DNA from: Paenibacillus sp. R14(2021)
GTDB taxonomy: Bacteria > Bacillota > Bacilli > Paenibacillales > Paenibacillaceae
Direction of reading: 5' to 3'
Length of the DNA stretch: 64,000 nt
NCBI RefSeq assembly: GCF_019431355.1
Contig: NZ_CP080269.1
Location: forward strand, 1,302,001-1,366,000
The notes below the pieces were generated by a model. That model was not told the origin of the DNA, did not search any database, and saw nothing but the letters and a program-made list of their open reading frames with translations. Both the position numbers and the translations under genes were made by a program. Below are positions 1 through 64,000 of this stretch, piece by piece. Positions within the stretch are counted from its first letter, which is position 1. The number at the start of each line of letters is the position of its first letter.

Positions 1-9
1 TGGTCGGTT

Positions 10-16
10 CCTCCTT
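10..16 (-). promoter_or_regulatory. Ribosome binding site of a gene just outside the window
   Basis: On the minus strand AAGGAGG lies just downstream of the stop codon of the isomerase gene that ends at position 25. It probably serves the next gene of the same operon, whose start would fall left of the window. Confidence 0.5.
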
Positions 17-24
17 CGCGGCGG

Positions 25-828
25 TTAGCGCGCTCCTAGTTTTTTGAGGCAGGCGTTCAGATAGCCGTACGATTCGGCGGCAACGGCCGTCACGTCCTCG
101 ACGGCATGCTCCGGCGTCACGCCGATCACTTCAAGTACGACGGGGCCGTTATAGCCGCCTTCGACCATGGCCGTGCAGTAGCCGAACAGGTCGATATCGC
201 CTCGGCCGCAGGCCTGCAGCTGAATGGGACCCGGGCCTTGCGCGCGTCCTTTGCAGTCGCGGATATGAATATGCTTCACGCGGCTGAGGACGGCCGGCAG
301 CGCTTCTTCGGCGTTCTCGCCGGAGCGGTGAATATGGCTCGGATCCATGTCGATGCCAAACGCCGGGGAGCCGATTCGCTCCATCGCCGCAAGCGTCGTC
401 GGCGTGTTGTAGATGGCGCTGCCGACATGCGCCTTCACGCACAGCGTCACGCCATGGCTTGCCGCCAGCTCAGACATGCGCGCCAGGCTCTCGATGGAGG
501 CGTCAAGATCTTCATCAACGCCGGATTTGCCGCCTGGCCCGACGTTTACGATAGGAATACCGATTGCAGCGGCCGCCCGAAAGGCCGGAATCAAGCGTTC
601 CTCGCTAAGCGAGGCGACTTCCATGGACAGAAACTTCAAGCCGTGCTCCCGCACGATCGCCTGCAGTTCATCCTTCTGCGATTCCCAGCGGCTGAGGTCC
701 AAGTGCTCGCACATGCCTTGAATCGCGGATATTTCAACGCCGTCATAGCCGCAGGCCGCGATCAGGCGAGCAGCTTGGGCGAAATCATAGTTCTTGAACA
801 AGACCGAATTGACGCCAATGGATATCAT
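25..828 (-). CDS. Sugar phosphate isomerase/epimerase family protein (TIM barrel)
   Basis: This 267-residue protein fits the AP endonuclease family 2/xylose-isomerase-like TIM barrel used by IolE/IolI-type isomerases of sugars and inositols. Visible marks are the N-terminal IGVNSVLF strand, GYDGVEIS, and FGIDMDPSHIHRSGE, which carries typical metal-binding Asp/His residues. The ATG at 828 has GGGAGG ten bases upstream. It is the third visible gene of an operon behind two Gfo/Idh/MocA dehydrogenases, a combination common in inositol or unusual-sugar catabolism. The substrate cannot be read from the sequence. Confidence 0.85.
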   Translation of the reverse strand: MISIGVNSVLFKNYDFAQAARLIAACGYDGVEISAIQGMCEHLDLSRWESQKDELQAIVREHGLKFLSMEVASLSEERLIPAFRAAAAIGIPIVNVGPGGKSGVDEDLDASIESLARMSELAASHGVTLCVKAHVGSAIYNTPTTLAAMERIGSPAFGIDMDPSHIHRSGENAEEALPAVLSRVKHIHIRDCKGRAQGPGPIQLQACGRGDIDLFGYCTAMVEGGYNGPVVLEVIGVTPEHAVEDVTAVAAESYGYLNACLKKLGAR

Positions 829-919
829 GAATGAATAGCCTCCCGTTATTAGATATTCGTACCCTTCCCAGCCAGCGGGACGCCTCGATCATGCCGAAAG
901 CGGCACCGCTTTGCTGCTT

Positions 920-2026
920 CTATCGCATGAACTGCGGATCGCCGTGAAGCGGAGGCAGCGGATTCGGACGAACGAGCTCCCCGCCGCGTTCATACGATTC
1001 GATGACCGCGAACGTATACTCCAGAACGGCCAGAGCGTCGCGGCCGTTGGCGCGCAGCTCCTCGAACGGTACGCGCGCGGATACGTCCTCGAGGAACGCG
1101 CGCAGACGGTTGTTGAACGTGCGGTCGAAGTTCGTCGTGCCGTAATCGGTTACTTCCGGCTCCGGCTGCCGGCTGATTGCCGGAATGCCCTTCTCCGCGC
1201 GCCAGTAGGATACTTTCTCGACGCAGTTCTCGATGCAGAATGTACCCTTTGAACCCGCCATCTCGAGGCTCCACCAGCCGCCGAGCCCGTACACCGTATC
1301 GCCCCGCTGGCTCAGCAGATAGCCGACGCCGCCGTTCGCGAAGCGCATATGGATGCTGTTAATGGAAGCCATGACATCACCGGCATTGCGGCGGAAGCCG
1401 GGCTTGTCGGAGAACGTTTGGATATGCGTAATGTCGCCGCAGAAGTGGCGGATGACGCTGAACGGATGCGTCAGGAACGCTTTCATATGGAAATAAGGAT
1501 GACCCTTCACTTTCGGGCTGCCCGCCAAGCCGTAATTGGCTTCGCCGCCGTTGAAGCCCATTTTGGCCATGCAGTAGACGAGCTCGCCGATATCGCCGTT
1601 ATCGACATATTGCTTGGCTTTCGCCGCCGGCTCCGTGAAATAGTGGTTCAGGTTGCAGCCCAGATACACCTTCTGCTTCTCCGCGAATGCAACAAGCTCG
1701 CGCGCTTCGCGGATATCGTGGCAGAGCGGCTTCTCCACAAGGACATGCTTGCCGAAGCCGACAGCTTCCATCGCCGGTTCAAAATGCCAGCTTCCGTTGT
1801 CGATGCCGCCTGTCGTAATGTCCACCACTTCGATGTCCGGTTCGCTCTCCAGCATGTCCTTGACGCTGTAGTAGGCCTTCACCCCGTATTTCTCCGCAGC
1901 GGCATCCGCCCGCTCCTTCACGACGTCGCATACCGCGACCAGATCCGCAAGCTCCTCCTCCTGATAGCAAGCTGCATGCAGGTTTCCGATTCCATTCAAT
2001 CCGACCAATCCGATTTTTACCGGCAC
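920..2026 (-). CDS. Gfo/Idh/MocA family NAD(P)-dependent oxidoreductase
   Basis: The protein starts VPVKIGLVGLNGIGNLH, a Rossmann nucleotide-binding strand-loop-helix. EKPLCHDIREA then carries the EKP motif of the Gfo/Idh/MocA family, which oxidises sugars, inositols or sugar acids. A GTG start at 2026 is preferred because AAGGGAGAG stands six bases before it; the frame stays open upstream to 2062 without a better ribosome site. The length of 368 residues is normal. The gene lies 32 bp downstream of a paralogous dehydrogenase and 91 bp upstream of a sugar isomerase, so the three are probably co-transcribed. Confidence 0.85.
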   Translation of the reverse strand: MPVKIGLVGLNGIGNLHAACYQEEELADLVAVCDVVKERADAAAEKYGVKAYYSVKDMLESEPDIEVVDITTGGIDNGSWHFEPAMEAVGFGKHVLVEKPLCHDIREARELVAFAEKQKVYLGCNLNHYFTEPAAKAKQYVDNGDIGELVYCMAKMGFNGGEANYGLAGSPKVKGHPYFHMKAFLTHPFSVIRHFCGDITHIQTFSDKPGFRRNAGDVMASINSIHMRFANGGVGYLLSQRGDTVYGLGGWWSLEMAGSKGTFCIENCVEKVSYWRAEKGIPAISRQPEPEVTDYGTTNFDRTFNNRLRAFLEDVSARVPFEELRANGRDALAVLEYTFAVIESYERGGELVRPNPLPPLHGDPQFMR

Positions 2027-2058
2027 AATAATCTCTCCCTTCGTTCGATTCGTTCTGT

Positions 2059-3123
2059 TCAAACCTCGTCCACGGCAGGGTCGTTAACCGATACGCGTCG
2101 GCCTTCCGCCGACGAAACGTACGTGGCCAGCACCATGCGCAGCGAAGTCCGGCCTTCCTCGGCCGTAGCGATCGGCTCACGCTCACCTCGCAGAAATGCC
2201 GCGAGCGGTTCTGCCAGTCCTCGGATCCGTTCATAATGCGTGGACGGCGATGCGATATCGCTGTCGATCCAAGCTTTCGCAGCAGCATCAAATCTGCGCA
2301 AGCCTGCCGAGCCGTCCGGCCTTGGTGCATTGCAGCTGGGGGCATCGCCGTAGTTTTGCACGATGGTGCCCTGCTCGCCGATGATTTCGGTCGTATTCTG
2401 GGACGCATGGCAGGTGAATGAACAGCAGATTTCGGCGATCGGCCCTTCGGCATACCGGTAGACGGCAATGCCGTTGTCGTTCGGTATCCGCGGATTATAG
2501 AGTGTAGCCAGCTCCGCCGTTACGCTGTCCGGCTCACCCAGCAGCCATTGGATGAAATCCGCCGGATGCGATGCGTCGTCTGCCCAGATATCGCGGTTGC
2601 AGGCGGGATCGACATGCCACGTATTGGCAAAATCAGCTTGCAGCGCAGCGCCTAGTCCATGACGACGACGAACCATGAAAATTTGACCGAGCTCTCCGCT
2701 TTGCAGCCATTGCTTCATCTGGATATTTTGCGGATCGACCCGCATCTGCCAGGCCAGCGTAAACGGAACGCCGTGCCGATCGACGGAAGCGACGATTGCG
2801 TCCGCTTCGGCAAGCGTGAGCGCAATCGGCTTCTGCAAAATAATCCCTTTGCCCGCAGAAGCGGCGAGTTCCACCAATTCGGCATGCCTCGATGTCTCCG
2901 ATGCGATCACGACGGCATGGACATCGGGCCGAGCCAGCAGCTCAGCCGCCTCCCTGTAGCCTTCTAGCCCATGAGCAGACCGGGCTGCTTCCAGCCGCGC
3001 AATATCGTGATCCCAGCCCGCAACGACGCTCACCCCCATATCCGTCCTGCTCCACGCCTCACAGTAAGCGTTTACATGTCCATGTGCGAAGCCTAAGATG
3101 CCGACGCCGATGGTTGCTTTCAT
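2059..3123 (-). CDS. Gfo/Idh/MocA family oxidoreductase (first gene of operon)
   Basis: The protein starts MKATIGVGILGFAHGH, a Rossmann dinucleotide fold, and has QKPIALTLAEAD in the place of the family's EKP motif, with Gln for Glu. It is about 354 residues long. The ATG at 3123 is chosen because AGGTGGAGGA precedes it by four bases; a GTG at 3135 lies inside that ribosome site. It is the promoter-proximal gene of the dehydrogenase-dehydrogenase-isomerase operon. The two dehydrogenases are diverged, so they may act on different steps of one sugar route. Substrate unknown. Confidence 0.83.
   Translation of the reverse strand: MKATIGVGILGFAHGHVNAYCEAWSRTDMGVSVVAGWDHDIARLEAARSAHGLEGYREAAELLARPDVHAVVIASETSRHAELVELAASAGKGIILQKPIALTLAEADAIVASVDRHGVPFTLAWQMRVDPQNIQMKQWLQSGELGQIFMVRRRHGLGAALQADFANTWHVDPACNRDIWADDASHPADFIQWLLGEPDSVTAELATLYNPRIPNDNGIAVYRYAEGPIAEICCSFTCHASQNTTEIIGEQGTIVQNYGDAPSCNAPRPDGSAGLRRFDAAAKAWIDSDIASPSTHYERIRGLAEPLAAFLRGEREPIATAEEGRTSLRMVLATYVSSAEGRRVSVNDPAVDEV
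3063..3076 (+). promoter_or_regulatory. cre-like (CcpA) sequence inside the start of the dehydrogenase gene
   Basis: AGTAAGCGTTTACA matches the degenerate CcpA site TGNAARCGNWWWCA at 13 of 14 positions. It lies about 50 bp inside the first gene of the sugar-oxidation operon, where a cre could act as a roadblock. It also encodes normal residues of the Rossmann fold, so it may be chance. Confidence 0.3.
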
Positions 3124-3359
3124 AACGTCCTCCACCTATTCGTAATGATCTTGCACTTGCGCGTGAAACATTTGCTACCCCCATCATAGCCCGCCGGGAT
3201 GATTGTTTCATGGCGTATCGGGACAATAATCTCTTCGATTGGGACCGTTTTGTGAGATTTGCATCCAGCGGAGTTCGTCTTCCTGTTTTGGGGCAATCTA
3301 GAAGAGCCGACGACTTACGGACCTCTCGGCAACCGATTCGAGTATCAGGAGGAATGACG

Positions 3360-3506
3360 ATGGCGCGCCGCGATAAACAAACGATGCCTCAGAAAATGAA
3401 AGCCATGCAGGACAAAGACAGCCAAGCGGAGAATGACATTGCAGGCTCGACGGACCGCAACCGCAATCAGAAAGGCCATGTTCCGAACAGCCCGTCCACG
3501 GGCTAA
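3360..3506 (+). CDS. Small hydrophilic protein of unknown function (48 aa)
   Basis: A short charged protein starting MARRDKQTMPQKMK and ending HVPNSPSTG, rich in Lys, Asp, Gln and Asn, with no membrane segment or signal peptide. AGGAGG at 3347-3352 gives ideal spacing to the ATG at 3360; the ATG at 3354 would be too close. A strong hairpin terminator follows at 3528. It resembles the many small soluble proteins of Bacillales spores in style, but I do not recognise a family and assign no function. Confidence 0.6.
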   Translation: MARRDKQTMPQKMKAMQDKDSQAENDIAGSTDRNRNQKGHVPNSPSTG

Positions 3507-3527
3507 CGGACAAGCCGACATGCAAAT

Positions 3528-3570
3528 AGGCCGTCACCGCTGTTCTCGCACAGCGGTGACGGCCTTTCCT
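3528..3570 (+). terminator. Rho-independent terminator
   Basis: Perfect 15-bp arms, AGGCCGTCACCGCTG (3528-3542) and its complement (3551-3565), enclose an 8-base loop and are followed by TTCCT. It ends the small gene at 3360-3506 and could also stop read-through from the opposite strand. Confidence 0.8.
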
Positions 3571-3677
3571 AATGATGAGCAAGAGCATCGGCTTCGCCGA
3601 TCGTTTGCGCTTGTATATTGTTTCAACCATAGCCGCTCGTATGCACAGCGTGCGCAGGTATCCAATTCCTTTGCTTC

Positions 3678-5081
3678 CTATCTGAAATCAGGCGGCGTAC
3701 GGCGTGCCGTGTTCGTCAGAATGGCGGCTTCGATAACGGCCTTGCGAACGAGCGAGACGACCTTGTCGTTGAATATGCTCGGAATAATGTAATGCTCGTG
3801 CAGTTCATCCGAGGTGACGACCGAGGCGATAGCCCGCGCGGCAGCCAGCTTCATCGGCTCATTAATATGTCTTGCCCGGCAGTCCAGCGCGCCGCGGAAG
3901 ATTCCCGGGAATACGAGCACGTTGTTGATCTGGTTCGGGTAATCGCTGCGGCCGGTTGCGAATACCGCAACATGCGGCAGCGCCTCTTCCGGCGAGATTT
4001 CGGGCTCGGGGTTGGCCATCGCGAAGACGATCGAGCCCGGTGCCATCTGCTTCACATCTTCTTCGTTCAGCACGCGCGCCCGCGATACGCCGATGAACAC
4101 GTCTGCGCCTGCGATCAATTCCTTCAGCGTTCCCCGATTAGCTTCCACCTGCGGCTGATCGGCAAGCCATTGCCACATCGGATAGTCGTAGGTTTCGCCG
4201 CGCACGATCGCGCCGTCCCGGTCGATGGGAACGAGTCGTTTCACGCCGGCGCCGAGGAGCATTTTGCAGATGGAGACTCCGGCAGCGCCGATGCCGTTCA
4301 CGACGACGCGGATGTTCTCCATCCGTTTGCCCACCACTTTAAGCGCATTAATTAAGCCCGCGATCGTCACAACGGCCGTGCCATGCTGGTCATCGTGAAA
4401 AATCGGAATATCAAGCTCCGCCGCCAGCCGGTTCTCAATTTCGAAGCAGCGCGGCGAACCGATATCCTCCAAGTTGATGCCGCCGAAGATCGGACTGATC
4501 GCTTTGATCGTCCGGACAATCTCATCCGTATCCTTCGTATCCAGGCAGATCGGAAAAGCATCGACTCCCGCGAGCTGCTTGAACAGCATCGCCTTCCCTT
4601 CCATGACCGGAGCCGCTGCGTGCGGACCGATATCGCCAAGTCCGAGAACGGCAGTGCCGTCCGTAACGACGGCGACCGTGTTGCGTTTGATCGTCAGCGA
4701 ATACGCTTTGTTGACATCATCGGCGATCGCCCTGCACACTTTGGCTACGCCGGGCGTGTACACCTTTGATAAATCGTCGCGGTTCTTGATCGGCAAGGTC
4801 GGCTGAATGGTGATTTTGCCGCCGAGATGGACGAGAAACGTGCGGTCGGAGACGTTAATGACTTTAATGCCGTCCAAGCTTCGAAGCGCATCCGTGACGC
4901 TTGCTTCGTTCTTGTCCAGCAGATCGACGGTAACATCCCGCGTCGAGGTATCGTGACCCGGACGGATTACGTCGATCGACGTCACGTCTCCTCCCGCTTT
5001 GCTGATCGCTGCCGCTACATCGCCGAAGCTCACTTTCTTATGATCCAGCTCCAAGCGGAAGATCATGGTGGTTTGCGCCAT
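3678..5081 (-). CDS. NAD(P)-dependent malic enzyme with N-terminal ACT domain
   Basis: This 467-residue enzyme oxidatively decarboxylates malate to pyruvate in the cytosol. Residues 1-80 form an ACT-type regulatory domain (MIFRLELDHKK, then VTSIDVIRPG). The malic domain carries VYTPGVAKVCRAI with the catalytic Tyr region and VTDGTAVLGLGDIGP. The nucleotide-binding domain has VVNGIGAAGVSICKMLLGAG. NAD versus NADP use cannot be decided by eye. The gene stands alone between the sugar-oxidation operon and the proline genes; malate-to-pyruvate conversion fits growth on amino acids. AGGAGGGG lies about 13 bases before the ATG, which is slightly long spacing. Confidence 0.92.
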   Translation of the reverse strand: MAQTTMIFRLELDHKKVSFGDVAAAISKAGGDVTSIDVIRPGHDTSTRDVTVDLLDKNEASVTDALRSLDGIKVINVSDRTFLVHLGGKITIQPTLPIKNRDDLSKVYTPGVAKVCRAIADDVNKAYSLTIKRNTVAVVTDGTAVLGLGDIGPHAAAPVMEGKAMLFKQLAGVDAFPICLDTKDTDEIVRTIKAISPIFGGINLEDIGSPRCFEIENRLAAELDIPIFHDDQHGTAVVTIAGLINALKVVGKRMENIRVVVNGIGAAGVSICKMLLGAGVKRLVPIDRDGAIVRGETYDYPMWQWLADQPQVEANRGTLKELIAGADVFIGVSRARVLNEEDVKQMAPGSIVFAMANPEPEISPEEALPHVAVFATGRSDYPNQINNVLVFPGIFRGALDCRARHINEPMKLAAARAIASVVTSDELHEHYIIPSIFNDKVVSLVRKAVIEAAILTNTARRTPPDFR

Positions 5082-5238
5082 TATAAACTCTGCCCCTCCT
5101 AATCAATTCATTCCAGCACTGCCATCGTCTCACATTAGCATGCGCGATTTCTCGGCTGCTATGCGGCCTTGGAGGGCGGAGCCGCTCGGCGGTTTACCGC
5201 GAGCAGCTCCTTGCCACCGGCTTGCTCCTAGCTGCATT

Positions 5239-6810
5239 CTACCGCTTCCGCGAGGTGAGCTTCGCTTGCGTGAACAGCAGCAGGTAATCGTAGCCGCCCG
5301 CCTTGGAATCGGTGCCCGACATATTGAAGCCGCCGAACGGGTGTACGCCGACGAGCGCGCCGGTGCATTTGCGGTTAATGTAGAGATTGCCGCAATGTAC
5401 GGTTTCGAGCGCTTCGGCGATCCTGTCTTCGTCGCTTGAGAAATACGAGCCCGTCAAGCCGAATTCCGTATCGTTGAACATCGCGATCGCTTCCTGCCAG
5501 TCTTTCGCTTTGGCGAGCGCCAGTACCGGCCCGAAGATTTCCTCCTGCATGATGCGGGCTTTGCCGCTTACATCGCCGAAGACCGTCGGAGCAATATAGT
5601 AGCCGTTGCCTTCCGCTTTGGTGCCGCCTGCTAGCAGCGTACCTTCCTGCTTGCCGACCTCGATATAGTCGAGAATGCGGTCGTACGAGGTCTGATCAAT
5701 GACAGGACCTGCAGGGAAATTGAGTTCCGGCAGGCCGGAATGAAGCTGCTTCGTCAGTTCAACGACGCGCTCCGCGACCTGGTCGTAGACGGATTCCACG
5801 ATGATCGCGCGCGAGCCGGCGGAGCATTTCTGGCCTTGGAAGCCGAAGGCCGATGCCACGATCGCCGCGGCAGCGGCTTCGAGATCCGCCGTTTCGTCTA
5901 CGACGATGCCGTCCTTCCCGCCCATCTCCGCGATAACGCGCTTGATCCAGATTTGACCCGGGGCGGTATCGGCCGCCAGCTTATTGATCCGCAGGCCGAC
6001 CTCCTTGGAGCCCGTGAAGCTGATAAACCGCGTTTTCGGATGCGTCGTCAAATAATCGCCGACCTCTGCGCCGCTTCCCGGAATGAAATTGATGACGCCG
6101 GCAGGCAGCCCAACCTCTTCCATCAGCGAGAAGAATCGATGCGCGATCACGGGCGTCGTCGATGCCGGCTTCAGCAGCACCGTATTGCCGGAGACGATCG
6201 CGGCTGTTGTCATGCCGACGCAGATCGCAAGCGGGAAGTTCCACGGCGGAATGATGACACCGACGCCAAGCGGAATATAAGAAATCGCATTGTCTTCCCC
6301 AGGAATCCTCGCCAGCGGCTGTGTTTCGTTGATCTCGCTCAGGCGGATGATTTCCCGCGCGTAGAATTCCATGAAATCGATCGCTTCCGCCGTATCCACG
6401 TCGGCTTCGACGTAGTTCTTGCCGGATTCAAGCAGCATCAGCGCGGAGAATTCATGCTTGCGCTCGCGCATCAGCTTAGCGGCCTTGAACAGATATTCCG
6501 CACGCTCACGGACAGGGACTCTTTTCCAAGTCTCGAACGTCTTCAGCGCGGCCTGCATGGCTTCTTCCGCCAACTGCTGATCAGCTTTGCTGACATAGCC
6601 GATTACCTCATCGATGCTGCCTGGGTTGATTGAGGTAATTTTGGCTTCCGTCTCGATCTTGCGCCCCCCGATCGTCAAGGGATAGCTGCCGCCCAGCTCC
6701 GATCTTACTTTGACAATCGCCGCTTCCATTGCCTCGATATTCGCTTTAAGTCCAAAGTTCGTGAAAGGCTCGTTAGCGTAAGGCTTCACTTCGGTAAATG
6801 ATGTTGTCAT
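5239..6810 (-). CDS. pruA: L-glutamate gamma-semialdehyde (1-pyrroline-5-carboxylate) dehydrogenase
   Basis: This 523-residue aldehyde dehydrogenase of the RocA/PruA type oxidises glutamate semialdehyde to glutamate, the last shared step of proline and arginine breakdown. Motifs seen are [30 protein letters not shown] with the general-base Glu, and [13 protein letters not shown] with the catalytic Cys. GAGAGGAG seven bases upstream supports the ATG at 6810 over an in-frame TTG two codons earlier. It follows proline dehydrogenase by 31 bp on the same strand, so the two form an operon. Its aldehyde substrate can come from proline (this operon) or from ornithine (the rocD gene at 10.8-12.0 kb). 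Confidence 0.95.
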
Positions 6811-6841
6811 CGTCAAGCTCCTCTCCCAAGTCGGGTTTCGT

Positions 6842-7756
6842 TTATTTCAACATGTTCTTGAGCACGAACCATACGTTAGCGGGCCGTTCCGCGAGCCGTC
6901 GCATGAAATAGCCGAACCAATCGACGCCGTACGGCACGTAGACGCGGACGCGGTACCCTTCCTGAACGAGCTGCTTCTGAAGATCTTCACAAATTCCGTA
7001 GAGCATCTGAAATTCAAAGGCATCCTTGGAAATGCCTTGTTCACGGACAAAGTCCTTCGTAAAGTTGATGATCGCCTCGTCATGGCTCGCGACCGCCGCA
7101 TAATTGCCATTCATCAGATGCAGGCGAATAATGCGCTTCAAATTCTCGTCGACATCCTTCTTCTCCGGGAATGCGACATCTGCGGATTCTTTGTACGCGC
7201 CTTTGACGAGCCTCAGATTAGCCTTCAGCCCGTTCAAGTCCGTCACGTCCTGCACCGTACGATATAGGTAGGCTTGAATGACGATGCCGACGTTGTCGTA
7301 CTGCTCGCGCAGCTCCCGATAAATATCGAGCGAAACCTGGCAATGCGCGTAATCCTCCATATCGATCCGGACAAAATTGTTATGGCTGCGTGCCCGGCTC
7401 AGAATCCGCTTCATGTTGTTCACGCAGAGCTCCCTGTTAATATCGAGACCGAGCGACGTCATCTTCAGCGACAGATTCGACGTCACGCCCGACTCGGCGA
7501 TCGCGTCCAGCGTCTGCATGCACATATTCGCCGACTCTTCCGCTTCCTCGCTGCTGAACACGAATTCCCCCAGGTGATCGAGCGTCGCCATTCGTCCGTC
7601 TTCGTTCAGCCTGCGCACGGCATCGATGGACTGCTTGATCGTCTCGCCTGCGACGAAGCGCGCCGCGCCGAATCGAAGCCCGTATTTCTTGGCCAGCCGA
7701 TTCGCGGAGCGGCTCTTACCGAGCGCTTGAAACATGTTCTTGAGGAGCATATCCAT
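6842..7756 (-). CDS. Proline dehydrogenase (FAD-dependent, monofunctional)
   Basis: A monofunctional Bacillus-type proline dehydrogenase of 304 residues that passes electrons from proline to FAD and the quinone pool, giving P5C. Family marks include [22 protein letters not shown] and EFQMLYG, and a C-terminal [20 protein letters not shown] block that lines the FAD/substrate pocket. The ATG at 7756 has TTGGAGG eight bases upstream; the frame is open to 7849 but without a ribosome site. It is first in the operon with P5C dehydrogenase and divergent from a RocR-like regulator. A TATAAT -10 and several dyads lie in the shared intergenic region. Confidence 0.94.
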
Positions 7757-7776
7757 GCTGCATGCCTCCAATGATT

Positions 7777-7912
7777 TTGTACAATAATATACAATGATCT
7801 CGATCTCATTATACGACTTATTCAACAATTTGAACATATAGTTGTTCAAATTATTTAATTAAACACAAATTTGTACAATCCAATATAAACACTCTTGGAC
7901 AATTTGTTGAAT
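7777..7912. promoter_or_regulatory. Divergent regulatory region with repeated TTGKACAAT motifs
   Basis: Between proline dehydrogenase and the RocR-like regulator, TTGTACAAT occurs at 7777-7785 and 7871-7879 and TTGGACAAT at 7895-7903. A perfect dyad with 7-bp arms (TTGAACA at 7830-7836, TGTTCAA at 7843-7849) lies between them. ATTCAACAA also occurs in both orientations. Such clustered similar sites suggest cooperative regulator binding. The protein that binds is inferred, not shown. Confidence 0.55.
7808..7813 (-). promoter_or_regulatory. Sigma-A type -10 of the proline operon
   Basis: On the minus strand TATAAT lies about 50 bp upstream of the proline dehydrogenase start. The position 17 bp further up has no good -35 hexamer, and the 7830-7849 dyad is centred near -39 of the predicted start. 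This is the arrangement expected for an activated or operator-controlled sigma-A promoter. No TGGCAC-N5-TTGC sigma-54 element was seen. Confidence 0.45.
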
Positions 7913-7968
7913 CCCCTTCCGCCGCATGTTACATTTATTTCATACTACGACCTATTGTGAGGATAACT

Positions 7969-9744
7969 ATGTTTAAACTTGAACAGCTCCCGTTGAACAC
8001 CTGCTTTACTTTGCTTCAACCGGATGCGACGATACAGCAGCTTGTCGACGTGTTAGAACAAGGCCAGGCTGCCATGATAACAACCGGCCAGCCGGGAAAC
8101 CAAGCGATTCTGGTTCTTCCGGGCGAGGCTGCCTTTATTCGAAGCTGCTTTGCCGCGCATAAGGCGGCATCCGCTGCGACGCAGTTAGGGGATTCCCCGT
8201 TCGTGTCGTTTATCTTGAAGCAAGAAGCCGAGCTTCTCGAAGATATGATGTTCTCGCGTCTCTTATCGACCAATCGTCCACTAATCTTTGCAGACGAAGA
8301 CGGCCTGATGATTGGTTTTATTCAGCTGTCGGAGCTGCTTCTGCATGCCGAAACTGAGCGGCAGCGGTGGCAGACTTATTTTGCAACATTGTCGGAGACG
8401 GTTACGGATGCGGTGACGGTCGTCGACCGCGATGGCGAGGTTATTTGCTGGAATCCAATAGCGGAGGAAATTTACGATTTGCCGAAGCGCGATATATTGG
8501 GCCGTCGGATCGGCGAGCATTTTGAAACGGAGACCCTTATGGTGCTCAAGATTCTGGATGAAGGTCGTATGATTCGCAACACCTACCATCGCCCGCGCGA
8601 AGATACACATGTACTTATTAATGCTTCGCCTATCCGCGATGTGCATGGCGCCATCATCGGAGGCATAGCGGCGGAGCAGGATATTACGCAGCTCGTTCGC
8701 CTGAATGAGCAGCTTACGTCCGCGCATACCTTCTCGCATCAGACAAAAACCGAGAATAAGGAGTTGTTCTCGCTCATCAAGGGCAAAGGTCCGGCAATTG
8801 CCAAAGTCATTCAATGGGCCAGGAAAGTAGCCGTGACGGATACGCCCGTTCTTCTGGTCGGTGAAGGCGGCTCCGGCAAGGAGCAGCTCGCGCAAATCAT
8901 TCACCATGCGAGTTCACGATCGGACGAAGTGTTCCTCTCCGTGAATTGCGGTATCGTACCGATGGGACTGCTGGAAGCGGAGCTGTTCGGCTTCCAAGGC
9001 GGCACCTTCTCCGGCAGTCATGGCGGAGAGGCGGGCAAGCTGGAGCAGGCTAAGGACGGCACGCTCTTCCTGAACGAGATCGACCGGTTATCACTGGAGC
9101 TTCAAGCCAAGCTGTACCATTACTTGATGCAGCAGACGATTACGCGAACAGGCGGCAGCAGGCCTATTGCGGTGCAGACGCGGATCATCGCCGCTTCGAC
9201 GGAGAATCTGGCCGCCAAGGTCGAGGAAGGCAGCTTCCGGGCTGATTTGTACTACGCGCTTAATGTCGTGTCGATTGCGCTTCCGCCGCTGCGGGATCGA
9301 AGCGAGGATATTCCCGCGATGATTCAGATGTACTTGAAGCAGTTCTCGCTGCAATACCAGAAGCCGCTTCCGTCCTTGGCGCCGGAGGTTATGCTGGCCT
9401 TCACCAATTACGGCTGGCCGGGCAACCTGCTCGAGCTGCGCAATACGGTGGAACGCTGCGTCATCCTTTGCGATGACGATCTCATTACGATGGAGCAGCT
9501 GCCCCCGGTGCTCCAAGAGCAGCAGCAGAGCCTTGCGCCGTACGGCCGGGACGCCGAGGGGAATCCAGCAGCCAGCGCTACGGCGGACAAACCGCTGAAG
9601 GCTAGCGTTAACGAATCGGAGGAGCAAGCGCTTATCCATGAAGCACTGTCCAAGACGGCTGGCAATAAGAGTGCGGCAGCCAAGCTGCTCGGTGTATCCC
9701 GCGGTACCTTGTACAACAAAATGAAAGAATACGGTCTGGCGTAG
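7969..9744 (+). CDS. RocR-like PAS/AAA+/Fis transcriptional regulator with degenerate catalytic motifs
   Basis: This 591-residue protein has the layout of a sigma-54 activator of the RocR class. It has an N-terminal CBS-like region (about 1-130), a PAS domain (about 135-245, TVVDRDGEVICWN), an AAA+ domain (about 265-505) and a C-terminal Fis helix-turn-helix (NKSAAAKLLGVSRGTLYNKM). Walker A GEGGSGKE with Lys304 is present. Walker B reads GTLFLNEID, with Asn369 for the catalytic Asp. The sigma-54 contact loop GAFTGA is GTFSGS (345-350). The usual arginine-finger position in DLYYRLN is Ala430. ATP hydrolysis and sigma-54 activation are therefore doubtful. GAGGA seven bases before the ATG sets the start. 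It is divergent from the proline operon, which it probably controls. Confidence 0.85.
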   Translation: MFKLEQLPLNTCFTLLQPDATIQQLVDVLEQGQAAMITTGQPGNQAILVLPGEAAFIRSCFAAHKAASAATQLGDSPFVSFILKQEAELLEDMMFSRLLSTNRPLIFADEDGLMIGFIQLSELLLHAETERQRWQTYFATLSETVTDAVTVVDRDGEVICWNPIAEEIYDLPKRDILGRRIGEHFETETLMVLKILDEGRMIRNTYHRPREDTHVLINASPIRDVHGAIIGGIAAEQDITQLVRLNEQLTSAHTFSHQTKTENKELFSLIKGKGPAIAKVIQWARKVAVTDTPVLLVGEGGSGKEQLAQIIHHASSRSDEVFLSVNCGIVPMGLLEAELFGFQGGTFSGSHGGEAGKLEQAKDGTLFLNEIDRLSLELQAKLYHYLMQQTITRTGGSRPIAVQTRIIAASTENLAAKVEEGSFRADLYYALNVVSIALPPLRDRSEDIPAMIQMYLKQFSLQYQKPLPSLAPEVMLAFTNYGWPGNLLELRNTVERCVILCDDDLITMEQLPPVLQEQQQSLAPYGRDAEGNPAASATADKPLKASVNESEEQALIHEALSKTAGNKSAAAKLLGVSRGTLYNKMKEYGLA

Positions 9745-9800
9745 CGGTACTCGATTTCCGATGAACCTTACTCACGCTCTTGCTCGGTCCGGTCAAAATA

Positions 9801-9854
9801 AAACAGCCGCAGCGGACGCGATCCTGTCAGGATCGTACTCCGCTGCGGCTGTTT
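9801..9854. terminator. Bidirectional hairpin terminator
   Basis: Sixteen-base perfect arms AAACAGCCGCAGCGGA (9801-9816) and its complement (9839-9854) enclose a further CGATCCTG/CAGGATCG hairpin. It lies between the convergent regulator gene (ends 9744) and the arginase-like gene (ends 9860). The A- and T-rich edges suit termination in both directions. Confidence 0.85.
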
Positions 9855-9859
9855 GCCGT

Positions 9860-10771
9860 CTATAGAATGCGTTTGCCGAGCAGCGATGCAATAAGTCCGA
9901 TCGCCAATCTGGCCGTTCTTCTGCTCTCGTCTAGCATGGCGTTCACTTCCACCATGTCAATGGAGATGATTCGTCCTGCTTCCGCAAGCAATTCGCAGGC
10001 GAAATGCGCCTCGCGGTATGTAAGCCCGCCTGGCACCTGCATGCCAACGCCGGGCGCTTCGAGCGGGTCCAGACAATCCGCGGAGAAGCTGACGTGGATG
10101 CCGTCCGTGCCGTCCCCTGCAATTTCGACGGCCTTGCGGACAACCTGCTCGATTCCCATGCGGTCGATTTCGTGCATCGTGAATACCGTGATACCCTCCG
10201 CCAGAATCAGCTCTCGCTCATCCGGCTCCACGTCGCGAACGCCGATCAGCACGACGTTTTGTTTCTTGACGGCACCGCCTTGAACAGCTGGGGCGAGGTC
10301 CGACAGCCGCAGCTTTGCATGACCGAGCGCAACGGCGAGCGACATGCCGCCGAGACTGCCGGTCGGGCTGTTCGCTTCCGTATTCATGCCGGCATGTGCG
10401 TCGAAATAAATAATGCCGATGCTGCGTTTCTGCGAAGCCATTCCTGCCAGAGCGCCGATCGTCACGCTGTGATCGCCGCCGAGCACGAGCGGAATCTCTC
10501 CGTCCGCAGCGGAGCGTGAGACATGCTCCGCCACCTGTTTGCACATTTCCATCACTTCAGGAAGATGCTTGACATGACCGTCCTTGGATGCCGGCTGACC
10601 GGGCTGTAATTTGACTTTCACTTTGACGTCATGCGTGAGCTCGTATGCGGTTTTGCGGATTTGACGCAGAAGACCGGCTTGTATCATCGACTCCGGTCCC
10701 TCTTCGTTCCCCGGTCTGCTCGCGCCAAGTCCGAACGGGACTTGAATCAGGCTTAATTTGGCCATGCGCAT
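9860..10771 (-). CDS. Arginase-family paralog lacking metal and catalytic residues (likely pseudoenzyme)
   Basis: A 303-residue ureohydrolase-fold protein, similar in length to arginase. GGDHSVTIG keeps the His at residue 101. DAHAGMNT at 124-131 has Gly128 where arginases have a manganese-binding Asp. The loop SLGGM has Gly141 for the proton-shuttle His. SFSADCLDP has Ser230 in place of the first Asp of the second DxD metal motif. So two of the six usual metal ligands and the shuttle His are missing, and arginine hydrolysis is unlikely. AAGGA six bases before the ATG at 10771 supports the start. It is the last gene of an operon with a complete arginase and ornithine aminotransferase, so a structural or regulatory partner role is plausible. 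Confidence 0.85.
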   Translation of the reverse strand: MRMAKLSLIQVPFGLGASRPGNEEGPESMIQAGLLRQIRKTAYELTHDVKVKVKLQPGQPASKDGHVKHLPEVMEMCKQVAEHVSRSAADGEIPLVLGGDHSVTIGALAGMASQKRSIGIIYFDAHAGMNTEANSPTGSLGGMSLAVALGHAKLRLSDLAPAVQGGAVKKQNVVLIGVRDVEPDERELILAEGITVFTMHEIDRMGIEQVVRKAVEIAGDGTDGIHVSFSADCLDPLEAPGVGMQVPGGLTYREAHFACELLAEAGRIISIDMVEVNAMLDESRRTARLAIGLIASLLGKRIL

Positions 10772-10792
10772 CCACGATCCTTCCTTCTTGGT

Positions 10793-11983
10793 TTAAAATA
10801 GCTGCTTGATCCGCGCGAACGCCCAATCGAGCTGTTCCCGCGTTATCGTAAGCGGCGGTGCAAAACGAATCGTCGATTCATGTGTTTCCTTGCACAGAAG
10901 GCCCAGTTCCTTGAGCTTCTCGCAGTACGGACGGGCCTTGCCGTTAAGCTCCAGCCCGATGAACAACCCCCGGCCGCGAATTTCCTTAATGGCCGGATCG
11001 TCCAAGCTGCGCAGAAGCGACAGGAAATAGGTCCCGAGCTCGTTGGAACGGCTGACCAGCTCCTCCTCCGCCAAGACGTCAAGGGCCGCGATTGCCGTCG
11101 CGCATCCGAGGGGATTTCCGCCGAAGGTCGAGCCGTGCGAACCAGGCTCGAATACGCCTAGAATCGATTCATTCGCGGCAACCGCCGAGATTGGGAACAC
11201 GCCGCCTCCCAGCGCTTTGCCCATGATATACATATCCGGCACTACGCCTTCCCAATAGCAGGCGAACATTCGGCCGGTCCTGCCAAAGCCCGTCTGAATC
11301 TCATCGGCCGCGAACAGCACGTTTTCCTGCTTGCACAGCTCGCTTGCCGCTTTCAGGAAGCCCTCCGGCGGGATGATGATCCCAGCTTCGCCTTGAATCG
11401 GCTCTACTAGGAAAGCAGCCGTGTTCGGTGTGATCGCCGCCCGCAATGCATCGATATCGCCGTATGGAATGATGCGGAAACCTGGCGTGAACGGGCCGAA
11501 TCCTGCTTTGTATTCCTCTGATGACGAGAAAGAAGTCACCGTAATCGTTCGGCCATGAAAGTTGCCCTCGCAAACGATGATTTCGGCTTGATCGACTGGC
11601 ACCTTCTTCACGTTATACGCCCAGCGGCGGACGGCTTTAAGTGCTGTTTCCACGGCCTCGGCACCAGTGTTCATGGGCAGAATCATGCTTTTTCCGGTCA
11701 CCGCCGACAGCTTCTCGTAGAAGATGCCCAGCTGATCATTATGAAAGGCTCGCGAGGTTAGCGTGACCTTGTCCGCCTGTTCCTTCAAGGCGGCGATAAT
11801 GCGGGGATGGCGATGGCCGTGATTCAGCGCCGAATACGCACTGAGCATATCCATGTAGCGGTTGCGGTCTGGATCTTCCACCCATACGCCTTCGGCTTTC
11901 GAGATGACGATTGGCAGCGGATGATAATTATGCGCGCCGAAACGCTCCGTTTGCTCGATAATCCGGCTTGTCGTACCGTCCAT
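10793..11983 (-). CDS. rocD: Ornithine aminotransferase
   Basis: A class III PLP-dependent aminotransferase of 396 residues that moves the delta-amino group of ornithine to 2-oxoglutarate, giving glutamate semialdehyde and glutamate. Marks are [12 protein letters not shown] for cofactor phosphate binding, [26 protein letters not shown] with the PLP-ring Asp, and [13 protein letters not shown] with the Schiff-base Lys. GAGAGGAG lies nine bases before the ATG. The gene starts 29 bp after the arginase stop and ends 21 bp before the arginase-like paralog, so one transcript covers the arginine route to glutamate semialdehyde. P5C dehydrogenase at 5.2-6.8 kb completes the path. Confidence 0.95.
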
Positions 11984-12012
11984 GCTTACACGCTCCTCTC
12001 TATAGCATATGC

Positions 12013-12924
12013 CTATAGTATTCGTTCTCCGAAAACGGAGCCGATAAGCTCCACCGCCGTGTTGGCTGTTTTGTTATGCTGATCCAGCACCGGATTCAAT
12101 TCTACGATTTCCGCGGATACGAGTATATCTCGTTCGAACAGCAGCTCCATGGCAAAATGGCACTCCCGATACGACATCCCGCCCGAAACCGGCGTCCCTA
12201 CGCCTGGCGCATCGCCGGGGTCCATGCCGTCCAAATCGAGGCTGAGATGAACGCCGTCCGTTCCGTTCGTGACGATATCCATCGCCTCTTCCATGACCTG
12301 CTTCATGCCGTTCCGGTCGATATCATGCATTGTGAACACCCGGATGCCCTTCTCTTTCAGGAAAGCACGCTCGCCTGGATCAATGGAACGCGCGCCGATG
12401 ATCACGACATTCTCCGGCAGAAGCTTCGTTTCGGCGCCGCCGATCGAGGTCAAGTCTTGGTGTCCGAAGCCGAGCGGCGCGGCAAGCGACATGCCGTGGA
12501 TATTGCCGGAGCCCGTCGTCTGTTCCGTGTTCACGTCCGTGTGGGCATCGAACCAGATAACGCCTAGACGCTTGACATGTTGAAGAACACCCTTGATTGT
12601 TCCGATTGCAATGCTATGATCACCGCCTAGTACCAGCGGGAATTGTCCCTTGCTCATTTCTTCGGCGACCGTGTCGCAGAGCTGTCGATTGACTTTCACG
12701 ATCTCGTCCAGATACTTCAGCTTCTCGCCCGGCTTGGCAGGCTGAAGCGACCTGCTGACCGATAGATCCCCTAAATCCGATAATTGATAGCCGAGCACGC
12801 TCAGCCGTTCATGAAGGTTTGCGCCGCGAATCCCCCCGGGGCCCATGTCCACGCCCTCGCGATCGGCACCATAATGCAGCGGTACGCCGATAATCGAGAT
12901 GTTCTTATTATTCACCGCATTCAT
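12013..12924 (-). CDS. rocF: Arginase (complete catalytic site)
   Basis: A 303-residue arginase that splits arginine into ornithine and urea with a binuclear manganese centre. All ligand motifs are intact: [17 protein letters not shown] starting at residue 126, NIHGM with the catalytic His, and [15 protein letters not shown] eight bases upstream supports the ATG at 12924 rather than the in-frame codon three positions earlier. It heads an operon with rocD and a degenerate arginase paralog and lies downstream of a LysR-type regulator on the same strand. The urea produced has no urease visible in this window; urea carboxylase-type genes lie at 34.8-41.8 kb. Confidence 0.94.
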
Positions 12925-12973
12925 CTGAAGCACTCCCCTCTACCCATGCAGGTCTATTCATTGTAACATGACG

Positions 12974-12989
12974 TTTTTTGATCAAAAAA
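12974..12989. promoter_or_regulatory. 16-bp palindrome in the arginase promoter region
   Basis: TTTTTTGATCAAAAAA is a perfect palindrome about 50 bp upstream of the arginase start. On the minus strand a TACAAT -10-like hexamer lies 14 bp downstream, so the palindrome covers the -35 region and could be an operator. A/T-rich palindromes also arise by chance. Confidence 0.35.
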
Positions 12990-13091
12990 TTGAAAAATCC
13001 TATGATTACGATTAAAAATAATAATGTACTGGACGGCCTTAGCTGCCCATGCCGAATGCTGCGGCCATATGGCTTATCCCTTACAGCATAT

Positions 13092-13145
13092 GCAAACAAA
13101 GCCTCCAGTGACGCGGGATCCGCGTTTGCTGGAGGCTTTGTTTGC
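13092..13145 (-). terminator. Terminator after the LysR gene
   Basis: Seventeen-base perfect arms (13092-13108 and 13129-13145, containing GCCTCCAG/CTGGAGGC) are flanked by CAAA and TTTG. It lies immediately downstream of the LysR stop codon at 13158 and separates this gene from the arginase operon. Confidence 0.8.
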
Positions 13146-13157
13146 TGCTGGCTATGT

Positions 13158-14033
13158 CTAGTTCCATTCCTTCCAAATGCGCTGGACGATTTCCGCGAAG
13201 GAATGAATGTTCTGCTCGTCGATTCGTTTCTTCAAGATAACCATGTTCGTCTCAATCTTGCCGGGGAAGCGGTGAATTTCGGCCAGCGTCCCCTTGCGCA
13301 GTTCGTCTTCCACAAGCGCGGAGCCAAGCAGCGCAATGCCGGTGTGGTAGAGAACCGTCCGTTTGATCGTCTCATCCGAGACGCATTCGATATATTTATC
13401 GGGCAGAATCCCGTATTCATGCAGACATTCGTTCATCAGCCGCTGTATGTTGGAGCCTGATTTGTACGTAATGAACGGATAGGTCTCGAGAAGCGTACGG
13501 ACATCGTGCTTCTCTCGCAGCTCCTTCGTGGTGACGAGAACAAGATCTTCCCTGCCGAGCGGCATCGTCTCCATGAGCGGCGATTCGCAGGGGCCGGCGA
13601 TGATCGCCAAATCCGCTTCATTGGAGGCGACCTTACGCATCGCATCGTTGCTGTCGCAGGAGAACAGCTGCAGCTTTACGTTCGGATTCTGCGAAATATA
13701 GGAATGAATGATTAACGATAAGTACTGCGTGCAATAAAATTCCGGCGCTGCCACCGTCAGCAGCCCGTGCGGATTGTCCAGCTTGCGCAGCTCGACTTCC
13801 ATCTCCTCCATCAAGGCGAAGGTTTGGTCCACGTACTGTTTCACCAGCTTGCCGGCAGGCGTCAAATAGGTCTTCTTCCCGGTTCGCCCAAGCAGGGTCA
13901 CGCCAAGCTCACTCTCAAGCGATTGCAGCTGAAGCGTAATTGTCGGCTGCGTATAGCCGAGCTGATCCGCGGCGCGAGTCAAGTTGAGCGTGTCTGCAAC
14001 GACTTGAAACGTCTTGTACTTCTTGAAATCCAT
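13158..14033 (-). CDS. LysR family transcriptional regulator
   Basis: A 291-residue LysR-type regulator. The N-terminal winged helix-turn-helix (about 1-60) reads FKKYKTFQVVADTLNLTRAA then GYTQPTITLQLQSLE. The rest is a periplasmic-binding-protein-like effector domain starting near GLLTVAAPEFY. AAGGAAG about ten bases before the ATG marks the start. It has its own terminator and lies upstream of the arginase-rocD operon in the same orientation, so it is a candidate regulator of that operon. The effector cannot be deduced. Confidence 0.88.
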   Translation of the reverse strand: MDFKKYKTFQVVADTLNLTRAADQLGYTQPTITLQLQSLESELGVTLLGRTGKKTYLTPAGKLVKQYVDQTFALMEEMEVELRKLDNPHGLLTVAAPEFYCTQYLSLIIHSYISQNPNVKLQLFSCDSNDAMRKVASNEADLAIIAGPCESPLMETMPLGREDLVLVTTKELREKHDVRTLLETYPFITYKSGSNIQRLMNECLHEYGILPDKYIECVSDETIKRTVLYHTGIALLGSALVEDELRKGTLAEIHRFPGKIETNMVILKKRIDEQNIHSFAEIVQRIWKEWN

Positions 14034-14110
14034 ACGTGCATCACTTCCTTGCCAAGCTTCATGGACTCATTATAGTTGGGAACCTGCAATCGGGCAAGCA
14101 GGCTGCCCGC

Positions 14111-14629
14111 TTAACCGTTCTTGGCGGCATTCGACATGCGGATCATAGAAAAATGGACGGTGGATGCGGGAATCGCTTCCTTCAAGGGCATCAGCGAGGG
14201 CGTTATTCGCAGCTCAATGCCCGCCTCGGCAAGACGGCCCATGCAATCTTCGACCGGTTCAATAGCCTCTGGCGAAACCTCGCTTTCGGAGACGTAATAA
14301 CCAGCATTGCCGTTATAGAGCCTGAATTGCTCGGCATCGAACACATAACGGTACAATCGGGCGGAGCGAAGCCGGCTTAGCCAGCCGCTCTCAATTGCAA
14401 TGATCCGCGCAGTCCGCGATTGACCGAAGAAGTACGCTTTGTCCGCATCCGTCGTGCCTTCATCGAACCAAAAACAAACCCGAGGGCAGTCCCTCGGGAA
14501 ATAATAATGATACGAATGAAGTTCATCGATCGCCCATACCATCGGAGGCTCATCCAGCCGATAAGGCAATTGCCTGGGCGTAAATACGCGAATGCTCGGA
14601 TCCTCGCTAAAATGAAACAGTTTCAACAA
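14111..14629 (-). CDS. DUF6886-like protein of unknown function
   Basis: A 172-residue soluble protein starting MLKLFHFSEDPSIRVFTPRQ, with VWAIDELHSYHYYFPRDCPR and a FSMIRMSN stretch near the C-terminus. The pattern recalls the uncharacterised DUF6886 family of Bacillales. No catalytic motif or membrane segment is evident. It lies just upstream of a HesB-like gene on the same strand and may be co-transcribed with the genes around it. Family assignment is from memory of the N-terminal pattern; function unknown. Confidence 0.65.
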   Translation of the reverse strand: MLKLFHFSEDPSIRVFTPRQLPYRLDEPPMVWAIDELHSYHYYFPRDCPRVCFWFDEGTTDADKAYFFGQSRTARIIAIESGWLSRLRSARLYRYVFDAEQFRLYNGNAGYYVSESEVSPEAIEPVEDCMGRLAEAGIELRITPSLMPLKEAIPASTVHFSMIRMSNAAKNG

Positions 14630-14644
14630 GATCGCTCCGTTTCG

Positions 14645-14932
14645 TCATTCGATATCCATGGTAATGTCGTCCTCCAGCTCGTTGAAACGAATCAGAAGCT
14701 GTTTCTCCTCCAGATACCACAGATTGTCCGCTTCCATGTAAAACGTGATGCCTTCGACGACCTCCTGAAGGCCCGGATTTCTCGGAACATCCTTCATCAC
14801 GCCGAGCGAGAAGCCGGGTTGAACGCTGCCGCTGCCGCCTAACCTTACGAAAATGCGTAAATGATCGCCATCCGACAAATTCATTTCCCTGATATACCAG
14901 CGTGCAGCCGTCTGTTCTACCGTTAGTTTCAT
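14645..14932 (-). CDS. HesB/IscA-like Fe-S biosynthesis fold protein (YneR type)
   Basis: A 95-residue protein starting MKLTVEQTAARWYIREMNLS, with VRLGGSGSVQPGFSLGV and ITFYMEADNLWYLEE. This is the layout of the HesB/YneR branch of A-type iron-sulfur carrier proteins. The three cysteines of true IscA scaffolds are not visible, as is usual in the YneR branch, so an iron-sulfur carrier role is uncertain. GAGGAG nine bases upstream picks the ATG at 14932; the longer open frame to 15352 only shadows the next gene. Confidence 0.75.
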   Translation of the reverse strand: MKLTVEQTAARWYIREMNLSDGDHLRIFVRLGGSGSVQPGFSLGVMKDVPRNPGLQEVVEGITFYMEADNLWYLEEKQLLIRFNELEDDITMDIE

Positions 14933-15024
14933 CGCTTCCATCTCCTCGTTTTGGATACGGTTACATGATATATATACGCCGGTGCTCTCTGAATTACCTC
15001 TTTGTACGATGAATTTCGTACCCT

Positions 15025-16269
15025 TTACATACTCCTGCCCCGCTCCAGCTTTTGGCGCTTTAGCCTCAGATAAGCGATGATGGACAAATAGACAAGCAGT
15101 CCGATCCAAATGAAGAAAATTTCCAGCTTCTTGTCCTTCGAAGGCACGGACGTACCGTTTCTTGCCAGTGGCTGGACGCTCTCCATCGCCTCGGCGTGGA
15201 TCTCCGGATAGCGCTTCGACAAAGCTGTGATCGACGGCATCACCGGCTGAAGCGTGCCGGCCAATTCGGTACCGAGCGATGTCTGCACATGGAATTCCCC
15301 GTTGTCCGAAACGGTAACGACAGGGGTTTCGCCTTTGGGCACCACCGCCCATAGCGGCTCTGTCGATGTGAATGCCGCAGTTGATCCGTTCTCGTACGGA
15401 TAGGATTGGTTCGCCTCCATGACCGGCTGCATCTCAAAATACTGAAAGCCGAAATCCAGCAGCTTCGTCATATCTTTATAGAGGACAGCCTTCGTCGGCG
15501 ATTTCAGCAGCACGCCGATTAATTCCAATCCGTCTCGCTTGGCCGATGTTACAAGCGTGAAGCCTGCATCCCCCGTATATCCGTTCTTGATCCCCGTCGT
15601 ACCCTCATAGTTGCCGAGCATCTCGTTATGGTTAATCAGAGTAGAGGTCCATTCCTTGCCGACCCATGGTTTCCGCTTCGTACCCACGATCGTACGGAAC
15701 GTATCATTACGCATTGCATATTGCGCGATTTGCGCCATATCGAGCGCCGTCGTCACCTGATCGGGGCTTGGAAGTCCGCTTGGATTCACGAAATGCGTAT
15801 GCGTCACGCCGACTTTGTCGCGGACAAAGGCATTCATCCGTTCTGCGAACTTCGCTTTGGTGCCGTCGATCGATTCCGCGATCGCCGTTGCCGCGTCATT
15901 GCCGGAATTCATCAGCATGCCGTAGAGCAGATTCTCCATCGTCTGCTGCTCGCCTTCCGCCAAGTAGATGCGCGTGCCATCTTCGTTCCTAGCTTCTTTC
16001 GAGACCGTGACGAGCCGGCTAAGTTCGCTATCGGTCTCGAGGGCGACAATGCCCGTTACAATCTTCGTAATACTTGCCGGGAACTGCTCTTTCTCCGCAT
16101 TCCGGGCATACAGCACCGTACCCGTGCGGGCGTCAATCAAGACGGCGGATTCCGTATTTATGTTAGGCTGCGTTCCTTCAGCCGTCTCTGCATAGACGGG
16201 CAACGCATAGCCGATCGCGATCAATGCAAGAAACAAGACTAGCACATGACGCCATTTATTTCCATCCAT
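15025..16269 (-). CDS. D-alanyl-D-alanine carboxypeptidase (DacF/DacB type)
   Basis: A secreted, membrane-anchored low-molecular-weight penicillin-binding protein of 414 residues that trims the terminal D-Ala of peptidoglycan stem peptides. A signal segment (WRHVLVLFLALIAIGYAL) is followed by the serine motif SITK, the SGN motif in LMNSGNDAATA, and IKNGYTGDAG at the KTG site, where Asn stands for Thr. A C-terminal transmembrane helix (FFIWIGLLVYLSIIAYL) precedes a basic tail. The start at 16269 is the likely one; an AGGAGG lies 13 bases upstream. Three 12-bp tandem repeats lie just upstream. Confidence 0.88.
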   Translation of the reverse strand: MDGNKWRHVLVLFLALIAIGYALPVYAETAEGTQPNINTESAVLIDARTGTVLYARNAEKEQFPASITKIVTGIVALETDSELSRLVTVSKEARNEDGTRIYLAEGEQQTMENLLYGMLMNSGNDAATAIAESIDGTKAKFAERMNAFVRDKVGVTHTHFVNPSGLPSPDQVTTALDMAQIAQYAMRNDTFRTIVGTKRKPWVGKEWTSTLINHNEMLGNYEGTTGIKNGYTGDAGFTLVTSAKRDGLELIGVLLKSPTKAVLYKDMTKLLDFGFQYFEMQPVMEANQSYPYENGSTAAFTSTEPLWAVVPKGETPVVTVSDNGEFHVQTSLGTELAGTLQPVMPSITALSKRYPEIHAEAMESVQPLARNGTSVPSKDKKLEIFFIWIGLLVYLSIIAYLRLKRQKLERGRSM

Positions 16270-16296
16270 ATCTCCGGGTTGACCTCCTGCGCGCAT

Positions 16297-16332
16297 TAGA
16301 AACAAACATAGAAACAAGCATAGAAACAAATA
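16297..16332. repeat. Three tandem 12-bp repeats upstream of the carboxypeptidase gene
   Basis: TAGAAACAAACA, TAGAAACAAGCA and TAGAAACAAATA follow each other without gap, ending about 28 bp upstream of the likely start codon. They lie in the putative 5' untranslated region and could form a slippage-prone or regulatory tract. Confidence 0.8.
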
Positions 16333-16560
16333 TTTATAGTAAACTAGGATTCACGATCCCTTTCTATTAACGTAACACTCGGCATGCCTGGACTTCAATT
16401 ATTATTTTGTGGGAATGCCAATTACGCCGTCTGCTCCTTGCATTTTTAAGCATTTAATCTATTTATGGCTATTTTTACCTAATTATTGCACATGAGAGCT
16501 GCTCGTTATCGAGATTGGCGTTGGACGGTAGAAGAACGATTCTCCGCCTTATCCAACGAC
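16333..16560. other. Intergenic region without recognised gene
   Basis: This A/T-rich stretch between the carboxypeptidase gene and the terminator of the sugar-transport operon has a TATAAA-like -10 on the minus strand but no convincing -35. I see no open frame with a ribosome site. Confidence 0.5.
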
Positions 16561-16564
16561 AAAA

Positions 16565-16590
16565 CAACCGCCCCGGTAACAGGGCGGTTG
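16565..16590 (-). terminator. Terminator of the sugar ABC/aldo-keto reductase operon
   Basis: On the minus strand CAACCGCCC and GGGCGGTTG arms (16582-16590 and 16565-16573) are followed by TTTTGT. It lies 50 bp downstream of the aldo/keto reductase stop codon. Confidence 0.8.
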
Positions 16591-16639
16591 AGTGCATGCT
16601 GCAATATACGATATTCATTAAATCGATCACGTTATTCTT

Positions 16640-17560
16640 CTATTTCTTTACGTCCTGTGGATGCGCTGTTTCAATTAACGCTACGACGCTGGCATTGGAG
16701 CTGACTTGCTCAGGGCTCTTGCAGCCTGGTATGACCGCGGTGACGGCATCGTGCTTTAAGCACCAGGCTAGTGCCCATGCAGCCATGTCCACGCTGGCCG
16801 GTACTTCCTCTGCCGCGATACGCTGAACCTCTTCAAGCTTACGAACGGTGCTCTCGCGATCATGGCGATGGCGGACATCCGTTGCATCGAACACGGCATC
16901 CGGCTTGTATTTGCCGCTTAAGTAGCCGCTTGCGAGCGGAACCCGCGCCAATACGCCCAAATCCTGGCGGATGCAGGATGGAAATACGCCGTCCTCCGGC
17001 GCTTGATCCAATCGATTGTATACGACTTGGATGACGCTTGAGCCTACTTTCGTGGACGCGTCTACTTGATGCACGTTGCTGTTGCTTCCGATGGAAGTGC
17101 CGAGATGCTTGATTTTGCCGGCCTGCACCTGCTTGTCCAGCACCGTCCACAGCTCATCGTTGTCGAACACGGCATCTGGACCGGAGTGGAATTGATAGAG
17201 ATCGATGTAATCCGTACGCAGCGCCTGCAGCGATGCATCCAGCTGCTTCACTACGTCGTTCGGAGAGAAATCGTCGGTTCTCGTAAACCGTTCATGAAAA
17301 TGATGGCCGAATTTCGTTGCCACGATCCAATCCCCGCGCTTCCGGCGGGATAAATAATCGCCGATTAACGACTCTGACAGGTGATCGCCATAGCATTCCG
17401 CCGTATCGATCAGATTGATGCCTAGCTCCGCCGCTCGATCTAAGATAGCATCCGCTTCATCCTGTGTGAACTGCTGACCCCACTCGCCGCCGAACTGCCA
17501 TGTGCCGATCCCAATGACCGAAACTTCGAGTCCGGTACGACCTAATCTGCGATATTTCAT
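16640..17560 (-). CDS. Aldo/keto reductase
   Basis: A 306-residue NADPH-dependent aldo/keto reductase with a TIM barrel. The tetrad is visible: Asp and Tyr in LIDTAECYGD, Lys in VATKFGHHF and His in QFHSGPD. The start MKYRRLGRTGLEVS at 17560 is typical of the family and has GAGAGG upstream; the open frame to 17617 lacks a ribosome site. It is the last gene of the sugar ABC transport operon, so it may reduce or oxidise the imported sugar or a derivative. Exact substrate unknown. Confidence 0.88.
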   Translation of the reverse strand: MKYRRLGRTGLEVSVIGIGTWQFGGEWGQQFTQDEADAILDRAAELGINLIDTAECYGDHLSESLIGDYLSRRKRGDWIVATKFGHHFHERFTRTDDFSPNDVVKQLDASLQALRTDYIDLYQFHSGPDAVFDNDELWTVLDKQVQAGKIKHLGTSIGSNSNVHQVDASTKVGSSVIQVVYNRLDQAPEDGVFPSCIRQDLGVLARVPLASGYLSGKYKPDAVFDATDVRHRHDRESTVRKLEEVQRIAAEEVPASVDMAAWALAWCLKHDAVTAVIPGCKSPEQVSSNASVVALIETAHPQDVKK

Positions 17561-17629
17561 TGAACCTCTCTCCTCTCGATTTCCTGCCCATCCATCATAA
17601 TCTTCCTCCGCTGCCATTGCAATGTGCGG

Positions 17630-18457
17630 CTACGCCTTCACGGCCGAGCTGACTGTCAGCGCGCGCTCCACCTGATCCGTGAAAATCAGATACAGCACGA
17701 CCATCGGTAAGCTCGCGATGGTCATCACGGCACCCATCCCGCCCCAGTCGGTCGCGTGGAAGCCTTGAAAATAAATGAGCCCGATTGGCAGCGTCATCAA
17801 GCGTTCGTCCGTAATCAGAATCGATGCCAGGAAGTACTCATTCCAAGTCCCCAGAAACTGAAGAATGACGAGCGTCGCGATTGCCGGCGACAGAATCGGC
17901 ACGATGATGCGGAAGAACGCGCGGTAAATCGAAGCGCCGTCCATGCATGCCGATTCTTCCATTTCTTGCGGGACGCCGCGAAGGAAGCCATAGAACACCA
18001 TGGATGCAAATGGCAGGCCGAATGCCACGTAAGGAAGCAGCAAGGCGCCGTATGTGTTCGTCAGGTGAAAATCCTTCACGATGATGGCAAGCGGGATAAT
18101 GATGACGGGCATCGGAATGAACATGCCGACGATCATGTACATCCGCACCGCTTCGCGGAATTTCCACCGCAGCCGGGCGATCGCGTAGGCGAACATGACG
18201 GAGATGACGATAACCCCGATCGTCGTCAGCGTGGCTAGGAGCGCACTGTTCCCGATGTAGATCGGCATGCTGAACTTGTTCCAGGCATTCACGTAATTCT
18301 CGATTCGGAAGTGCGTCGGAATGCCGAAGGGATTGGTGACGAAGATTTCGTCATTGTTCTTCAGCGAATAGAAGACCATCCACAAGAGCGGATAGACGGA
18401 AATCAAGAAATAAATCCATAGAAAGGACTGCAGGACGACTGCGATTGTTTTTTTCAT
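17630..18457 (-). CDS. Carbohydrate ABC transporter permease (MalG type)
   Basis: A 275-residue membrane protein with about six transmembrane helices. The cytoplasmic EAA loop for ATPase docking is visible as EMEESACMDGASIYRAFFRI followed by IVP. The N-terminus KTIAVVLQSFLWIYFLISVYPLLW is a membrane segment. It forms the transmembrane pore with the upstream MalF-type permease, whose stop is 14 bp away. No ATPase gene is present in the operon, so a shared MsmX-like ATPase elsewhere is expected. Confidence 0.93.
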   Translation of the reverse strand: MKKTIAVVLQSFLWIYFLISVYPLLWMVFYSLKNNDEIFVTNPFGIPTHFRIENYVNAWNKFSMPIYIGNSALLATLTTIGVIVISVMFAYAIARLRWKFREAVRMYMIVGMFIPMPVIIIPLAIIVKDFHLTNTYGALLLPYVAFGLPFASMVFYGFLRGVPQEMEESACMDGASIYRAFFRIIVPILSPAIATLVILQFLGTWNEYFLASILITDERLMTLPIGLIYFQGFHATDWGGMGAVMTIASLPMVVLYLIFTDQVERALTVSSAVKA

Positions 18458-18471
18458 CCCATGACTCTCCT

Positions 18472-19368
18472 TTAATCCTGTTCCAAGCCGGTTTCCCGGC
18501 TGTTAAACGCTTTGTTGATGATCAAAGTGACTAGCAGGCTGATTGCGATCAGCAGGACCGAGATCGCGCATGCATAGCCGTATTCGTTGGCCGAGAAGGC
18601 GCTGCGGATAATCATGAACGTCAGCGTGTAATTGGTCGTGCCCGGCCCGCCGTTCGTCATGATCGCCATTTGCGCATAAGCCCCGATTCCTGCGGTTATG
18701 GCAATAACGAAGCAAAACTTGAACGTTTCCTTCATGAGCGGGATTGTAATATACCAATGCGACTTCCACTTGCCGGCGCCGTCAATCCGGGCAGCTTCCA
18801 CATAATGCTCGGGAACGGACTTTACGCCCGCGTAGAGCAGCGCGAACTGAAACCCCATGTACTGCCAAGCATTAACGAAGGCGATAGCAATAATCGAAAC
18901 AGTTGGGGAATTCAGCCAGTTCTGGCGGTAATTCATGCCAATCAGCTCGAACAGCTTATTGATCAGTCCGTTGTCAGGGTCGAACATCGAAAGCCAGAGC
19001 TGACAAACAACCGTAACCGAAAGGACGACAGGAATGAAATAAGCGGTCTTAAGCACTTTCCTGCCTCTTACCTTCACATCCGAGCATACGAGTGCCAGCA
19101 GCGTACCAAGTCCGATCTGGAAGATGACCAGCACGACGGCAAACCACAGTCCGTTGCGGAGCGAAACCATCAACAACGAATCCTGCGCGAGATCGATAAA
19201 ATTCTGTACCCCTACGAAAGTCGCGGCGCTTAGTCCGTCCCACTCGAAGAAGCTGCGGTAAAACGTCTGCACGATCGGATAAAACACGATTACGCTGTAA
19301 AGAGCGACAGCCGGCGCCAAAAATAATAGAATGGCCCATTTATTGCCTAAGTATTGTTTCATCTCCAT
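18472..19368 (-). CDS. Sugar ABC transporter permease (MalF/UgpA type)
   Basis: A 298-residue inner-membrane permease with six predicted helices, starting KQYLGNKWAILLFLAPAVALY. The EAA loop reads VEAARIDGAGKWKSHWYITIP and is the contact to the ATPase. It pairs with the adjacent MalG-type permease and takes sugar from the lipoprotein encoded upstream. A hairpin followed by a U tract between the binding-protein gene and this gene probably lowers permease expression relative to the binding protein. Confidence 0.93.
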   Translation of the reverse strand: MEMKQYLGNKWAILLFLAPAVALYSVIVFYPIVQTFYRSFFEWDGLSAATFVGVQNFIDLAQDSLLMVSLRNGLWFAVVLVIFQIGLGTLLALVCSDVKVRGRKVLKTAYFIPVVLSVTVVCQLWLSMFDPDNGLINKLFELIGMNYRQNWLNSPTVSIIAIAFVNAWQYMGFQFALLYAGVKSVPEHYVEAARIDGAGKWKSHWYITIPLMKETFKFCFVIAITAGIGAYAQMAIMTNGGPGTTNYTLTFMIIRSAFSANEYGYACAISVLLIAISLLVTLIINKAFNSRETGLEQD

Positions 19369-19380
19369 GCTCCCTTTCTG

Positions 19381-19418
19381 AAAAAAGACTCACGTCGACT
19401 TACAAGTCGATGTGAGTC
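19381..19418 (-). terminator. Intra-operon hairpin/attenuator between binding protein and permeases
   Basis: On the minus strand 15-bp arms (19404-19418 and 19387-19401, one G-T pair) with a two-base gap are followed by TTTTTT. This is a partial terminator in the usual place for raising the ratio of binding protein to permease. Confidence 0.75.
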
Positions 19419-19443
19419 ACGAGGTTTGAAAAGGACGTGCATT

Positions 19444-20808
19444 TTATTTTTTCAATGCCTTGTTGAGATTGGTGACGAACTGATCCGCCGAGAAGCCGGG
19501 TACGAGCAAATTCTGCGAATTATCGTCGATTGCGAGGGTCACGTTCGTATTGTTGAGCACCGTTGCGAAGCTCGTGATATTAGGAATGATTTCTTGGCCA
19601 AGACGCGTAAGCATAGCTGGTACTTGGGCTGTAATCGGTTTATCGATCTTGATCGAAACGATCGGCGTACCGACTTGCGTGTACTTGTACTCGGCGTATT
19701 TGCGCGCCATGAATGCAGCGACCTTAACGGCTATTTCTTTGTTTGCCGATCGAGCGGAAACCGCGAATCCACCGGGATTGCCAGCTCCGTTCATCGCAAA
19801 CTTCGCGCTTTCGTACGTCGCTTCGTCTTTGGCCGGGAAATTCATGAAGTCGACGTTATCGCCTAGATTCTTCTGGGAGCTTGAAATTTCCCACTGACCG
19901 TTGACGAACATGGCAGCCTTGCCTTGGTAGAACAAGGAGGAAGCTTGATCGTAGTTCGTATTCGTCGCGTTCTTCGCGAACAAGCCCGCGGCTTGCAATT
20001 CGGAAACCTGCTTCGCGGCCAGCTGCAGGGCAGCCGGTGCTTCAGCAGCACCGTTAAGATCGCCATAGCCCTTCGGATCCTCGCGCGTCATGAAGCCTTG
20101 CAGCAGGGAATTGCCGATCCATTTCTCCTTCGAGAAGATCGCAAGCGGAATAATTCCTTTGTCGTTGAACTTCTTCGCGGCATCCTTCAATTGATCGATC
20201 GTCTTAATCGGCGCTTGTACGCCCGCTTCTTCAAACAGCTTCTTGTTGTAATACAGAATGATAAATTCGGTGCCCGCATACGGATAACCGTATACATGAC
20301 CATCCGGTGCAATCAGCTTCGGCTCGTTTCCCTTATTCAAATCTTGCTTGAATGCAGCTGTTTCCGGATAATCATCCAATGTAAGGATATTGCCCGATTT
20401 ACTGCCGATCTGCATAATGTCCCAGGACGTGTCCACGATGTCGGGCATATCGCCTGTCGCCATTTGCGTCTTGAGCTTCTGCCCATTGTCCTGCAGATAA
20501 GGCTGCAGCGTCAATTCCACATTCGGCATTTCCTTCTTCAGCTCAGCGACCGCGTAGTCGTAAGGCTTGGATGTGTCGTCGTCGAAGTGGTTCGTGGCGA
20601 TTGTCAGCTTGACGACTGACTCTTCGGGAGTCGCTGCCGCATTGGAATTCGTTTCGGCTGCGGCCGGCGCCGTGTTCTCTGTCGCCGCAGGCTCCGCAGC
20701 TGCTGGCGAATTGACATTGTTCTTGTCGCCGCCAGCTCCGCATGCTGCAAGCGATACCGTCATCAATGAGGTAAGCGCCACGCTGCTAATCTTCGTCCAT
20801 TTGTTCAT
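19444..20808 (-). CDS. Extracellular sugar-binding lipoprotein of an ABC transporter
   Basis: A 454-residue solute-binding protein of the family 1 (MalE-like) type. The signal peptide ends in the lipobox SLAAC with Cys23 as lipid anchor. A Ser/Asn/Ala/Glu-rich linker follows, then a binding fold with VKLTIATNHFDDD, PNVELTLQPYLQDN and DIVDTSWDIMQIG. The ATG at 20808 gives a classic lipoprotein signal; upstream codons to 20868 do not. It delivers sugar to the two permeases downstream and is probably regulated by the YesM/YesN-like pair upstream. Substrate not deducible. Confidence 0.92.
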   Translation of the reverse strand: MNKWTKISSVALTSLMTVSLAACGAGGDKNNVNSPAAAEPAATENTAPAAAETNSNAAATPEESVVKLTIATNHFDDDTSKPYDYAVAELKKEMPNVELTLQPYLQDNGQKLKTQMATGDMPDIVDTSWDIMQIGSKSGNILTLDDYPETAAFKQDLNKGNEPKLIAPDGHVYGYPYAGTEFIILYYNKKLFEEAGVQAPIKTIDQLKDAAKKFNDKGIIPLAIFSKEKWIGNSLLQGFMTREDPKGYGDLNGAAEAPAALQLAAKQVSELQAAGLFAKNATNTNYDQASSLFYQGKAAMFVNGQWEISSSQKNLGDNVDFMNFPAKDEATYESAKFAMNGAGNPGGFAVSARSANKEIAVKVAAFMARKYAEYKYTQVGTPIVSIKIDKPITAQVPAMLTRLGQEIIPNITSFATVLNNTNVTLAIDDNSQNLLVPGFSADQFVTNLNKALKK

Positions 20809-20841
20809 TTCCCCATAACCCCCTATAATCTTCATCATGAT

Positions 20842-20872
20842 TGAAGCGCTTTCAGTATCTGTTTTCATTATA
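20842..20872 (-). promoter_or_regulatory. Promoter and cre-like element before the sugar-binding protein gene
   Basis: On the minus strand TATAAT (20867-20872) lies about 60 bp upstream of the start. Downstream of it TGAAAGCGCTTCA (20842-20854) resembles the CcpA site TGAAAGCGCTTTCA with one base missing. The spacing fault makes real CcpA binding uncertain. Confidence 0.4.
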
Positions 20873-20937
20873 GGGCCTTCACTCGATGCAATTGAATGAA
20901 CGGATCGCTCCTGTAATAGGAATAATCGCGCCTTTTT

Positions 20938-22203
20938 TTAACGATTTATCTGATTTTCGTAATCTTTTGGCGTCACCCCGTAATATTTTTTGAAGCATTT
21001 GCTGAAGTAGCCCGGGTCATTGTAACCGACCATTTCGGAGATTGCCGCAATATTCGACTTCTTCAATTGAATGAATTCTCTCGCTCGCTGCATGCGCACA
21101 TGCGTGATGTAGTCCGATACCGACATCCGTACTTCCCGATTGAATATTTTTCGCAAATAACTTCCGTTTACAAAAGCGATTTTCGTAATTTCCTCTACGT
21201 TAAGCTCGGAATTACGATAGTTCTGCTCGATAAACCGCTTCGCTTCCTCGAAGATCTGCTTGGAACGGGCGCGCCCGTAACCCGGCATATCAGAAGCCCG
21301 GTAGCGGATCACTCGACCGCTGCCCTCGGACGGCTTAGTACCTAAGGCGGCAAGCGCCTGCAAATACGATTCGCGTATACCGCCAAGCCCGCGCTGCGGA
21401 TTACCGACCCCAAGAGTCACGGTAAACTTGAAATGCCTTTTGACCATGACGCACAGCTTCTCCAGGCAAGACGGATCGTCCAAGAACGGATCAAGATCCG
21501 TGGCCAGCTGACACAGCGTAACGATGCGATCTTCCGGTCCCAGAAAGCTGAGACGACGGCCCTTGGCATCCAGCATCTCATGAAGAATGTTGATAATGGT
21601 GTTTTTCCATAGCAGCATTTCCTTGCGGTCTAGCCTCAGCTGATAGCTATCGTCGATCTCCGTCACCATGACAATGTACGCGTCGGAGTCGGTCTCGAAC
21701 CCCCACGAATCAAGCTCGGCGGCGATTTCATGCTGATTGATCGTCGTATCTTGATCGACCAGCCGATGGAATAAATGCGCCTTCAGCCACTCCGCTTGCT
21801 TGCTGCGGGTTTTGCGATCCTCGGCCGCTTGTTGAATGCGGTTCTTCGTTTTCATTAGCGTGAGAAACAACTCATCCAGATCGAACGGCTTCAGGATATA
21901 ATCCTCGACCCCCAGCTTCAGCGCCTGCCGAGCGTATTCGAATTCCCCGTGGCCGGTGACCAGCACAATCGCCAGGTCGGGATATAACTCCTTGAAGGCT
22001 TCGGAAAGCTTCAACCCGTCCATCAGCGGCATGTTAATGTCGACAAGCGCCAGATCGGGGTACGTTACCTTCGCGACCTCAAGCGCCTCGATCCCGTTCC
22101 TGGCTTCGCCACAGATCGTAAATCCATACGTCTCCCAATTGACGATCGTGCGCAAATATTCACGGAACAGCGATTCATCGTCTACGATCAGCACCTTAAA
22201 CAT
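20938..22203 (-). CDS. AraC-type response regulator (YesN-like)
   Basis: A 421-residue regulator. Residues 1-120 form a receiver domain (KVLIVDDESLFREYL, phospho-acceptor Asp in LALVDINMPLMDGL, Lys in DYILKPFDL). A middle region is followed by a C-terminal AraC helix-turn-helix pair (NSELNVEEITKIAF, then SNIAAISEMVGYNDPGYFSK). The ATG at 22203 overlaps the end of the kinase gene by 8 bp and has AGGGAGA eight bases upstream, so translation is coupled. It should activate the adjacent sugar ABC operon in response to its partner kinase. Confidence 0.92.
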   Translation of the reverse strand: MFKVLIVDDESLFREYLRTIVNWETYGFTICGEARNGIEALEVAKVTYPDLALVDINMPLMDGLKLSEAFKELYPDLAIVLVTGHGEFEYARQALKLGVEDYILKPFDLDELFLTLMKTKNRIQQAAEDRKTRSKQAEWLKAHLFHRLVDQDTTINQHEIAAELDSWGFETDSDAYIVMVTEIDDSYQLRLDRKEMLLWKNTIINILHEMLDAKGRRLSFLGPEDRIVTLCQLATDLDPFLDDPSCLEKLCVMVKRHFKFTVTLGVGNPQRGLGGIRESYLQALAALGTKPSEGSGRVIRYRASDMPGYGRARSKQIFEEAKRFIEQNYRNSELNVEEITKIAFVNGSYLRKIFNREVRMSVSDYITHVRMQRAREFIQLKKSNIAAISEMVGYNDPGYFSKCFKKYYGVTPKDYENQINR

Positions 22204-24004
22204 CGTCGCATTCTCCCTTTGTGTCGCTCGGCAGCTTAATCGTGACCATCGTTCCAATCCCCTTCTGGCTGCATACGGTAAGGCCGTATTCGTAGCCGAA
22301 AAACAGCTTGATTCTCTCATGGACGTTCAACAAGCCGAATGACTTCTTCGCGTCGTCGTCCTTGCCTCGCGGCTCGAGCAGCCTCTTTACTTGCTCCGGC
22401 TCCATACCGACTCCGTTATCCGATACCGTAATTCTGATTTCGTCCCTGCTGCGGCTTCCCTGAATCAACAGCTTGCCCCCTGAACCGCTTGGCTTCAGGC
22501 CGTGGTAGATCGCATTCTCCACGAGCGGCTGGATCGTCAGCTTTAAGATGCGGTGTTCCAAAATATCCTCGTCCACCTCGAATGCGTATTCAAATACGTC
22601 CCTGTAACGGATACCCTGGATCGCCAAGTAGTTGCCGACGTTGTCGATTTCATCACCGACGGAGATGACCTCTTTGCCTCCGCTAAGGGCGATTCTGTAG
22701 AAATCAGCAAGCGCCTTGGTCGCGTCCCGTGCTTCGTTCACTCGCTGCATCGAGCAAAGCACATAGACGAGATCAAGCGTATTGTACAAGAAATGAGGTT
22801 TGATCTGCGCTTGTATCAACGCTAGCTCATAGTGCCGCTTCTGCTTTTGTTCCGCGTTCACCTGATGAATCAATTCACGGATCTGCCCCAGCATCTTGTT
22901 AAATCCGCTCGCGAGATACCCGATTTCATCCGAGGCATTGACATCGAACGATATATGCAGATCGCCCTCCCGTACTTTCAGCATCGTCTTCGTTAAGCGA
23001 ATCAGCGGGGTCGCGATGATTCTCGAGAACATTTCCGCAACGAGAAAGGAGAAGACAATGCCGAAAATGCCCATCCCGACGATCAGCCAGGTCACCTTGC
23101 GGGTATCCTCGGTCAGCGCGACGACCGGAATCTGACTCACCAGCTTCCAGCCCATGATATCGATAGGTGCGCTCGAGATCAGATAGCGTTTGCCTGCCCA
23201 TTTCAAAATCGCGGTCGAAGGCTGACCGCTGTTCCAAATATCCGTCGCGGCGCTCAGCGCGAGCGGCTTCAGAAGCTCGTTCTTGTCCATAGACGAAACC
23301 ACGAGGCCTCTGGCGTCGATGACCCGGTAGTTGCGGCCTTCGACCTGGCCCTTGTTCTGAAAAATCGCCGAGAAGGAGCTTTCCTTGATAATCAGAATGA
23401 GCGTGCCGAGCTGCTCGCCGCTGTTGATTTCGATTATTTTTTTGCCAAGCGTCAGGACCGGCGCATCCCTATGCATCGTCAGAAAATCGCGCGCTTCCAT
23501 CGTAAACCAAATATTTTGCCCGGCAGACTGGTCGATCTGCTCCAGAATCTTGCTGCGAAACGCTTTCTGCAGCCCGTCCGACATGAGGTTGTCCGTCGTG
23601 TATATATGGTTGTGCGTATCGAGAAAGGCCGCCGCCTCGATATCCGGGAAGAACAGCAGATCGAGGTCCAATTGGTTCTCCACCTGCTTCGTCAAGTTCT
23701 GATTCGTGAATTCGTTCTGCTCCGACTCCCGGTTCGCCGTAACGACTTTGTTCAAATTAACGGTCATGATGTTCGCGCAGTTCTCCGCGTTTAGAATCGA
23801 TTCCCTCAGCCGGTTGACGATAAGCTGCGACTCGCTCGCGACGTTCTGGAACGTTTTGTCGATGACAGAGCTCGTCATCATCCGGTTCGATACGTAGCCG
23901 AGCACGAACAAAGAAACCGCGATCAAGGGGACGAAGACAAGAACGATCTTCCGCTTGATACGTTGATTGCGAAACCAACCTCTGACATACCGCGACTGAA
24001 TCAT
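22196..24004 (-). CDS. Sensor histidine kinase (YesM-like, HAMP and His_kinase domains)
   Basis: A 602-residue membrane kinase: one N-terminal helix (KIVLVFVPLIAVSLFVLGYV), an extracellular dCache-like sensor (about 50-290), a second helix, HAMP (TPLIRLTKTMLKVREGD), the LytS/YesM-type phospho-site IKPHFLYNTLDLV and an HATPase domain (QPLVENAIYHGLK, SDNGVGM). AAGGCGGA upstream of the ATG at 24004 favours this start over one eight codons earlier. It precedes its response regulator with an 8-bp overlap. The ligand is probably a sugar taken up by the neighbouring ABC transporter. Confidence 0.92.
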   Translation of the reverse strand: MIQSRYVRGWFRNQRIKRKIVLVFVPLIAVSLFVLGYVSNRMMTSSVIDKTFQNVASESQLIVNRLRESILNAENCANIMTVNLNKVVTANRESEQNEFTNQNLTKQVENQLDLDLLFFPDIEAAAFLDTHNHIYTTDNLMSDGLQKAFRSKILEQIDQSAGQNIWFTMEARDFLTMHRDAPVLTLGKKIIEINSGEQLGTLILIIKESSFSAIFQNKGQVEGRNYRVIDARGLVVSSMDKNELLKPLALSAATDIWNSGQPSTAILKWAGKRYLISSAPIDIMGWKLVSQIPVVALTEDTRKVTWLIVGMGIFGIVFSFLVAEMFSRIIATPLIRLTKTMLKVREGDLHISFDVNASDEIGYLASGFNKMLGQIRELIHQVNAEQKQKRHYELALIQAQIKPHFLYNTLDLVYVLCSMQRVNEARDATKALADFYRIALSGGKEVISVGDEIDNVGNYLAIQGIRYRDVFEYAFEVDEDILEHRILKLTIQPLVENAIYHGLKPSGSGGKLLIQGSRSRDEIRITVSDNGVGMEPEQVKRLLEPRGKDDDAKKSFGLLNVHERIKLFFGYEYGLTVCSQKGIGTMVTIKLPSDTKGECDDV

Positions 24005-24214
24005 CGCTTTTCCGCCTTTCTTCGCCATTTTCTGTCAATTGCTTCTATTCTAGCACAAAATTCTAGTTCTATCAGTTGCCGCTCATAGAGAAAAAACAGG
24101 CACTTTGCCGGATCATGCACGCTCGTCGCTTCCCCATAACTGGAATCTCCTGCCGCCCGCGTGGTATGATGCCAATGGAATAACCATCAACTATCCTGCT
24201 AGGAGGCTATAACG

Positions 24215-24748
24215 ATGAGCACATCAAACGAATATCCGATCGTTACGATCGAAATGGACAACGGCAATACGATTAAAGCCGAGCTTTACCCGAACGTCGC
24301 ACCGAATACGGTGAACAACTTCATCTCGCTGGCCAACAAAGGATTCTACAACGGCACGATTTTCCATCGCGTCATTCCGGGCTTCATGATCCAAGGCGGC
24401 GATCCCGACGGCACCGGCATGGGCGGCCCTGGATACGGTATTCAAGGCGAATTCGCGCAAAACGGTGTCAAAAACGACCTGAAGCATACGCGCGGCGTCC
24501 TCTCGATGGCTCGTTCCGGCAACCCGAATTCCGCCGGCTCGCAGTTCTTCATTATGGTTGCTAACTCGTCGCATCTAGACGGCGCTTATGCAGCATTCGG
24601 CAAAGTAACGGAAGGTCTCGAAGCCGTTGACGCGATCGTGAACGTCCCGACGGGCCGCAATGACCGTCCAAGTGAGCCGCCGGTTATGAAATCCGTCACC
24701 GTGGACACGCTCGGCGTGGACTACCCGGAACCGGACACGACGAAGTAG
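24215..24748 (+). CDS. ppiB: Peptidyl-prolyl cis-trans isomerase (cyclophilin)
   Basis: A 177-residue cytosolic cyclophilin that speeds proline isomerisation during folding. Active-site motifs include FHRVIPGFMIQGGDP (catalytic Arg, Phe, Met and Gln), LSMARSGNPNSAGSQFFI and the LDGAYAAFGKV loop. AGGAGG lies eight bases before the ATG and a strong hairpin terminator follows. There is no signal peptide. It is a single-gene unit, divergent from the sensor kinase gene. Confidence 0.95.
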   Translation: MSTSNEYPIVTIEMDNGNTIKAELYPNVAPNTVNNFISLANKGFYNGTIFHRVIPGFMIQGGDPDGTGMGGPGYGIQGEFAQNGVKNDLKHTRGVLSMARSGNPNSAGSQFFIMVANSSHLDGAYAAFGKVTEGLEAVDAIVNVPTGRNDRPSEPPVMKSVTVDTLGVDYPEPDTTK

Positions 24749-24764
24749 AACGCGTAGTACATAG

Positions 24765-24805
24765 AGGCAGCCGTAATGCGAGGAGACCCTGGCAGACGGC
24801 TGCCT
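24765..24805 (+). terminator. Terminator of the cyclophilin gene
   Basis: Arms AGGCAGCCGT (24765-24774) and ACGGCTGCCT (24796-24805) are followed by TTGTC, 16 bp after the stop codon. Confidence 0.75.
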
Positions 24806-24830
24806 TTGTCAGCGCTTAGCTTTGAAACCA

Positions 24831-24887
24831 AAGAAGCACCCCGTGTAGAAGGAACGTACTAGCGTCCATCCCAGCGGAGTGCTTCTT
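24831..24887 (-). terminator. Hairpin downstream of the metallo-hydrolase gene
   Basis: Nine-base arms AAGAAGCAC (24831-24839) and GTGCTTCTT (24879-24887) lie about 100 bp past the end of the minus-strand hydrolase gene; on that strand the stem is followed by TGGTTTC. It is a possible terminator with a large loop. Confidence 0.45.
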
Positions 24888-24984
24888 GTCGTGGTATTGT
24901 AATCTGAGTACGTATAGATGAATGGAGTCGCCCTTCGACCCAATCAACCGAGCACACCGAGCCTTCCGAGCAGCTTCAGTTTTC

Positions 24985-25791
24985 CTAGCGTTGGACGCCG
25001 ATATGCCGCGTTTCTCCCGGCTGAAAAACATGGAATTTCTGCCCCGGGTACCGTGTATAGAGCTCCTCCACGAAGCCCGTGATTCCTTCGCTGTTATTGG
25101 GATACAGATCAAAGTGAAGCGGAATGACGATCTCTATCCCGGTATCGGCAGTCAGTGCCGCCGCCTCCCGCGCGTTCATATTGCCATCAATGCCAAGCCG
25201 GTTGCGGAACAGATCTCTGCCGTTGATCGGCAGCAGTCCGATATCAATCCGGTACGTCTTCAGAATCGCAAGCAATTCTTCTTGGACAAGCGTATCACCC
25301 GCATGGTAGATTGTAAGGTCGTCCCAAGCTAACATATAACCGAGAAAGCGGTCCCAGCCTTCGGCATCGACGTCGCGTTCTTCATGCCACGCCGGAATCG
25401 GATGAACCGTAAGACCGCCGTCGCAGGCGAAAGGAACCCCAAATTGGAGCGCTTCCAATCGATGCGTTGCGATCCCGATTTCGTTCAATAGCTCCACGCA
25501 TGCACGTGGTCCCGCGAACGTGCAGGACGGTGAAGCCTTGGCAATGCGCAGCAGCGTTTCCGGGTCCAAATGATCCAGATGCTCGTGCGTAATCAATACC
25601 AGCTGTAAGTCGTCCAGGCGGTCAGGATCGACGGGCGGTGCGTACCTTCTTGTCCAGAATCCCGGCGGGAAGTTCGATAAGCGGTCGACGGAGTCCGTCA
25701 AATACGGGTCTACGGCAACATTGTACCCGTTGCGGCGCATAATAACGCCGACTTGGCCGATATATTGGATGTCAGCATATAAGTTCGACAT
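24985..25791 (-). CDS. MBL-fold metal-dependent hydrolase (UlaG-like)
   Basis: A 268-residue metallo-beta-lactamase fold protein. The zinc motif is THEHLDHLD, further ligands are in PAWHEERD, YHAGDTL and IPLHFDLYPNN. It starts MSNLYADIQYIGQVGVIMRR. The pattern is that of the UlaG/UPF0173-like lactonase or phosphodiesterase branch. AAAGGGG lies about ten bases before the ATG. It appears monocistronic. Substrate unknown; the UlaG activity on ascorbate-6-phosphate lactone should not be assumed. Confidence 0.85.
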   Translation of the reverse strand: MSNLYADIQYIGQVGVIMRRNGYNVAVDPYLTDSVDRLSNFPPGFWTRRYAPPVDPDRLDDLQLVLITHEHLDHLDPETLLRIAKASPSCTFAGPRACVELLNEIGIATHRLEALQFGVPFACDGGLTVHPIPAWHEERDVDAEGWDRFLGYMLAWDDLTIYHAGDTLVQEELLAILKTYRIDIGLLPINGRDLFRNRLGIDGNMNAREAAALTADTGIEIVIPLHFDLYPNNSEGITGFVEELYTRYPGQKFHVFQPGETRHIGVQR

Positions 25792-25846
25792 GAATGACTG
25801 CCCCTTTCTTTCCCATTAGCGTACCAGAAAAACCCGTGATTAGGAA

Positions 25847-26209
25847 TCACGGGTTTGGCGGCTGCTGCGGATCATCCGGCGTCTCTACGAGCCGCTTCAG
25901 CGCGGATAACTTATTCTCCCAGTAGCGTTCGTAATATTGCAGCCAGCTGCGCAGCTCCTGCAGCGGCTGAGGCTCCAAGCGGTAACGCGTCTCACGTCCA
26001 ACCTTCCGCTCCTTCACGAGCCCGGCTTCCGCCAAGATTCGCAAATGCTTCGACACCGCCGTCCGGGTGATCGGGAAATGCCCCGTTATGGCCATAATCG
26101 GCATTTCTTGATCCACCAGCAGCCTCAGCACCTCGCGGCGGGTAGGATCGGCGATCGCCTGGAAAACATCATGCTTGCCGGAAGGCAGAACTGCATCAGG
26201 CTTCGACAT
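25847..26209 (-). CDS. ArsR family transcriptional regulator
   Basis: A small winged-helix repressor of about 120 residues with QAIADPTRREVLRLLV, ITRTAVSKHLRILAEAGLVK and RETRYRLEPQPL. No metal-binding Cys pair is present, so this is the metal-independent branch often paired with AHSA1/SRPBCC proteins. The ATG at 26209 overlaps the end of the SRPBCC gene by 14 bp, which indicates coupled translation; the frame is open to 26230. The regulator probably controls its own two-gene operon. Confidence 0.88.
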   Translation of the reverse strand: MSKPDAVLPSGKHDVFQAIADPTRREVLRLLVDQEMPIMAITGHFPITRTAVSKHLRILAEAGLVKERKVGRETRYRLEPQPLQELRSWLQYYERYWENKLSALKRLVETPDDPQQPPNP

Positions 26210-26615
26210 AGCTGCCGAGCTTAGCGACAAGACCCGCCCAACCGTTGTTCATCGTATCGCGAACGATACCATGCGGCATTCCGAATTCGGTTACGCCGTC
26301 AGTGCGCCAGCCGCCGTGATGCAGCGTACATAACGTCTCGCTCGGACCTTGCTCCTCCAATAGGATCGTAATCGTCCATTCCGTACCCCATTGAAACACG
26401 ATCCGGTTCGGCTCTTCGATTTCCTTCACCAAGCAGGACTGCATGCCGAACGGACCCGCATCGATATGAAATGCGTGGCCAACCAACGGCTCGAAGTCGT
26501 TAGGCATAAACCAAGCAGCTAGACCGTCTGCTGTTGCGATCGCTGCCCATACTTTCGTAATCGGGGCTTTAAATACTTGCGTTTGCGTAATGTCAGGCAG
26601 TGTGCTTACTTCCAT
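26196..26615 (-). CDS. SRPBCC/AHSA1-like domain protein
   Basis: A 139-residue START-like fold protein starting MEVSTLPDITQTQVFKAPIT, with VWAAIATADGLAAWFMPNDF and a WTITILLEEQ strand, as in the activator-of-Hsp90-ATPase-homologue family. These bind hydrophobic ligands; the ligand here is unknown. TAGGAG stands eleven bases before the ATG. It is the first gene of a pair with an ArsR regulator, an arrangement repeated in many Gram-positive genomes. Confidence 0.85.
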   Translation of the reverse strand: MEVSTLPDITQTQVFKAPITKVWAAIATADGLAAWFMPNDFEPLVGHAFHIDAGPFGMQSCLVKEIEEPNRIVFQWGTEWTITILLEEQGPSETLCTLHHGGWRTDGVTEFGMPHGIVRDTMNNGWAGLVAKLGSYVEA

Positions 26616-26728
26616 ATAAGTTTCATCTCCTAGTCATGGATCAATGCGCTGTTCAATATGTAAAAAAGCGAACCCCAAGGGTTTCGCTCCACAATTATAT
26701 GACACCTTTTGGTTTCATGTCAATGCAC

Positions 26729-26881
26729 TTAGCTTCGTTTATCCTTTGGATCCTTTTCCGTAGCATGACCATGATCTTCCCACCTGCGGGAATACGCTTT
26801 GTTCGTTACCCATATCGTCATCCAAATTACGATAATCGCGATGATTACCGCTGCAACCCATACCCCTGTCGGCACACCCAT
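26729..26881 (-). CDS. Small single-pass membrane protein (50 aa)
   Basis: A 50-residue protein starting MGVPTGVWVAAVIIAIIVIW. One transmembrane helix (about residues 7-26) is followed by a charged cytoplasmic tail, WEDHGHATEKDPKDKRS. GGAGAG lies seven bases before the ATG at 26881. A longer open frame in another phase overlaps this gene on the same strand but lacks protein-like character. No family recognised. Confidence 0.65.
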   Translation of the reverse strand: MGVPTGVWVAAVIIAIIVIWMTIWVTNKAYSRRWEDHGHATEKDPKDKRS

Positions 26882-27045
26882 TCGTGTTCTCTCCTTCATA
26901 GCGAGCATTTTTAGGATCTTTTGTAGCTTCGAAAAGCATAACAGACTTCATATTAGGCTACAATTGACAACATTTCGACTTTTTCGTACGCCATAACACA
27001 ATTCATAGAGCGCTTCCGGTCATAATGTAGAACGAGGTGAAAGCG

Positions 27046-27825
27046 ATGTCCAAGAAATCCTACAACAGCAGCACGATCCGCGGCAAAAACCGCGTTTGCG
27101 GCATGCTTTCTTCAAACAGCGAATTGAAATCGTTCGTTCCCAGAACCATGAAGCTCAGCCTTGCCAATCTATCGTCCATGCTGACTGCCTGCGACAGTGT
27201 CTATATAAAGCCGAATATCGGTTCGTTAGGCATCGGCGTGTGTAAAGCAGCAAGGACTAAGAAGGGCTACATGCTCTATGTTACGAAGTATCGGAAACAA
27301 ACACAGACCCGCTACGCCAGCCTAGAGAAGCTGTACAGACACGTTCGCTCCGTCAGCAAAGGAAAAATGATCGTTCAACAAACGGTTGCGCTCGCAAAGG
27401 TGAACGGCCGGCCGTATGATCTGCGCATTATGGTGCAGCGAAAGCCTCGCGGCAGCTGGACCGTCACTGTCAGGTTCGCCAGAATTGCAAAAATCGGTAA
27501 GATCGTCACGAATTACAGTCAAGGCGGCCGCATCTGGACCGTTCCGCATCTTCACCGGGCAAGGGGATTGTCGGCTTCGGGCAGTGCCGCGATCGACGGA
27601 AGACTGAAGCGTACTGCGCTTCGAACGGCGAAATGGCTGAGCAGCAAGAAAGCAGGCATGCACGAGATGGGCATCGACTTCGCCTTCGACAGTAAAGGCA
27701 AGCTTTGGATTCTCGAGGTCAACTCAAACCACCCTCAGTTTCATCCGCTCAAGGTCATCGATCCGCCCACCTACCGCTTGGGCATGTCGTTTGCCCGAAC
27801 CTATGGACGCTATTCTGCCAAATAG
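27046..27825 (+). CDS. YheC/YheD-like ATP-grasp protein
   Basis: A 259-residue protein of the YheC/YheD family, ATP-grasp proteins linked to endospore coats in Bacillus. Signs are YIKPNIGSLGIGV (lysine and glycine-rich ATP-binding loop), DLRIMVQRKPRGSW, GMHEMGIDFAFD and ILEVNSNHPQF with metal-binding Glu and Asn. The usual longer N-terminal half of YheC/YheD is missing, which is common for short paralogs. The ATG at 27046 is preferred over GTG at 27037 because GAGGTG lies at good spacing. The family supports a spore former; exact substrate unknown. Confidence 0.85.
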   Translation: MSKKSYNSSTIRGKNRVCGMLSSNSELKSFVPRTMKLSLANLSSMLTACDSVYIKPNIGSLGIGVCKAARTKKGYMLYVTKYRKQTQTRYASLEKLYRHVRSVSKGKMIVQQTVALAKVNGRPYDLRIMVQRKPRGSWTVTVRFARIAKIGKIVTNYSQGGRIWTVPHLHRARGLSASGSAAIDGRLKRTALRTAKWLSSKKAGMHEMGIDFAFDSKGKLWILEVNSNHPQFHPLKVIDPPTYRLGMSFARTYGRYSAK

Positions 27826-27922
27826 CGCCTCTCTCTTGCCTGGACAAGCCTAAACGTGCATAATGAGGGATGCTGAACCGACCTCGATAACGTCAAGAAC
27901 CGAAGCAGAAAGGAACATCACC

Positions 27923-28840
27923 GTGCAGTCGCCTCATTCATCCAAATTGTCTGTTTCTCCCTTCATTCCGCTCCTGATCGGCATGCTGGCGATTTCGTTC
28001 GCGCCAATCCTCGTCAGAAGCTCACATGCGCCCGTTTCCGTGCAAGGCATGTACCGTATGCTGTTCACATTCCTCCTTATGCTTCCCTTCGGAACCAAGC
28101 AGCTGCGGACGCTGCATACGATTAGTCGCCGAGATTGGCTGCTGCTGCTCGCGGCAGGATTCTTCCTTGCTGTACATTTTCTGCTCTGGATGGCTTCGCT
28201 TACTTATACCTCTATTGCGAGCTCGACCATTCTGCTCGCGCTTGAGCCCGTCTTCGTCATGGTTGGCGCCTTCTTCCTGTTCAAGGACCGGCCGAACAAG
28301 TTCGCTGTGATCGGTTTGTGCGTTGCGCTAGCCGGCGCAATCAGTATCGGCTCCGGCGACATCTCGCTGTCTCACCGCGCGTTCTTCGGAGACATGCTGT
28401 CGTTTCTCGGCGCGCTTGCCGTTGCCGTCAATATGCTCATCGCAAAGCAAATTATGCAGCGCGTTTCGTCGTATCTGTACAGCTTCATTGTCTTCGGCAT
28501 AACCGCGATTTGTTTTGCGCTCTACAATCTCGTGATGGGTATATCCATGTCAGGCTATCCCTCCATGGAATGGATCGTCTTCGTTCTGCTTGCCGTCGTA
28601 CCGACTGTACTCGGGCATATGATTTTCAACTGGCTGTTGAAATATGTAAAGCCGACCACGATTTCGATGTCTGTGCTGGCCGAGCCCGTCGGCGCGAGTC
28701 TGCTCGGCATGCTGATCTTCCGGGAAATGATCAGCGGATTCCAGCTAATCGGCGGACTGTTTATTATTCTTGGCCTCGCGATCTACATGCGTGCGGAGAA
28801 CCAGTCTTCTGCGCTGCCGGGCGAGCCGCTGCAGGCGTAA
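27923..28840 (+). CDS. EamA/DMT superfamily transporter
   Basis: A 305-residue membrane protein with ten predicted helices in two EamA repeats. The first begins FIPLLIGMLAISFAPILVR; the second begins FGDMLSFLGALAVAVNMLIA. A GTG start at 27923 is chosen because AAAGGA stands eight bases upstream; the open frame to 27863 has no ribosome site. Members export amino acids, nucleotides or other metabolites, and the substrate cannot be predicted. A bidirectional terminator follows. Confidence 0.85.
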   Translation: MQSPHSSKLSVSPFIPLLIGMLAISFAPILVRSSHAPVSVQGMYRMLFTFLLMLPFGTKQLRTLHTISRRDWLLLLAAGFFLAVHFLLWMASLTYTSIASSTILLALEPVFVMVGAFFLFKDRPNKFAVIGLCVALAGAISIGSGDISLSHRAFFGDMLSFLGALAVAVNMLIAKQIMQRVSSYLYSFIVFGITAICFALYNLVMGISMSGYPSMEWIVFVLLAVVPTVLGHMIFNWLLKYVKPTTISMSVLAEPVGASLLGMLIFREMISGFQLIGGLFIILGLAIYMRAENQSSALPGEPLQA

Positions 28841-28863
28841 CGAAGCAAAGAAAATAGACAAAG

Positions 28864-28891
28864 AAAAAAGCCTGATTGCTCAGGCTTTTTT
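28864..28891. terminator. Bidirectional terminator
   Basis: AAAAAAGCCTGA (28864-28875), a TTGC loop and TCAGGCTTTTTT (28880-28891) give a short perfect hairpin with an A/T tract on both sides, between the convergent EamA gene and the 214-residue protein gene. Confidence 0.9.
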
Positions 28892-28919
28892 CAATATCCA
28901 TATGCAACAATAACGAACT

Positions 28920-29564
28920 TTAAGCTAAGCCATGCTCCTCGCGGATGCGGTACAAGCCTTGAATGATCGGCTCTGCCGGATCGCGGTTCAGCAAGTAATG
29001 CGCAATCAACACATGCAGCGGTAGCGCGCAGATGTTGTTCCCATCCGTAACGGCCGTAAATCCGGCTTCGAGAACAGGGCCATGCTCTTCATGAAGGTCC
29101 AGATCAACGTAAACCTGCTCGTCCGGAAACTCCTCGCGAATCATGTTGGCGCAATAAGGTACGATGGTGTTATCGATCAGCGCCTTCGCCTCGTCCTCGG
29201 ATTGCGGAGGCATCGGCAGCAGCTTGTCTTTAACTCCTTCGCTCATGAGATCAAAGAAGAACGAAGACATCCAAAGCGCCGGGTCATCATTGTTTTGAAA
29301 CGTGTTCAGCAGCTCTCGGAAGAAGAAGCCAGTCGCATACTTCCCGCCGTCGCGCGTTTCGATTTTGAACGTGAAAATCGGTCCGTATACCTCGTGATTC
29401 AGCACCTGACCGTCCACTTGCTCCTCTTCGAACTTGAACCTGAGCGCCTTCAAACCATTCTCATGCAAAGCGTCTACAACTTTACGGAATTCAGCTTCCT
29501 GAAGCGCATTCGCTTCTTGATCCTGCGTATCATTGGAATTGGATACGTTATTTTCTGTCGTCAT
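28920..29564 (-). CDS. Conserved-looking hypothetical protein (214 aa)
   Basis: An acidic soluble protein with a low-complexity N-terminus (MTTENNVSNSNDTQDQEA), then VVDALHENGLKALRFKFEEE, ATGFFFRELLNTFQNNDD and EHGPVLEAGFTAVTDGN. There is no signal or membrane segment. I do not recognise a family. It sits between a bidirectional terminator and an M42 peptidase gene; nothing in the context suggests a function. Confidence 0.7.
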   Translation of the reverse strand: MTTENNVSNSNDTQDQEANALQEAEFRKVVDALHENGLKALRFKFEEEQVDGQVLNHEVYGPIFTFKIETRDGGKYATGFFFRELLNTFQNNDDPALWMSSFFFDLMSEGVKDKLLPMPPQSEDEAKALIDNTIVPYCANMIREEFPDEQVYVDLDLHEEHGPVLEAGFTAVTDGNNICALPLHVLIAHYLLNRDPAEPIIQGLYRIREEHGLA

Positions 29565-29636
29565 GTCGAATCACCCACTATTCATCATATAATGTACGAT
29601 TTGCACTTGTCCACCCGTAATTTTTGTTCGGCCGCG

Positions 29637-30701
29637 TTACGCGCGCGGCTCGAACAAGTACGCAGCCAATAGAGCTGCCGTCCCCGCGATTGCGTCCTGA
29701 TGCGTTCGCTCCATGCTGTGCGAGGCATGAACGCCCGGCCCGATCAGCGCGGCGCGGATATTGCTGCCGCCGCGGAGCGCCGCCGAGGCGTCCGAACCGT
29801 AATACGGATAGATGTCGACAGCATGCGGAATTTCTTCGCGCTTGGCCAGGTCGATCAGCGCTGACGTCATCCTATAGTCGTAAGGTCCAGAGGAATCCTT
29901 GGCGCAGATCGATACCTCGTATTCCGTCGTCGAGAGGTCATCGCCGATTGCGCCCATATCCACTGCGATCATTTCTGTAACGTCCGGCGGTATGTGCGAG
30001 CTTCCGTGACCGACTTCTTCATAAGTCGAAATAATCACTTTAACGGTGCGCTGCGGCGTTCTTCCTTCGCGCTTCATCCATTCAAGCAGCGTGAACAAAG
30101 CCGCGACGCTTGCTTTATCGTCAAGATGACGGGATTTTACGAGGCCGTTCGGCAGGACGCGCGTCCGCGGATCCCACGATATATAGTCTCCTACCCCGAT
30201 ACCAAGCTTCAAGACGTCTTCCTTGCTCCGTACGGGCTCGTCGATGCGAATCTCCATATTGGCTTCGTCCCGCTTGAAGTCGCGGACGTCGGCATGAACA
30301 TGAACGGATGGCTTGGTCGTCAGCACGGTTCCTTCATAAGTCCTGCCGTCGCGCGTATGAATCGTACAGTACTCGCTCTCCACCGTAGCCATTGCATAGC
30401 CGCCGACAGGTGTGAAACGCAGCGTTCCCGAGCCTTTAATCGAGCGCACCATAGCGCCGAGCGTGTCGACATGCGCCGTGAGCGCGATTACTTCGTTAGG
30501 GTCATGCTCCGATCCTTTGATCGTCAGGATGCCGTTACCCTTCGGCGTCAATTCCAAGGCATGCCCAAGCTTAGCGGCTTCCTCCTCGATGAGCTTCATA
30601 ATCGTCATGCAATAGCCGCTTGGACTTGGCGTCGCAAGCAGCCGTTCGAGCAGCGTTATCATATAAGTGCGGTCGAGCTTAGGTTGCAGCAGTGCGGGCA
30701 T
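29637..30701 (-). CDS. M42 family metallopeptidase (glutamyl aminopeptidase/YsdC type)
   Basis: A 354-residue dizinc aminopeptidase of the M42 family, active on short peptides in the cytosol. Ligand motifs: ALTAHVDTLGAM (His and Asp), SRHLDDKASVAAL (bridging Asp), STYEEVGHGSS (catalytic Glu pair), IAVDMGA and ERTHQDA (His). The ATG at 30701 has AAAGGAG 13 bases upstream; the open frame to 30746 is less likely. It ends a small stretch of unlinked genes before the biotin transporter locus. Confidence 0.9.
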   Translation of the reverse strand: MPALLQPKLDRTYMITLLERLLATPSPSGYCMTIMKLIEEEAAKLGHALELTPKGNGILTIKGSEHDPNEVIALTAHVDTLGAMVRSIKGSGTLRFTPVGGYAMATVESEYCTIHTRDGRTYEGTVLTTKPSVHVHADVRDFKRDEANMEIRIDEPVRSKEDVLKLGIGVGDYISWDPRTRVLPNGLVKSRHLDDKASVAALFTLLEWMKREGRTPQRTVKVIISTYEEVGHGSSHIPPDVTEMIAVDMGAIGDDLSTTEYEVSICAKDSSGPYDYRMTSALIDLAKREEIPHAVDIYPYYGSDASAALRGGSNIRAALIGPGVHASHSMERTHQDAIAGTAALLAAYLFEPRA

Positions 30702-30767
30702 GGTTAGCGAAGCACTCCTTTCGAGTATAAGACCTGCTACTATCATAGCCGATTCCGGCCGAAAATC

Positions 30768-32519
30768 CTATTTTACGAGCCAGAGCAAACCGGCTGCCGC
30801 CAAGCCAGCCAGCACGAGCAGCGTGTCGCTCCGCCTCCATGAAGCCGTCACCAGCACCGTCGGATGCTTCTGCGTGCCGACGCCGCGGCTCTCCAGCGCG
30901 TCCGCCGCCTGCTCGCCAAGCCGGAACAGCGACAGCATGAACGGCAGTGCCGTTTCCTGCAGCCGCCGGACCCCTCCGCGCCAGCCCTGCCCCGCCAGCT
31001 TGCCTCTTGCCGTCGAGATACGGGCGAACCTCTCCCACTCGGAGAGAAGGATGGGAATGAACCGCAGCAGGAGCGTGATGGTGAGCAGCAGCTTCGTTCC
31101 CCATAGCGGCACACGCCCGAAGACGGTGAACAGCTGCTCCATGGAACGCCGAAGCCGCAGCGGCGTAACGGCAAGCGGAATGCCGAAGCCGATCAGCATG
31201 ACGAGCAGCGGCCGAAGAAGCGATTTCAGCGAGAGTAAGGCACCCGATAGCTGCCACCAGCTTCCCTGTTCGTGATGGCCGAGCCCCGCAAACAAGGAGA
31301 TGGCGATCGTGAAAGTCGCAACAGCCTTGATTGCTCCGCTCCATCTCCGCAGCGAAATTCGTCCGAAATAGAGACAGGCCGCAACGAGCAGGGCAGCGAA
31401 TCCTAGCCCCGGCCACGTGGATAGATTCAAGATGGCTGCCGATAGAATCACGTAGGTCAACCAGACAGCCCTGGCGTCGAAAGACGCAATTGGAGATGGC
31501 TTAAGGGCATGAGAGCGGACTGCAAAAGGCCGCCGATTGCCTGTGCCATGATGACGGGTAGGAGCTTCAATTCCTACTGCTGCGCTTAGTGTGACCGGCT
31601 GTGCGGGCAGCGGACTTCCCTGCTCGGCTGGCTGTTCGGGAAAGTCTTCCGAGTCCAGCTTGCGAGGATCCCAGAGATGCGCTTCATTCACGCCTGAGCT
31701 TGCCAGCATTGCGGCGACTTCGAACCATTCCGGCACATCCATTCCCGCTTCGGCAAGCCATTCGGGGTGATGAATAAGCTCTGTGCTTGTGCACATCCGG
31801 ATACTTCCGTCCCCATGCATCAGAATCAGGCTGTCCGCAAGCTCCATCGCCCAGTCGCTCTCATGCGAGATGAGCAGAATGCCTTGTCCCTCCGCAGCAC
31901 GCTGCTTCAGCGCGCTGCCAAGTCTCTCGTAGCCGCCGGCGTCCAGACCTGCCGTCGGTTCGTCCAGCAGAAGCCATGCCGCCGGCGGCGCAAACAGTGC
32001 GGCAAGCGCCGTTCTGCGCCGCTCGCCTCCGCTCATGCGGTAAGGGTCACGCGACAGCCAAGCTTCATTCCAGCCGACGGCCGATAAAGCAGCAGCCATT
32101 CGCGCTTCGCGCTCCCCGGCCGGCAGCGAATACGGACGAAGCGTATATGCAAGCTCATCCCGGACCGATCGCATGAACAGCTGCTCCTCCGGCGCTTGGC
32201 TGGCGTAGCCGTAGGCAAGCAGCGCCTGCGGGCTCAGCTTGCCCTTGCGGCGGCGTGATCCTCTCCTCGTCCAGACGCTTTCTTCTCCGAACGCCGTCTC
32301 CAGCGTTCCTGGTTCGCGCAAGCCGGCGATAACTTCCATGAAATGCGTCTTGCCCGCTCCGTTCGCGCCCATAAGCACCGTTATCCGGCCGGGCTGCAGG
32401 CTCACCTCAGATGCGTTATGGCGTTCCGATTCCGGGATGACGTCAAATGAACGGTCATGACGAAGCAGTAAGCCTCGAATCGTTATCGGATGGGCGGGAA
32501 ATACGGCATATGGATTCAT
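30768..32519 (-). CDS. Fused ECF transporter ATPase and transmembrane subunit (EcfA2-EcfT)
   Basis: A 583-residue fusion. Residues about 1-270 are an ABC ATPase: GANGAGKTH (Walker A), MSGGERRRTALA (signature), WLLLDEPTAGLD (Walker B) and LISHESD (H-loop). After a proline-rich linker, a hydrophobic EcfT domain with about five helices follows, with the two Ala/Ser-Arg-Gly coupling motifs in ISTARGK and ALESRGVG. In most ECF systems these are separate proteins. The start overlaps the EcfA1 stop by ATGA, so translation is coupled. Together with BioY at 33.5 kb it should import biotin. Confidence 0.9.
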   Translation of the reverse strand: MNPYAVFPAHPITIRGLLLRHDRSFDVIPESERHNASEVSLQPGRITVLMGANGAGKTHFMEVIAGLREPGTLETAFGEESVWTRRGSRRRKGKLSPQALLAYGYASQAPEEQLFMRSVRDELAYTLRPYSLPAGEREARMAAALSAVGWNEAWLSRDPYRMSGGERRRTALAALFAPPAAWLLLDEPTAGLDAGGYERLGSALKQRAAEGQGILLISHESDWAMELADSLILMHGDGSIRMCTSTELIHHPEWLAEAGMDVPEWFEVAAMLASSGVNEAHLWDPRKLDSEDFPEQPAEQGSPLPAQPVTLSAAVGIEAPTRHHGTGNRRPFAVRSHALKPSPIASFDARAVWLTYVILSAAILNLSTWPGLGFAALLVAACLYFGRISLRRWSGAIKAVATFTIAISLFAGLGHHEQGSWWQLSGALLSLKSLLRPLLVMLIGFGIPLAVTPLRLRRSMEQLFTVFGRVPLWGTKLLLTITLLLRFIPILLSEWERFARISTARGKLAGQGWRGGVRRLQETALPFMLSLFRLGEQAADALESRGVGTQKHPTVLVTASWRRSDTLLVLAGLAAAGLLWLVK

Positions 32520-33376
32520 TGCGGAATCACCTGCCGCAGCGCAAGCGCCCATTGCTCAGTTGTCTCCGGGAATGGCGCCTGCAGCTTCCCCTTCCTTCCA
32601 AGTTCTAGCGCCAATTGCGAGAGATACGGCAGCCGAAGGCCGCACGCCAGGCAAGGCGGCGCTTCGTTTCGGATGGAAGCCGGGTAATCCCGTCCATAGA
32701 GAAATGGCCCTCCAAGCCCGTCATAGACGACCCTGCCTTCCGCCATCGCAGCAACTCGTTCATGCAGCCCGATCTCTTGAAGCCGCTGCGTTACCCACAC
32801 TACAGCCGACCCGCGGCTGTTCAGCCTTGCCGCAATCTCGCGCACGCTGCGCCGGGACTGCTCGTCCAGCATCGACGTCGCCTCGTCGAAAACGATCAAT
32901 GGCGTCTCAGCGGCGGAAGCGGCTGCCGTCGCCGCCAGCTGCCGCTGGCCCCCCGATAGCAAGTCCCACGGAGAGTCGGCAATTTCCTGTAAGCCGGTTT
33001 CTTCCAAAATCGCTTCGGTCTCCCTAAGGATCAGCGCCGCTGGAATTCCGCGCCATTCCAGTGCAAAACGGATCTCTTCCCGTGGTGTTTCTGCGAACAG
33101 CTGCGCATCTGGCTGCTGCATGACATAGGGGGACGTGTCCATGCCGGCAAATCCGCGGCTCCATGTCCCCTGCACCCCATCGATTGTTAACCCTGCCAGC
33201 AATCGGGCTAACGAGGATTTCCCGCTGCCGTTCACGCCGACAAGGTTCACCCATTCCCCCGGGCGCAGCGTGAAGTCGACTTGCCCCAACCTCGGCATAA
33301 CATCGCCGTTTTCCAGCAATCGATCGATGGATACCCCTTCTAAAATCAAATCAGTATGTAACGTTCCGTCCAACAC
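32516..33376 (-). CDS. ECF transporter ATPase EcfA1
   Basis: A 286-residue ABC ATPase of the energy-coupling factor type: GVNGSGKSSLARLLAGL (Walker A), LLSGGQRQLAAT (signature), LIVFDEATSMLD (Walker B with catalytic Glu). The H-loop reads VTQRLQE, with Gln in place of the usual His, so one ATP site may be weak. A GTG start at 33376 is chosen because AGAGGG lies six bases upstream. It forms a two-gene unit with the EcfA2-EcfT fusion (4-bp overlap) and is divergent from bioY with a BirA-type operator between them. Confidence 0.88.
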   Translation of the reverse strand: MLDGTLHTDLILEGVSIDRLLENGDVMPRLGQVDFTLRPGEWVNLVGVNGSGKSSLARLLAGLTIDGVQGTWSRGFAGMDTSPYVMQQPDAQLFAETPREEIRFALEWRGIPAALILRETEAILEETGLQEIADSPWDLLSGGQRQLAATAAASAAETPLIVFDEATSMLDEQSRRSVREIAARLNSRGSAVVWVTQRLQEIGLHERVAAMAEGRVVYDGLGGPFLYGRDYPASIRNEAPPCLACGLRLPYLSQLALELGRKGKLQAPFPETTEQWALALRQVIPQ

Positions 33377-33415
33377 GAAATTCCCTCTTCCCAAAAGTTT
33401 ACTCCCGTGATAAGA

Positions 33416-33460
33416 TTCGATATGTTAACCAAATATAGATTACAAGGTTAACATATCGAA
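33416..33460. promoter_or_regulatory. BirA-type biotin operator
   Basis: A perfect dyad: TTCGATATGTTAACC (33416-33430), a 15-bp spacer and the complementary arm GGTTAACATATCGAA (33446-33460). The core GTTAACC-N15-GGTTAAC is the Gram-positive BirA box. It lies between the divergent bioY and ecfA genes and over plausible promoter hexamers, so biotin-loaded BirA should repress both sides. Confidence 0.9.
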
Positions 33461-33473
33461 AGGAGAAAAGACA

Positions 33474-34082
33474 ATGGAAAACCAGCCATCTCATCCCACG
33501 CAAACCTCGATCGCATCCGGCAAACCCGTTAACTGGATTCGAGGCGTTGTATTCACCGCATTATTCGCGGCACTATTCATTGCCTTCTGTTTCGTGAAAA
33601 TCCCGCTTTGGTTTACACCGATTCCGATCACGCTACAAACGCTGGCCGTCATGCTTGCCGGCGGTCTGCTCGGCGCCCGGCTCGGCTTCCTCAGCATCTT
33701 TCTCGTCGTTCTGCTTACGACAGCCGGCCTGCCGCTGCTTGGCGGAAACGGCGGACTAGCCGTCGTCTTCGGCTCCAGCGGCGGTTACATATGGATGTTC
33801 CCGCTCGAAGCGCTTCTCATCGGCTTCGCCGGCGACCGCTTGTTCGCCCGCTCGAGTAAGCTGTCCCGCGGCGGCATGTTGCTGTTGTTCGTCAGCCTCA
33901 TCCTCTTCGGTGTCGCACTCGCCTATGTCGGCGGCGTGCCTTGGCTGGCATACAAGGCGAAGCTGTCCTTCAGCGCGGCGATGAGCGGCGGCTGCTATCC
34001 GTTCTTGTTCGGCGATACCGTTAAAGCCATTGCTGCGGTATTCCTGATCAGCAAGCTGCGTCCGCTTATGCCTAAGCTCTAA
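33474..34082 (+). CDS. bioY: Biotin transporter substrate-binding component BioY
   Basis: A 202-residue integral membrane protein with about six helices. The BioY pattern is visible: VKIPLWFTPIPITLQTLAVM, GLLGARLGFLSI, and SSGGYIWMFPLEALLIGF. It binds biotin and works with the ECF ATPases and T subunit encoded divergently. AAAGGAG eight bases before the ATG sets the start. The BirA operator at 33416-33460 immediately upstream indicates repression by biotin. The locus is 2.5 kb from the end of the biotin-dependent carboxylase gene. Confidence 0.95.
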   Translation: MENQPSHPTQTSIASGKPVNWIRGVVFTALFAALFIAFCFVKIPLWFTPIPITLQTLAVMLAGGLLGARLGFLSIFLVVLLTTAGLPLLGGNGGLAVVFGSSGGYIWMFPLEALLIGFAGDRLFARSSKLSRGGMLLLFVSLILFGVALAYVGGVPWLAYKAKLSFSAAMSGGCYPFLFGDTVKAIAAVFLISKLRPLMPKL

Positions 34083-34094
34083 TTCAGCAAACCC

Positions 34095-34685
34095 TCAGCC
34101 GGCCTGCAGGCCAAGCTCCCTTCTAAGTAAGTCGCGGAGCTCCCGCAGCGTCGGCTTTCTTATTGCGATGACCAGCTTGTCCCCCACGATCGACGCGGAT
34201 TGAATATGAATCAACGCCGGAAGCTGCCGGCCTAGCGGAATAACGATATCGTCAAATGATCCTGCGGGCAGCGAGATCCCTTTCAGCTTGACTTCATCTA
34301 CGGCCGCAACCAGATTGGGCTCGCGCCATTGTACCCGGTAATAGACGACAATGCCGGCAGGGATACGCTTTCCGATTCGCAAATTGTAATGCCCGGCAAG
34401 CCGATCGCCCTCGAATTGAAAGCGCGCGCCTGTCACCGTCACTCCCGCCGCGTATTCAGGCTGTGCCGCGATATACGCCTTACCGATATTGTTAACATCC
34501 TGTTCGGATAACTCGAACTGCGTATTTAGCTGCTTCAGCATGGTGATCGCGCGGTCGATTAACTGCACGCTGTTATACGACAAATCCAGCTTCTCCGCAG
34601 GCTTCACATACCAAGCGATTCCGGCGCCCGCCGCGACCAGCAAGAGGATCAGCGTCCCCAGCACGACCAAGATTTTCTTCATCAT
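34095..34685 (-). CDS. Membrane-anchored hypothetical protein (196 aa)
   Basis: A protein with one N-terminal transmembrane segment (ILVVLGTLILLLVAAGAGIAW) and an extracellular remainder rich in beta-strand-like stretches, such as GHYNLRIGKRIPAG and VYYRVQWREPN. It loosely recalls the YpmS/DUF2140 group, but I cannot confirm this. GGAGG eight bases upstream supports the first ATG. It converges on bioY with 12 bp between stops. Confidence 0.6.
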   Translation of the reverse strand: MMKKILVVLGTLILLLVAAGAGIAWYVKPAEKLDLSYNSVQLIDRAITMLKQLNTQFELSEQDVNNIGKAYIAAQPEYAAGVTVTGARFQFEGDRLAGHYNLRIGKRIPAGIVVYYRVQWREPNLVAAVDEVKLKGISLPAGSFDDIVIPLGRQLPALIHIQSASIVGDKLVIAIRKPTLRELRDLLRRELGLQAG

Positions 34686-34771
34686 CGCATCATCCTCCAG
34701 ACCTTCCTATTATACGCCTCCCTTCGCTTAACCTTCTAGTGCCGGCGGTGACGCAGCCCACGTGAAACAGT

Positions 34772-34803
34772 TCAGCCGCGCCCATTGGTGTGGACGCGGC
34801 TGA
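34772..34803 (-). terminator. Probable terminator of the guanidine operon
   Basis: Arms TCAGCCGCG (34772-34780) and CGCGGCTGA (34795-34803) lie 18 bp past the allophanate hydrolase stop codon. No strong U tract follows, so it may be a weak or Rho-assisted end. Confidence 0.55.
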
Positions 34804-34820
34804 CGAATGGCGCAACGCTC

Positions 34821-36632
34821 TTATTGAAGGACTGCTTTGCGCCAGGAGCCGGCTTCGGTAATATCCTCCGCCGTAAGCGCAGCATAGGCCTCGCATGTAA
34901 ATCCAGGCACTTCCGTGCCATCGTTTAATTCGACTTTTCCGATCCCGAGCGGCGCCGGGATGGAAGCGACGAAGCCGCCGAAAGCGCTGAGCGGCATCTC
35001 CCATACCTCCAGCGTAATCGCGGCACCGCCCTGCTCCTGCTTGATCATGCCCGGCTTCGCGGGCATTGTCGGCAGCTTCACAAGACGATATTTGGCCGCG
35101 CTCTCGGTCTCGCGGACGAAGACGGCCCCGCATGCCTGCATCTGCTTCTCCAGCGGAAATCCGCGCATATGCAAGCCGCAAACCGCGACGAGCGTCGTTG
35201 CAGGCTTGTTCTGCACCACATCGTCAGCACCTTCGCCGTCTTCCACGAGAACCGGCGGCTCCGGCGTTGTTACACCACCGATTGCTCGGCTGAACGCGGC
35301 AGCCGCGCCGCAAATCAGCGACTCCTCCTCGGCTGTCGCAAAGAAGGTCACGCCGAACGGCAGATCCGTCTCGGCTTCGCCCGCCTGCACGGCAACCGCA
35401 CACAGATCCAGCAGGTTGCAGTGGTTCGTGTAACGGCCCATGTCGCTGTTCGTCGAGATCGGATCGCGCCGAACCTGCTCGCGCGTCCACGTGCCGCCGC
35501 AGGTCGGAAGCATAAGCACGGCATCTTCGAGCAGCTTCCTCGCTTCCAGCTTATACGCTTGAAGCTTATGCATCGCTTGAAAGACGGACGCAGCCGTATA
35601 CGACGGCGAAGCGCCAGTTCGAAGCACCTGCTCCGTCACGGGGAATGCCGAACCGGGATGGCTTTCCACGAAGCCGCCAAGGTCCGCCCACCGTTCGGCG
35701 ACAAGCGGTCCTCCGTACAGAATGGCCGCCGCATCCTCGAACAGCTCCTGCCCGGCATAAGTCACTGGAATATCCATCTCGTGGACAGCCGCGACTGCTG
35801 CATCCCAAGCCTCGCTGTACGGCTTCGCGAACGGTCCATAGAAAGCCGGCGTTTCCTTCGGCAGGACAATCCGTGAAGGAAGCCTGTTCGCGTCAGGCTG
35901 ACGGAACTGCTTCGACCACGGATCCGAAGCTTCCAGCCCGCGCGCTGCCGCGTCCACTGCGAGCGCGTCTTCCAGATTATGCGCGAAAACGGTGACGCAG
36001 TCCAGGCTTGCGCAAGCCGGCAGAACACCCTTGGAGGGCCAAGCGCCCAAGCTCGGCTTGTAGCCGACCAAGCCGTTCAGCGCAGCCGGCACACGGCCCG
36101 AGCCCGCCGTATCCGTGCCGAGCGCGAACACAGCCTGGCCCCGGGCGACCGACACGGCGGAGCCCGAGCTGGAGCCGCCGCTGATCAGCTCCGGTCGCAG
36201 CGAATTATGCGTTTCGCCGTACGGGCTGCGCGTGCCAACGAGTCCAGTGGCGAACTGATCAAGGTTCGTCTTGCCGAGCGGTATCGCGCCGGCATCGATC
36301 AGCCGCTGTACAACTGCTGCGCTCTCGTTCGGCAAATAGGAGAAATCGGGACATGCCGCCGTTGTTGGCACGTCATCCAAGTCGATATTGTCTTTAATCG
36401 CGAACGGAATTCCCCAGAGCGGGGAGCTGGCGGGATCCGTCTCTTCCAGCCGATCCAAATAGGGCTTGATATGCGCCATTGCCGGCGGCGTAATCCAGAT
36501 ATTCATGGATGCATCGGCATCCGCGCGGCGGATGATTTCGTCGATGACCGCCGCAGGGGTCAGCATACCGTTCGAGTATTGCTCGCGAAGCCATTCCATT
36601 GTGAAACGAGCCGGCCAGTGTACGTTTGTCAT
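34821..36632 (-). CDS. atzF: Allophanate hydrolase (amidase signature family)
   Basis: This 603-residue cytosolic enzyme cleaves allophanate to two ammonia and two CO2. The amidase catalytic triad is present: Lys80 in FAIKDN, cis-Ser154 in GGSSSGS and the nucleophile Ser178 in DTAGSGR. The C-terminal domain (about 470-603) of AtzF-type enzymes is present ([15 protein letters not shown]). The start overlaps the carboxylase stop by ATGA. It is the last gene of the riboswitch-controlled operon and completes guanidine (or urea) nitrogen release. Confidence 0.94.
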
Positions 36633-39600
36633 GCCATCGATACCTCTCTTTCGCTTTCCATTACAAGCCCAACGATCAATTGACCCGTGTGCACCTCATC
36701 GCCCGGCTTCACGAAGAGTGCGGAGACGACACCGTCGCACGGCGCTGTCTGGGAGAATTCCATCTTCATGCTCTCCTCGATGATGAGCGTGTCTCCTTTC
36801 TTGACCGGCTGTCCTTCCTTCACTAGCACCTTCCAAACGCTGCCCGGCATCGTGCAGCGGACGCCGACCGTGCCTGCCGGCAGCTCATCCTCCTCGGCAG
36901 ATCTCGCCGAGTCGCTCTCGGATACGTATTCGGCCAGTCCGAGCGCTTTCCAGCTCTCGCGTTCGGCTTTGAATGCCGTTTGCTGCATGTTCCGGAACGT
37001 TTCCGTGCTGTCCTCGATCGAGGACAGAAACGCTAAGTATTCGCTAAGCTCGAATGTCGTTTCCGTTATATCTGCCTCGAATCGGCCTCTCATGAAATCC
37101 TCCCGTAACTGCAGCAGCTCCTCGCTGCTGACAGGGTAGAACTGGATTTGATCGAAGAAGCGCAGCAGCCACGGCTTCCCGGCTTGGAAGCTGGCCGTTT
37201 CGCGGCTTAAATGATTCCACATTTGAATTGTGCGGCCCACGAATTGGTAGCCGCCAGGTCCTTCCATTCCGTAGATGCACATGTATGCCCCGCCGATGCC
37301 GACCGCATTCTCCGGCGTCCACGTCCGTGCCGGGTTGTACTTCGTCGTCACGAGCCGGTGACGCGGATCGATCGGCGTCGCGACCGGCGCCCCCAAGTAG
37401 ACGTCGCCAAGGCCGAGAACCAGATAATTCGCGTCGTAGACGATTTGCTGCACGTCATCGATGCGCTCAAGTCCGTTAATGCGACGGATGAACTCCAGGT
37501 TGCTCGGACACCAAGGCGCATCCGGGCGAACGTTCTGCTGATAGCGATCGATCGCCAGCTGCGTTGCCGGGTCATCCCATGAAAGAGGCAGCCGAACGAT
37601 ACGCGAAGGTACCTTGATGGATTCCAGCGACGGCAGGCTGCTGTCCAGCTCTAGAATACGCGCGCAGGCCTCCTGCACCGTCGTCCCTGTCGGATCGATA
37701 TGCACCTGGAGCGAACGGATGCCCGGCGTCAAATCCTGCACCGGAATCGCGCCGCTCGCTTCGATGGCTTCCATAAGCGCATGCACCTGAAAACGCAGCA
37801 GCAGATCCAGCTCCATCTCTCCGTATTCCACGAGAATGTTCTCGTCTCCGCTGCAGCGAATCGTAATCGGGAAACGGCGGTTCTCCGTCTCCTGGTGGAG
37901 AATCGGATAGGCCGGGACGATTTCCGTCTTCGTTTGCGGCAGCTCGGCCGGAACAAGCCTGCTCCATGCTCGTTCGCCGATGGCATCCAGATTCTGATCC
38001 TGCAGCGCGCGCAGGCGGTCCGCTTCCTCAAGCGTCAGCAGCTGGAACCGGACTTTATCGCCGGGATGCAGCTGACCGAGCTTCCAGAACTCCGCCGATG
38101 CCGTCGTAACGGGACAGACGAAGCCGCCGAGACTTGGCCCGTCCGGTCCGAGCAGAATCGGCATATCGCCAGTCAAATCAAGCGTCCCGACCGCATAAGC
38201 GTTGTCGTGGATGTTGGACGGATGAAGACCTGCTTGGCCGCCGTCCTCGCGCGCCCAATGCGGTGCCGGTCCAATCAGCCGGACGCCGGTGCGCGAGCTG
38301 TTGAAATGCACCTCGAACTCCGTATCCGCAAGTTCTTTCAAATAAGAAGGCTTCAAATATTCTTCCGTGCAGTGAGGACCTGGAATAACGCCGATCGTCC
38401 ATGTGCGAGTCATCTGCGGACGGTCTGTGTCATGCAGTTGCATGAGCGCTGCAGGTTCTGCTCCGCTGCGATTGACGCCGAGCACATCGCCCGCGCGAAG
38501 CGCTCTGCCGCCATGGCCGCCGAAGCCGCCGAGCGTGAACGTCGCCGAGCTGCCCAGAATCTTGGGCATATCGAAGCCGCCGCCGACCAGCAGATACCCT
38601 CGCATGCCTGCCGCTGCTTCGCCGAATTGAAGCACTTGCCCTTTGCGTACCCGAACAGGCTGATACATTGGCATGGCCTCATCGTCCAGCTTGGCTTCCA
38701 TCCCCGCACCGGTCAAACAAATCCATAGATCGCTGCGGAACTGATATGAACCGCCGCGAAGCGTGAGCTCCAGTCCCGCTGCATCGTCCTTATTGCCCAG
38801 CAGCCGGTTGCCGATCCGGAAGGAGAGCGGATCCATCGGACCGCACGGCGGTACACCAACATCCCAATAGCCCTTCCGTCCCGGCCAATCCTGTACCGTC
38901 GTTTGCACGCCGCCGTCAATGACTTCGATCGCGCGCTCGGACGGCTCGAAGCTGTTCAGCAGCTGTGTGTACACATTCCCGCTTAAACACGACTCTTCGC
39001 CAAGAAGGGCTTGCACGTACTGCAGATTCGTCGTAATTCCGTACAACCTTGTCTCGTCCAGCGCTGCAGTCAGCTTCGCGATCGCATCGGCGCGGTTGTC
39101 GCCGTGCACGATGATTTTGGCCAGCATTGGGTCATACAAGGTGGTTACGGTTATTCCATCGCGAACCCAAGATTCGATCCGCGCATTCTCCGAGAACCTC
39201 ACTTGATCCAGCTTGCCTGCGCTCGGGCGGAAATTGTGCAGGCAGTCCTCGGCATAGATGCGCGCTTGTATGCTATGGCCCTTCGGCTGCTTCACCAGCG
39301 ACTCGATATTTCGAAGCTCATTCGCTGCTTCCAGCACCATCCATTCCACGAGATCGATGCCGAGCACCTCTTCGGTCACGCCATGCTCCACTTGAAGACG
39401 CGTGTTCACTTCGAGGAAGTAGAACCGGCATGTTTCCGGATCGTACAAATATTCGATCGTACCCGCGCTCCGATAGCCGACCTCTGCGGCAAGCCGCTTC
39501 GCTGAGGCGAACATGTCTTGACGCACGCTCTCCGGCAAATTCGGTGCCGGGCTCTCTTCGATCACCTTCTGATTGCGGCGCTGAATGGAGCAGTCGCGCT

Positions 39601-40273
39601 CGCCGAGCGTCGCCACTTCGCCAAACTGATTGCCGAAGATTTGCACCTCGACATGGCGTGCCTTCGCAATGTATTTCTCGAGGAAAATACCGCCGTTCTT
39701 GAAATTCGTTTCCGCCAAATGGCGTACGCCGTCAAATGCCTGACGCAGCGAGGCTTCGTCCCCGCAAACGCGCATGCCGATGCCGCCGCCGCCCGCCGTG
39801 CTCTTCAGGATGACGGGATAACCGATAATCTCCGCTTGTTCGAGCGCTTCGTCCAGCTCTGCAATCAATGCCGTTCCGGGCAGCATCGGGACGCCCGCCC
39901 GCTCCGCGATTTCGCGTGCGGAGTGCTTCAGGCCGAACATTTCCATTTGCTCCGGCGTCGGTCCGATGAAGACGATGCCGTGCTCTCGGCATGCACGGGC
40001 AAAGGCCGCGTTCTCGCTGAGAAAGCCGTAGCCGGGGTGGATGGCCTGAGCGCCGGTCTCGATGGCCGTGCGGAGGATCCGGTCGACATCCAAGTAGCTT
40101 TCCTTGGCCGGTCCTGTACCGATCAGAACGGCTTCATCGGCGCCATCGACATGCAGGCTGTCTTGGTCTGCGCTCGTATAGACGGCAACGGACTGAATGC
40201 CAAGCCTGCGAAGCGTGCGCTCGATGCGAACGGCGATGGCGCCGCGATTGGCGATTAGAATTTTCGTAAACAT
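36629..40273 (-). CDS. Biotin-dependent urea/guanidine carboxylase
   Basis: A 1214-residue multidomain carboxylase. Residues 1-450 are a biotin carboxylase ([41 protein letters not shown]). Two carboxyltransferase halves related to KipA and KipI follow (about 470-780 and 830-1100, [29 protein letters not shown]). The biotin carrier domain has ESMKMEF with biotinyl Lys1170. Enzymes under guanidine-I riboswitches and next to DUF1989 proteins have been shown to be guanidine carboxylases, so guanidine is the likelier substrate than urea here. GGGAGGG seven bases before the ATG supports the start. Confidence 0.93.
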
Positions 40274-40298
40274 GGTAATCCCTCCCGGTTCATTCTCT

Positions 40299-40949
40299 CT
40301 ATGGATTCCAAATCAACACGCGGATCGGTGTCGGGTTATAGGCATTGCACGGATTGTTAAGCTGCGGACAGTTGCTGATCAGTACCGTCGTGCGGCAGAT
40401 CGCTTCCATCTCCACATAACAGCCCGGCGCGGACACGCCGTCCGCAAACCGCAGCCCGCCATCCGGCGAAACCGGCACGTTCATGAAAAAATTCACATTC
40501 GGCGCGAGATCGCGCTTCGTGTAGCCGCCGCCATGCTGCGCCAGCTGCAGCATGAACGTGTCGCGGCAGTTATGCATGTGAAGCTTGTCGTGGGAATAGC
40601 GGACCGTGTTGCTCTGTGCGGAGCAGGAGCCGCCGACCGTATCATGCCTGCCGCATGTATCGGCGACGATCTTCAGCAGCGCTTTGCCCGATTCCGCGCG
40701 AAGCACGGAGCCCGTGGTCAGGTATATGTTTTGCTGGCCGGCAATGGTCGCGACCGCACTATAATGATCCTCTGGATGATCGGCATCGAAGAACAGCGTA
40801 TCCGCCGCCTGATTGCCCTCCATATCCACGATGCGCAGCACCTGTCCCGGCTCAAGCGCTCTCATCCACCCGTCGCCTGCCAAAACAATCTCATCAACGG
40901 TGGCATCCTCTTCCCTAAATTGACTTTCAACCCGGATAAATGATGACAT
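40299..40949 (-). CDS. Carboxyguanidine deiminase-type subunit (UAAP2, DUF1989)
   Basis: A 216-residue DUF1989 protein, formerly urea amidolyase-associated protein 2. Marks are [40 protein letters not shown] and a C-terminal [18 protein letters not shown]. With its paralog it is expected to form the heteromeric deiminase that turns carboxyguanidine into allophanate. AGGAGG seven bases before the ATG at 40949 gives a clear start; the longer frame to 41057 is not used. Which of the CgdA/CgdB names applies I leave open. Confidence 0.88.
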
Positions 40950-41057
40950 GGGATAACCTCCTAAAAGTTTTTGCGTTGCTACCTGAGATTCTTCCTCGCG
41001 AGCAAAAACTAGCATCGGAAGCATAAGCCAAGTTTTTGCGATACGTCTTTGAGTCAC

Positions 41058-41780
41058 CTATTGACCGGTCAGCAGGTAATACGCCGCCGTATTCTCGAAC
41101 GCGCGGCGGTTCTCGCCTCGGAAGTTGTAGCAGTAATCGCTCTCCGGTTGGAAATCTGCCGCGCTCGCGACCTCCAGTTGTACGGCCGCCGCCGGATACA
41201 CGGCGCTCGGGTTAAGCGGATTCGGCGTATTCGAGAGAACGAGCAGCACATCCATGTCCGTGCGCAGCGTAACGGACTGTCCTTCGCCGCAATGCGCGGC
41301 ATCGTAGATCATCCGGCCTTCGTCGTCGACGTACACCTTCGAGAACAAATTGACGACCGGCCCCAAATCCCGCTTGCTGAGTCCGCAGCGCACCAGCTCT
41401 ACGGCAAAATTCTCATATCCGCTCCGCAGCCAATCGTTGCGAAGCGCCTGATAGCTCGTCGTACCGTATTTCGCGTCCGTTCCCTCTCTAGTCGTATAGC
41501 CGCTGATCGTATCGTGCCAGCCGAGCTCATCCTCGACGATACTCGCGAGCACGCGTCCATTGTCACTCATCAATACATTGCCGCGTGTAAGATGCGCCGT
41601 ATATTGCGCCTTCAAGGAGTCAGGCATGTTGTAGCGCTCCGTCAAGTCCTTCGCATTGAACAGCATCAGTGAGAGATTAGCTCCGGGCTGCAGCGCGGTA
41701 AACGTGAGCAGACGGCCTCTGCCCACCACGCCTGACCATTTGTCGCCGGGCTGAATGGTCTTGCTCCATAGATTCGTCAT
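41058..41780 (-). CDS. Carboxyguanidine deiminase-type subunit (UAAP1, DUF1989)
   Basis: A 240-residue DUF1989 protein, the first coding gene behind the guanidine-I riboswitch. It starts MTNLWSKTIQPGDKWSGVVG and has ANLSLMLFNAKDLTERYNMP, GWHDTISGYTTREGTDAKYG, and LSNTPNPLNPS near the C-terminus. It pairs with the 216-residue paralog 108 bp downstream. GGAGGACG stands before the ATG. The product should act between the carboxylase and allophanate hydrolase. Confidence 0.88.
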   Translation of the reverse strand: MTNLWSKTIQPGDKWSGVVGRGRLLTFTALQPGANLSLMLFNAKDLTERYNMPDSLKAQYTAHLTRGNVLMSDNGRVLASIVEDELGWHDTISGYTTREGTDAKYGTTSYQALRNDWLRSGYENFAVELVRCGLSKRDLGPVVNLFSKVYVDDEGRMIYDAAHCGEGQSVTLRTDMDVLLVLSNTPNPLNPSAVYPAAAVQLEVASAADFQPESDYCYNFRGENRRAFENTAAYYLLTGQ

Positions 41781-41810
41781 CGTACGTCCTCCTTCGAATA
41801 GGTACTTAAT

Positions 41811-41850
41811 AAAACAAAAAAGCCTGAGAGTCGTGACCTCCCAGGCTTTT
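41811..41850 (-). terminator. Riboswitch expression-platform terminator
   Basis: On the minus strand AAAAGCCTGGGAG and CTCTCAGGCTTTT arms are followed by a long U-rich tract. The 5' arm overlaps the conserved 3' end of the ykkC aptamer, so ligand binding would block terminator formation and switch the operon on. Confidence 0.88.
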
Positions 41851-41970
41851 ATCCTTCCGTGTTATGCAGTGTGGGCCGGTGCTAGGCACGCTTGCTCTTC
41901 TGCACACTATCTCTTGGACCAGACTTGATGAACGAAGTCATGCTTCGTGCTCAACGGAACCCTAGATAGC
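41834..41970 (-). ncRNA. Guanidine-I riboswitch (ykkC aptamer), operon-controlling
   Basis: The minus strand reads CTATCTAGGGTTCCG, then GTCTGGTCCAAGAGATAG, then ACACGGAAGGATAAAAGCC and TGGGAGG. These are the hallmark blocks of the ykkC guanidine-I class; CTATCT pairs with AGATAG as P1. AGG/CCT replaces the common GGG/CCC around ATAAAAG, a compensatory change that supports pairing. It precedes two DUF1989 genes, the carboxylase and allophanate hydrolase, which fits guanidine sensing. Confidence 0.93.
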
Positions 41971-41976
41971 TTTTTT

Positions 41977-42000
41977 GTTCTCAATAGCTGACATGAGAAC
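41977..42000 (-). other. Stable hairpin at the 5' side of the guanidine aptamer
   Basis: GTTCTCA (41977-41983) and TGAGAAC (41994-42000) form a perfect 7-bp stem with a ten-base loop, between the promoter and the aptamer. It may protect the transcript end or separate the aptamer from upstream RNA. Confidence 0.5.
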
Positions 42001-42035
42001 CGATATGTGATTGTAATAACCTGCTATTGATACGT

Positions 42036-42065
42036 ATTATAGGCGTGAAGCTTTCAATGTGTCAA
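42036..42065 (-). promoter_or_regulatory. Consensus sigma-A promoter of the guanidine operon
   Basis: On the minus strand TTGACA (42060-42065) and TATAAT (42036-42041) are both perfect hexamers, separated by 18 bp. Transcription would start near 42029, giving a leader of about 250 bases that contains the riboswitch. Confidence 0.88.
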
Positions 42066-42109
42066 TATTTATGTCAGGTTTTATTACATTGATATCAAAT
42101 TACGCCCTG

Positions 42110-44047
42110 CTAGCGCTTCGGCAGCGACCGTACATAGCGGTCGGACACGTCCATCAGCTTCAAGATGTAGTCGTAATCTTGCCGGTAAGGGGACAGATCT
42201 TTCACCGGCTCCAGCGTCTTGATGTTAATTGCGGTGCCGTCGTCGAAGCCTTGGCCCGGTACGAACAGAATATCGTTGTTGAAGAAAGACCCCGTTGGCA
42301 GATAATAGCGTGAGCCGACGACGTTCTGATCGATATTCAGCAAATCATGGCCGAACGCCGTATAGTTCTCTTGGGCAAGCGATATACCAAGCAAATTCGC
42401 GACCGTCGGCATAATATCGAGCTGTCCGCCGACCTGCTCAACGACTTTGCCCGCCTTCTCGTCCGGCGTATGAATGATGAGCGGGATATTGAACCGCGAC
42501 ACTTGCGGATCGTATTTGATCCCGAGCGCCTGGCTGACCTGCGCAGGATCGGTGTCATTCGGCTGAAGTCCGAAATGATCGCCGTACAGGACGAGAATGG
42601 TATTGTCCCAGATGCCCTCCGCCTTCATCCGATCGATCAGCGTGCCGATCGCGTAGTCCGTATAATTGACGGCGAGCAAATAATTGCCGAGCTGCGTATC
42701 CTTTAAATTCGCCGGAAGCGCCATTTTCGCCCGGTCCGCAGGCACTTCAAACGGGAAGTGGCTGGACACGGTAATGAACTGGCCGAAGAAGGACTGATGG
42801 CTGCGGCTTACTTCGCCCAGCTTGTCGACGGCAACGCGGTAAAGCTCCTCGTCGGATGCGCCAAAGCTGTTGAAATTGTCATTCTTGTAGAACGGTTTAT
42901 CGTAATAATGGCTGAATTGAAGTGCCGCGTAAAGCTTATTGCGGTCCCAGAATGTCACGTCGTTGACATGGAACGTGTCCGCCGTATAGCCCTGCTTCTC
43001 CAGCAATCTCGGCAGACTCGGAATCGTTCGGTCTCCGTAGCCGGTCGACATGGCGATCTTGGCCGTTGGATAGATGGACGTGTTCGACATGAACTCCGCA
43101 TCCGATGTATTCCCTTGACCGATCTGTTGGAAAATATGAGGGAAATAATAGCTGCCGTCCGCCAGCTTGTTCAGCACCGGCGTAATTTCCTGTCCGTTCA
43201 GCTTCAGATGAATCGGGAAGTTCTGGAACGCCTCCATCTGAATGAAGATGACGTTCTTGCCTTTTTGCGAAGCAAAGTACGCCGGCGTTCCGCCCTGCTG
43301 CTTCTTGTACGGATAGCTCGCCTGAAGCGTTTCCGCCTCCGTGGCGATTTCGGCCGTATTGCCTTCTGCCGCGATACTGTCGTCCTTGGCTGCCTTAATG
43401 GCGGCAGATACCTGATAATTCAAGAACCCTTCCTGCTCGGCTTCGACCAGCTCATTCTGAATCGGCATGCCGACTTGAATGAACCGCGCCGACAGCATAA
43501 CGCTTAGGATGAGGATGACCGACAGGACAACGCGGTATAAAGGCGTCGCGCCCCCATATACGCTTCTCCCACGATCGGATCGGCGCCTTGCGCTGACTGC
43601 TGCCGCGATCCAAACAATGAGGCCGATGACGATATCGGTAAAGAACCAATAATGGCTCCACTGGATGGTCGACTCGACGCTCGATTTGATCTTGGTCACT
43701 TGGTGAAGCTCGTATAAGGCCGTGTAGGTCGGCACGGAGCCGAAATGCTCAAAATAAACAGCTGCCGAGAACAGGAGCATCGAATAAATCAGATTGAGGC
43801 CGCCGTACGCCCATGCCTTCACCCTCGCAGGCGTAACCAGCTCCAGCAGACAGAGAATGACAAGCACAGCCGATGCATCGGCTGCCAGTCGCGGCCATTC
43901 GATCTCATGAAACAGAAAATGACGCAGCAGTACCATTTTGGACAGGAAGAGCACAATTGCCGTATAGAACAACGGGATGCCCGCCGTCCGTCTCTCTCGA
44001 TTCAAGTAGCTCAATTGCTTATTGGTCTTAAACGTATACTCACTCAT
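42110..44047 (-). CDS. LTA synthase family protein (phosphoglycerol transferase)
   Basis: A 645-residue membrane sulfatase-fold enzyme of the LtaS type. About five N-terminal helices (GIPLFYTAIVLFLSKMVLL onward) anchor an extracellular catalytic domain with NVIFIQMEAFQNFP (metal-binding Glu), GQGNTSDAEFMSN (catalytic Thr region), LVLYGDHFGL and the final HDLLN region. It transfers glycerol phosphate to build lipoteichoic acid or a related polymer. It is transcribed toward the guanidine promoter and probably joined to the radical SAM gene upstream (24 bp gap). Confidence 0.92.
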   Translation of the reverse strand: MSEYTFKTNKQLSYLNRERRTAGIPLFYTAIVLFLSKMVLLRHFLFHEIEWPRLAADASAVLVILCLLELVTPARVKAWAYGGLNLIYSMLLFSAAVYFEHFGSVPTYTALYELHQVTKIKSSVESTIQWSHYWFFTDIVIGLIVWIAAAVSARRRSDRGRSVYGGATPLYRVVLSVILILSVMLSARFIQVGMPIQNELVEAEQEGFLNYQVSAAIKAAKDDSIAAEGNTAEIATEAETLQASYPYKKQQGGTPAYFASQKGKNVIFIQMEAFQNFPIHLKLNGQEITPVLNKLADGSYYFPHIFQQIGQGNTSDAEFMSNTSIYPTAKIAMSTGYGDRTIPSLPRLLEKQGYTADTFHVNDVTFWDRNKLYAALQFSHYYDKPFYKNDNFNSFGASDEELYRVAVDKLGEVSRSHQSFFGQFITVSSHFPFEVPADRAKMALPANLKDTQLGNYLLAVNYTDYAIGTLIDRMKAEGIWDNTILVLYGDHFGLQPNDTDPAQVSQALGIKYDPQVSRFNIPLIIHTPDEKAGKVVEQVGGQLDIMPTVANLLGISLAQENYTAFGHDLLNIDQNVVGSRYYLPTGSFFNNDILFVPGQGFDDGTAINIKTLEPVKDLSPYRQDYDYILKLMDVSDRYVRSLPKR

Positions 44048-44071
44048 AACGAATTGCGAAACCTCTCTTCT

Positions 44072-44950
44072 TTACATGCTGAACCGCTGACGGTACCCGC
44101 ATTTGCGGCATAGCTCCTCTACCACTTCACGGCGGGAGAACCCGTCGTATAGCCGGTTCGCTCGTTCCCCTTCGATAATGTCCGAGAACGAAGTTTGGTT
44201 GATGTTGCCCAGATTAATGACGCCTTCGCCGTCCAGGCAGCAGGGAATGACCGTCCCGTCGACGAGAATGCCCGCCTGATTGCGCAGCCCGTGGCAGAAG
44301 CCCTTGCTCTCGTCTTCTTCCTCCTTCAAATCCGGCCATTTGAACTCATGGTCATGGTTCAAGTAGACCCTGTCAGCAATCTTAATGCCCTTGCCCCGCG
44401 TGAACTGATCCTGAATGCGGTAATCCAGCTGAAATTCACGCTCAATTTGATCCAAAATCTCTTGATTCCGCTGGCGGTCAACGTTTGTCGCGTTGTCTTC
44501 CGTCAAATTCCAAAGCCGCAGCGAAATAAGTACGTCGGAGGCGGCAACGGCCTCCTTGGTGAATTGTAGCACCTTGGCCACGTAACCTTCTTTATCGACG
44601 GACCCTTCATGCCCGTCGAAGCTGTGCAGCGAGAAGTTGATTTGCCGCAGTGCAGGCTTGCCTATAATCTTAGGACCGGCCTTGTGCAGCAGCGTGCCGT
44701 TCGACGTTAAATTTACCTTGAAGCCCCGCTCGTGGCTGAGATCGAGAAGCTGATCGATTTTGGGATGCAGCAGCGGCTCGCCTTTGACATGGAAATAAAT
44801 ATGATCCGTATGCGGTTTGATTTCATCCAGCCGCTTCGTAAAGTCAGCGATGCTGATAAAGCCCTTCTCTCTGTGCGTCGGCGGACAGAACGAGCACGCC
44901 AGGTTGCATACGCTCGTAATTTCGATATAAAACTTCTTGAACTTCTTCAT
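44072..44950 (-). CDS. Radical SAM/SPASM domain protein
   Basis: A 292-residue radical SAM protein. The 4Fe-4S motif CNLACSFCPP starts at residue 15, followed by YFHVKGEPLLHP. The SPASM-like C-terminus carries Cys in CHGLRNQAG, VIPCCLDGEG and ELCRKCGYR, which would bind extra clusters. No peptide substrate gene is evident next to it. It lies 24 bp upstream of the LtaS-like gene and may modify a cell-envelope molecule or peptide; this is conjecture. A weak GGGGC ribosome site precedes the ATG. Confidence 0.85.
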   Translation of the reverse strand: MKKFKKFYIEITSVCNLACSFCPPTHREKGFISIADFTKRLDEIKPHTDHIYFHVKGEPLLHPKIDQLLDLSHERGFKVNLTSNGTLLHKAGPKIIGKPALRQINFSLHSFDGHEGSVDKEGYVAKVLQFTKEAVAASDVLISLRLWNLTEDNATNVDRQRNQEILDQIEREFQLDYRIQDQFTRGKGIKIADRVYLNHDHEFKWPDLKEEEDESKGFCHGLRNQAGILVDGTVIPCCLDGEGVINLGNINQTSFSDIIEGERANRLYDGFSRREVVEELCRKCGYRQRFSM

Positions 44951-45075
44951 CCCTATAAGCCCCGTTTCAACGAATCGATTGCAATCGCATACCCTCCATT
45001 ATAAGACGGTGCGGCAAGGGCTGTCCACTTTGGCTCGCTGGAAACCGCCTCCCGAATGCCGCCGGAAACAAAGAA

Positions 45076-45100
45076 GCAGGACCCCTAATAGGAGTCCTGC
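45076..45100 (-). terminator. Terminator after the 45.1-45.5 kb gene
   Basis: Ten-base arms (nine pairs) GCAGGACCCC and GGAGTCCTGC with a five-base loop; on the minus strand TTCTTTGTTT follows. Confidence 0.75.
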
Positions 45101-45143
45101 ATATGTCCATCCGAGCAAATAGCAGCGCAGTCGACTTCAATTC

Positions 45144-45470
45144 CTATGCATTCTGCAGCATCCGATGCATCTCGTCCTTCGTCCGGACCACCTTCAGGAC
45201 ATGCTCGGCGGAAATATCCGATTTGTCCTCGCTGCGAAACGTCCTTCCTTCCAATCGGTAGCCGTTTGCTCTGGCCAGCGAGTAGAATTCGCACAGCTGA
45301 TTGGCAATTCGTACGGCCTGATCCTTGGTCGACGCCGTATATAGCGTATTGCCGAAACTGAGTGGATTGCTGTTGCTTTGAATGTTGACATTGTAGGCCT
45401 CAGCGCCGCCTTCTGCCTGCTTCACCAAAATTTGATTGTTAAAACAATTCAACAGATAATGGATCGTCAT
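45144..45470 (-). CDS. Hypothetical protein (108 aa)
   Basis: A small soluble protein starting MTIHYLLNCFNNQILVKQ, with YTASTKDQAVRIANQLCEFY and a charged C-terminus. AGGCGG eight bases upstream supports the ATG at 45470 over a GTG three codons earlier. It has its own terminator. I do not recognise a family. Confidence 0.65.
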   Translation of the reverse strand: MTIHYLLNCFNNQILVKQAEGGAEAYNVNIQSNSNPLSFGNTLYTASTKDQAVRIANQLCEFYSLARANGYRLEGRTFRSEDKSDISAEHVLKVVRTKDEMHRMLQNA

Positions 45471-45579
45471 GTCATTCACCGCCTAATCACTTTGTTTCGG
45501 CCCGCCTTCGCTTGCCGTACTGTTTATTAAACGGGCTGTACCTTTATGAAACGGCGAGCGTGCACAACCCTTTCCTAGT

Positions 45580-45885
45580 TTATTCCTCCGCTTCGGAGAA
45601 ATGCGCGCTGCAGAAGGAATCTATCAGCTGCTCTTCTTCATCCTCCAGGTCGAAATCGAAATAGCGGTCGTTCGTTCTCTCGTACAGCTCGTACTTGACG
45701 ATTTTGCCCACTTCGCCGTCCACGCGGTAGATGACGCGTATGTACAAGCCGCCCTCGACGAACAGATCATCGTCCTCTGCAACCTCGATCTCGAGCTTGA
45801 ATTCATACCGGTCGCCGACGAGTATGCCGAACGGATCTCTGATTTTCTCCACCGTAAAAGCTTCAATTGCGATCAATGCCCTCAT
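45580..45885 (-). CDS. DUF6509-like small acidic protein
   Basis: A 101-residue acidic protein with IRDPFGILVGDRYEFKLEIE, VIYRVDGEVGKIVKYELYER and an Asp/Glu-rich C-terminus ending FSEAEE. The pattern recalls the uncharacterised DUF6509 group of Bacillales. The start at 45885 is probable but the ribosome site is very close; an alternative is 45900 or 45909. Function unknown. Confidence 0.65.
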   Translation of the reverse strand: MRALIAIEAFTVEKIRDPFGILVGDRYEFKLEIEVAEDDDLFVEGGLYIRVIYRVDGEVGKIVKYELYERTNDRYFDFDLEDEEEQLIDSFCSAHFSEAEE

Positions 45886-45941
45886 CCTTCCTGTCTTCAT
45901 CGCCTCCATTATACCGTGTGTAGGCTGATCTTTCTAATCCG

Positions 45942-46619
45942 CTACTCTCGGAACTCCTCGCGCAGCGGCTTGACCTCGTACGGCGTTTTCCTGCCCGCCG
46001 TCGGAATGACGGAAGCCTGGAACGTGCCGCGGTATTGGAACACCGGTCCGAAGATCGGATTTCGGATATCCGCCTCGATCCGGTAACAGGCTGCTTCGTC
46101 GTCATACCATTCATGAATGTTCGCTTCGCCCGTTAAGCCGGCGGGGACGCGGAACTGCAGTATACCTGCGTAGAAGCGCTGCTCACGCGATATGATGCGA
46201 ATACCGCCTTGCTCGGATACGATGAAATCCAGATCGACGGCGAGATGCTGCTTCGTCCCCAAGTAATCCACGATGCTCCTGCGCTCTCTGCTGTAAATCA
46301 TCGTTGCGTCGAACTTACGTGTGGCATCCGGAAAATGGAACCGCCGAATCCACGTTACCGTTTCCCGGCCGTACGAATCGGTGTATGCGTAGTTGGAGAC
46401 GGTAAACGGAATGTTCGCGCCGCCCTGCGGAAACATCATATGGCGCTGCGAGCCCAGCTTAAGCGGTGCCGCTGCCCATTTGGCATACCATACGCGTTCC
46501 ATCACCCCTTCGCCGATGGAAGCAATGCCGGCCTCGCTGTCGAAGCCGAACCGCTCCTGCATGCGGGGATGAAGCGATTCAAACTGCTTGCCTAGCACCT
46601 GTTCATAGATCGATCTCAT
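45942..46619 (-). CDS. DUF4166 domain protein
   Basis: A 225-residue protein starting MRSIYEQVLGKQFESLHPRM, with FGFDSEAGIASIGEGVMERV and a C-terminal IRNPIFGPVFQYRGTF, the pattern of DUF4166. Its start overlaps the end of the upstream gene by 17 bp, so the two are coupled. In related genomes DUF4166 proteins go with membrane or epimerase-like partners; here the partner is a DoxX-like/SRPBCC protein. Function unknown. Confidence 0.8.
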   Translation of the reverse strand: MRSIYEQVLGKQFESLHPRMQERFGFDSEAGIASIGEGVMERVWYAKWAAAPLKLGSQRHMMFPQGGANIPFTVSNYAYTDSYGRETVTWIRRFHFPDATRKFDATMIYSRERRSIVDYLGTKQHLAVDLDFIVSEQGGIRIISREQRFYAGILQFRVPAGLTGEANIHEWYDDEAACYRIEADIRNPIFGPVFQYRGTFQASVIPTAGRKTPYEVKPLREEFRE

Positions 46620-47577
46620 TTGTCTTGCCCTCCTTGTGGGCTGTGGAATTTGGACTGCGTTTGCATCGGCTTGCCCGTGGCAGATCGTCGATCGTCCATA
46701 CCGCTGCAGCGGCTAGCGCAAGCATGCCGGCAGCAAGCGCAATGGGATTGTACGGCGATACGAGCAGCGCGGGCTGGTTAACAGCAGCAAGTACGGCCAT
46801 GGCAATGAGCAGCACGGATTGAAGTTTGTACATAACCTTGGAACGATGAAAGAAAAGTATCGCTGCCCCCACGATGATTTCCGCGATTCCGTTTGCACGT
46901 ATGACCGTCAAAGGATCAAATCCGTTGAACCAGCCAACGGTTTCCACAATCGCAAGCTCGCCGGACTGCGGATAAAGCAGCTTCGGAAGCAGGCCCTGCA
47001 AGGTCCATAAGACAGCCAGAACAAGCATGGACAGGTAGTGAATCCAAGCACGCTGTATGTTTAACCGAGGCGGAATGCCTCGTTCCAGCCAGATGCGCAG
47101 CAGATCGAAGCTCCAAGCCGTCGCAAAGCCGAACAGGGGGCGAAACAGCAGATAATCCGTCCATTTGCCAAGCAGGCCGAAGCGCGTCTGGTAATCGTAC
47201 TGCGATATGAACGTCACGGACTGCGAGTCGCTGCCCGCGCTGCCTTCGCCGACATATTTCCAATAGCCCGCTCCATGACTCAGCAGCGATAATGGCTGTT
47301 CCGTGCCGAAAGCAAGCGTCGACAGCCGTACGCTGCGTTTGGGGGATATCACCGACCGCGATTCCCCGGTTCCCCGAATCTGCAGTCCGAATCCGATTCG
47401 TGTACTGTACGTAAACAGCTGCTGCCCGTCCTCTTTCGCTTTCGGGAGGTACGTGATATCCGTGAACCGCAGATCCCACTGTTTGTGAAGCGCGGGATTC
47501 TGCGTATGCTCCCAGATCGTATCCATGTCTGCCTGTATGGTCGTTTCCACATAAATAGCGGTTTTGCTTCTGCTCAT
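46603..47577 (-). CDS. SRPBCC and DoxX-like membrane fusion protein
   Basis: A 324-residue protein. Residues 1-150 form a START/SRPBCC-like ligand-binding domain (ETTIQADMDTIWEHTQNP, HKQWDLRFTDITYLP). The C-terminal part has four hydrophobic segments of the DoxX-like type (LSMLVLAVLWTLQGLLPKLL, NGIAEIIVGAAILFF, VLLIAMAVLAAVNQP). The start at 47577 is chosen because the SRPBCC fold begins there; GAGGAG lies 12 bases upstream. It overlaps the DUF4166 gene by 17 bp. Role unknown. Confidence 0.75.
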   Translation of the reverse strand: MSRSKTAIYVETTIQADMDTIWEHTQNPALHKQWDLRFTDITYLPKAKEDGQQLFTYSTRIGFGLQIRGTGESRSVISPKRSVRLSTLAFGTEQPLSLLSHGAGYWKYVGEGSAGSDSQSVTFISQYDYQTRFGLLGKWTDYLLFRPLFGFATAWSFDLLRIWLERGIPPRLNIQRAWIHYLSMLVLAVLWTLQGLLPKLLYPQSGELAIVETVGWFNGFDPLTVIRANGIAEIIVGAAILFFHRSKVMYKLQSVLLIAMAVLAAVNQPALLVSPYNPIALAAGMLALAAAAVWTIDDLPRASRCKRSPNSTAHKEGKTNEIDL

Positions 47578-47660
47578 CGCATCGCTCAGCTCCTCTGTAA
47601 GGCAAGTATAACGGCGAATCGTGCAATCTGAGCAGAACCAACTTTCATGGTACGCATGCA

Positions 47661-47686
47661 AAAAAGAGTACTACGAATCGTAGTAC
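47661..47686 (-). terminator. Terminator of the adaA-ogt-kinase-regulator operon
   Basis: Arms GTACTACGA and TCGTAGTAC (47668-47676, 47678-47686); on the minus strand TCTTTTTTGC follows. It lies 35 bp past the response-regulator stop codon. Confidence 0.85.
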
Positions 47687-47720
47687 CCCTGCTGATAAGT
47701 CCCCGTTATTACGCCAAATT

Positions 47721-48356
47721 TCACTCCGGATTACGCGGCATGCCTTTGCGGCTTACTTTCTCGACAGCCTCGCGGCTGCTTCGTACGCCGAGCTTCTTTA
47801 ACATCTTGTTCACCTGGTTCTTGAGCGTGCTCTCGGCCTTGTAGAGCTTCCGTTCGATCTGCGACTGCGTGAAGCCTTCTTCGATCAGCTCGAATACTTC
47901 GCGTTCCGCGGCGGTCAGGCCCTTCAGCTGCTCTTCCCGCTTCAGCCGCGCGAATTCTTTCAGCAGCGCATCCATGGGCGCGGAATGATGGAAGGCGCTT
48001 CGGATCGCATGCGGCAGCTGCAAGAAGCTCGTCTTCTCGATATAATTGACAGCTCCGGCAGTAAATGCTTTGGTCATGACCTGCTCGTCGTTGACGGACG
48101 AGAGCATGATGATCTTGGCCTTGGGCACTAGCTCGTGGATTTCAAGCGCGGTATAGAGACCCTCATGCTTCCGGTCGGTCAATTGAATGTCCATGAGCAC
48201 CACATCGAATGCCACGGTTCGCGCGAATTGAACGGCTTCCGCCGAATTCGTCACCGCGCCGACCACCAGCATATCCGTTTCCCGGTTAATGAACGTTGTG
48301 ATGGCTTTGATCCAGTCCAGATCATCCTCCACGAGAAACACCCGTATCGCACTCAT
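47721..48356 (-). CDS. NarL/LuxR-type response regulator
   Basis: A 211-residue regulator. The receiver domain starts IRVFLVEDDLDWIKAI, with the acceptor Asp in VVLMDIQLT and Lys in NYIEKTSF. The C-terminal LuxR helix-turn-helix is LTAAEREVFELIEEGFTQSQ and VNKMLKKLGVRS. The open frame reaches 48368, where ATGA overlaps the kinase stop; MSAIRV at 48356 is the family-like start, so both are possible. It is the final gene of the adaA-ogt operon. Confidence 0.9.
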   Translation of the reverse strand: MSAIRVFLVEDDLDWIKAITTFINRETDMLVVGAVTNSAEAVQFARTVAFDVVLMDIQLTDRKHEGLYTALEIHELVPKAKIIMLSSVNDEQVMTKAFTAGAVNYIEKTSFLQLPHAIRSAFHHSAPMDALLKEFARLKREEQLKGLTAAEREVFELIEEGFTQSQIERKLYKAESTLKNQVNKMLKKLGVRSSREAVEKVSRKGMPRNPE

Positions 48357-48364
48357 CTGATCTC

Positions 48365-49687
48365 TCATTCCTTCACTTGTTTCTTGCGCGGAAACCGGAG
48401 CGTCACCCGCGTCCCGATACCGATTTGACTGTCCAGCGTCAAGGTACCCCCGCTGCTCAGCATCACGTTATACGCATAAGACAACCCTAGACCGTAATTC
48501 GCGGTCTCGCTCTTCGTGCTGTAGAACGGCTCCAGCACTTGGCGAAGCTGCTTCGCGGGAATACCCGAACCGGTATCTTGAAGCGCCGCCTCGATATACC
48601 GTTTGTCACCTTCAAGGGTCAAATGAAGATGGCCGCCCTCGCTCATCGCCTCGATCGCGTTTCGGATCATATTGCCGATCGCCTCCCTGATATGAACGGG
48701 GTCGATCGACAGCAGCGGCCGCTCCAGCGGCGAGAACGAGAACGTAATGCCCTTCTCATCCAGCAGCAGGACATGCTGTTCCAAGCTTTCTTCGAAAATG
48801 CGGTCGAGGCGGCTCGGCGTTTCGTACAGCACGATCGCTTTCGTCTGATTATGGATGCGTGTAACCATGTCCAGCATATGAGAGGAGGCATTGGCTATGA
48901 TTGCTAAATGCTGCTTCGTTTCTTCATCGCCGGGAGCGAGATGATTGCCGAGATTTAATGTGCTTAGCGCGATTTTGCCAATCTCGTTCTTGATGGTATG
49001 ATTCAGAATCGCCGTTCCGGAGCTGACGGCTTTCATCGTCGTATCAAGCGGATCATGCTCGATGCGGAGCTTTACGCCGAGCACGCCGTAGATGAATACG
49101 CAGAGTAAACCTAGCGATAAGGAGTAGATAATGAAGAAGGAGATGTAGGTAAAGAAATCGAAATCAGGCCGGATGGCGCGCGCCACATTGATGAACCCTA
49201 ACACGGCAAGCAGCGTAGGAACAATAATCAGCGTCGTGACGAGACGGCTGCGCCTTCTTGCAGCATCCTTCTCGAGCCAGAGCGCTCGAATCAATAGGTA
49301 ACAGGAGCATAGATAGAACGGTCCCGCCCACCCCAGCAGCACGCGGTAGTCAAGCTCCAGGATGGGATGTATAGGCGTAATGATCAACATGAACACCGAA
49401 GGAAGCATAAGAACGGCTTTCAAAGCCGTCCTCTTCCTGTTATTCTTCGGCAGAGCAGCCCCGTACGACAAGCTGAAAATAAGAATACCATACGGCGTCC
49501 AAGTCTGATTGATAAAGACGGCGGCTTCGGAAGCCCACTTCCAGTCGGCCTGATTGAACGTATCCTCCAAGCCGCCGATCGAAGCGCAGGCGAGGAAGAA
49601 CGCCGCCCAGCGATTCGTCTCCCGGCGGTAATTGTTCATAAGCAGCACCACCGCCGCTGCCAGCAGTGCAAAGAAATAGAGAATCAT
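48365..49687 (-). CDS. Sensor histidine kinase with multi-helix membrane input domain
   Basis: A 440-residue kinase. Seven or eight hydrophobic helices (1-230, ILYFFALLAAAVVLLMNNY onward) form the input region. The phospho-site is ILNHTIKNEIGKIAL and the HATPase boxes are IREAIGNMIRNAIEAM, DTGSGIP and GLGLSYAYNV. There is no extracellular sensor, so it may sense a membrane signal or a small molecule within the bilayer. It overlaps ogt upstream and the regulator downstream by ATGA, putting it inside the alkylation-repair operon. Confidence 0.9.
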   Translation of the reverse strand: MILYFFALLAAAVVLLMNNYRRETNRWAAFFLACASIGGLEDTFNQADWKWASEAAVFINQTWTPYGILIFSLSYGAALPKNNRKRTALKAVLMLPSVFMLIITPIHPILELDYRVLLGWAGPFYLCSCYLLIRALWLEKDAARRRSRLVTTLIIVPTLLAVLGFINVARAIRPDFDFFTYISFFIIYSLSLGLLCVFIYGVLGVKLRIEHDPLDTTMKAVSSGTAILNHTIKNEIGKIALSTLNLGNHLAPGDEETKQHLAIIANASSHMLDMVTRIHNQTKAIVLYETPSRLDRIFEESLEQHVLLLDEKGITFSFSPLERPLLSIDPVHIREAIGNMIRNAIEAMSEGGHLHLTLEGDKRYIEAALQDTGSGIPAKQLRQVLEPFYSTKSETANYGLGLSYAYNVMLSSGGTLTLDSQIGIGTRVTLRFPRKKQVKE

Positions 49688-50199
49688 CGCGTTACTTGAA
49701 GCGAGCCTTCCAGCGCGAGCAGGCTCGCTTTCGCTTCCATGCCGCCCCGGTAGCCGGTCATGCTGCCGTTCTTGCCAATGATGCGGTGACAGGGAACGAC
49801 GATCAGCACGGGATTGGCACCGATTGCCATCCCTACGGCGCGAACCGCCTTCTCCTTGCCAAGCTGCTCCGCGATCGCGGAGTACGAGCTGGTCTCACCG
49901 TGCGGAACACGCAGTAACGCCTGCCAAACCGACTGCTGAAACGAGGTGCCTCTTAAATCCAGCGGCACGTTAAACGTCTGCAAACGGCCATCCAGATATG
50001 CGCGGAGCTCGGCTGCATAGCGTTCCATGACGGCGTCGTTGCGCATGAGCTCCGCTTTGGGAAGCTGCTTGGCCTGCCAATGGCCAAGCTCCTCGAACGG
50101 CGCGTTCGGCGATCCGACGTAGCACAGTCCCTCGTCCGTCGCCGCTAGGTATAAGCGCCAGCCGCCTTCTTCAACCAATGTCCAATACAGCCTATTCAT
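49684..50199 (-). CDS. ogt: Methylated-DNA--protein-cysteine methyltransferase (AdaB/Ogt)
   Basis: A 171-residue repair protein that removes methyl groups from O6-methylguanine onto its own Cys in VVPCHRIIGKNG. Other marks are TSFQQSVWQALLRVPHGET and AVRAVGMAIGANP. GGAGGG five bases upstream supports the ATG at 50199, which overlaps adaA by 8 bp. In B. subtilis the equivalent gene is adaB. Its stop overlaps the kinase start by ATGA, so the repair and signalling genes form one operon. Confidence 0.95.
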   Translation of the reverse strand: MNRLYWTLVEEGGWRLYLAATDEGLCYVGSPNAPFEELGHWQAKQLPKAELMRNDAVMERYAAELRAYLDGRLQTFNVPLDLRGTSFQQSVWQALLRVPHGETSSYSAIAEQLGKEKAVRAVGMAIGANPVLIVVPCHRIIGKNGSMTGYRGGMEAKASLLALEGSLQVTR

Positions 50200-50761
50200 G
50201 GGGTCCCTCCGCTCTCTGATTGTTATGTGCCAATCGATATTGTGTCGGCGTACAGCCCTCCGCCCTCTGAAATACGGTCGCAAAATGCGCCGGGCTCGGG
50301 AGCCCGACTTGCTCGCCGATTTCGCCGATCGTCCGCACGGAGGAACGGAGAAGCTGCTTGGCCGCTTCAATCCGCGTCAACAGCAAGTAAGCCGCCGGGG
50401 TTACGCCGCATATTCGCTTAAACGTACGGTGCATATGAAACGGGCTGACATGCTGCTGCTCGGCAAGCATGCTCAGCGTTATTTTATCCGCGTAATGGGT
50501 CCGTATCGCCTTAGCGATGGATGCTGCCCATTCTTCGTCCGGCTGGCGAAGTCCGTCCGGTCTGCAGCGCTTGCAAGGCCTTAATCCGTCCGTAAGCGCT
50601 TCGGCAGTAGATGCATACGCATGGACATGCTCCCGCTTCGGCGTTCGGGACTTGCAGGAGGGTCTGCAGAATATCCCCGTCGTTCGAACGCCGTAATAGA
50701 ACTGTCCGTCATAAGCGGCATCGCACTCCACGATAGCCGTCCATTCCTGATCCGTCAACAC
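50192..50761 (-). CDS. adaA: AdaA: methylphosphotriester-DNA methyltransferase and AraC-type activator
   Basis: A 189-residue protein. The N-terminal zinc-binding domain has Cys32 and Cys36 in FCRPSCKSR and two more in RPCKRCRPDG; the first is the methyl acceptor from phosphotriesters. A C-terminal AraC helix-turn-helix (ITLSMLAEQQHVSPFHMHRT, then TIGEIGEQVGLPSPAHFATV) lets the methylated protein activate repair genes. A GTG start at 50761 has GGAGGTGA upstream. It is divergent from alkA and leads the operon with ogt. Confidence 0.95.
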   Translation of the reverse strand: MLTDQEWTAIVECDAAYDGQFYYGVRTTGIFCRPSCKSRTPKREHVHAYASTAEALTDGLRPCKRCRPDGLRQPDEEWAASIAKAIRTHYADKITLSMLAEQQHVSPFHMHRTFKRICGVTPAAYLLLTRIEAAKQLLRSSVRTIGEIGEQVGLPSPAHFATVFQRAEGCTPTQYRLAHNNQRAEGPHE

Positions 50762-50924
50762 GAAGCCTCACCTCCAAGCCAAAGTATAACCGCTTTGAAG
50801 GCGATTTGTAAGGCATGCGAGATGGAAGAGCAAGATTACGAAAGTCTAATCCTGCGAATATATGGTACAACTAGTAGTAAGAACGGTGCATACCGTCATT
50901 CGACGAGGAGGATGGCCAGATCTT

Positions 50925-51821
50925 ATGTCAACGACCTTTACATTAAATACCCCGAATGCCTTTACATTCGAATATATACTGGACTATTTGGCGCGTTCCG
51001 ACAAGGAATGCCTGTTTCGCGTTGCCGACGGGACCGTCACGAAGCTGATTATGATAGGCGATTCCGCAGTGTTGACCGAGGTTTCCTCCGGTCCGGACGG
51101 TTTATTGCATGTCCGGCTGCCGGCAGTGACGGTACCGATTGATGACCCCCTTGTTCTAGCCGTAACCGCATATATCCGGGAATGGCTGGATATGGATAGA
51201 GACTTGGCGCCGTTTCTTGCCCTTGCGGAACAGGATGTGATTTTGTCTCGAGCCGTATCGCAATTGCATGGACTTCGACTTGTGGGCATCCCGGATCTGT
51301 TTGAGGCGCTGTGCTGGGGAATTATGGGGCAGCAGATCAATTTGACGTTCGCGTATTCGCTCAAGCGGCAGTTTGTCGAGCAGTTCGGCACCTCGCAGGA
51401 ATGGGGGGGCCACCGTTACTGGCTGTTTCCAACGCCGGAACGAATCGCTGCGGCCGCGCCTTCAGAGCTGACCGCGCTGCAGTTCACCGGCCGCAAAGCC
51501 GAGTATGCCATCGGCGTCGCGAAGCTGATGGCGGAAGGCGCGCTGTCTAGACAGCAGCTGCTCGCGATCGGAGACTGGCCATCCATAGAGAAGGCGCTCA
51601 CCGCCATCCGCGGCATCGGACCTTGGACCGCCAACTATGTGCTCATGCGCTGCCTGCGTATGCCAGCCGCCTTCCCCCTCGAAGACGTCGGCCTGCACAA
51701 CGCGCTGAAGCTCGTGTTGAACCGCAGCGAGAAACCGTCCATCGCGGAGATCAAGCAGCTGTCCGCGCCGTGGGGCGAATGGAAAGCCTATGCCGTCTTC
51801 TATCTGTGGCGGCTCATGTAA
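50925..51821 (+). CDS. alkA: DNA-3-methyladenine glycosylase (AlkA type)
   Basis: A 298-residue HhH-GPD glycosylase that excises alkylated purines. The N-terminal domain (1-110) is the AlkA-like fold. The helix-hairpin-helix is in RGIGPWTANYVLMRCL and the catalytic Asp in PLEDVGLHNALK. IMGQQINLTFAYSLKRQF matches the DNA-binding helices. The ATG at 50925 with GAGGAGG upstream is preferred over 50862. It is divergent from adaA, the same arrangement as alkA-adaAB in Bacillus, and is probably induced by methylated AdaA. Confidence 0.93.
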   Translation: MSTTFTLNTPNAFTFEYILDYLARSDKECLFRVADGTVTKLIMIGDSAVLTEVSSGPDGLLHVRLPAVTVPIDDPLVLAVTAYIREWLDMDRDLAPFLALAEQDVILSRAVSQLHGLRLVGIPDLFEALCWGIMGQQINLTFAYSLKRQFVEQFGTSQEWGGHRYWLFPTPERIAAAAPSELTALQFTGRKAEYAIGVAKLMAEGALSRQQLLAIGDWPSIEKALTAIRGIGPWTANYVLMRCLRMPAAFPLEDVGLHNALKLVLNRSEKPSIAEIKQLSAPWGEWKAYAVFYLWRLM

Positions 51822-51831
51822 CAAATAAGAA

Positions 51832-51852
51832 AAGCCGCCATGACGGCGGCTT
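51832..51852. terminator. Bidirectional terminator
   Basis: AAGCCGCC and GGCGGCTT arms with a five-base loop separate alkA from the convergent YdjO-like gene; on the minus strand TTTTC follows. Confidence 0.8.
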
Positions 51853-51881
51853 AAGAACAGGCGATAACCTGGGCAATCTCT

Positions 51882-52103
51882 TTAAATATCGAATTCCGAT
51901 TTAGGCTTGCGCGGCTGACGTTTGATTTTGTTCTGAACCTTCGGCAGATGCCTCATGCTGCGATGCATGGGGCCTTTGCAGATTGGGCAGCTTTGCTCGC
52001 TTTCGGCAAATTCCTCGCGAACCCACGCTTTGCACTCCGGATTTTTACACTTCCATATTTTTGTGGCGATAAGCTTCGGTTTTTCTTCTTCTGTCGTAGA
52101 CAA
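51882..52103 (-). CDS. YdjO-like zinc-ribbon protein
   Basis: A protein of about 73 residues with two zinc-binding pairs, CKNPEC and CPIC, flanked by IWKCKNPECKAWVREEF and CPICKGPMHRSMRHLP. This is the pattern of YdjO, annotated as cold-inducible in Bacillus. A TTG start at 52103 has AAAGG nine bases upstream; ATG codons at 52112 and 52121 have poor sites. Biochemical role unknown. Confidence 0.75.
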   Translation of the reverse strand: MSTTEEEKPKLIATKIWKCKNPECKAWVREEFAESEQSCPICKGPMHRSMRHLPKVQNKIKRQPRKPKSEFDI

Positions 52104-52157
52104 TGTAAGCATCCTTTCCATTACAACACGCTAAATCAGTGTTAACAAAGTTTTTAT

Positions 52158-52185
52158 TTGACGATTAAGCTGTTTGTGTTATATT
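52158..52185 (+). promoter_or_regulatory. Sigma-A promoter of the second guanidine-I riboswitch
   Basis: TTGACG (52158-52163) and TATATT (52180-52185) are separated by 16 bp, about 25 bp upstream of the aptamer. Confidence 0.75.
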
Positions 52186-52208
52186 ATCTAACAAATAAAA
52201 CAAATAAT

Positions 52209-52317
52209 CGTTTTCTAGGGTTCCGTGGTGACAGCTTATCTGACCATCAGTCTGGACCGAGAGAAAACGCACGGCAGCCGCTGTGTTCACGGAGGGATAA
52301 AAGCCCGGGAGGATATC
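52209..52317 (+). ncRNA. Guanidine-I riboswitch (ykkC aptamer) before an APC permease
   Basis: CGTTTTCTAGGGTTCCG, GTCTGGACCGAGAGAAAACG and ACGGAGGGATAAAAGCCC plus GGGAG appear in order, matching the guanidine-I consensus. CGTTTTCT pairs with AGAAAACG as P1. A terminator overlaps its 3' end. The ppGpp, PRPP and ADP variants of ykkC cannot be fully excluded by eye, but the same core as in the guanidine operon at 41.9 kb favours guanidine. Confidence 0.92.
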
Positions 52318-52343
52318 AACGCGATATCTCCTGTGCTTTTTTT
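52300..52343 (+). terminator. Riboswitch terminator
   Basis: GGGAGGATATC and GATATCTCC arms (one bulge) with an AACGC loop are followed by a run of seven T. The 5' arm shares the conserved CCCGGGAGG end of the aptamer. Confidence 0.88.
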
Positions 52344-52475
52344 ATTTACAGGAATGCGTCGAGAATCGACCGCTACCCCCTTTTCTTCCAGCAGATGATA
52401 CGGAAGGCGCTGCCCAGCAATGGACCGCTGCCCGTTACACCTTGTTACAGTCCAATATCGAAGGGATTGCTGCAC

Positions 52476-53819
52476 ATGAAAAAGCAAGTAAAGCTCCAAC
52501 AGACGTTGACCTTGGTTCAGGTCGTGTTTCTGGGACTCGCCTGGATGACGCCGATGATTTATTTCTCCATTTACGGAATTGCCTATGCATCCTCGTCAGG
52601 GATGCTGACACAAGCGTATCTGCTTGCCTTTATTGCGATCCTATTTACCGCCTGCAGCTATGGAATGATGTCTGTCGCCCATCCGACCTCGGGTTCTGCC
52701 TATACGTATGTAAAAAAATCTGTCCACCCCTATCTCGGCTTTCTCGTCGGCTGGGCTCTGCTGCTTGATTATTTGTTTTCCCCCATCATTGCCTGCTTAA
52801 CGTTCGGCATCTACATGCACGCACAATTTCCACTTATTCCCGCTTATGCATGGATCGTCGGCATCAATCTCGTCATAACGCTCGTCAATATCAAAGGCGC
52901 TTCCTTCTCGGCAAATTTGAGCAAATGGTTTGTCCTTCTTCAAATGTGCTTCATTGCGCTCTTTTGTATACTTCTGATCCGAAATTTATCGTCGTTCAGC
53001 CATCCCTTGGCACCGTTCATGCAAACGGATATCCCGTTACCCGCGATCCTATCCGGCGTATCCGTCATCTGCTTCTCATTCCTCGGGTTCGACTCCATCA
53101 CCACGATGGCGGAGGAAACCAAGGATGCGAAACGGAACATCCCTCGTGCGATCGGCTTTATTATTATAATCGCCAGCATCCTATATGTCACACCGTCTTA
53201 CCTCACTCAACTTGCATTCCCGAAGGCCATCTCCTTCATGGACGTGGATGCAGCCGGACTTGAAATCGTGAAAATGGTCGGCGGCGCCGCTCTCGGCTCT
53301 ATCTTCATCATCGTTCTTCTATTTGCCATCTTCACGCAGGGCATCTCCTCCGTTGCCAGCGCATCGAGGCTGATGTACGTCATGGGCCGCGAGCGCATAC
53401 TGCCCGAGCGGTACTTCGCCTTCGTGCATCCGAAGCTCAAGACGCCTGTCGTCAATATTCTGATCGTTGCCATCGTCTCGATGCTGGCCCTCGTGATCCA
53501 TCTGGATATGGCAATTAAATTCGTCAATTTCGGCGCATTAACTGCGTTCTTCTTCGTCAATCTCTCCGTTATCAGCCACTACTATGTAAAGGAACGCAGA
53601 CGCTCGGCTTCTGGAACGCTGCTCTATCTCCTTCTTCCGGGCTTAGGCGCCGGTATTATCGGCTGGCTGTTTCTGCTGCTCAGCAAAGACGCATTGCTCA
53701 TGGGCCTGCTGTGGCTCGTATTCGGCATCGCCTTCAACCTGCGCAATATGTCATTCGCCAAACCATGGTCGGGACGAAATAAACTGACGCTGTCCAAAAT
53801 GAAATCCTCCGAGCGATAA
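52476..53819 (+). CDS. APC superfamily permease under guanidine-I riboswitch control
   Basis: A 447-residue transporter with about twelve helices. APC marks are TLVQVVFLGLAWMTPMIYF, HPTSGSAYTYVKKSVHPYLG and GFDSITTMAEETKDAKRNIP, close to the PuuP/YfnA-type branch that carries amines and amino acids. The ATG at 52476 has AAGGGA nine bases upstream; the frame is open through the riboswitch but is not used there. Guanidine-responsive control suggests transport of guanidine or a related guanidinium compound, in or out. Confidence 0.88.
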   Translation: MKKQVKLQQTLTLVQVVFLGLAWMTPMIYFSIYGIAYASSSGMLTQAYLLAFIAILFTACSYGMMSVAHPTSGSAYTYVKKSVHPYLGFLVGWALLLDYLFSPIIACLTFGIYMHAQFPLIPAYAWIVGINLVITLVNIKGASFSANLSKWFVLLQMCFIALFCILLIRNLSSFSHPLAPFMQTDIPLPAILSGVSVICFSFLGFDSITTMAEETKDAKRNIPRAIGFIIIIASILYVTPSYLTQLAFPKAISFMDVDAAGLEIVKMVGGAALGSIFIIVLLFAIFTQGISSVASASRLMYVMGRERILPERYFAFVHPKLKTPVVNILIVAIVSMLALVIHLDMAIKFVNFGALTAFFFVNLSVISHYYVKERRRSASGTLLYLLLPGLGAGIIGWLFLLLSKDALLMGLLWLVFGIAFNLRNMSFAKPWSGRNKLTLSKMKSSER

Positions 53820-53889
53820 GAAGCTGCCCTGACGACCGGCCCATGCCGAAAGCTGAGCCAAAGCGCGCAGCTGAATCCGGCAAAATAAA

Positions 53890-53934
53890 CAATGGGGCGT
53901 CCCCGAGCTTCAACAGCTCGGGGACGCCCCATTG
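53890..53934. terminator. Long perfect hairpin between convergent genes
   Basis: Twenty-base perfect arms (53890-53909 and 53915-53934, starting CAATGGGGCGTCCCCGAGCT) with a five-base loop lie between the permease and the peroxidase. There is no clear T tract, but the stem is very stable. Confidence 0.65.
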
Positions 53935-53985
53935 TGGCTATCTATCGATGCATGATCCGCTGTCGTAAGGCGACAGCAGGAAAGC

Positions 53986-54504
53986 TTAGTCGTTGACCGT
54001 ATTCGGAGCCGCGCCAAGACCGCCCGTTGTAATGAGGCTGCGCAGATCCGGTTCGATATCGGCAGGCTCGGTCCTTGCCGAGTATTGCTTCACGACATGT
54101 CCTTCCTTATCGACCAGGAATTTCACGAAGTTCCATTCGATTTCACCGGTGCGATAGGGAGCCGGAACCTCTTCAAGCAAATACTTGAACAGCGGGTGCG
54201 CGTTCTCGCCTTTGACATCAATTTTCGCGAACATCGGGAAGGTGACCGCATAATTCAATTCGCAGAAGCTTGCGATTTCTTCGTTGCTTCCCTGCTCTTG
54301 ACTGCCGAACTGGTTGCAAGGGAAGCCAAGTACCACAACGCCTTCGCTCTGATAGGTTTCAAAAATATGCTGCAGCCCTTTGTAATGAGGCGTCAGGCCG
54401 CAGGCGCTAGCCGTATTGACTATCAACAGCGTTTTCCCTTTATAAGCTGCCAGCGTGGTATCTTCACCGCTGATCGTCGTCACCTCGAAATCATAAATAC
54501 CCAC
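53986..54504 (-). CDS. Glutathione peroxidase-family thiol peroxidase
   Basis: A 172-residue peroxidase of the Gpx fold with Cys35 in NTASACGLTPHY at the peroxidatic position, LGFPCNQFGSQEQG (Gln and resolving-type Cys) and WNFVKFLVDKEG. Bacterial homologues use thioredoxin rather than glutathione. The family usually has Lys before the active Cys (ASKCG), here Ala. It detoxifies peroxides in the cytosol. GGGAGG lies before the ATG. Confidence 0.92.
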   Translation of the reverse strand: MGIYDFEVTTISGEDTTLAAYKGKTLLIVNTASACGLTPHYKGLQHIFETYQSEGVVVLGFPCNQFGSQEQGSNEEIASFCELNYAVTFPMFAKIDVKGENAHPLFKYLLEEVPAPYRTGEIEWNFVKFLVDKEGHVVKQYSARTEPADIEPDLRSLITTGGLGAAPNTVND

Positions 54505-54617
54505 GGATCTTCCCTCCCAAAATTATTGCATTTAATTAAATTGTATAAAATCATTATAGACCATATGCACAGGGACAGGCAACTTTTCCCTGCGCACTTC
54601 CGGGGCAGGCTTCCTTT

Positions 54618-55526
54618 CTACCGGCTCAATACATGCTGCAGCTGATCAGCGAGGTCCTCACCATGTTCCCAAACGAGGGGACGAAGCCCCTCAGGGCGGC
54701 TGCCCGTCGCAGAAGTATGGCAAGTCCAGATGACGGGAATATCGCTGCCAAGCGCGTAACCGGCATGCAGCCACAACTCCGCTTCCGGCGTCGTGACGTC
54801 CGCAATGATGAGCTTGCATTTCGCTAGCCGCTGCAGCACTGATTCTATAGGCTTGCCAAGAGAGGCTTCACCGTCCCCGTCCTCCAGCAGCTTAGGCGCA
54901 TATCCGAGCTGAATCAATCTGGGGAATACCGTTTCCATCCACGCTTGGACCGTTTCATCCGAGCCGCCTGGCAGCATGACGAAGCAAGGCTTGAACGTCT
55001 TGCCGCTAGAGCTCACTGCAGCCTCCAGCCAGCCTTTCTCCGTCAGCCGGAACGTCGAGCCGATTCGCTCGATGAAGCCATCTTCCTTCAGCTTCTCCGC
55101 AATATAGACAAGCTCCTGCAAATTCATCGAGTACGTCAAGTTATAGCTTTGCGAGAACTGATTAATCACGACGGGCTCCATCGGCCCGCCGGCATGGCGA
55201 TGCAAGTAACGCAGCAGCCGCTGGCCCTTCTCTTCCGTTGTCAGCGGAATGAGCGGGGATTTCAGAATACTATCGCGTTCCTCGTACGAGATGACGACCG
55301 TCTCCTCGCAATCGCATTGTTCTCGGATATACGCAGAAATAATCGGGAATTCGTTCCGTTTCTCGGAGTAAGAAAGCAGCCGGAACGGTTCATAGCTTCC
55401 ATCGGCAAGGCCGTAAGAGCCGCTTGGCGAGCAGAGGCAATTCATATACCATTCGCTGCTGCCTTTATGTTTCACCTGTACTAACGCATCGCAGAACAGG
55501 CATCGCTTCGTTTCCAATACTTCCAT
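54618..55526 (-). CDS. Zinc-finger/winged-helix/Rossmann-like protein of unknown function
   Basis: A 302-residue protein. The N-terminus has Cys pairs (RCLFCDALV, NCLCSP) and a further CDCEE, suggesting a small metal site. The middle (about 110-190) is winged-helix-like (GFIERIGSTFRLTEKG). The C-terminal region (about 200-302) reads KPCFVMLPG, CKLIIADVTTPEAELWLHAGYALG, the pattern of nucleoside 2-deoxyribosyltransferase/TIR-like sensor folds that bind nucleotides or NAD. GGGAGG nine bases upstream supports the ATG at 55526. No partner gene is visible. Function unknown. Confidence 0.6.
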   Translation of the reverse strand: MEVLETKRCLFCDALVQVKHKGSSEWYMNCLCSPSGSYGLADGSYEPFRLLSYSEKRNEFPIISAYIREQCDCEETVVISYEERDSILKSPLIPLTTEEKGQRLLRYLHRHAGGPMEPVVINQFSQSYNLTYSMNLQELVYIAEKLKEDGFIERIGSTFRLTEKGWLEAAVSSSGKTFKPCFVMLPGGSDETVQAWMETVFPRLIQLGYAPKLLEDGDGEASLGKPIESVLQRLAKCKLIIADVTTPEAELWLHAGYALGSDIPVIWTCHTSATGSRPEGLRPLVWEHGEDLADQLQHVLSR

Positions 55527-55619
55527 GAGTGTCATCCTCCCTTATAATTGAAGGATTCGAAGCTGCCGCTCCCTTATAGGGTGCAGCGGGCATTAAGCTT
55601 TTCTCATGATTGATGTACC

Positions 55620-55823
55620 CTATTTTGCGCGCTTTGAAGCGGTCCAAATCCTGCCATCCCAAGATGCCTCGTCACCAGCCTTGAGCTTCGGCGACATTTT
55701 CTCCTTCATGACGCGAAGCACGCGCCCGTTTACCGCGATATACATCCCTTGCTCGTCAATGGAAGTGACGACTCCCATTCGCCGAACCGCGCACTTGCTT
55801 CCGGTTGCTTCTAAGTTGTTCAT
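55620..55823 (-). CDS. Small basic hypothetical protein (67 aa)
   Basis: A protein starting MNNLEATGSKCAVRRMGVVT, with IDEQGMYIAVNGRVLRVMKE and DEASWDGRIWTASKRAK, suggestive of a small beta-barrel. AAAGGAG ten bases upstream gives a clear start. It looks like the last chromosome-core gene before the accessory region. No family recognised. Confidence 0.6.
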   Translation of the reverse strand: MNNLEATGSKCAVRRMGVVTSIDEQGMYIAVNGRVLRVMKEKMSPKLKAGDEASWDGRIWTASKRAK

Positions 55824-56499
55824 GCTCGTGCATCTCCTTTGTCAAAAAAAACGACCGGGCGCCAATGCCCGAATCGCCCCTTCCTGCTCGAATCTTAATC
55901 TCGTTCGTAAATGGAGCCGGAGCGGCTCCCATGTAATACATAATAGTATACATTTCGAGCCTAAATAGCTGCGACTTTTTAGGCTCAATTTTGACGTTCG
56001 TCAATATTAGTGCGCGTTATATCATATTATACTATTATACTCTTCTGTTGACCTCATCGCTGCCAGCGATAGAGATCATTTCTCTTGATATGTGTTATAG
56101 TCGGTTAAAACCTTATGAATTGGATATTATAAACCATTGTCCGTTGAAAAAGGTGAATTTAGCTGATTGATGCTGGTGTTATACATCGAATTTACATCAA
56201 AATTGCCATCAAGGATTGATCACGAGAACTACAACTTCTTTATAACTTAAATGACTTTACCAATTTGGCTCTGGTAATGTGCATAAGTGGTAAAGTCATT
56301 AACAGCAAAAAACAGCTTCAATTATTGGAAAAACGTATTACTCCTTATCCTTACCTTTTATCAACTCTGACATATATCTTCCGCCATACCACGGTCCCGC
56401 TACCTTTCTAGTGGTTGATGCCGTCCACTGCGACGCAGATGCTCCATTACGAACATCTGCGTCGCTCGACGAATTATCCGTGTACCTGCCCCATCTGAT
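55824..56499. other. Gene-poor, A/T-rich region with two inverted repeats
   Basis: No convincing gene. AATGACTTTACCA (56250-56262) and its exact complement (56288-56300) form one dyad; GCGACGCAGATG (56430-56441) and its complement (56454-56465) form another next to the 3' end of the SnoaL-like remnant. Open frames here lack ribosome sites. Confidence 0.6.
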
Positions 56500-56786
56500 T
56501 CAGGAGTCGCTGAGGATGAAGTGCTCACCAATGGAGGTGCTGGCAAACTTCTCGTGCATCAAGCGGGCGAGGAGTAGCACCGAACTTCGTGGCCGGTGGT
56601 TCACCACTAGGTGCTGGGCTTTCCCGGCGTCGTTGCGGGTAACCATGACGACAACGCCAGTGGGCTTGCCGCTGATCGAAGTGGTGTAGTCCTCGAGGAA
56701 GCCTTTGTCGCCGTAATTGTCGGCGAAGTTGAATTCCTGATACTCATATAACGTACGGAAGGTTTTTTTCGTTCCTTATCCGACAT
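56500..56786 (-). pseudogene. SnoaL/NTF2-like gene remnant with internal deletion
   Basis: GGTGGAGG and ATG at 56786 begin MSDKERKK, like the start of the intact gene at 61.6-62.0 kb. The sequence then jumps out of frame to LYEYQEFNFADNYGDKGF, VVNHRPRSSVLLLARLM and ends GEHFILSDS at 56500. About fifty codons of the N-terminal half are missing. It is a decayed duplicate of the gene at 61607-62047 (LYEYQEFHFADKYGDNGF, VVNHRPRSSLLLFSRLM). Confidence 0.85.
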
Positions 56787-57119
56787 ATTTTACCTCCACC
56801 TTAAATTTATACTTATTTTGTCATGAATCTGGGACAATTATGCAATTTTATTCTTATACTCTTCCAACATAACCTTGCGACTTGGTCTTACCCGCGAATT
56901 CCGGTGGAGATCCACTATAGCTTGTACCGCGGCCACTTTCTCCCTCTCTTGTCCAATTCGAACTTACCTGCCTTAAGCAAGAATTTATCTCATAACGCAA
57001 AAAACCAGCTAATACCTGTCAAGCATTATATGTTGGTTGAACCTTGTTCTGTTGGTATACTTCATTTTAGGTACAACAAATAAACATTCATTAGAGAGAA
57101 GGTTTATGGGTAAATATGG
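56787..57119. other. Intergenic region between the SnoaL remnant and IS110
   Basis: A/T-rich, with scattered short open frames but no protein-like one with a ribosome site. The right end of the IS110-family element should lie in its last part, but these elements lack clear terminal repeats. Confidence 0.5.
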
Positions 57120-58252
57120 TTAAGCCTTGTTGGCGCAAGCGATCACGACCACCTTGTACGGCTTGCCATCTTTCCTTTTCTTGTCGTAATACTCTTTTAT
57201 CCTGCCATTCGCACTTCGCCGAAGACCGCATTGTACGGTAAATACAAGGCTCGCCTTAAGCTCTTAGATCCCTTTTTCGTTATTTTGTTACTAGTTGCTG
57301 TAAACTTTCCTGAGCTGAATATTGCAGTATCCAACCCCGCATAGGCTACAAGCTGCTTGGGGTCTTTAAATTGCTTTGCATCTCCTACCTCCGCAACGAT
57401 GACAGCAGCCAGCTTGTCCCCAATGCCCGGAATACTCTTTACCAGCCCTACTTCAGGAAGCTCGCTCGCAATTTGCTGCATGAGCTCTTCGAGATCTGTT
57501 ATCTGCTTCAAAAATGCGAGCAGCAACGCGATCATTCCTTCCAGCGCTTTGGATTGTGAGTGGCTTTTGGGCTGCCTATGCCAATGCTCCAGTAGTTGTT
57601 GCAGTTTTTCCATTTTCTCGGCTACCCATTGTTTTGAACGGGCTCTACCGGTCACTTCTCCAAACACTTCATCGATTCCTTGGATGTTACCTTCCAAGCA
57701 TCGTTGCAGTATGAGCAAAGAGGTGACCGAAAATAGATCCCGAAACAGTTGCGTGTACGTCGGGAATACCTGATCAAGCAATGCTCGTGAATTTAACTTG
57801 GCCTGCACAAACATTCCTGTGATGAACTCATGCTGCCTGGTTACGTGCTGAAGCTCCGTGTACGCTTCTTCCCACGTCCAATGGGGTTTTACATCCCCGC
57901 GGTAATACATTTCAGCCAGATGCCAGGCATCGGCGGCATCGGACTTTACCTTTCGAAGCTGCGTGGCTCTCGCTCGCTTTGAAAGTAATGGATTAATAAT
58001 GACATGTTTCCACCCTTGGTGCTTCAAATGCGAAACAAGTCCCCGATGATAGTGTCCTGTTGCTTCAAGTACAACGACTAGTTCCATCCCTGTATCCATG
58101 CGCAACTCCGATAACACACGATCTATTCGTAAAAAACCATGATTATTGTACGTGATGATCTCTAGTTTCCCATACGCATCATTTCGCCTCAAAAAGGCTT
58201 GAATAACACTACTGCCTTTTGAAACGTCGTCAATGCCTACTACCGGTTCCAT
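57120..58252 (-). pseudogene. IS110 family transposase, frameshifted near the C-terminus
   Basis: The main frame (58252 to 57197) encodes 351 residues with the RuvC-like acidic residues in VVGIDDVSKGS, VVVLEATGHYH and KSDAADAWHLAEM, and the Tnp_20 part with KSIPGIGDKLAAVIVAEVGD and the serine-containing KKGSKSLRRALY. Near 57235 the frame shifts: QCGLRRSANGRIKEYYDKK and GKPYKVVVIACANKA continue in another phase to a stop at 57120-57122. So the C-terminus is broken by a single-base indel and activity is doubtful. TAGGAGGATGTT precedes the ATG. Confidence 0.85.
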
Positions 58253-58364
58253 AACATCCTCCTAAGCAAATTGCCGGCACTCCCACGATGGTTCCAAACC
58301 CATAGTTCGCTTGTTATGCGAGGTCATTGCTTCTACCAGCTCAATCATGGTCATTGGGGACAGT

Positions 58365-58418
58365 GGGAGAACAGTTTTGCTTTCGGGGTCAATGCCCCTA
58401 AAAGCCGCACGTTCTCCC
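58365..58418 (-). ncRNA. Candidate IS110 bridge-RNA stem-loop
   Basis: In the noncoding end upstream of the transposase, GGGAGAAC (58365-58372) pairs with GTTCTCCC (58411-58418). Inside, GCTTT pairs with AAAGC and GGGG (58385-58388) with CCCC (58395-58398). IS110 elements of the IS621 group make a bridge RNA from this location, so this nested hairpin is a candidate part of it. Confidence 0.5.
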
Positions 58419-58521
58419 CGCTACCGCCATCATAGAATGCCTAAAAAAATAGGCCAACCAGTATATTCGGGTTACCTAATAATACGAAAAAGCTGCAATT
58501 TACGCGGCTATGAGCTGACAG

Positions 58522-59616
58522 TTAACGAAAAAACTCCTCAAACTGTTTAATGGTCTCTTGAGGTTTCTCCTCTGCAATCCAGTGTCCGCATTTCTCGAAT
58601 ATCACCATTTTCACATCAGTTGCGTATTGGCTTAAAAAAGGCTCAAGCCCAAACTTAGTACCGCCAATACCGAGAACTGGCATGGACAGCTTTCCATACG
58701 ATTTGAGATCTTCAATATCTTGCCTGTATGCTTTATACCAACCGTTACTTGCACGAATTGCCTCAGGGCTTTCATATTTCGCATTATAGATCGCTTTATC
58801 TCTTTTGGTCATGGAAGCTTTGCCATAAAGTTGATAATCAAAGATCCAACTGTGAAGTATATCCGCTTGTTTTCCCTGCAGCAATTGCTCTGGCAAATAA
58901 GGTATAGTATTCACAGCAAACCACCACGGGAACCAAGAACGATCAGGATTACTCAAATCATAAACGCCTGGAGGCGGAAGAATAGGGATTTTCAGGAATC
59001 GGTCATTGGGATGTGGAACATCCAACATGGCTAGTTTTTTTGTAGCTTGAGGATAATTGACTGCATAAGCGTAAGCAACCATTGACCCTATATCATGTCC
59101 TACGATGTTAACTTGCTTTAAGTCAAGTTTTTGAACCAAGGCATAAATATCTGCAGCCATTGTCTTCTTATCATAACCTGATTCAGGCTTGCTAGAACTT
59201 CCCATTCCACGATAATCAATTGAAAAAACATGAAACTGTTTTGCTAGGTCAGGCATAATTTTGTGATACGAATACCATGTTTGCGGCCAACCGGGAAGAA
59301 GTAACAGCGCTTCGCCTTTACCGCCTTCAACATAGTGAATCTTGATTCCATTAACCTGTTTGTAACGATTGTTGAACCCTGGAAGTTCTTTGACTAGCTC
59401 CTTATCAGTAATTGCTTTGTTGTCAACTTTTGGTTCGATAGAACGCTGTGAATCCGAAACCGTTTACAACTTTAGATCAGAATCCGTTGAAATTGAGCTT
59501 GAATCCATTCCATTCTGATTTTGCCGATTATTGTTTTCTGCACAACCTGAAAGAAGCAGCGACATGATCAGCGTAATTGCCATTAATTCGAACACACTCG
59601 ATTTTCTTCTGAACAA
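58522..59616 (-). pseudogene. Epoxide-hydrolase-like alpha/beta hydrolase lipoprotein gene with internal stop
   Basis: A TTG start at 59616 after GAGGAGG opens a frame with a lipoprotein signal (MAITLIMSLLLSGCAENN) that runs in one phase to 58522, except for TAA at 59464-59466 (codon 51). The hydrolase part has LLLLPGWPQTWYSYH, VNIVGHDIGSMVAYAY with the nucleophile Asp, and FEKCGHWIAEEKP with the catalytic His. Translation could restart at 59256 (MPDLAKQFH) but would lack the oxyanion-hole region. GC content is lower than in the core genes. It has a close paralog at the right window edge. Confidence 0.8.
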
Positions 59617-59758
59617 AAATATCCCTCCTCTTTACATTTTAGCAAAGACAGCACTAGTCATTGTTTGTTGCCAGAACAACAATCCCAATATGCCTATAGC
59701 TTCATTTTACCTTTCGTAGTATTTCGCACTTTCAAGCCGATTACTCCGACCGTTTCCA

Positions 59759-59764
59759 TAAGTA
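59759..59764. repeat. Target site duplication, left copy
   Basis: TAAGTA directly precedes the left inverted repeat GGGCTTGCT and is repeated at 61361-61366 after the right end. Confidence 0.8.
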
Positions 59765-61360
59765 GGGCTTGCTAAACAAATCAATTTGATTGCAAAAGCC
59801 TCACATTCAAGCACAGCCGAAACGCTTGTAGCCATGCGAGAGACGAAAAAAAGAAAAGTCGTAGTCTTCGCTCCAGATTCATCACGAGGAACTGTAGGCT
59901 GATGACGGTCTCGCTCGTCGCCTGAAGGCGTGCTCGAACACGACCAAGCCCATAGCAACGCTTGCCCTCGCCGAACTTGCCTTCAATTGCGTTACGCTCC
60001 GATGCATCGAGCTTGGAGAGACGCTTAGCTTCATCTTGATTAGCAGATGGTCGCCAAAGCTGCTGTCGGCTGAGGCGGATGCCCAAACCCTTGCAATAGC
60101 GCAGGTTTTCGCGGTTACGGCAGATCTGATCGGCAAGCACCGCTTCGGGGTAGAAGCCAAAGCGTTTGTAGTAGGCTTCCACCGAGGCTTTCAGCGTGAG
60201 ACCTTCATAGAAATTATCCCAGTCCAGTTTCTCTTCAAACGCAAAACCGTTCACCAAGCCGATGGCGACTTTAGCGCCAAACTCTACACTAGCCTTTGCC
60301 TTGCCACGTACGATGGGACGAACGTGCGGTTGCGAGATGCTGACGATCCGATCCGGGACGCTGTGCGAGCGTTCATCGAACATCTGACGTTGCTGGCGGT
60401 ACAGCTCCTGAATGACCAACAGTTTTTTGTACAGGCTCCTGGGCAGCGCAGATAGCGTACCGGTTCCAGCTAAAGCGGCGACCGATCTTAAGTTGCGCGC
60501 AACGAACCGCAGTTGCTTTTCGATCGCCTTGCGCATCGTACTGGGCTTTACGCGCCGCTGCTTGGACACGGCAAGGTACGCTTTTCTTGCTTTTTGCCGT
60601 TAGGTGCGCGGTTTTTCCATCTTTCCACGGTGCGGCTCGTGAAGCAGGTCGATGATGATTTCCAACTTTTCTCGCGCGTCATTCAGCAGCGACAGGTCGG
60701 TAGGGTAAGCCATGTCTGCGGGTGCACAGGTGGCGTCAAGGAGCAGCTTTCCTTGATGAATAGTCGCTTCGGCGCTTTGATTCGTGAGATTCCCGTTTGT
60801 GCCCTCTGCAGCGCAGCCGCCGCTCGAATCGTTGACTTCTTCGAGGGCTATCCATTCATTGACTTCTTGAATGACGTCGCTGCCAAGTCGTTTGCGGAAG
60901 TGAGTCATGAGTGACGCCTGAAAAGGGCGTCGGTTCTGATAACCCGGCAGCCCCAGGAAGTACTGCAGATACGGGTTCTCCAGAATCTGCTGAATTGTCT
61001 CACGATCATCAATCCCGAGCCGCTCTTGTATGATAAGCGCTCCGAGCGCGACACGGACGGGTACCACTTTTTGACCCTTTTGGCTTCTTTTGAAGGACTT
61101 GGCGTACTTCTCCTCGACCTTCGCCTATGGGATCATCGCGGCGAGAAGCACCCAGCGGTTATCTTCGCTTAATTTTCCGCCAAACGGCAGGAAAAAATCT
61201 CCTGGCATGATGAGTTGGCCATCACTTCGTTGATACATGATTTCGTCCTCCAGATGCACGGTATTTACCGGACTGTCTACCGGTTTCCTTGCATCTTATT
61301 TCGAAAAAATATGGTCAAACCCTTGTTATTCCTAGGTTTTTCATTCATTCAGCAAGCCCT
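59765..61360 (-). mobile_element. IS1182-like insertion sequence (1596 bp)
   Basis: The ends GGGCTTGCTAAA (59765-59776) and, inverted, GGGCTTGCTGAA (61349-61360) are imperfect terminal repeats extending to about 20 bp. They are flanked by 6-bp direct repeats TAAGTA. Inside is a single transposase gene with two nonsense codons. Intact ends and target duplications point to a fairly recent insertion. Confidence 0.85.
59781..61238 (-). pseudogene. IS1182 family transposase with two in-frame stop codons
   Basis: One reading frame of 485 codons from ATG 61238 (MYQRSDGQLIMPGDFFLPFG) to 59781. It is interrupted by TAG at 61125-61127 (where family members have Trp in PWAKVEEKY) and TAA at 60600-60602 (Tyr position in RTYRQKARKAYL). 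The DDE residues are visible: Asp in LLLDATCAPADMAYPTDL, Asp in AVLADQICRNRENLRY and Glu in ERNAIEGKFGEGKR. The stops would leave three fragments, so the element can move only if complemented. Confidence 0.88.
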
Positions 61361-61366
61361 AAGTAT
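61361..61366. repeat. Target site duplication, right copy
   Basis: TAAGTA follows the right inverted repeat of the IS1182-like element and matches the left copy exactly. Confidence 0.8.
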
Positions 61367-61606
61367 GCGTATTTTACAAATCAATAAACAAAAACGTCAA
61401 TTAGCCCCACCTAATATTAAGATGAGGGCTGCGCTTTGATACACGAATAAACACACGAATTCCCGAGTCATTTTCACTCATCATTCAGATCGCTTAGCTT
61501 TGTACAATTCTACATTTCAACGATTTATCCGCCCGTCATAGGTAACAGTGTGAAAACTTGGACGTCATGCTGAAGTTGGATACTGGCGGTTGTTGGTACG
61601 TCCGTT
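61367..61606. other. Intergenic region without recognised gene
   Basis: A/T-rich sequence between the IS element and the SnoaL-like gene. I see no frame with a ribosome site and no clear terminator. Confidence 0.5.
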
Positions 61607-62047
61607 TCAAGACTCGCTAGCGAGGAAGTGATCGCCAATTGCGGTTCCGGCGAACTTCTCGCCCATCAAGCGGGAGAAGAGCAACAACGAGCTGCGTGGC
61701 CGGTGGTTCACCACAATGTGCTGGGCCTTCCCCTCTTTGTTGTTGAAAACTGTGACAACAACGCCGACGGGCTCACCGCGAACCTGAGTTGTATAGTCCT
61801 CGAGAAAGCCGTTGTCGCCGTATTTGTCGGCAAAGTGGAACTCCTGATACTCATACAGCGAGCGGGCAGTGACCACGATTGAACGAACTTCATCTGCGCC
61901 CTGAGCGGCGCCGACCATCGCAGCGCCCTCAAGTGTGACGTCGTCGGCTAGGTTGTCTAACCATGCCGGGTAGTAGTGTTTTCGGAGATTGGGATCGCCG
62001 ATCCCCAAATATTGAGCATTTTTTTCATTTCGTCTTTTTTCCGACAT
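61607..62047 (-). CDS. SnoaL/NTF2-like domain protein
   Basis: A 146-residue cone-shaped NTF2-like fold protein, with HYYPAWLDNLADDVTLEGAA, RSLYEYQEFHFADKYGDNGF and HIVVNHRPRSSLLLFSRLMG. AGGAGG seven bases before the ATG gives a clear start. A deleted copy lies at 56.5 kb. In both places it neighbours alpha/beta-hydrolase genes. NTF2-like proteins of this kind act as small hydrolases, isomerases or ligand binders; no specific activity can be assigned. Confidence 0.8.
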   Translation of the reverse strand: MSEKRRNEKNAQYLGIGDPNLRKHYYPAWLDNLADDVTLEGAAMVGAAQGADEVRSIVVTARSLYEYQEFHFADKYGDNGFLEDYTTQVRGEPVGVVVTVFNNKEGKAQHIVVNHRPRSSLLLFSRLMGEKFAGTAIGDHFLASES

Positions 62048-62058
62048 ATTGATTCCTC

Positions 62059-62244
62059 CTATTGATTTATCCTTACTTTGTCGTCAAATAATTGCTTATT
62101 TATATTTTCGGGAATGCCAAGCGAAATTTTATGTTTCTGTGGCTTAGATTCTTCGTGCTTCGGCAGCATTTCCAGAATGATCAAGGAACTAAGTAGCAAA
62201 GCAAGCAAGAACCAAAAAGGTAAACTAAGTGGTTGAACATGCAG
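62059..62244 (-). pseudogene. C-terminal remnant of a membrane transporter
   Basis: A 61-codon open stretch without start codon: HVQPLSLPFWFLLALLLSSL, IILEMLPKHEE and a hydrophilic tail ending DDKVRINQ. A last transmembrane helix plus charged tail is typical of an MFS-type transporter C-terminus. It ends 11 bp upstream of the SnoaL-like gene start. Confidence 0.5.
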
Positions 62245-62326
62245 TTAAATGGTGTCTAACAATTGGAGGTGCAGTTCATCGTCGGCTGCCTTATGTTTTG
62301 GAGTAGCATTATCGTTCCCAATTAGC

Positions 62327-62545
62327 TCAAACGTAATCGCGTTCGTCCTCGATGATGGCCTTCAGTATTCCAGCCATCCCTCCAAATTTGACGTAGATTG
62401 TTCGGACGGCAACGTGGGCCTCACGTGCAATCATTTCAAGACTGACCTTTCCGTAGCCTCTTTCCGCGAATAGCGCCGCCGCCAAATGAAGTAGCAGATG
62501 GCGTCGCCCCTCGCGATCTGCCATGCATGGCCGGCCCGCTTTCAC
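62327..62545 (-). pseudogene. Truncated TetR family regulator (DNA-binding domain only)
   Basis: Seventy-two residues containing a TetR helix-turn-helix: HLAAALFAERGYGKVSLEMI, AREAHVAVRTIYVKFGG. The frame ends at DERDYV after about seventy residues, where TetR proteins continue with a ligand-binding domain of 120 or more residues. The only start is a GTG without a good ribosome site. It is probably a broken regulator of the neighbouring hydrolase or transporter genes. Confidence 0.7.
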
Positions 62546-62665
62546 ATGGCCGGCCAGTGGCGGACGTCCGCTCTCGGGACTGTTGGCAGGGCTCTCATTT
62601 CGAAACGGCGCAATCGGCGTAAGCCTGTGGCGGAAAGTCCGCGCGTGCTGCGAGCTTGGCCAGCA

Positions 62666-63568
62666 TCAGCCGTCGATTTCGGCTCGAAGCTCATCTGCGG
62701 TCTGCTTTGGTGCCTGCAGATGCGGATAATGGCCGAGACCAGGGAGAATCGTAAGCTTTAAATTATTACGCTCAGCGAACTCGACGCCCATTTCCTTCTT
62801 GACGTAGCTATCCTGTTCGCCCCACACGACTTTCACGGGCACTTTGAGCTTCGACATATTGGCTTCAAAATAGTCCTGGTCGCGGGTGAAGTGAGAGTAG
62901 TAGTGATAGAACGCGTCGGCCGCAGTGATATCGCCGTCCCACCCTTTCGCTATATCGTCCCTGAACTCCTGGGGCAACGTGTAGCGCTCTTCTGTCGGAT
63001 TGTCGCGGAAGAACGTGTTTGCCAGGATTTCATCTCGGGTCTGGTTCATCGCAGCACGCACGACATCGGACGAGGGCTTAGATTTCAGAGCCGCCAGGTT
63101 TTCCCACATGTACTGCGGCCGGTTGAATGGCGCAAAATCTCCGACGATGATCTTCCTCGCGATTTGTGGCTGTTCCAGGGCGGCCAGCAACGCCGGCAAC
63201 CCCCCGATATCGGTCGCGTAAATCACCAGCTTCGAGCTGTCGATACCGGAAGCGCGGATATATTGTTCCAGCACCTGGGCATAGTCTTTCGGTGCGTAGG
63301 AAAAGCGATCGGCGCTCGGACGTGAGGATTGTCCGTAACCGGGCCAGTCAAACGCATGAACCTCATAATCGCTGGACAGAGATTCGGCAATCGGCTTCCA
63401 CGAATACATCGACTCTGGGAAGCCGTGTAGGAACAACACCGTAGCCTTCGGTTGGGCAGGACGATAGACCATATGACGAAGCTTGATATCCGAATTGACC
63501 TGCAACTCGCCAATCTCCATCTTTGGCGACGGTGTTGAGTCCAGTTTTGCTGTAAAGTTAGTGTTCAT
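62666..63568 (-). CDS. Alpha/beta hydrolase (haloalkane dehalogenase/epoxide hydrolase-like)
   Basis: A 300-residue alpha/beta-hydrolase. The oxyanion-hole motif is FLHGFPESMYSW, the nucleophile Asp is in VIYATDIGGLPALL, further acid residues are in VVWGEQDSYV, and the catalytic His is in PGLGHYPHLQ. There is no signal peptide. Its GC content is higher than that of the hydrolase pseudogene at 58.5 kb, so it has a different origin. GAAGGATGG lies about 12 bases before the ATG. It is upstream of the truncated TetR gene. Substrate unknown. Confidence 0.85.
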   Translation of the reverse strand: MNTNFTAKLDSTPSPKMEIGELQVNSDIKLRHMVYRPAQPKATVLFLHGFPESMYSWKPIAESLSSDYEVHAFDWPGYGQSSRPSADRFSYAPKDYAQVLEQYIRASGIDSSKLVIYATDIGGLPALLAALEQPQIARKIIVGDFAPFNRPQYMWENLAALKSKPSSDVVRAAMNQTRDEILANTFFRDNPTEERYTLPQEFRDDIAKGWDGDITAADAFYHYYSHFTRDQDYFEANMSKLKVPVKVVWGEQDSYVKKEMGVEFAERNNLKLTILPGLGHYPHLQAPKQTADELRAEIDG

Positions 63569-63773
63569 TGTGTTGTTCCCATCCTTCTAGTTAATGTACT
63601 TAAATATGATATCCTGTCTTCTCCTGAATATTCCTAAGAGCTACCTCTATCTCGATGTTGATAATCTGTTACCACAAGGCGGCGAGTTTGGCTGGCACCC
63701 GTACATGTCCAGTCGACTTGGATTATTCCGACTCATTAATGAACATGCACTTATACAATTCAAAGTTGTGTTA

Positions 63774-64000
63774 TTATTGGAAAAACTCGATAAACAATTT
63801 AATCGTTTCTTGCGGATTCTCCTCTGCGATCCAGTGTCCGGTTTTTTCTAAATTCACCACTTTAAAGTCAGTTGCATTTTCACGTAAAAATGGATCAAGC
63901 CCGAACTTTGCACCGCCTATACCTAGAACCGGCACTGACAGCTTATTATACGTTTTCAGGTCGTCAATATCTTTCCTGTACGTTTTATACCAACCGTTAC
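63774..64000 (-). CDS. Partial alpha/beta hydrolase, paralog of the 58.5 kb pseudogene
   Basis: The C-terminal 75 codons of a minus-strand gene that runs off the right edge. It reads NGWYKTYRKDIDDLKTY, VPVLGIGGAKFGLDPFL and EKTGHWIAEENPQETIKLF, closely matching the end of the hydrolase at 58522-59616. The stop TAA is at 63774-63776. The intact N-terminus would lie beyond the window. Confidence 0.8.
   Translation of the reverse strand, partial: NGWYKTYRKDIDDLKTYNKLSVPVLGIGGAKFGLDPFLRENATDFKVVNLEKTGHWIAEENPQETIKLFIEFFQ

Follow-up and report, generated by a model that had tools for sequence, protein, structure and literature searches.

Behind its complete arginase gene rocF and the presumed ornithine aminotransferase gene rocD, Paenibacillus sp. 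R14(2021) keeps a third gene whose product is built like an arginase and lacks a substantial part of the arginase active site. We call this product a pseudo-arginase. It belongs to a single clade of such proteins with at least 30 members in three bacterial families, most of them encoded beside a canonical rocF, and it evolves under purifying selection. In our preferred reading, to which we give about an even chance by analogy with a known pseudo-subunit, the older arginase of the operon would have turned into a non-catalytic protein that assembles with RocF to stabilise or tune it.

The gene and its operon

The window, by which we mean the whole stretch of 64,000 nucleotides analysed here, comes from a genome of 5.98 Mb in one contig, and the named close relatives of the source found by sequence search are Paenibacillus species and Gordonibacillus kamchatkensis. 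The pseudo-arginase gene (9860..10771, minus strand) was recognised by ORF reading, by the profiles PF00491 and TIGR01229, and by an AF2 model; it encodes 303 amino acids with no internal stop. A ribosome-binding site, AAGGAAGG, lies 7 nt ahead of its ATG, and the gene stands 21 nt downstream of rocD (10793..11983, minus strand), which the ORF list and a family profile search identify as a class III aminotransferase, presumably ornithine aminotransferase. In turn, rocD is downstream of rocF (12013..12924, minus strand), the gene for a complete arginase of 303 amino acids according to its residues, profile searches, and an AF2 model with a pLDDT of 90.8. Immediately 3' of the pseudo-arginase stop there is a strong hairpin followed by UUUUAUUUU, a terminator-like arrangement of hairpin and U-run (9802..9857, minus strand) found by folding. 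The hairpin reaches -45 kcal/mol over 88 nt (z -7.0; none of 200 shuffles was equally low), and a weaker form of it also appeared in a separate scan of the window. Therefore, the pseudo-arginase is probably the last gene of the rocF-rocD unit. A preliminary description of this DNA had called the gene open, well started, and part of one operon with a complete arginase two genes upstream, and these features agree with it on every point.

Locus comparison and profile searches place three further conserved neighbours around the unit, all on the minus strand: a proline dehydrogenase gene (6842..7756), a gene for an aldehyde dehydrogenase family protein, presumed to be P5C dehydrogenase (5239..6816), and a LysR-type regulator gene upstream of rocF (13158..14033). 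A sigma54-type, RocR-like activator gene (7957..9744, plus strand), recognised by profile search and ortholog comparison, is convergent with the pseudo-arginase gene. The order rocF, rocD, pseudo-arginase, opposite-strand activator, proline dehydrogenase, P5C dehydrogenase recurs in nine of the 12 other carriers in the genus; the remaining three (G003, G008, and G017) show the same order, except that no activator gene was found at their locus.

We number residues as in human arginase, so that Ser230, Glu182, and Met244 of the window protein correspond to positions 232, 183, and 246. Compared with the co-operonic RocF, in which all checked catalytic and metal residues are present, the pseudo-arginase has Gly128 and Gly141, Glu in place of Asp183, Ser in place of Asp232, and Met in place of Thr246. 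Among the metal ligands (H101, D124, H126, D128, D232, and D234) D128 and D232 are missing; His101, Asp124, His126, and Asp234 are retained, as is Glu277, and the HDAC-like Asp-His-Asp set of site B (D124, H126, and D234) is present. We take His141 to be the proton shuttle of arginase, and D183 and T246 to be substrate residues. Because metal site A, the proton-shuttle histidine, and the substrate residues are lost, it is very unlikely, judging from the sequence, that the protein is an ordinary arginase. The preliminary description had reported an arginase fold with His101 kept and with Gly128, Gly141, and Ser230, and had regarded the protein as degenerate for the arginase reaction. Residue comparison bears out its coordinates and numbering, RocF has every residue that it listed, and the changes of Asp183 and Thr246 now join those of Asp128, Asp232, and His141.

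The pseudo-arginase scores 232.3 bits against PF00491 (cut-off 22) and 266.4 bits against TIGR01229, above the cut-off of 227.6; the tested members from family f7 and genus g37 fall slightly below the latter, at 226.1 and 222.6 bits. Its AF2 model (pLDDT 92.1) predicts a complete arginase fold, with a TM of 0.93 to 2cev, the arginase of B. caldovelox. Since the NCBIfam profile TIGR01229 accepts the window protein, annotation pipelines are likely to name it arginase in genome records.

The arginases of Bacillus (RocF; 1CEV/2CEV, 6NFP, and 6NBK) share this fold (TM 0.90-0.93) and 38 to 42 percent identity with the window protein, which differs from them in lacking Asp128, Asp232, His141, Asp183, and Thr246. 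Mothersole (2022) is said to describe a Fusobacteriaceae arginase domain in which a metal-binding Asp is replaced or the function lost, in a fused protein and not in a separate operon partner. The passages of PMC8503589 that we cite concern an ornithine decarboxylase fusion whose bacterial arginase domain has likewise had a metal-binding Asp replaced or its function lost, again fused instead of being an operon partner. An arginase-like protein of Trypanosoma brucei, as summarised from Hai (2015), has the arginase fold without the binuclear Mn cluster and is inactive; that case is eukaryotic, from a parasite in which, by the same summary, arginase activity was not detected, whereas the window gene shares an operon with an intact arginase. 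PMC5454378 also uses the name "pseudo-arginase" for a clade in one of its figure legends, and the likeness to our clade, as far as the legend goes, is one of name. In the open-licence literature we found no published description of the present lineage.

One clade, its constraint, and its origin

The genome searches used three overlapping sets, with 394 genomes at the level of the family, 392 sampled at that of the order, and 299 at that of the class, and degenerate copies were also looked for beside RocF genes. They yielded 220 distinct rows of arginase-type sequences for scoring, of which five were cut by locus ends and 215 were complete; two near-duplicates were merged to leave 213 distinct cores. 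All counts refer to sequences in hand, some matches being unread (mainly in genus g6, also in g5, g13, g12, and g34), and a look beside 20 RocF genes for degenerate copies missed by the 1e-92 cut found one more (G078), so that the number of pseudo-arginases is at least 30. All eight scored residues are present in 183 of the 213 cores, and the 30 cores that do not have them all are exactly the pseudo-arginase set.

In a tree of 82 rows, 29 degenerate sequences form one clade (support 100/97), and they still form one branch (SH-aLRT 94) after the active-site columns are removed; the 30th member (L276) was found after tree building and is absent from every tree. The transformation into a pseudo-arginase was probably one event in a common ancestor. 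Independent losses across lineages are unsupported, since the sequences group together whether or not the active-site columns are included, and a lone case or a sequencing error is ruled out by the 30 members and by the same substitutions in every carrier of the genus.

The carriers belong to families f1, f6, and f7 of the order, and 13 of the 22 genomes in the genus search carry a pseudo-arginase. D128G, H141G, D183E, and D232S are common to all 13, and in three of them His101 has become Arg. All 30 pseudo-arginases have a broken metal site A. In every one of them Asp128 has given way to Gly, Ser, or Thr and His141 to Asn or Gly, and Thr246 has likewise gone. Ten members retain Asp232 and 20 do not, and Glu replaces D183 in 22. 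The three site-B ligands Asp124, His126, and Asp234 are all retained in 26 members (D234 in all 30), and E277 in 28. The four members from family f7 (L049, L171, L172, and L173) are located outside the roc operon and are more degraded, with Q101, T124, Y126, G128, N141, and S or A at 232, which means that His101, Asp124, and His126 have additionally gone. At L171 and L172 a panE-like gene and a cation-efflux-like gene, ORFs labelled by eye, are nearby. For three of the four pseudo-arginases not beside rocF, RocF is encoded elsewhere in the genome; it was not found in the f7 genome G423, which is 81 percent complete.

Two groups of matches from further afield were considered as members and rejected. 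Among the 299 class genomes, the three matches from outside the order (E about 1e-93) have all eight scored residues intact. Bacteroidetes supplied 37 of 50 matches, mostly at 27-31 percent; the nine that were aligned have all metal ligands and His141, differ in carrying His130 and Glu183, and look like ordinary enzymes.

With saturated pairs left out, median dN/dS is 0.139 for the pseudo-arginases (54 of 78 pairs, pS < 0.7) and 0.091 for RocF (73 of 78 pairs). The former value indicates purifying selection, as had been supposed when the gene was described as kept by selection. From residue 181 onwards, proteins of the genus are about 88-93 percent identical to the window pseudo-arginase. We call a position released when it is fixed in all 33 intact sister-type relatives and falls below 65 percent in the 30 pseudo-arginases. 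The released positions are H101, W122, D128, N130, H141, G142, D183, D232, and T246, together with two insertion columns, and they are variable, with five states at N130 and seven at T246. All nine non-insertion positions are at or next to the active site; by these thresholds, the relaxed constraint is limited to the active site. Arg36, Arg284, Arg285, Gly292, and Lys300 are among the residues that are invariant in the pseudo-arginases and not in their relatives, which is partly expected by descent, the clade being younger than the comparison group. D204, R255, E256, and E262, intersubunit contacts placed by counting from motifs, are retained in all 30 pseudo-arginases and equally in every intact arginase tabulated. 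Such retention points to a capacity to oligomerise and is silent on the identity of the partner.

The preliminary description had proposed looking for a clade with the same substitutions near rocF-rocD. Such a clade exists in the 29 rows mentioned above, and a canonical rocF adjoins the pseudo-arginase in 26 of the 30. Within the genus, as well as in seven genomes of f6, rocD stands between rocF and the adjoining pseudo-arginase; in four genomes of g12 the P5C dehydrogenase gene comes between rocD and the pseudo-arginase; and in G425 and G435 the pseudo-arginase is directly behind rocF, with rocD 4.8 and 6.1 kb distant. The RocF clade associated with the pseudo-arginases has 34 members, of which eight are without a pseudo-arginase neighbour. 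These eight are intact and fall into two groups, one of seven genomes and the other consisting of G061; RocF therefore does not strictly need the pseudo-arginase. If the ancestor of this clade carried a pseudo-arginase, it would have been lost at least twice.

We read 54 loci of intact arginases; by best match, 51 belong to the sister type and three are nearer RocF. In 41 of them rocD is within 1.5 kb, and none of the 54 has a second arginase within the stretch read. Because the nearest intact relatives are mostly beside rocD without RocF, the pseudo-arginase looks like the displaced ancestral arginase of the operon. In the simplest history, the older arginase would have stayed in place while RocF arrived alongside as a second arginase; RocF would then have assumed catalysis, and the older protein would have persisted as a pseudoenzyme.

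Two RocF columns separate genomes with the neighbour from those without it, namely position 292 and a site near the N-terminus at which a Ser is inserted. At position 292, a C-terminal column, all 30 pseudo-arginases have Gly, and RocF has Glu in 25 of 26 genomes with a pseudo-arginase neighbour and Asp in all seven of the neighbour-less subclade. The pattern at 292 is possibly chance, and the RocF contrast is too thin to build on, since the seven neighbour-less genomes are one clade.

Possible roles beside RocF

Arginase is usually homo-oligomeric, and a 2014 paper by Garcia reportedly claims, in its title, an allosteric site at the arginase subunit interface. In rat arginase, according to passages of PMC7925462, Arg308 forms bridges with Glu262 and with Asp204 of the adjoining subunit; an arginine molecule occupies the same interface region in 3CEV (B. 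caldovelox arginase). From these reports and the retained interface residues, we expect the pseudo-arginase to oligomerise. In the preferred reading the retained trimer interface would let it join RocF as a non-catalytic subunit, by analogy with MetCb; the assembly would stabilise RocF or set its response to arginine, and the mixed interface would carry residues of the arginine site. The preliminary description had suggested mixed hexamers that tune the active enzyme, for example by sensing arginine, ornithine, or glutamine, and alternatively an altered metal site with a new substrate. Mixed hexamers are made plausible by metformin hydrolase, which it did not mention and which, in the cited passages, illustrates that the active member of a ureohydrolase pair can depend on its pseudo-subunit (PMC11271267, PMC11399263). 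Formation of one clade, linkage to rocF, loss of constraint at the active site, and low dN/dS all favour a partner of RocF; against it stand the eight of 34 RocFs in the clade that lack the neighbour, and the f7 copies outside the roc operon.

Like the window protein, the MetCb/MefH beta subunit is, in the same passages, an arginase-family pseudoenzyme beside an active paralog, with metal ligands lost (PMC11271267, PMC11399263). The differences are considerable. As described there, the metformin hydrolase pairs are Ni enzymes from Proteobacteria, Actinomycetota, and two other phyla, mostly near nickel-chaperone genes, whereas a scan of ten window proteins gave no match to nickel chaperone families (and for one of the ten no match of any kind). 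MetCb has lost five of six ligands and the window protein two of six, and the sequence match between these pairs and the window protein is weak (8ryi_C, E 1.4e-15, versus 3e-68 for 1cev). Unlike the metformin hydrolase pair as portrayed in those passages, the pseudo-arginase has as its neighbour a canonical arginase that relatives possess without any pseudo-arginase, which speaks against strict dependence of the MetCaCb type.

The three site-B ligands survive in 26 of the 30 pseudo-arginases, whereas MetCb has shed nearly all of its ligands, and this argues against a pure scaffold. A one-metal enzyme therefore stays a viable rival, though in our estimate a doubtful one: a mononuclear site B (Asp124, His126, and Asp234) would act on another substrate from arginine, ornithine, or proline metabolism. 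The ligands of site B and E277 persist while the released positions vary, and we take site B to be the zinc holder in histone and polyamine deacetylases. The change of D183 to Glu in 22 members is also found in the nine Bacteroidetes relatives with intact metal ligands, so that this change alone does not mean inactivity. On the other hand, 20 of the 30 are without the bridging Asp232, a new conserved residue that might serve as catalytic base was not seen in the pseudo-arginases, and D124 and H126 are themselves lost in family f7. In the parts of the literature cited here, the Zn site of HDACs is described as the conserved counterpart of the MnB site of arginases (PMC5454378), and the ligands of the second metal site are named for zmARG (PMC6988801).

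We consider it unlikely that the protein works apart from RocF, as a homo-oligomeric sensor or moonlighting protein that binds arginine or ornithine and acts on a different partner. The retained arginase fold and interface residues would suit such a protein, as would the persistence of the f7 copies without rocF linkage; the linkage to rocF in 26 of 30, twice with rocD several kb off, does not, and the changes at N130, D183, and T246 make it improbable that arginine would still be bound in the former pocket as it once was. That the gene is a decaying relic without function we consider highly improbable. Eight members of the RocF clade have an intact rocF without this neighbour, and the gene evolves somewhat faster than RocF (0.139 versus 0.091), but the ORFs of about 274-314 amino acids are open in all 30, they have a single origin across three families, and both the dN/dS of 0.139 and the within-genus identity past residue 181 contradict decay. 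We see a slim chance that two of these ideas combine: a one-metal protein would sit in a mixed RocF hexamer, and the intersubunit arginine site would couple the supply of arginine either to a second activity or to the output of RocF. Just as slim is the part of this combination by which the arginase-to-deacetylase step would have been replayed, site A being shed and the three site-B ligands kept. If true, the pseudo-arginase would be a living intermediate of the arginase/HDAC split and, to our knowledge, the pair would be the first hetero-oligomeric true arginase.

Returning to the preferred reading, assembly of the pair would mean that a heteromeric form of arginase exists in these bacteria. 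The sequences also offer a series from enzyme to pseudoenzyme, which runs from intact relatives through the loss of D128, H141, and T246, and then of D232 as well, to the loss of ligands of both metal sites in one family. The series sits mostly in a fixed operon and provides a simple test of whether MetCb-like pseudo-subunits are a general way to regulate ureohydrolases.

The activator next to the operon

The sigma54-type activator of the window carries GTFSGS in place of GAFTGA, while all 11 readable orthologs (11 of 13 loci were read) have GAFTG followed by one residue. Sigma-54 (PF04552) has no match in the source genome. It is also absent from five carriers that form one subclade with the source (G003, G005, G008, G015, and G017) and from seven of the nine non-carriers of the genus, and a sigma-54 promoter scan of the window gave 24 matches against 30 expected by chance. 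In three of the five carriers without sigma-54 the activator is missing at the locus. Decay of the activator after loss of the sigma factor is a suggestion and no stronger than that, because G005 and G015, which are without sigma-54, still keep an activator with GAFTG.
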